From the NCBI GenBank assembly GCA_007120575.1, contig SKNJ01000319.1, forward strand, positions 1 through 13,440: 13,440 nucleotides of DNA, written 5' to 3'. Positions 1-13,440 of this stretch are shown one piece after another. The position numbers were made by a program, and so were the translations under genes. The stretch's first letter is position 1; every line of letters begins with the position of its first letter. This stretch comes from Thioalkalivibrio sp. GTDB lineage: Bacteria > Pseudomonadota > Gammaproteobacteria > Ectothiorhodospirales > Ectothiorhodospiraceae. The notes under the pieces were generated by a model that was given only the letters and a program-made list of their open reading frames with translations, made no database searches and was not told where the DNA came from.

Positions 1-26
1 CGGCATTTGAACCTCTGCGCAAGAAG

Positions 27-464
27 ATGTCCAAGTACACCACCGTGTCCAGCCTCAAGGCTGCCATGAAAGCCCAGCTGGAGAAGGCCAACGGCAAGAA
101 GGAACCGGAAGCTGCCCCCAAGAAGGAGGCCCCCAAGAAGGAGGCCCCCAAGAAGGAAGCCCCCAAGAAGGAGGCCCCCAAGAAGGAAGCCCCCAAGAAG
201 GAGGCCCCCAAGAAGGAAGCCCCTGCCCCCAAAGCGAAGGCCGACAAGAAGCCTGCTGCCAACGGATATTCCCGTATTGACAGTGTCTGTGACGCAATCA
301 AGACTGACAAGGTCAAGGACTTCAAAGACCTGGTGGCCATTTCCAACAACATCTACATTGAGAAAAAAGGACCCAGTGCGGACAACGTGGCTGAAGCCCG
401 CACCATGGCCCGGTACGTGGTCAAGACCCTCCGGCACTTTGGTGTGAGCGTTCCGGAGGAGTGA
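27..464 (+). CDS. Lysine/alanine/proline-repeat protein, possibly the 3' part of a longer ORF
   Basis: I do not recognise a named family. From the first ATG it is 145 residues: a short helical N-terminus, seven perfect Ala-Pro-Lys-Lys-Glu units at residues 30-64, a basic linker, then a compact C-terminal part (about residues 80-145) that looks folded and helical. Low-complexity Lys/Pro/Ala tails of this sort occur on histone H1-like and other nucleic-acid-binding proteins, so DNA binding or a flexible linker role is plausible but only inferred. The frame is open from position 3 to the ATG, and the ATG has no convincing ribosome binding site, so the gene may begin upstream of the window. The stop is followed after 4 bases by the first radical SAM gene, and its last codons supply that gene's GGAGGAG ribosome binding site. 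This suggests cotranscription. Confidence 0.7.
   Translation: MSKYTTVSSLKAAMKAQLEKANGKKEPEAAPKKEAPKKEAPKKEAPKKEAPKKEAPKKEAPKKEAPAPKAKADKKPAANGYSRIDSVCDAIKTDKVKDFKDLVAISNNIYIEKKGPSADNVAEARTMARYVVKTLRHFGVSVPEE
114..218 (+). repeat. Seven tandem 15-bp units encoding Ala-Pro-Lys-Lys-Glu
   Basis: Seven in-frame units of GCC CCC AAG AAG GAR run without any mismatch except the last base of the Glu codon. That base reads G, G, A, G, A, G, A (positions 128, 143, 158, 173, 188, 203, 218), so the later units form 30-bp pairs. This indicates expansion in two-unit steps. The tract keeps the reading frame whatever the copy number. Confidence 0.95.
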
Positions 465-468
465 GCCC

Positions 469-1521
469 ATGAAACTTCTCAAAAACAGCGTAACAATGAG
501 GGGGGATAGTCTGTATTGTCCCCTCTCATTGTCTATTGATGCCTATGGAAACTGTCTGACGGACTGTCACCATTGCTACATGAGGCACCTGAACCATACT
601 TGGGGACAGGACCTGAAACCGGCTGACCTTGAAGCCCTAGACAAGAAGCTCACTGCCGGTCCCAAAAACAAGAACCCCAAAACCCCCCTGGCCTGGGCCC
701 TGTCTCAGAAAAAAACAATCCGGCTAGGTAACAAAACAGACCCCTTCCAGGATGCGGAAAGGGAACACCGGATGGCCCGGAAAATAATTCAACTGCTGAT
801 AAAGCACCGGTGGACGTTTGTGATACAGACCCGGTTCACCCACATGTTCCTTGAGTATGAAGTCCACCTGCTCCGAGCACACCGGCGCTCCCTCCTGACC
901 CTCATGCCGGTCATCTCCCCCGGGCTGGAGAAGGACTGGGAACTGTTTGAACGCAAACGGACCACTATGCCGGAAGACCGGATGAAGCACCTGGCTCACT
1001 TCCGGCAACAGGGGGTCCCCGGAGGAGTGAATGGTGAGCCCTTCATTCCCGGATTCCATACCCCGCAGGACTTCGCCACCACCATCAAACTGCTCAAAGC
1101 ATACGGCATTAACCGGTACAACACGTACAATTTTCATTTCAATGCCTATGTAGCCAAACGGCTGGTGAATCTCCCGGGAGTAGACATTGAGAAAATCTGG
1201 TACCATAACCAAGATGAGCAGTGGAAAAAGATATTGGCTGAACTGCTAGAGATAGCAAAGGCCCATGATGTGATACTAGGGTGCCCGGACTTTGTAAACA
1301 CCGGCTGGGACTGGAAGGAACGGGCCAACACTTGTTGCGGGGTAGATGTCCCCAACCCCTGTACCTTCAACACTCATTTTTTCAAAAAACTCAGACAGGA
1401 AGGCCTGACCCTACAAGAGGTGCTGGATGAATCTTGGGACGGAACCGGGGACCGTGAAACAGGGTGTTCCATAGTGCTGGGCAGTTGTAAGGATTTTTAC
1501 AATTTGAATGACATACAATGA
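469..1521 (+). CDS. Radical SAM enzyme 1, SPL/Rv2578c-like, probable DNA-base modification
   Basis: This 350-residue protein carries the radical SAM cluster motif Cys29-x3-Cys33-x2-Cys36 followed by Tyr, which binds the 4Fe-4S cluster that cleaves S-adenosylmethionine to a 5'-deoxyadenosyl radical. The stretch LGNKTDPFQDAERE downstream resembles the G-x-x-TDPyQ-x-E element of spore-photoproduct-lyase-like and Rv2578c-like radical SAM proteins. The C-terminal third has further cysteines (272, 289, 290, 298, 333, 340) that could hold an auxiliary cluster. The start has a good GGAGGAG site at 455-461, 7 bases upstream. The stop overlaps the PLP-enzyme start as ATGA. With a PLP enzyme, a second radical SAM protein, a GNAT and a glycosyltransferase alongside, a role in tailoring a modified DNA base is the likeliest reading. 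Photolesion repair is the main alternative. The substrate is unknown. Confidence 0.85.
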   Translation: MKLLKNSVTMRGDSLYCPLSLSIDAYGNCLTDCHHCYMRHLNHTWGQDLKPADLEALDKKLTAGPKNKNPKTPLAWALSQKKTIRLGNKTDPFQDAEREHRMARKIIQLLIKHRWTFVIQTRFTHMFLEYEVHLLRAHRRSLLTLMPVISPGLEKDWELFERKRTTMPEDRMKHLAHFRQQGVPGGVNGEPFIPGFHTPQDFATTIKLLKAYGINRYNTYNFHFNAYVAKRLVNLPGVDIEKIWYHNQDEQWKKILAELLEIAKAHDVILGCPDFVNTGWDWKERANTCCGVDVPNPCTFNTHFFKKLRQEGLTLQEVLDESWDGTGDRETGCSIVLGSCKDFYNLNDIQ

Positions 1522-2378
1522 CCCACACTCTCATAGATAACACCCCCGTTGAAGAGTACCATGAGCAGGGAATCCCTGTGCTGGTGAAACGGGAAGACCG
1601 GTGTGCCCCGAAAGGAGCACCGCCATTCAGCAAGATACGGGGGATAATGCGACACTTGGGGGGACTCCGGGACCGGGGAGTGACCACCGTTGGTTACACG
1701 GAAACCTCCATCAGTATGGCTGGCTGGGGGGTGGCCTGGGCCTGTAAGGAACTTGGGATGAAAGCCGTGATATTTGACCCCCAGTACAAGGACCCCCTGA
1801 AGCTGCTCCAACACCACCGGCGCCAGTGGAGGAAGTACAATGCCGGCATAGAGCCTATTCAAGCCGGCATGGCCCGGGTGAACTGGAACATCAGCAAAAG
1901 GCTCCTGGCCCAAAGATACGGACCTGATGCGGTCCTGCTTCCTCTGGGACTCCCTTTTGAGGAAAGCATTGAGGCCACTGCTCAGGAAATGGTCCGGACC
2001 CTAGCCCACCTCAAGTTCACGGACCCCCTGAGTGTGGTGGTCAACGTGGGCAGTGGTACCATAGCAGCCGGGGTCTGGAAGGGCTTGGAGCAATCCCCCC
2101 TCCCCGGGGCCGTGGTCTATGGCATCATGGGACGTACCGGGGACGCCCGGAGGAAGCTGACCCTGATAGCCCGGAAGGCAAAGGTGTTCCCTGACGGGAT
2201 ATTCTCCCCCAAAACCCAATTCACAATAGTAGACCCCGGATGGGAGTACACGGACAAAAGCACTGCCCCCTGTCCATTCCCCTGCCATCCTTATTATGAC
2301 CGGAAGGCCTGGCAATGGCTGACTGAAAACATAAGCAACGTGCCGCACCCAATCCTGTTCTGGAACATTGGTCGGTGA
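1518..2378 (+). CDS. PLP-dependent fold-type II enzyme (ACC deaminase / D-cysteine desulfhydrase-like)
   Basis: The 286-residue protein has the tryptophan-synthase-beta (fold-type II) layout. LVKREDR at residues 22-28 matches the K-x-ED element. The likely Schiff-base lysine is Lys39, in FSKIRG where relatives have GNKxR. A substrate-binding turn follows at residues 61-71 (TETSISMAGWG), and a phosphate-binding loop Gly178-Ser179-Gly180-Thr181. The C-terminus HPYYDRKAWQWL...LFWNIG is typical of the ACC deaminase/D-cysteine desulfhydrase branch. It is about 40-50 residues shorter than cellular members, and the usual SNH-type turn has changed, so the substrate has probably changed too. It sits between two radical SAM genes and starts inside the stop of the first (ATGA), with no Shine-Dalgarno motif. 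Known phage thymidine hypermodification pathways also use PLP enzymes, mostly other types. Beta-elimination, replacement or deamination of an amino-acid-derived group on a base is an inference. Confidence 0.85.
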   Translation: MTHTLIDNTPVEEYHEQGIPVLVKREDRCAPKGAPPFSKIRGIMRHLGGLRDRGVTTVGYTETSISMAGWGVAWACKELGMKAVIFDPQYKDPLKLLQHHRRQWRKYNAGIEPIQAGMARVNWNISKRLLAQRYGPDAVLLPLGLPFEESIEATAQEMVRTLAHLKFTDPLSVVVNVGSGTIAAGVWKGLEQSPLPGAVVYGIMGRTGDARRKLTLIARKAKVFPDGIFSPKTQFTIVDPGWEYTDKSTAPCPFPCHPYYDRKAWQWLTENISNVPHPILFWNIGR

Positions 2379-2405
2379 CTCCATAACCTCCAAACAACGT
2401 GATGT

Positions 2406-3842
2406 ATGACGAAAAGTGAAAAAATGACCTACTGGGATGTGCGGGAAGCCGTCATCAAGATTGTCCCCCGTCACACCAAACTCCTAGTACAGGAACGCAA
2501 GGTGGATGCCGTCCGGGAAAAAGGACGCAAACGCAACTACCAGCAATTCAACCTGAAGGAGAATCAATGGAAACGGCAGGAACGGCTCCTCAATGCTCAA
2601 CAGCTGAATTCCTTCCTTGAGATAGCCCTGCGTGCCCCGGCCTGCCCCATGCCCTTCAACATGGATGTTTGGGACGGGCTGATATGTCCTTTCAAGTGCA
2701 CGTACTGTTACGCAAATGCGTTCCGGGCTAGTTTGTATACAGCCTTCTTTGATAACTCCAAGACAATGGGATTCCGACATTGTAACCCGGAGTATTACAA
2801 ACAGGAGATGGCCAAGATGGACAAGCTGCGGGCACTCCCGTTTGAACGGCAGAAGGAACTCTCAGGAATCAACAAGGCCTATGCCCTAGAGATACCCCTG
2901 CGCATGGGAATCCGTTTTGAGGATTTTTTGAAAAATGAGGCCAAGGACGGAATCAGCCTGGCCATGCTCCAGCACCTATCAGACATTGAATACCCTGTGA
3001 TGCTAAACACCAAGTCAGACCTGGTGGGGACAGAATCCTATCTGAAGGCCCTAGCTGAGAACAAGGCTGGTACAGCTATCCACCTGACTCTGATAACCAG
3101 TGATGAGGAAGTTCTCCAGAAAATAGAACCCGGCGCACCCAGCTACAAGAAGCGCATGGAGGCTATGCGGAACCTGGTACAGGCCGGGGTCCGGGTGGTA
3201 GCCCGGATTGAACCCTATTTGTTCTTGCTGACGGACCGGAGGGAGGATGTGGAACGCTACCTTGATGACCTCTGGGATACCGGGGTGCGGCATATCACCT
3301 TTGACACCTACTCCTACACCGCATACAATCCCGGTATCCGACAGGGCTTCATCAATGCCGGATATGATTTTGACCGGCTGTTCCTAGCTGGTTGCGATAG
3401 CCAGCCCCTGGGGAGCCTCCTGCTGGGCAAGTTCATGGAACTGTTCCGTGACCGGGGATTCTCCTGCAGCACCTTTGACATGGGGAACGTCCCGGACAAT
3501 GACCAGTCCATTTGCTGTGAGGTGGGGGACATGTTCGGTGACCGGTGGAACTATGGCTGTACAGTCATGGCTGCCCGGTATATTCAGGAACGTTCCCCGG
3601 CTGCCGTAACTTGGCAGGAGTTCTCGGACTGGGTGGACGTCAAGGGAGGCTTCCTCAGCAATGAATTGCGACAGGAGGTACATGCCCTATGGAACCTCCA
3701 GGGCAATGTAGCTTACAGCCATCGCTGGGCCAAAGGACTGACCCCCCGGGGGTATGATGAAAATGGACTGATTTGGACGTATGACCCTGTCCAGGAAGAC
3801 TACCGTGAACAACTACTCAAAACCCTAATTTCAGACGAATGA
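2406..3842 (+). CDS. Radical SAM enzyme 2 (large), probable DNA-base modification
   Basis: This 478-residue protein has the canonical Cys94-x3-Cys98-x2-Cys101-Tyr radical SAM motif (CPFKCTYCY), placed unusually late because of a charged, helical N-terminal extension of about 85 residues. The core that follows contains VMLNTKSDLV and an IEPYLFLLTDRRED segment, arranged as in spore-photoproduct-lyase-like radical SAM folds. The C-terminal part has cysteines at 354, 370, 371 and 385 that may bind a second cluster. It follows the PLP gene by 27 bases. Its stop overlaps the next start as ATGA. No Shine-Dalgarno motif is visible, and a second in-frame ATG at codon 7 (2424) is possible. Its placement argues for a later radical step in the same base-modification pathway. 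I cannot name the reaction. Confidence 0.85.
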   Translation: MTKSEKMTYWDVREAVIKIVPRHTKLLVQERKVDAVREKGRKRNYQQFNLKENQWKRQERLLNAQQLNSFLEIALRAPACPMPFNMDVWDGLICPFKCTYCYANAFRASLYTAFFDNSKTMGFRHCNPEYYKQEMAKMDKLRALPFERQKELSGINKAYALEIPLRMGIRFEDFLKNEAKDGISLAMLQHLSDIEYPVMLNTKSDLVGTESYLKALAENKAGTAIHLTLITSDEEVLQKIEPGAPSYKKRMEAMRNLVQAGVRVVARIEPYLFLLTDRREDVERYLDDLWDTGVRHITFDTYSYTAYNPGIRQGFINAGYDFDRLFLAGCDSQPLGSLLLGKFMELFRDRGFSCSTFDMGNVPDNDQSICCEVGDMFGDRWNYGCTVMAARYIQERSPAAVTWQEFSDWVDVKGGFLSNELRQEVHALWNLQGNVAYSHRWAKGLTPRGYDENGLIWTYDPVQEDYREQLLKTLISDE

Positions 3843-4645
3843 AAAAATCCAAAACAACAAACGTCCGCAAGCAGGTTGAGGCTCTGTTCTCAACCGCAGT
3901 AGCCCTAGACCAGAGTGGGGGCCTGCGCAATACCGTATTTGTGGTTGACCGGTCCGTGTACGTGATGAACTATGACCACACCGTTCTGATTCGCTTCCGG
4001 CTCAAGGAGGCTGACCCCCCGTTCCCGCACCCCGTTTCCTTCCGGGCTAATGACTATGACAGCAACCAGTTTTTTGAGGAGGAAGGCCAAGTGGTATTTG
4101 TGTCTGAAAAAAGCGGTTACAAACGTCAGAAAAGCTGTAAAGTGCCGGACCATACCCCTGAGGATATATCCAGAGTGTATGCGGACTATGTGGGGTTGCT
4201 CAAGGATGCGGAAACCCACACTGTCCATCTCCCCAGAGGAGTCCTTGAACTACTGGATGACAACCTCAGCCATTTGGAGATAACAGGGAAGGCTGGGGAG
4301 CCTATCACCCTGACGCAACGCAACATCTACTCCGGGGCCATCATCAAGGTCCAACAGGACCCGGGTGCCCTAGATGCCAAGCCCCTCCCCTGGGACATTG
4401 AGCCCCTAGCTATGCGCACCCCGGACTTCCAGGCACTGTTTGCGTTCCAGTCTGACCTGTACTTCCATTTCTACCCGAAGGGCACGGAAGCCTCTGTGGT
4501 AATGGTGCGCAATCAGGCCAAGTCCCTGACCCCAATGCGAGCCTTTGTATCATGCTGTATCTACGATGAAATCATCAACATAAAACAATCAGATTATGGG
4601 CGGAAAGAGCAGAAAATCCGGCGGCGTAAGCAAGCGCCTCATTGA
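3839..4645 (+). CDS. Unknown 268-residue protein in the modification cluster, possibly clamp-like
   Basis: I do not recognise the family with confidence. The protein is soluble, with alternating beta-rich stretches (about residues 32-55, 140-175, 200-235) and a basic C-terminal tail. There is no signal peptide, membrane segment or obvious catalytic motif. Segments such as the one around LDDNLSHLEITGKAGEPITL, and the strand-rich final third, have the rhythm of two- or three-domain DNA sliding clamps, and a DnaN-like clamp lies 2 kb downstream. This is a weak fold impression, not a homology call. The start overlaps the radical SAM 2 stop (ATGA), so it is translationally coupled to the modification genes. 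If it is clamp-like, it could tether the modifying enzymes to DNA. Otherwise it may be a structural partner of them. Confidence 0.6.
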   Translation: MKKSKTTNVRKQVEALFSTAVALDQSGGLRNTVFVVDRSVYVMNYDHTVLIRFRLKEADPPFPHPVSFRANDYDSNQFFEEEGQVVFVSEKSGYKRQKSCKVPDHTPEDISRVYADYVGLLKDAETHTVHLPRGVLELLDDNLSHLEITGKAGEPITLTQRNIYSGAIIKVQQDPGALDAKPLPWDIEPLAMRTPDFQALFAFQSDLYFHFYPKGTEASVVMVRNQAKSLTPMRAFVSCCIYDEIINIKQSDYGRKEQKIRRRKQAPH

Positions 4646-4775
4646 AACACTCAAACAACAGGCCAATTCCCCTGGCGGCAAGAAGGGTTGTGGGCCCAAA
4701 AAATCCAACATAGACTATGGAAAAGGACTATTCGACCCTGACGAACCTGTGGAAACAAAGCGGACTGACCGCTAA
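4596..4775 (+). CDS. Small basic glycine/lysine-rich protein in overlapping frames
   Basis: This 59-residue frame starts at an ATG 50 bases before the stop of the preceding gene and ends 59 bases inside the annotated GNAT gene. It fills the otherwise empty 71-base gap. The protein starts MGGKSRKSGGVSKRLIETL, has a Gly-Lys-Lys-Gly-Cys-Gly turn in the middle and ends acidic then basic (FDPDEPVETKR). Its composition is protein-like rather than that of a random frame. The overlaps are longer than the usual 4-20 bases here. If the GNAT protein instead starts at the in-frame ATG at 4783, the downstream overlap disappears and the gap is 7 bases. Function unknown. Confidence 0.55.
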   Translation: MGGKSRKSGGVSKRLIETLKQQANSPGGKKGCGPKKSNIDYGKGLFDPDEPVETKRTDR

Positions 4776-5520
4776 TTTCTACATGAGCCCGGCATACCTA
4801 GCCCGGGCCAAGGCAGTGGTGGTGGACCGGGACTGGTGGATGTGGGCTGAAGCTGACGGATGGTGTATAGCCCCTCCGGTCCCTTATGACCTCCGGGCTG
4901 ACCCCAATCCCCCGGTAGACTCCGTGTGGAGTGATTGCCGGGTGAATCCCGCATGGCTGTCTGAGAAGGACGGCTGGACACGGGAGTTCCTTGATTGGGA
5001 GTACCTGTACGACCCACAGGCCTTCCTAGACATGAAGGGCAAGAAGTGGGCCACCTTCCGGAAGAACTGCCGGAAATGGCCACGACGCAATCCTGAATAC
5101 ATCTACTGTACCTTGCCCCAGGTAGACTACCAAACGTTCGACCTGCTGGCAGAATGGATGTTGAAACGACAAAATACGGTTAATGACCCGGACATTATTG
5201 TGAACTACCTAGCAGAACCGGCTCCCCCCGGGTCCGGGGTGTCCCGGTGGGGTTTGTATGAGAAGGGTCGACTGGTAGGGGTGAACATCTGGGACTACAG
5301 CCGCAACCACGTCAACTACCGGTTTTGTCTACACCGGGACGGGGAACCGTTTGTGGATGAATTTATGAGGGTATTGTTCTATGCCCAGCAGGCAAGGGAG
5401 TTCCCCAGCTTTGTGGTTAATGACGGGGGGACCCTGGGCCAGGCCGGTCTGGAAGCCTTCAAGGACAAGCTCAACCCTATTACGAAAAGAATGGTGTTCA
5501 CATGGAAAAGAAAAAGATGA
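4717..5520 (+). CDS. GNAT-fold DUF2156-like acyl/aminoacyltransferase
   Basis: The 267-residue protein resembles the C-terminal catalytic domain of phosphatidylglycerol lysyltransferases (DUF2156, double-GNAT/FemX-like). Two signatures are visible. One is a Gly-Lys-Lys-x6-Lys-Asn element at about residues 106-121 (MKGKKWATFRKNCRKW), matching the LKGKKxxxKRN motif. The other is a C-terminal NDGGTLGQAGLEAFKDKLNP at residues 235-254, matching the N-x-E-x-DLGIEGLRxxKxxYxP motif. There are no membrane helices, so it is not a lipid-modifying form. Such enzymes transfer aminoacyl or acyl groups from tRNA or CoA, and GNAT-like proteins (Mom of phage Mu is the classic case) act on phage DNA bases. Acylation of an amino group on a hypermodified base is the inferred role. 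The start could alternatively be the ATG at 4783. It ends in an ATGA overlap with the next gene. Confidence 0.75.
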   Translation: MEKDYSTLTNLWKQSGLTANFYMSPAYLARAKAVVVDRDWWMWAEADGWCIAPPVPYDLRADPNPPVDSVWSDCRVNPAWLSEKDGWTREFLDWEYLYDPQAFLDMKGKKWATFRKNCRKWPRRNPEYIYCTLPQVDYQTFDLLAEWMLKRQNTVNDPDIIVNYLAEPAPPGSGVSRWGLYEKGRLVGVNIWDYSRNHVNYRFCLHRDGEPFVDEFMRVLFYAQQAREFPSFVVNDGGTLGQAGLEAFKDKLNPITKRMVFTWKRKR

Positions 5521-5807
5521 CCCGGGGCAGGTTCCCGGAAACCTTCCCCAAGAAGCCGGAACCTGATTCACTCTTTGAGGATTTGGATGAGTTCCTGTGG
5601 TGGAAAAAGGCATGGGAAGGGATGCCGGAATTTGTCTCAGAAGACCAAAGCCCTCACCGGAGTATTGTCATTCATTTCCGTAATGAGGAAGATGTCAAAA
5701 CCTTTGCCCAGCTGCTAGGCATAGACATCAAGCCCCGGAACCGATACTTGTATTACCCCCCTCAGAAACGGGCCAACCTGAAGAGATACCGATATGAAAC
5801 CGAATAA
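5517..5807 (+). CDS. Small partner protein of the modification cluster (96 residues)
   Basis: I cannot assign a named family. I chose the ATG at 5517 because it overlaps the preceding TGA as ATGA, the junction used repeatedly in this operon. An in-frame ATG at 5502 would add five residues. The N-terminal half is acidic and tryptophan-rich (FEDLDEFLWWKKAWEGMPEF). The second half, RSIVIHFRNEEDVKTFAQLLG then RNRYLYYPP, reads as a beta-alpha-beta unit, as in ferredoxin-like or RRM-like small domains. My impression is that similar short proteins accompany radical SAM, PLP and glycosyltransferase genes in other phage modification clusters, but I cannot verify that here. It lies between the GNAT and glycosyltransferase genes, overlapping the latter by 14 bases. 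It may be a DNA-binding or scaffold subunit. Confidence 0.7.
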   Translation: MTRGRFPETFPKKPEPDSLFEDLDEFLWWKKAWEGMPEFVSEDQSPHRSIVIHFRNEEDVKTFAQLLGIDIKPRNRYLYYPPQKRANLKRYRYETE

Positions 5808-6711
5808 GCCTCCGTTGCCTCTGTTCCCGTTGTTCATAGTATCCAAAGGACGGTGGAAACAAAGGCACACCAGCCGTTTCCTTGAACTCCAGGGGACCCC
5901 CTACCGAATTGTGGTGGAAGACCAGGAATATTCAAAGTATGCCCAGTACATAGACAAGAAGAAAATCCTGGTGCTGGACAAGCAGTATCAGAAGGATTAT
6001 GACACCTATGATGATTTGGGATTCTCCAAAAGCGTAGGCCCCGGACCTGCCCGGAACTTTGTATGGGACGTGGCCATGTCTGAGGGGTATGACTGGCACT
6101 GGGTGATGGATGACAACATTGCCTACTTCTACCGGCTGAACCGCAACTTGAAAGTCCAGGTACACTCCCCGGTGTTTTGGAGGGTGATGGAGGAGTTCTG
6201 CCTGCGGTATGATAACATCGCCATGGCCGGTCCTAATTATGAGATGTTCATACCCCGGAGGGAGAAGGTGCCCCCCTTCATAACCAACACCCGCATTTAC
6301 TCCTGTAACCTGATTCGCAATGATGTCCCCTTCCGGTGGCGGGGCCGGTACAATGAGGACACGGATTTGTCCCTCCGGATGCTCAAGGCTGGCTGGTGCA
6401 CCGTCCAGTTCAATGCGCTCCTTCAAAAGAAGCTAACCACCCAGACCGTACAAGGGGGGAACACGCAGGAGTTCTATTCAAAGGAAGGGACCTTCCCGAA
6501 GTCTGAAATGTTAGAACGGATGCACCCGGACGTCGCCAGAGTATGCTGGAGATTCAACCGTTGGCACCATTATGTAGACTATACACCGTTCAAGTACAAC
6601 CGATTGCGTAAACGACAAAAACCTCACCCGGACATAACCATATCAAAGGGAGTCAATGAATATGGGATGGTCCTGAAAAAAACTGAAGCCCCTAACCAAC
6701 ACAAATCATGA
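5794..6711 (+). CDS. TET-associated-type glycosyltransferase (TAGT), DNA-base glycosylation
   Basis: The 305-residue protein has the layout of the TAGT family of phage glycosyltransferases (GT-A fold). It opens with an IVSKGRW strand-turn at residues 15-21 and then VVEDQEYSKY at 40-49. Next comes GPGPARNF at 82-89, and then WVMDDNI at 103-109, whose Asp106-Asp107-Asn108 is the likely metal/sugar-nucleotide site. RYNEDTDLSLRML follows, with Glu188-Asp189 and Asp191 probably catalytic or metal-binding, and then a C-terminal GGN motif. TAGT proteins add a sugar to hydroxymethylated bases in phage DNA, classically 5-hydroxymethylcytosine made by phage TET oxygenases. Here it ends the modification gene run, overlaps the small partner gene by 14 bases and shares an ATGA with the sliding clamp start. 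No TET gene is present in this window, so the acceptor base is unknown. Confidence 0.85.
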   Translation: MKPNKPPLPLFPLFIVSKGRWKQRHTSRFLELQGTPYRIVVEDQEYSKYAQYIDKKKILVLDKQYQKDYDTYDDLGFSKSVGPGPARNFVWDVAMSEGYDWHWVMDDNIAYFYRLNRNLKVQVHSPVFWRVMEEFCLRYDNIAMAGPNYEMFIPRREKVPPFITNTRIYSCNLIRNDVPFRWRGRYNEDTDLSLRMLKAGWCTVQFNALLQKKLTTQTVQGGNTQEFYSKEGTFPKSEMLERMHPDVARVCWRFNRWHHYVDYTPFKYNRLRKRQKPHPDITISKGVNEYGMVLKKTEAPNQHKS

Positions 6712-7715
6712 AAATCGACAGAACAGAACTCACCAAAGCCCTGGAAATAGTAAAGCCCGGGCTGGCCAACACAGAACTCATTGAACAGTCTACCTCCTTT
6801 GCGTTCCTGGAGGACCGGGTGGTGACCTACAATAATTCAATCAGCATCAGTCACCCGGTCAAGGGCCTCAAATTGACCGGGGCAATCCACTCCAAGGAGT
6901 TGTATGAGTTCCTGCGGCGCACCAAGAAGGATGAAGTGGAAATCAAAGCCACTGACCGGGAAGTACAGCTCAAGTGCGGGAACTCCCGGGCCGGTCTGAC
7001 CCTCCAGCAGGAGGTGGTCCTGCCCCTGGATGAAATTTCTGAGGAAAAGGATTGGGAAACCCTCCCGGAGGAAATTGTGGACGGCATCAGCTTTGTCAAG
7101 GACTCCTCCAGCCGGGATACCCAGCGCCCTATCCTCAACTGTATCCACCTGACGGAAACCATGGCAGAGGCCTCTGATGGGTTCCAGATAATTCGCCTGT
7201 ATGCGGAAGGCTTCCCGTTTGCGGACTGCCTGCTGCCGGCAGGGAATGCCCGGGAGGCCCTGCGCATCAATCCTTCCCTAGTAGCCCGCACAGATGGCTG
7301 GCTCCACTTCAAGAATGCGGACGGCACCCAGATAAGCTGCCGGACCCTTGAGGATGAATACCCCAACACTGACGGTCATTTCCAAGTGGACGGGGAGGGC
7401 ATAACCTTTCCCAAAACCATGAATGAGATATTGGACAGGGTCCGGGTCTTCACCGCAACCAGTACCAATGAATTTGAAGAGGTCATGGAGGTGGAATTGA
7501 AGGACAACCGCCTGACGGTGAAAGCCCGCAATGAGTATGGTTGGTTCAAGGAACCGGCCAAGATAAAGTATGCCGGGAAGCCGGTATCATTCTGGGTGGC
7601 CCCGGTACTGCTCAAAAACATCCTTTCCAAATCTGACCAGTGTACTCTGGGTGAAAGGAAAATCAAATTTGAAGGGGAGGGATGGGAGTATGTAGCAGTG
7701 CTCAAAGCCGTCTGA
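6708..7715 (+). CDS. dnaN: DNA polymerase sliding clamp (DnaN-like beta clamp)
   Basis: The 335-residue protein matches bacterial beta clamps in overall plan, slightly short of the usual 365-380. It has an N-terminal MKIDRTELTKALEIVKPGL, a middle-domain segment RPILNCIHLT...ASDGFQIIRLYAEG (compare the R-x-x-LNGVLLE...ATDGHRLA signature of DnaN), and a third domain with strand-rich ends. It would form a ring around duplex DNA and hold the family A polymerase encoded downstream. The start sits within the glycosyltransferase stop (ATGA) with no Shine-Dalgarno motif, so clamp translation is probably coupled to translation of the modification operon. After the stop comes a 25-base C/A-rich leader to the next gene. 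Confidence 0.88.
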   Translation: MKIDRTELTKALEIVKPGLANTELIEQSTSFAFLEDRVVTYNNSISISHPVKGLKLTGAIHSKELYEFLRRTKKDEVEIKATDREVQLKCGNSRAGLTLQQEVVLPLDEISEEKDWETLPEEIVDGISFVKDSSSRDTQRPILNCIHLTETMAEASDGFQIIRLYAEGFPFADCLLPAGNAREALRINPSLVARTDGWLHFKNADGTQISCRTLEDEYPNTDGHFQVDGEGITFPKTMNEILDRVRVFTATSTNEFEEVMEVELKDNRLTVKARNEYGWFKEPAKIKYAGKPVSFWVAPVLLKNILSKSDQCTLGERKIKFEGEGWEYVAVLKAV

Positions 7716-7740
7716 CCCCAAAACCCCAAACCCAACCAAT

Positions 7741-8151
7741 ATGTCTGGACAAACCTATCAAATGAAGGCTAGTGAGGCTGAGAAGTATGTGAAGCAACGC
7801 TGGCCCGGATGCCGGTTCATACCCCGGCGCCCGGACAATGCGGAGGCCATAGTCATGTGGCCTGATGGTCGCATAATAGACCGCAACACCTCAATGGGCA
7901 AGATGATTGAGGAGATGAAGAAGCCCGGTTGGAAGCCCAGCTGGAAAGCCTCCACGGAACCTCTGATGGAGGAAACCCCCCGGCTGGACCTACAGGAGGA
8001 GATGGCCACCCGTGCCCGGTGCTTGCTAGGGTGTCTGAATGACCTCCGGGAGTTCACGCATTGTAAGCCCCAAGTCAGCTTCGACCGGCGTGGCCGGGCC
8101 TTGTCTGTCCGGGTGGGTGATTTTTATTACCTGCGAAACCCCGATAAGTGA
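7741..8151 (+). CDS. Unknown 136-residue protein between clamp and polymerase genes
   Basis: I do not recognise it. The N-terminal half (MKASEAEKYVKQRWPGCRFIPRR... and MWPDGRIIDRN) looks like a small alpha/beta unit. The middle is proline- and tryptophan-rich. The C-terminal half begins with a helix (EEMATRARCLLGCLNDLREF) and ends in short strands with VRVGDFYYLRN. There are no membrane segments or metal motifs. The start ATG follows a 25-base leader of C and A runs with no Shine-Dalgarno motif. The TGA stop overlaps the ATG of the next gene as TGATG. Its position suggests a replication accessory role, but nothing in the protein shows one. Confidence 0.75.
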   Translation: MSGQTYQMKASEAEKYVKQRWPGCRFIPRRPDNAEAIVMWPDGRIIDRNTSMGKMIEEMKKPGWKPSWKASTEPLMEETPRLDLQEEMATRARCLLGCLNDLREFTHCKPQVSFDRRGRALSVRVGDFYYLRNPDK

Positions 8152-9392
8152 TGGAAGGTTTTTTCACCCGTAAACAAACAGAATCAATCAATGCCGGGGC
8201 CGGGGGCCGGGTGTATACCTGTGCCGGCTGCGGCCTGTACCGGCATTGTGAATCTCCCCGGATGAAACCCTATGGGGAATTCAAAAAAGGAATAGCCTGC
8301 GTTGGGGAAGCCCCCGGACAAGTGGAGGATGAACGGGGGCGCCCCTGGCAGGGCAAAGCCGGACGGTTGCTACAACGGACCCTGCGCAAATACGGGGTGG
8401 ACCTCTTCCGGGATTGCATCACCTTGAATGCCGTCAACTGCCGGCCCCCGGACAACCGGACCCCCACACCAGAGGAAATCAATCACTGCCGGTCCGTCCG
8501 CACCTGGAAGGCCCTCCAACAATACCAACCCCGGGTGATTATCCTATTGGGGTCAGCTGCGGTTGAAAGTGGGATTGGGCACCGCTGGTCCGGCAGCCGG
8601 TCTGATAACCTAGCCAAGTGGCGTGGGTGGACCATCCCGGACCAGGACCTCAAGGCATGGGTGTGTCCTACATACCACCCTAGCTACCTGGAGCGCTCTG
8701 GGCAGCGCCGGGAACTTATGACCCTGTGGGAAGGGGACCTTGACCGTGCTCTAGAGAAGGTGAAGGAACCCTGGCCCCGGTCCGCAGAACCGGAGATTGA
8801 AATTGTGGATGACCTCTCATTCCTAGACTCCGTTGCGGGAAGTTCCGGCCTGATGTCTTTTGACTACGAAACCACAGCCATCAAGCCCCATGCCCCGGGG
8901 CATCGTATCCGGGCTGCGGCCATAGCTTCCCGGCCTGACCATTGTTGGGCCTTCCTTATGCCCCGGACCAAAGCCGGAAGAGCGCCCCTGCGCAGGTGGC
9001 TGAAGAACCGGGAGGTGGCCAAGATGGCCCACAACATTAAGTTTGAACATGCCTGGTCCTACAACATCCTCAAGGTTCAAGTCCGGGGGTGGGAATGGGA
9101 CTCCATGCTGGCCGCACACCTACTGGACAACCGTCCAGGCATATCCGGGCTCAAGTTCCAGACCTATGTGAACTTCGGGGTGGTGGACTATTCTAGTGAC
9201 GTGGACCAGTACCTGCGGTCGGCCCCAAACGCCCCGGAGGGAGGCAATGCACCCAACCGAATCGACAAACTATTGAAACAACCTAGTGGTCCGGACAAGG
9301 TTCTCCGGTACGTGGGGCTGGATGCCGTGTATGAGTACCGGCTAGCCCTGCGGCAGATGGAACGCCTGGGCTGGGATTTTTTACCCTTTTGA
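8151..9392 (+). CDS. Uracil-DNA glycosylase fused to a DNA polymerase I-type 3'-5' exonuclease
   Basis: The 413-residue protein has two domains. Residues 20-200 match family 4 uracil-DNA glycosylases. The four 4Fe-4S cysteines are Cys24-x2-Cys27-x69-Cys97-x15-Cys113. The catalytic loop GEAPGQVEDERGRPWQGKAG begins at residue 52, and HPSYL at 176-180 supplies the second active-site loop. Residues 230-413 are the proofreading domain of family A polymerases: Exo I Asp238-Tyr-Glu240-Thr-Thr, Exo II NIKFEHAW with Glu299 where polymerase I has Asp, and Exo III Tyr387-x3-Asp391. The polymerase domain itself is in the next gene, 3 bases on. The domain order equals a family A polymerase whose 5' nuclease has been replaced by a glycosylase. 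I chose the ATG at 8151 (TGATG overlap) over an upstream GTG at 8148. It should remove uracil and mismatched ends during replication. Confidence 0.88.
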   Translation: MEGFFTRKQTESINAGAGGRVYTCAGCGLYRHCESPRMKPYGEFKKGIACVGEAPGQVEDERGRPWQGKAGRLLQRTLRKYGVDLFRDCITLNAVNCRPPDNRTPTPEEINHCRSVRTWKALQQYQPRVIILLGSAAVESGIGHRWSGSRSDNLAKWRGWTIPDQDLKAWVCPTYHPSYLERSGQRRELMTLWEGDLDRALEKVKEPWPRSAEPEIEIVDDLSFLDSVAGSSGLMSFDYETTAIKPHAPGHRIRAAAIASRPDHCWAFLMPRTKAGRAPLRRWLKNREVAKMAHNIKFEHAWSYNILKVQVRGWEWDSMLAAHLLDNRPGISGLKFQTYVNFGVVDYSSDVDQYLRSAPNAPEGGNAPNRIDKLLKQPSGPDKVLRYVGLDAVYEYRLALRQMERLGWDFLPF

Positions 9393-9395
9393 CCT

Positions 9396-10805
9396 ATGTA
9401 TCAACCACACCCTCAATCCAAAGCTGCTTACAAGTTACTCCATGACGGAGTGTTGGCCCTGGGCCGGGCAGAACAACGGGGAATCCGTCTGGACCTGAAA
9501 TATTGTCACGCAGAAACGGAGCGCCTGACCCGGGAGATAAAAGCACTGGAACAGGCCTTCCACCATACCAAATTCTATCGCCATTGGTTCAAGACTCTAG
9601 GAGGCAGGACCCCCAACATCAATTCCAATGCCCAGCTGGGGAACTTCCTATACAAACGCAAGAAGCTGAAGCCCATCAAAACCACCGTCACCGGGCAGGG
9701 GTCTACTGATGAGGAAGCCCTCCTACAATTGAACATCCCAGAACTCAATGACCTGCTTCGCCTCCGGGGCCTCAAGAAAATCCGGGACACCTACCTCAAG
9801 GGCTTCCTCAAGGAGCAGGTCGGGGGACGGGTCCACCCCAATTTCAACCTCCACATAGCCCGGACATATCGCTCCTCCTCTGACCGTCCCAACTTCCAGA
9901 ACATACCCAAGAGGGATGAGGAGGCAAAACGGATTTGTCGGCAGGCTCTGTTCCCATCAAAGGGCTACCAGCTGATGGCCGTGGACTACTCCGGGATTGA
10001 GGTATGCGTGTCAGCCTGCTACCACCAGGACCCCACCATGATGAAGTACATCAAGGACCCCAAATCAGATATGCACCGGGACATGGCCCAGCAGGTCTAT
10101 GAATTGAAAACCTATGACCCCTCAATCACCGGCCATAAGGTTCTCCGGTCTGCGGCCAAGAATGGTTTTGTGTTCCCTCAATTTTACGGCGATTACTACC
10201 GGAACTGCGCAATCAGTATGGCCTGTAACTGGGGCAAGCTGCCGGACGGACGGTGGAAGCCCGGGCAGGGAATCCCCCTGGGGGATGGCTCCCTGTCTGA
10301 CCACCTACTGGGCCAGGGGCATAAGTCCCTAGAGCAATTTGCGGACCATGTCCAGAGGATTGAGAAGGACTTCTGGGGGCGACGTTTCCGGGTCTATGCC
10401 CGGTGGAAGGAGAAGACATGGGAGCAGTACCAACGGACCGGATACGTGGAACTGCTGACGGGATTCCGGTGCGGGGGCCTTATGGCTTACAATGACGTCA
10501 CCAACTACCCAATACAGGGGGCTGCCTTCCATTGTTTGCTGAAGGCCTTTGTGCTAGCAGACCGGGAACTGCGTGCCCGGAAATTCAAGACCCGGCTGAT
10601 TGGTCAGATACATGATGAAATGATACTTGACGTATGGCCTCCGGAACTAGATGAGGTGGGGGAATTGCTACTGGACGTGATGACCCAGCAAGTCCCGGAG
10701 GAATGGCCCTGGATAGTTGTACCCCTCACCGTTGACATGGAAGTATCTCCCGTGGACGGCTCATGGCAGGAAATGGGAAGCTATGTGCGAGATGCGCGAA
10801 AATAG
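9396..10805 (+). CDS. polA: Family A DNA polymerase, polymerase domain only
   Basis: The 469-residue protein carries the complete palm, fingers and thumb of a phage polymerase I-type enzyme. The template-binding segment RTYRSSSDRPNFQNIP lies at the thumb/palm junction. Motif A is MAVDYSGIE with metal ligand Asp197 and Glu202. Motif B runs from Arg251 and Lys255 through NGFVFPQFYG, about one residue longer between the lysine and the Tyr-Gly than in E. coli or T7 polymerase. Motif C is IGQIHDEMILDV with His406-Asp407-Glu408. There is no exonuclease domain here; it is encoded by the gene immediately upstream, so the enzyme is a natural two-subunit split. It begins 3 bases after the exonuclease stop with no Shine-Dalgarno motif. 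It is probably the replicative polymerase, and the one that must copy and tolerate modified template bases. Confidence 0.93.
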   Translation: MYQPHPQSKAAYKLLHDGVLALGRAEQRGIRLDLKYCHAETERLTREIKALEQAFHHTKFYRHWFKTLGGRTPNINSNAQLGNFLYKRKKLKPIKTTVTGQGSTDEEALLQLNIPELNDLLRLRGLKKIRDTYLKGFLKEQVGGRVHPNFNLHIARTYRSSSDRPNFQNIPKRDEEAKRICRQALFPSKGYQLMAVDYSGIEVCVSACYHQDPTMMKYIKDPKSDMHRDMAQQVYELKTYDPSITGHKVLRSAAKNGFVFPQFYGDYYRNCAISMACNWGKLPDGRWKPGQGIPLGDGSLSDHLLGQGHKSLEQFADHVQRIEKDFWGRRFRVYARWKEKTWEQYQRTGYVELLTGFRCGGLMAYNDVTNYPIQGAAFHCLLKAFVLADRELRARKFKTRLIGQIHDEMILDVWPPELDEVGELLLDVMTQQVPEEWPWIVVPLTVDMEVSPVDGSWQEMGSYVRDARK

Positions 10806-10883
10806 AAAAGTTTCAAATTGTATAATAAGACAGGCCGGAAGGACCCCCGGCCCCCAAACCCCAAACCATTACAAGCCCATCCA
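10806..10883 (+). promoter_or_regulatory. Leader with TATAAT box, GC-rich hairpin and C/A-rich tail before the clamp loader
   Basis: This 78-base gap is the longest unannotated stretch in the window, and its first part is AT-rich, unlike its surroundings. It contains an exact TATAAT at 10821-10826 inside TTGTATAATAAG. A perfect 6-bp inverted repeat follows, GGCCGG at 10833-10838 and CCGGCC at 10847-10852 with an 8-base loop, and then C/A runs up to the ATG at 10884. No good -35 box is visible. The hairpin lacks a following T tract, so it is not a standard intrinsic terminator. A promoter for the downstream genes, or an RNA element in the leader, is a reasonable guess. Confidence 0.35.
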
Positions 10884-11798
10884 ATGAACCTGTACTTGAA
10901 ATACCGGCCCAATGAGCTGGAACAACTACTAGGCAACCAGAGCGTCACTGCGGCCCTAGCTGATATGACGGCTGACCCGGCATCCTGTCCCCATTCATTC
11001 CTCCTGACCGGTCCCAAGGGCTGCGGCAAGACCACCGTGGCCCGTATCCTTGCGGGACGGCTGGGGGTATCTGACCAGGACATTCAGGAACTAGACACAG
11101 CTGACTTCCGGGGCATAGACAGTGTGCGGGAGATACGCCGGCAGAGCCAGTACCAACCCCTGAAGGGGGACCGGCGCATGTGGATACTAGATGAGTGTCA
11201 CCGGCTGACTAATGATGCCCAGAGTGCCCTGCTCAAGATACTGGAGGACACCCCCAGTCACGTCTACTTTGTCCTGTGTACCACAGACCCCCACAAACTC
11301 CTCCCAACGGTCCGGGACCGGTGCACCACTTTTGAGATGCGGCCCCTGACGGATGTGGCCATGAAAAAACTACTCCTGCGGGTGACCAAATCAGAAGGCC
11401 AGACCCTCACAAAGACCGTCATGCGTCAAATTATTCAGGATAGTCTGGGACACCCCCGGGCTGCCCTACAGATACTGGACCAGGTGTTGCGGGTCCCGGA
11501 AGACAAGCGGCTGCGGACGGCCCGGCAATCTGCGGAGGAGCAGAATGAGTCCATAGAACTTTGCCGGGCACTCCTCAAGAAGGCCCCCTGGAAGGAGGTT
11601 GCCCGGCTGTTGCGGGGACTGAAGGACCAGGACCCGGAATCAATACGCCGGCATGTCCTGGGCTATGCGCAGGCCGTCCTTCTCAACAAGAATGACTTCC
11701 AGTCGGCCCTCATCCTGGAGGAGTTCATTGAACCCTTCTACAATTCCGGGTTTCCGGGATTGGTGTATGCCTGTTACTCCGTCACCCAAAATCAATAG
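10884..11798 (+). CDS. Clamp loader small subunit (DnaX / T4 gp44-like AAA+ ATPase)
   Basis: The 304-residue protein is a AAA+ clamp loader. It begins MNLYLKYRPNELEQLLGNQSV, matching the start of DnaX and RFC small subunits (KYRPxxF..IxGQ), which is why I chose the ATG at 10884 over an in-frame ATG at 10818 that would read through the leader. Walker A is GPKGCGKT at residues 43-50. Walker B is WILDECH with Asp103-Glu104. The DRC arginine-finger motif lies in VRDRCTTF, with sensor 2 in GHPRAAL. It is shorter than DnaX and lacks the zinc-binding cysteine cluster. It would load the clamp encoded at 6708-7715 onto primed DNA using ATP. No separate large subunit is seen in the window. Confidence 0.92.
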   Translation: MNLYLKYRPNELEQLLGNQSVTAALADMTADPASCPHSFLLTGPKGCGKTTVARILAGRLGVSDQDIQELDTADFRGIDSVREIRRQSQYQPLKGDRRMWILDECHRLTNDAQSALLKILEDTPSHVYFVLCTTDPHKLLPTVRDRCTTFEMRPLTDVAMKKLLLRVTKSEGQTLTKTVMRQIIQDSLGHPRAALQILDQVLRVPEDKRLRTARQSAEEQNESIELCRALLKKAPWKEVARLLRGLKDQDPESIRRHVLGYAQAVLLNKNDFQSALILEEFIEPFYNSGFPGLVYACYSVTQNQ

Positions 11799-11800
11799 CC

Positions 11801-11944
11801 ATGACCCATGAAGAAATCAAGGTTGTATTTCAGACCATCTTGAAATATGAAAACCTTCCAACTATCCTAGACCAGCTGGGCCGTCCGGCTACCTTGGAGG
11901 AACGTCAGCTGATACGGGAACTCATTGAAATCAGAACCCGATAA
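11801..11944 (+). CDS. Small 47-residue helical protein
   Basis: An ATG two bases after the clamp loader stop opens a 47-codon frame that ends in TAA nine bases before the next start. It exactly fills a gap that would otherwise be 155 bases in this densely packed genome. The product (MTHEEIKVVFQTILKYENLP... then LEERQLIRELIEIR) is predicted to be two charged helices with hydrophobic residues at helical spacing. It resembles small phage proteins of unknown function. No Shine-Dalgarno motif precedes it, as for its neighbours. It could be a small regulator or subunit of the adjacent replication or recombination proteins; function unknown. Confidence 0.6.
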   Translation: MTHEEIKVVFQTILKYENLPTILDQLGRPATLEERQLIRELIEIRTR

Positions 11945-11953
11945 CCCAACCAA

Positions 11954-12436
11954 ATGAACTACGAACAAGACACCACCATAGACCAGGATGCCCTGGACGT
12001 TGAATGGCTGGAACAGCCCCGGCTGATGATGCGTTATGCCCGGCTAGCTGCGGAAGCCCGGAAGCATATGGAGTGGGCCAAAGAGAACCTGGACGTGGCC
12101 AGGGCCTCCCTTGACCAATCCATACGTACTGACCCAGAGAAGTTTGGACTGGACAAGGTGACTGAATCTGCTATTGCTAGTGCCATCCTCATTCATAAAG
12201 AGTTCCGGGAGGCCCAGGACAAGTTCCGGGAGGCCCAATATGAATTCAATATGGCTCAGGCAGCCGTCCGTGCCCTTGATGGGAAACGGGACGCACTAGA
12301 GAACCTGGTGCGGCTCCACGGTCAGCAATACTTTGCCGGGCCAAAGGTCCCCCGGGACCTGTCCAAGGAATGGGAGCAGAAGCAACGACAGAAGGAGTCC
12401 AACCAAAAAGTCAAAATAGCCAGACGGAAGACCTGA
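11954..12436 (+). CDS. Coiled-coil protein, probable UvsY-like recombination mediator
   Basis: The 160-residue protein is almost entirely helical and charged, with heptad-like spacing from about residue 20 to 125. It ends in a conserved-looking ENLVRLHGQQYFAGPKVPRDL segment (about 115-138) and a basic tail. It resembles phage proteins I associate with UvsY-type recombination mediators, which load a recombinase onto ssDNA coated with single-strand-binding protein. It sits one gene before a gp32-like protein, which fits. The assignment is tentative because coiled coils give weak homology signals. It starts after the leader AACCCAACCAA with no Shine-Dalgarno motif, and its TGA overlaps the ATG of the membrane protein (TGATG). 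A 16-base duplication inside it encodes two FREAQ heptads. Confidence 0.65.
   Translation: MNYEQDTTIDQDALDVEWLEQPRLMMRYARLAAEARKHMEWAKENLDVARASLDQSIRTDPEKFGLDKVTESAIASAILIHKEFREAQDKFREAQYEFNMAQAAVRALDGKRDALENLVRLHGQQYFAGPKVPRDLSKEWEQKQRQKESNQKVKIARRKT
12201..12237 (+). repeat. 16-bp direct repeat, 21-base period, in the coiled-coil gene
   Basis: The 16-mer beginning AGTTCCGGGAGG occurs at 12201-12216 and again at 12222-12237. The 21-base period equals seven codons, and the two copies encode successive FREAQ segments, so it is a duplicated coiled-coil heptad rather than a mobile or regulatory repeat. Confidence 0.8.
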
Positions 12437-12621
12437 TGGAAATACTGTTAATGATACTGGTGGCCCTAGTCATCCTGGGCCTGTTGATGTCGCCGTTCTT
12501 GGCCTTCATTTTCGGCTACCTCCTAATGTCCGGGATGATTCTGGCCCTGCGCAAGAATGTAGAACCCCCAAACAAGAACGATTCACAAAACCAATACGAA
12601 AATGGCGAAAAAACGAAATAA
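12436..12621 (+). CDS. Small integral membrane protein (61 residues)
   Basis: The first 37 residues after Met are almost wholly hydrophobic (MEILLMILVALVILGLLMS, a break at Pro19, then FLAFIFGYLLMSGMILAL), followed by a charged, Asn/Gln/Glu-rich tail. This is one long or two short membrane helices with the tail probably in the cytoplasm. I chose the ATG at 12436, which overlaps the preceding TGA (TGATG), over an in-frame ATG at 12370 that would place a polar stretch in front of the hydrophobic segment and overlap the previous gene by 67 bases. Its last 20 bases overlap the start of the ssDNA-binding protein. Function is unknown. Its site between two recombination/replication genes suggests anchoring or a membrane role. 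Confidence 0.65.
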   Translation: MEILLMILVALVILGLLMSPFLAFIFGYLLMSGMILALRKNVEPPNKNDSQNQYENGEKTK

Positions 12622-13440
12622 GAAAAGAGGCAATTTCAAGTCAAAGGTGCGCCGGGATACGGAACGGCAAAAGTCCGCCCGGAGCAGTTATGGCTACCTA
12701 CAGCTGCCCCAGAACGTCAGCGTGTTCTCCCCGGCCCCCGGTAGTCGCACCAAGCTGGACTTTCTGCCGTACATAGTGAGTTCAGAGGAACACCCGGACC
12801 GGTATGAAGATGAACTGATTGCGGTCCCGGGAGAACTCTGGTACAAGCGCCCCTTCCGCATCCACCGGAACATTGGGGCTGAAAGCACCTCCGTGGTCTG
12901 CCCCCGGTCCATTGGGAAGCGCTGTCCAATCTGTGAGTACCGGGAAAAGAGGATGAAGGAGGGAGCAGACAAGGATGAGACAGACTCCCTGCGTGCTTCC
13001 CACCGGAACTTGTATGTGGTAGTGCCCCTGACTTCCAAGGACCATGAAGCCAAGCCCCACATCATGGATATCAGCCAGCATCTGTTCCAGAATCTCCTCA
13101 ATGAGGAACTGGAGGAGGATGAGGACAATGCTGTATTTCCGGACTTGGAGGAAGGCAAGACCCTGAAGGTCAGATGGGACTCCAAAACCATAGGCAAAAG
13201 CCAGCCATTTGCGGAAGCCAGCCGGATTGACTTCATGGACCGCAAGAAGGGCTACAAGGATGACATCCTGGACAGTGTACCGGACCTGGACAAACTCCTG
13301 ACCATTATGCCCTACAAGGAACTGGAGGCCATGTTCCTTGAACTGGATGAGGAAGACCTAGCCGGGGAGGAGGATGAAGTGATGGAGGAAACCCCGTCCC
13401 GCAAAAAGAAGTCTGTGACCAAGCGCCGTCCGGAACCGGA
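12602..13440 (+). CDS. Single-stranded DNA-binding protein, T4 gp32-like, partial at the window end
   Basis: About 279 residues are visible and the frame continues past the window. The N-terminus is strongly basic (MAKKRNKKRGNFKSKVRR), like the cooperativity region of gp32-type proteins. An OB-fold-like core follows, with WYKRPFRIHRNIG. A zinc-ribbon signature, His88-x11-Cys100-x7-Cys108-x2-Cys111, closely parallels the His/Cys3 site of T4 gp32. An acidic region after about residue 245 (LDEEDLAGEEDEVMEE) resembles the acidic C-terminal tail that recruits replication partners. It then turns basic again, so the tail is longer than usual. It coats ssDNA at the fork and during recombination. The ATG at 12602 overlaps the membrane protein gene by 20 bases. 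The opposite-strand 183-codon frame here is a shadow. Confidence 0.82.
   Translation, partial: MAKKRNKKRGNFKSKVRRDTERQKSARSSYGYLQLPQNVSVFSPAPGSRTKLDFLPYIVSSEEHPDRYEDELIAVPGELWYKRPFRIHRNIGAESTSVVCPRSIGKRCPICEYREKRMKEGADKDETDSLRASHRNLYVVVPLTSKDHEAKPHIMDISQHLFQNLLNEELEEDEDNAVFPDLEEGKTLKVRWDSKTIGKSQPFAEASRIDFMDRKKGYKDDILDSVPDLDKLLTIMPYKELEAMFLELDEEDLAGEEDEVMEETPSRKKKSVTKRRPEP

Follow-up and report, generated by a model that had tools for sequence, protein, structure and literature searches.

A candidate base-hypermodification operon with two radical SAM proteins and a second sliding-clamp-like protein in uncultured phages

The stretch of DNA analysed here (the window) is 13,440 nt long and carries, at positions 469–6711, a run of genes that all lie on the forward strand (Table 1), as the original prediction had described. 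The ATGA-type overlaps attributed to them are present as 4-base overlaps at 1518, 3839 and 6708; the PLP enzyme and RSAM2 genes are separated by a gap of 27 bases, and the remaining neighbours overlap by 14–59 bases. Open reading frames were called mechanically, and most relatives of RSAM2 begin at the residue corresponding to the ATG near 2424. The earlier gene list was incomplete, having overlooked the gene of a micro-protein whose motif occurs in 40 of 43 related contigs. The operon immediately precedes a replication block, the first gene of which encodes a replicative sliding clamp (E 9.2e-31 against PHROG 947, DNA polymerase processivity factor). Genes for a UDG-exonuclease and a weakly UvsY-like protein lie close to the operon.

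Table 1. Genes of the operon and the first gene of the adjoining replication block (positions in the window).
Feature	Position	Strand	Basis or remark
RSAM1, radical SAM, 350 aa, core	469..1521	+	CxxxCxxC; NCBIfam rSAM_PA0069 E 3.4e-15
PLP enzyme, fold-type II (PALP), 286 aa, accessory tailoring enzyme	1518..2378	+	PF00291 E 3.1e-13
RSAM2, radical SAM, 478 aa, core	2406..3842	+	Radical_SAM PF04055 E 3.4e-10
UNK, second sliding-clamp-like protein, 268 aa, core	3839..4645	+	clamp fold
Micro-protein, 59 aa, MGGKSRKSGGVSKRLI..., core	4596..4775	+	overlaps both neighbouring genes
GNAT, tandem-GNAT DUF2156/LPG-synthase-C/Fem-like aminoacyltransferase candidate, 267 aa, core	4717..5520	+	fold class
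Small protein, 101 aa, travels with TAGT	5502..5807	+	TAGT neighbour
TAGT glycosyltransferase, 305 aa, accessory	5794..6711	+	PF20691
Replicative sliding clamp, first gene of downstream replication block	6708..7715	+	PHROG 947

RSAM1, RSAM2, UNK, the micro-protein and the tandem-GNAT protein form a core of fixed order that adjoins replication genes in 50 contigs of uncultured phages. The repetition of this gene order in divergent contigs makes the association more than chance. When UNK served as the seed, RSAM2, GNAT and the replicative clamp were each found in 25 of 25 contigs and RSAM1 in 24; the PLP gene occurred in 12 of the 25 and TAGT in one of 19, and both are therefore regarded as accessories. 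The neighbourhood search once suggested for a six-family set returns a conserved core order, with the PLP enzyme, TAGT and the TAGT partner as accessories. The UNK and PLP protein clusters to which the window's own proteins belong are also represented on a 38.8 kb contig. The replicative clamp was also present in all 23 GNAT-seeded contigs with room downstream. These counts are restricted to contigs that extend for 6 kb or more on the relevant side (19–25 of 33 for UNK, 13–23 of 28 for GNAT and 15–22 of 32 for RSAM2) and were made without dereplication, with groups of identical UNK, GNAT or RSAM2 proteins among them (L001/L002, L003/L009, L005/L006, L007/L008/L010/L011/L038, L013/L014, L055/L072, L082/L084 and L087/L090). 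Some loci in these groups are represented by a different locus from their contig, and the UNK gene of L055, present by search, was missed by ORF picking. Among 50,697 phage records, tblastn returned no match for RSAM1 (E 1e-3), UNK and GNAT (E 0.1) or the micro-protein (E 10), and a single match for RSAM2, with 24% coverage. A literature search did not find this gene set described among the matches listed.

The two radical SAM proteins predicted to flank the PLP enzyme are borne out, RSAM2 by its Pfam family and RSAM1 by its invariant motif and its similarity to PA0069. The motif cysteines of RSAM1 (C29, C33 and C36) are invariant in an alignment of 27 sequences, together with C17, C289 and C290; in 29 RSAM2 sequences, the same holds for C94, C98 and C101 of CxxxCxxC and for C80, C126, C370 and C371. 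RSAM1 has no Pfam match, and its 55.9 bits against rSAM_PA0069 are far under the cutoff of 360; RSAM2 reaches 52.3 bits against the Rv2578c NCBIfam family, under the cutoff of 430. A PDB sequence search gave no match for RSAM2 and only a chance-level light-harvesting match (E 0.95) for RSAM1. RSAM1 was considered as specific kin of the M6-type radical SAM enzyme (blastp 4.6e-5, hhalign 96.5%), where "M6-type" denotes the genes of Lydia, Churro and their relatives, not those of phage M6 itself. This candidate relationship lost support when cellular proteins, used as a control, reached up to 69.4 bits, against 20–22 bits, the top scorer belonging to the PA0069 family. RSAM1 and the M6-type enzyme are therefore placed in the same broad class only, and, judged by sequence comparison, neither RSAM1 nor RSAM2 appears to be specifically kin to that enzyme. 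A precedent for the radical SAM chemistry on a base proposed below is provided by Taw1/TYW1, which, according to PMC7761594, removes hydrogen from m1G and attaches carbons of pyruvate.

The position of RSAM1 and RSAM2 near the PA0069/Rv2578c families, with a UDG-exonuclease and a weakly UvsY-like gene nearby, would suit a replication-coupled DNA repair set made up of SplB-type ("DNA repair photolyase") radical SAM proteins, clamp and UDG. We give this reading very little credence. It leaves the PLP enzyme, the flavin lyase homologue, the aldo-keto reductase and the Fem-type transferase unexplained, and the "DNA repair photolyase" of Pam3 itself sits among aGPT-Pplase1/2 genes and thymidylate synthase.

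The PLP enzyme links the operon to known DNA hypermodification. It shares 39–40% identity over 99–100% of its length with proteins from 25 phage records listed out of 68, most of them Yuavirus-like phages of Pseudomonas, and it is homologous to the PLP enzyme encoded in the AADT-PLP-rSAM-kinase operon of M6-type phages. K39 is invariant in 18 aligned sequences, including the Lydia and Pam3 proteins; the Pam3 homologue (33% identity) is encoded beside aGPT-Pplase and thymidylate-synthase genes. There was no match at E 0.01 in a PDB sequence search, and a further 149 genomes from the same phylum yielded none at 1e-5. The operon had been set apart from known pathways on the grounds that these mostly use fold-type I PLP enzymes; since the PLP enzyme belongs to the M6-type family, this contrast breaks down for the closest pathway known. 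FAD enzyme homologues in four related contigs (three distinct proteins) match PaMx11 gp47 at E 8e-29 or better, and that of L001 also matches the PDB entries "Flavin-dependent lyase" 8z2o and 8z79 (E 2.3e-31 and 1.6e-30). In each of the four contigs, the FAD gene is followed by a gene of an aldo-keto-reductase cluster, with Pfam confirmation for L001.

In the known pathways that hypermodify thymidine with amino acids, the starting point is 5-hmdU together with a kinase and an amino acid:DNA transferase. Of the 50 contigs, 26, with a manually summed length of about 1.27 Mb, were searched for ADDT, HMUDK_hel, Thymidylat_synt, TAGT and the Lydia AADT and kinase. ADDT (PF18724, amino acid:DNA transferase) and HMUDK_hel (PF18723, 5-hmdU DNA kinase) were absent from all 26 records and detected in two of two known phages, and the Lydia AADT and P-loop kinase proteins as queries also found nothing in the 26. 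Thymidylat_synt is absent from the window and from 25 of the 26 records, the exception being L006, where a homologue adjoins the clamp. The predicted lack of aGPT-Pplase/amino acid:DNA transferase and hmdU kinase is likewise seen among 16 window proteins other than the micro-protein. The TET/JBP dioxygenase (PF12851) was found in none of the 26 records, but its control was silent too.

These absences bear on whether the phages follow an ordinary M6-type route, with 5-hmdU made and activated by genes elsewhere or by diverged enzymes that escape recognition, and the operon only tailoring the product. Such a route would account for the PLP and FAD tailoring enzymes in common with M6/PaMx11-type phages and for the thymidylate-synthase homologue of L006. 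It is nevertheless unlikely, given the empty front-end searches of the 26 records with working positive controls, the single Thymidylat_synt record, and the absence of the core's ordered two radical SAM genes and Fem-type transferase from the Lydia and PaMx11 regions. The common tailoring enzymes, combined with the absence of the 5-hmdU kinase and transferase from these 26 records, lead us to read the operon as replication-coupled hypermodification with a different front end.

A coupling to replication is suggested by UNK. Previously listed as an unknown protein, it can now be assigned a sliding-clamp fold, which spans residues 4–241. It matches no Pfam family at E 1, and a PDB sequence search gave only chance-level matches (E 0.21 or worse). 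UNK accompanies the operon in the contigs searched, with a second clamp gene downstream; the idea that the two are recognisable sequence paralogues was dropped (hhalign 22%). That either UNK or GNAT might be a divergent amino acid:DNA transferase was also considered and rejected, profile comparison having given no significant match and the folds being those of a clamp and a tandem GNAT. PMC13216743 describes binding of the T4 alpha-GT to the gp45 clamp, a precedent for clamp-coupled DNA modification.

The micro-protein was matched by tblastn in 10 of the first 11 loci. The invariance of its residues 1–7 arises partly by construction, because the N-terminal search motif demands most of them. 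Free of this bias are residues 9 and 12, conserved in 33 of 33 distinct versions, and the use of up to six synonymous codons for conserved residues. Eight contigs were retrieved by its DNA pattern alone, and UNK and/or GNAT adjoin in all eight. Its conserved N-terminus and variable tail resemble a leader/core design, and with an aminoacyl-tRNA-class transferase and a pair of radical SAM enzymes encoded beside it, it might itself be the substrate, as a RiPP-like or carrier peptide of ribosomal origin. This is highly improbable: the tail holds no consistently modifiable residue, many versions are devoid of Cys, and the clamp fold, the replication context and the DNA-hypermodification tailoring enzymes would be left unexplained.

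The transferase described earlier as DUF2156/GNAT-like has a tandem-GNAT fold of the DUF2156/Fem class, with a score against LPG_synthase_C (DUF2156, PF09924) of 20.2 bits (E 3.3e-4), under the cutoff of 27.5; among 74 listed homologues, 8 carry a precomputed PF09924 assignment. Its nearest fold is the uncharacterised 2hqy (E 0.006 and 3.8e-4 in PDB sequence searches), followed by aminoacyl-tRNA-dependent transferases of the MprF/FemX tandem-GNAT class rather than plain acetyltransferases. The acylation proposed originally is refined accordingly, with aminoacyl-tRNA as the donor that we infer. The TAGT call stands, at 146.5 bits (E 1.3e-42) against PF20691 with a curated cutoff of 27.5 and 49–53% identity to TAGTs of 22 phage records; PDB sequence search gave no match at E 1. 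Sugar attachment as a common step is not supported, and TAGT as a core or first step was dropped, the gene being present in 3 of 26 other records. The small partner adjoins TAGT here and in all three TAGT-bearing contigs among the 50.

Members of the GNAT fold class act on lipids, peptides and small molecules, and GT-A-type glycosyltransferases can act on glycans, so tRNA or surface polysaccharide might be the target of modification. This is extremely doubtful, as the PLP and FAD homologues belong to operons for DNA hypermodification, the core is firmly tied to replication genes, and T-even TAGT acts on glucosylated DNA cytosine (PMC13216743).

On balance, we consider it probable, if not strongly so, that the operon is a post-replicative phage DNA base-hypermodification module in which the enzymes and a dedicated clamp act as follows. 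The PLP family common to M6-type thymidine hypermodifiers supports the DNA hypermodification originally predicted, with the gene set redrawn. An amino-acid-type substituent would be installed or rearranged on a pyrimidine by the two SplB/PA0069-like radical SAM proteins, the 5-methyl side of thymine being the most likely site, and the 5-hmdU/kinase/amino acid:DNA-transferase front end of M6-type phages would not be needed. The second sliding clamp would couple the enzymes to newly copied DNA, with the micro-protein as a candidate adaptor. In the window phage, the PLP enzyme may then decarboxylate the amino acid or process it in another way; the PLP slot of some relatives, or its vicinity, holds genes for a flavin-dependent lyase homologue and an aldo-keto reductase. 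The tandem-GNAT protein would cap the amine or hydroxyl so produced with an aminoacyl (or acyl) group, for which aminoacyl-tRNA is the most likely source, and TAGT would add a sugar in the window phage and in a small number of its relatives. A bolder version, in which radical SAM chemistry functionalises an unactivated pyrimidine (thymine methyl) directly on newly copied DNA, a private clamp with a micro-protein adaptor keeps the enzymes on the DNA, and a Fem/MprF-type transferase adds tRNA-borne amino acids to the base, is rather unlikely. A phage family with the known tailoring enzymes, but with none of the kinase and transferase genes in the records searched, would imply another route for attaching amino acids to DNA. 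It makes testable radical SAM action on duplex-DNA bases without prior activation, charged tRNA as a donor for DNA modification, and a phage clamp dedicated to modification.

Compared with known systems, UNK resembles sliding clamps (PCNA, DnaN and T4 gp45) in fold but differs in matching no Pfam family and in having a second clamp gene downstream. TAGT resembles its T-even counterpart in family and in identity to phage TAGTs, but is here an accessory in a window without a thymidylate-synthase-type hydroxymethylase. GNAT has the tandem-GNAT fold of the aminoacyl-tRNA-dependent MprF/L-PGS, FemX and Sbb17 (DUF2156), but is soluble, lies beside a DNA-replication block and scores under the curated PF09924 cutoff. 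With the M6-type (Yuavirus) and PaMx11-type Pseudomonas phages, the operon has in common the PLP family, the broad radical SAM class, the replication-gene setting and, in four relatives, the flavin-dependent lyase family. It differs from them in that searches of the 26 records found no amino acid:DNA transferase or 5-hmdU kinase, and a thymidylate-synthase homologue in one of them, and in possessing two radical SAM proteins, an extra clamp-like protein, a micro-protein and a Fem/MprF-type transferase.

All genes of the window share one orientation, and the contig (C59) belongs to a bin of 2.1 Mb in 344 contigs that is 66.6% complete. A Lys/Glu/Pro-rich repeat protein is followed, in order, by the radical SAM gene RSAM1, the fold-type II enzyme gene PLP, the second radical SAM gene RSAM2, the sliding-clamp-like UNK, a micro-ORF, the aminoacyltransferase candidate GNAT, a small protein and the glycosyltransferase TAGT. 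Downstream of TAGT lies a phage-type replication block that opens with the replicative clamp, gene 7741, UDG-exonuclease, PolA and clamp loader and closes with three genes, one weakly UvsY-like, one short and hydrophobic, and one weakly gp32-like. Many relatives carry, upstream of RSAM1, a gene with a stretch similar to the repeat protein, a match that low complexity may inflate. UDG-exonuclease and PolA are separate genes in the window and a single ORF of 886 aa in the related phage contig L002; PolA ORFs of 865–870 aa suggest a single ORF also in L020 and L047.

Coordinates of features in the window and in related phage contigs
Feature	Sequence	Coordinates	Strand
Lys/Glu/Pro-rich repeat protein	window	27-464	same as remaining genes
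UDG-exonuclease and PolA	window	8148-10808	
Fused UDG-exonuclease/PolA ORF	L002	7397-10057	
Thymidylate-synthase homologue	L006	14727-15497	
TAGT	L052 (record G017)	16755-17351	
ORF between RSAM2 and UNK	L020	11413-12588	
Deoxycytidylate-deaminase-family gene	L005	6931-7536	
Interrupted RSAM2	L007	8334-11170	
Interrupted RSAM2	L025	8543-11161	

IMG/VR was seeded separately with RSAM2 (32 contigs), GNAT (28) and UNK (33), giving a union of 50. Co-occurrence was counted, without dereplication, over contigs with at least 6 kb of sequence on the relevant side. With UNK as the seed, RSAM2, GNAT and the replicative clamp were each present in 25/25, RSAM1 in 24/25, PLP in 12/25 and TAGT in 1/19. The GNAT seed gave RSAM2 in 18/18, the clamp in 23/23, UNK in 12/13, RSAM1 in 15/18, PLP in 6/18 and TAGT in 1/13; the RSAM2 seed gave GNAT and the clamp in 22/22 each, UNK in 15/15, RSAM1 in 19/22, PLP in 7/22 and TAGT in 0/15. 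RSAM1 is replaced in L009, L027, L030, L052, L055 and L072 by a different radical SAM gene with a DUF362-cluster gene (Pfam checked for L009 and L030). These counts, together with the alternative gene in the six contigs lacking RSAM1, show that the set normally includes two radical SAM genes, with PLP and TAGT as accessories. The small gene accompanies TAGT in the window and in all three relatives that have TAGT. The L052 TAGT contains a single in-frame TAG, which may reflect stop-codon reassignment, a genuine break or an error. The ORF between RSAM2 and UNK in L020 may be an RtcB-type RNA ligase, and in L005 the variable slot separating PLP from RSAM2 holds a deoxycytidylate-deaminase-family gene (PF00383).

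The micro-ORF, which sits between UNK and GNAT and in the window overlaps each of them, encodes 59 residues beginning MGGKSRKSGGVSKRLI. Of the first 11 loci, 10 show it at this position by tblastn, the eleventh ending before that point, and a search with an N-terminal motif that already fixes most of residues 1-7 located it in 40/43 contigs. Its 33 distinct nucleotide versions all agree at residues 9 and 12, and 32 of them at residue 15, while conserved residues use up to six synonymous codons. It is thus a translated gene under selection. The DNA pattern of its first residues alone matched eight IMG/VR contigs, three already members; UNK and/or GNAT adjoins it in each of the five new ones. 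In one of these, L111, RSAM2 was not recognised in the ~1.4 kb upstream of UNK. The C-terminus is often LFD or FF, which we take to resemble clamp-binding peptides.

RSAM1 and RSAM2 are mutually related (hhalign 98%) and, like the radical SAM protein of the Yuavirus Lydia, lie near the PA0069 and Rv2578c families, with scores far below the cutoffs. RSAM1 resembles cellular proteins more than it does the enzymes of phages Lydia and Pam3; its likeness to the latter is therefore not specific evidence for thymidine chemistry. Invariant cysteines outside CxxxCxxC number four in RSAM2 and three in RSAM1, which is compatible with auxiliary clusters. A precedent for direct base functionalisation is Taw1/TYW1, which removes hydrogen from m1G and adds carbons of pyruvate, assisted by a second cluster (PMC7761594). 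RSAM2 is broken at the CxxxCxxC cysteines in L007 (twice), L025, L026, L028, L029 and L032 by insertions, contiguous or split over two ORFs, that end in VHN followed by C; L029 has a separate ORF between the halves. Judged by their motifs, the insertions are probably intein-like and the L029 ORF probably endonuclease-like.

PLP provides the link to thymidine hypermodification. Full-length matches of the window's PLP occur in 68 phage records, 53 from Pseudomonas phages, with 39-40% identity to the best 25 of the 68; as a control, 149 further genomes from the phylum of the window gave no match to it at 1e-5. In the Yuaviruses Lydia and Churro, the homologue lies within an operon of amino acid:DNA transferase, PLP, radical SAM and kinase, the Lydia transferase and kinase being assigned by Pfam to ADDT and HMUDK. 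DNA of phage M6 contains 5-(2-aminoethyl)deoxyuridine (PMC6449724). For thymidine hypermodification, Lee et al. 2022 reportedly found the PLP enzyme to be a decarboxylase, the radical SAM protein an isomerase and the flavin enzyme a lyase. Four contigs (L001, L002, L017 and L025; three distinct proteins) encode an FAD enzyme with a gene of the aldo-keto-reductase cluster after it; this pair sits either in the interval from RSAM1 to RSAM2 or immediately upstream of RSAM1. All four FAD enzymes match gp47 of phage PaMx11 at 8e-29 or better, and that of L001 matches PDB entries named 'Flavin-dependent lyase' at 2e-31. Since L025 has both genes, FAD and PLP are not strict alternatives.

The known front end was sought in whole records of 26 of the 50 contigs (~1.27 Mb, mostly fragments). 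ADDT and HMUDK_hel were each found in 0/26, both known phages being detected as positive controls, and the Lydia transferase and kinase proteins as queries also gave 0/26 each. TET/JBP gave 0/26 in a search that lacked a working positive control. A thymidylate-synthase homologue occurs in 1/26, L006, where it lies between clamp and UDG; L058 has a matching ORF. Because the records are mostly fragments, absence of the front end is not proven for any single phage. A set of 50,697 phage records yielded a single partial match to RSAM2 and none to RSAM1, UNK, GNAT or the micro-protein. Among the matches listed from an open literature library that covers the key papers incompletely, none describes the gene set. 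For the proposed DNA hypermodification, we infer the order of steps and their chemistry. The simplest account is a post-replicative, clamp-coupled process that would share its tailoring with known pathways and differ from them in its front end.
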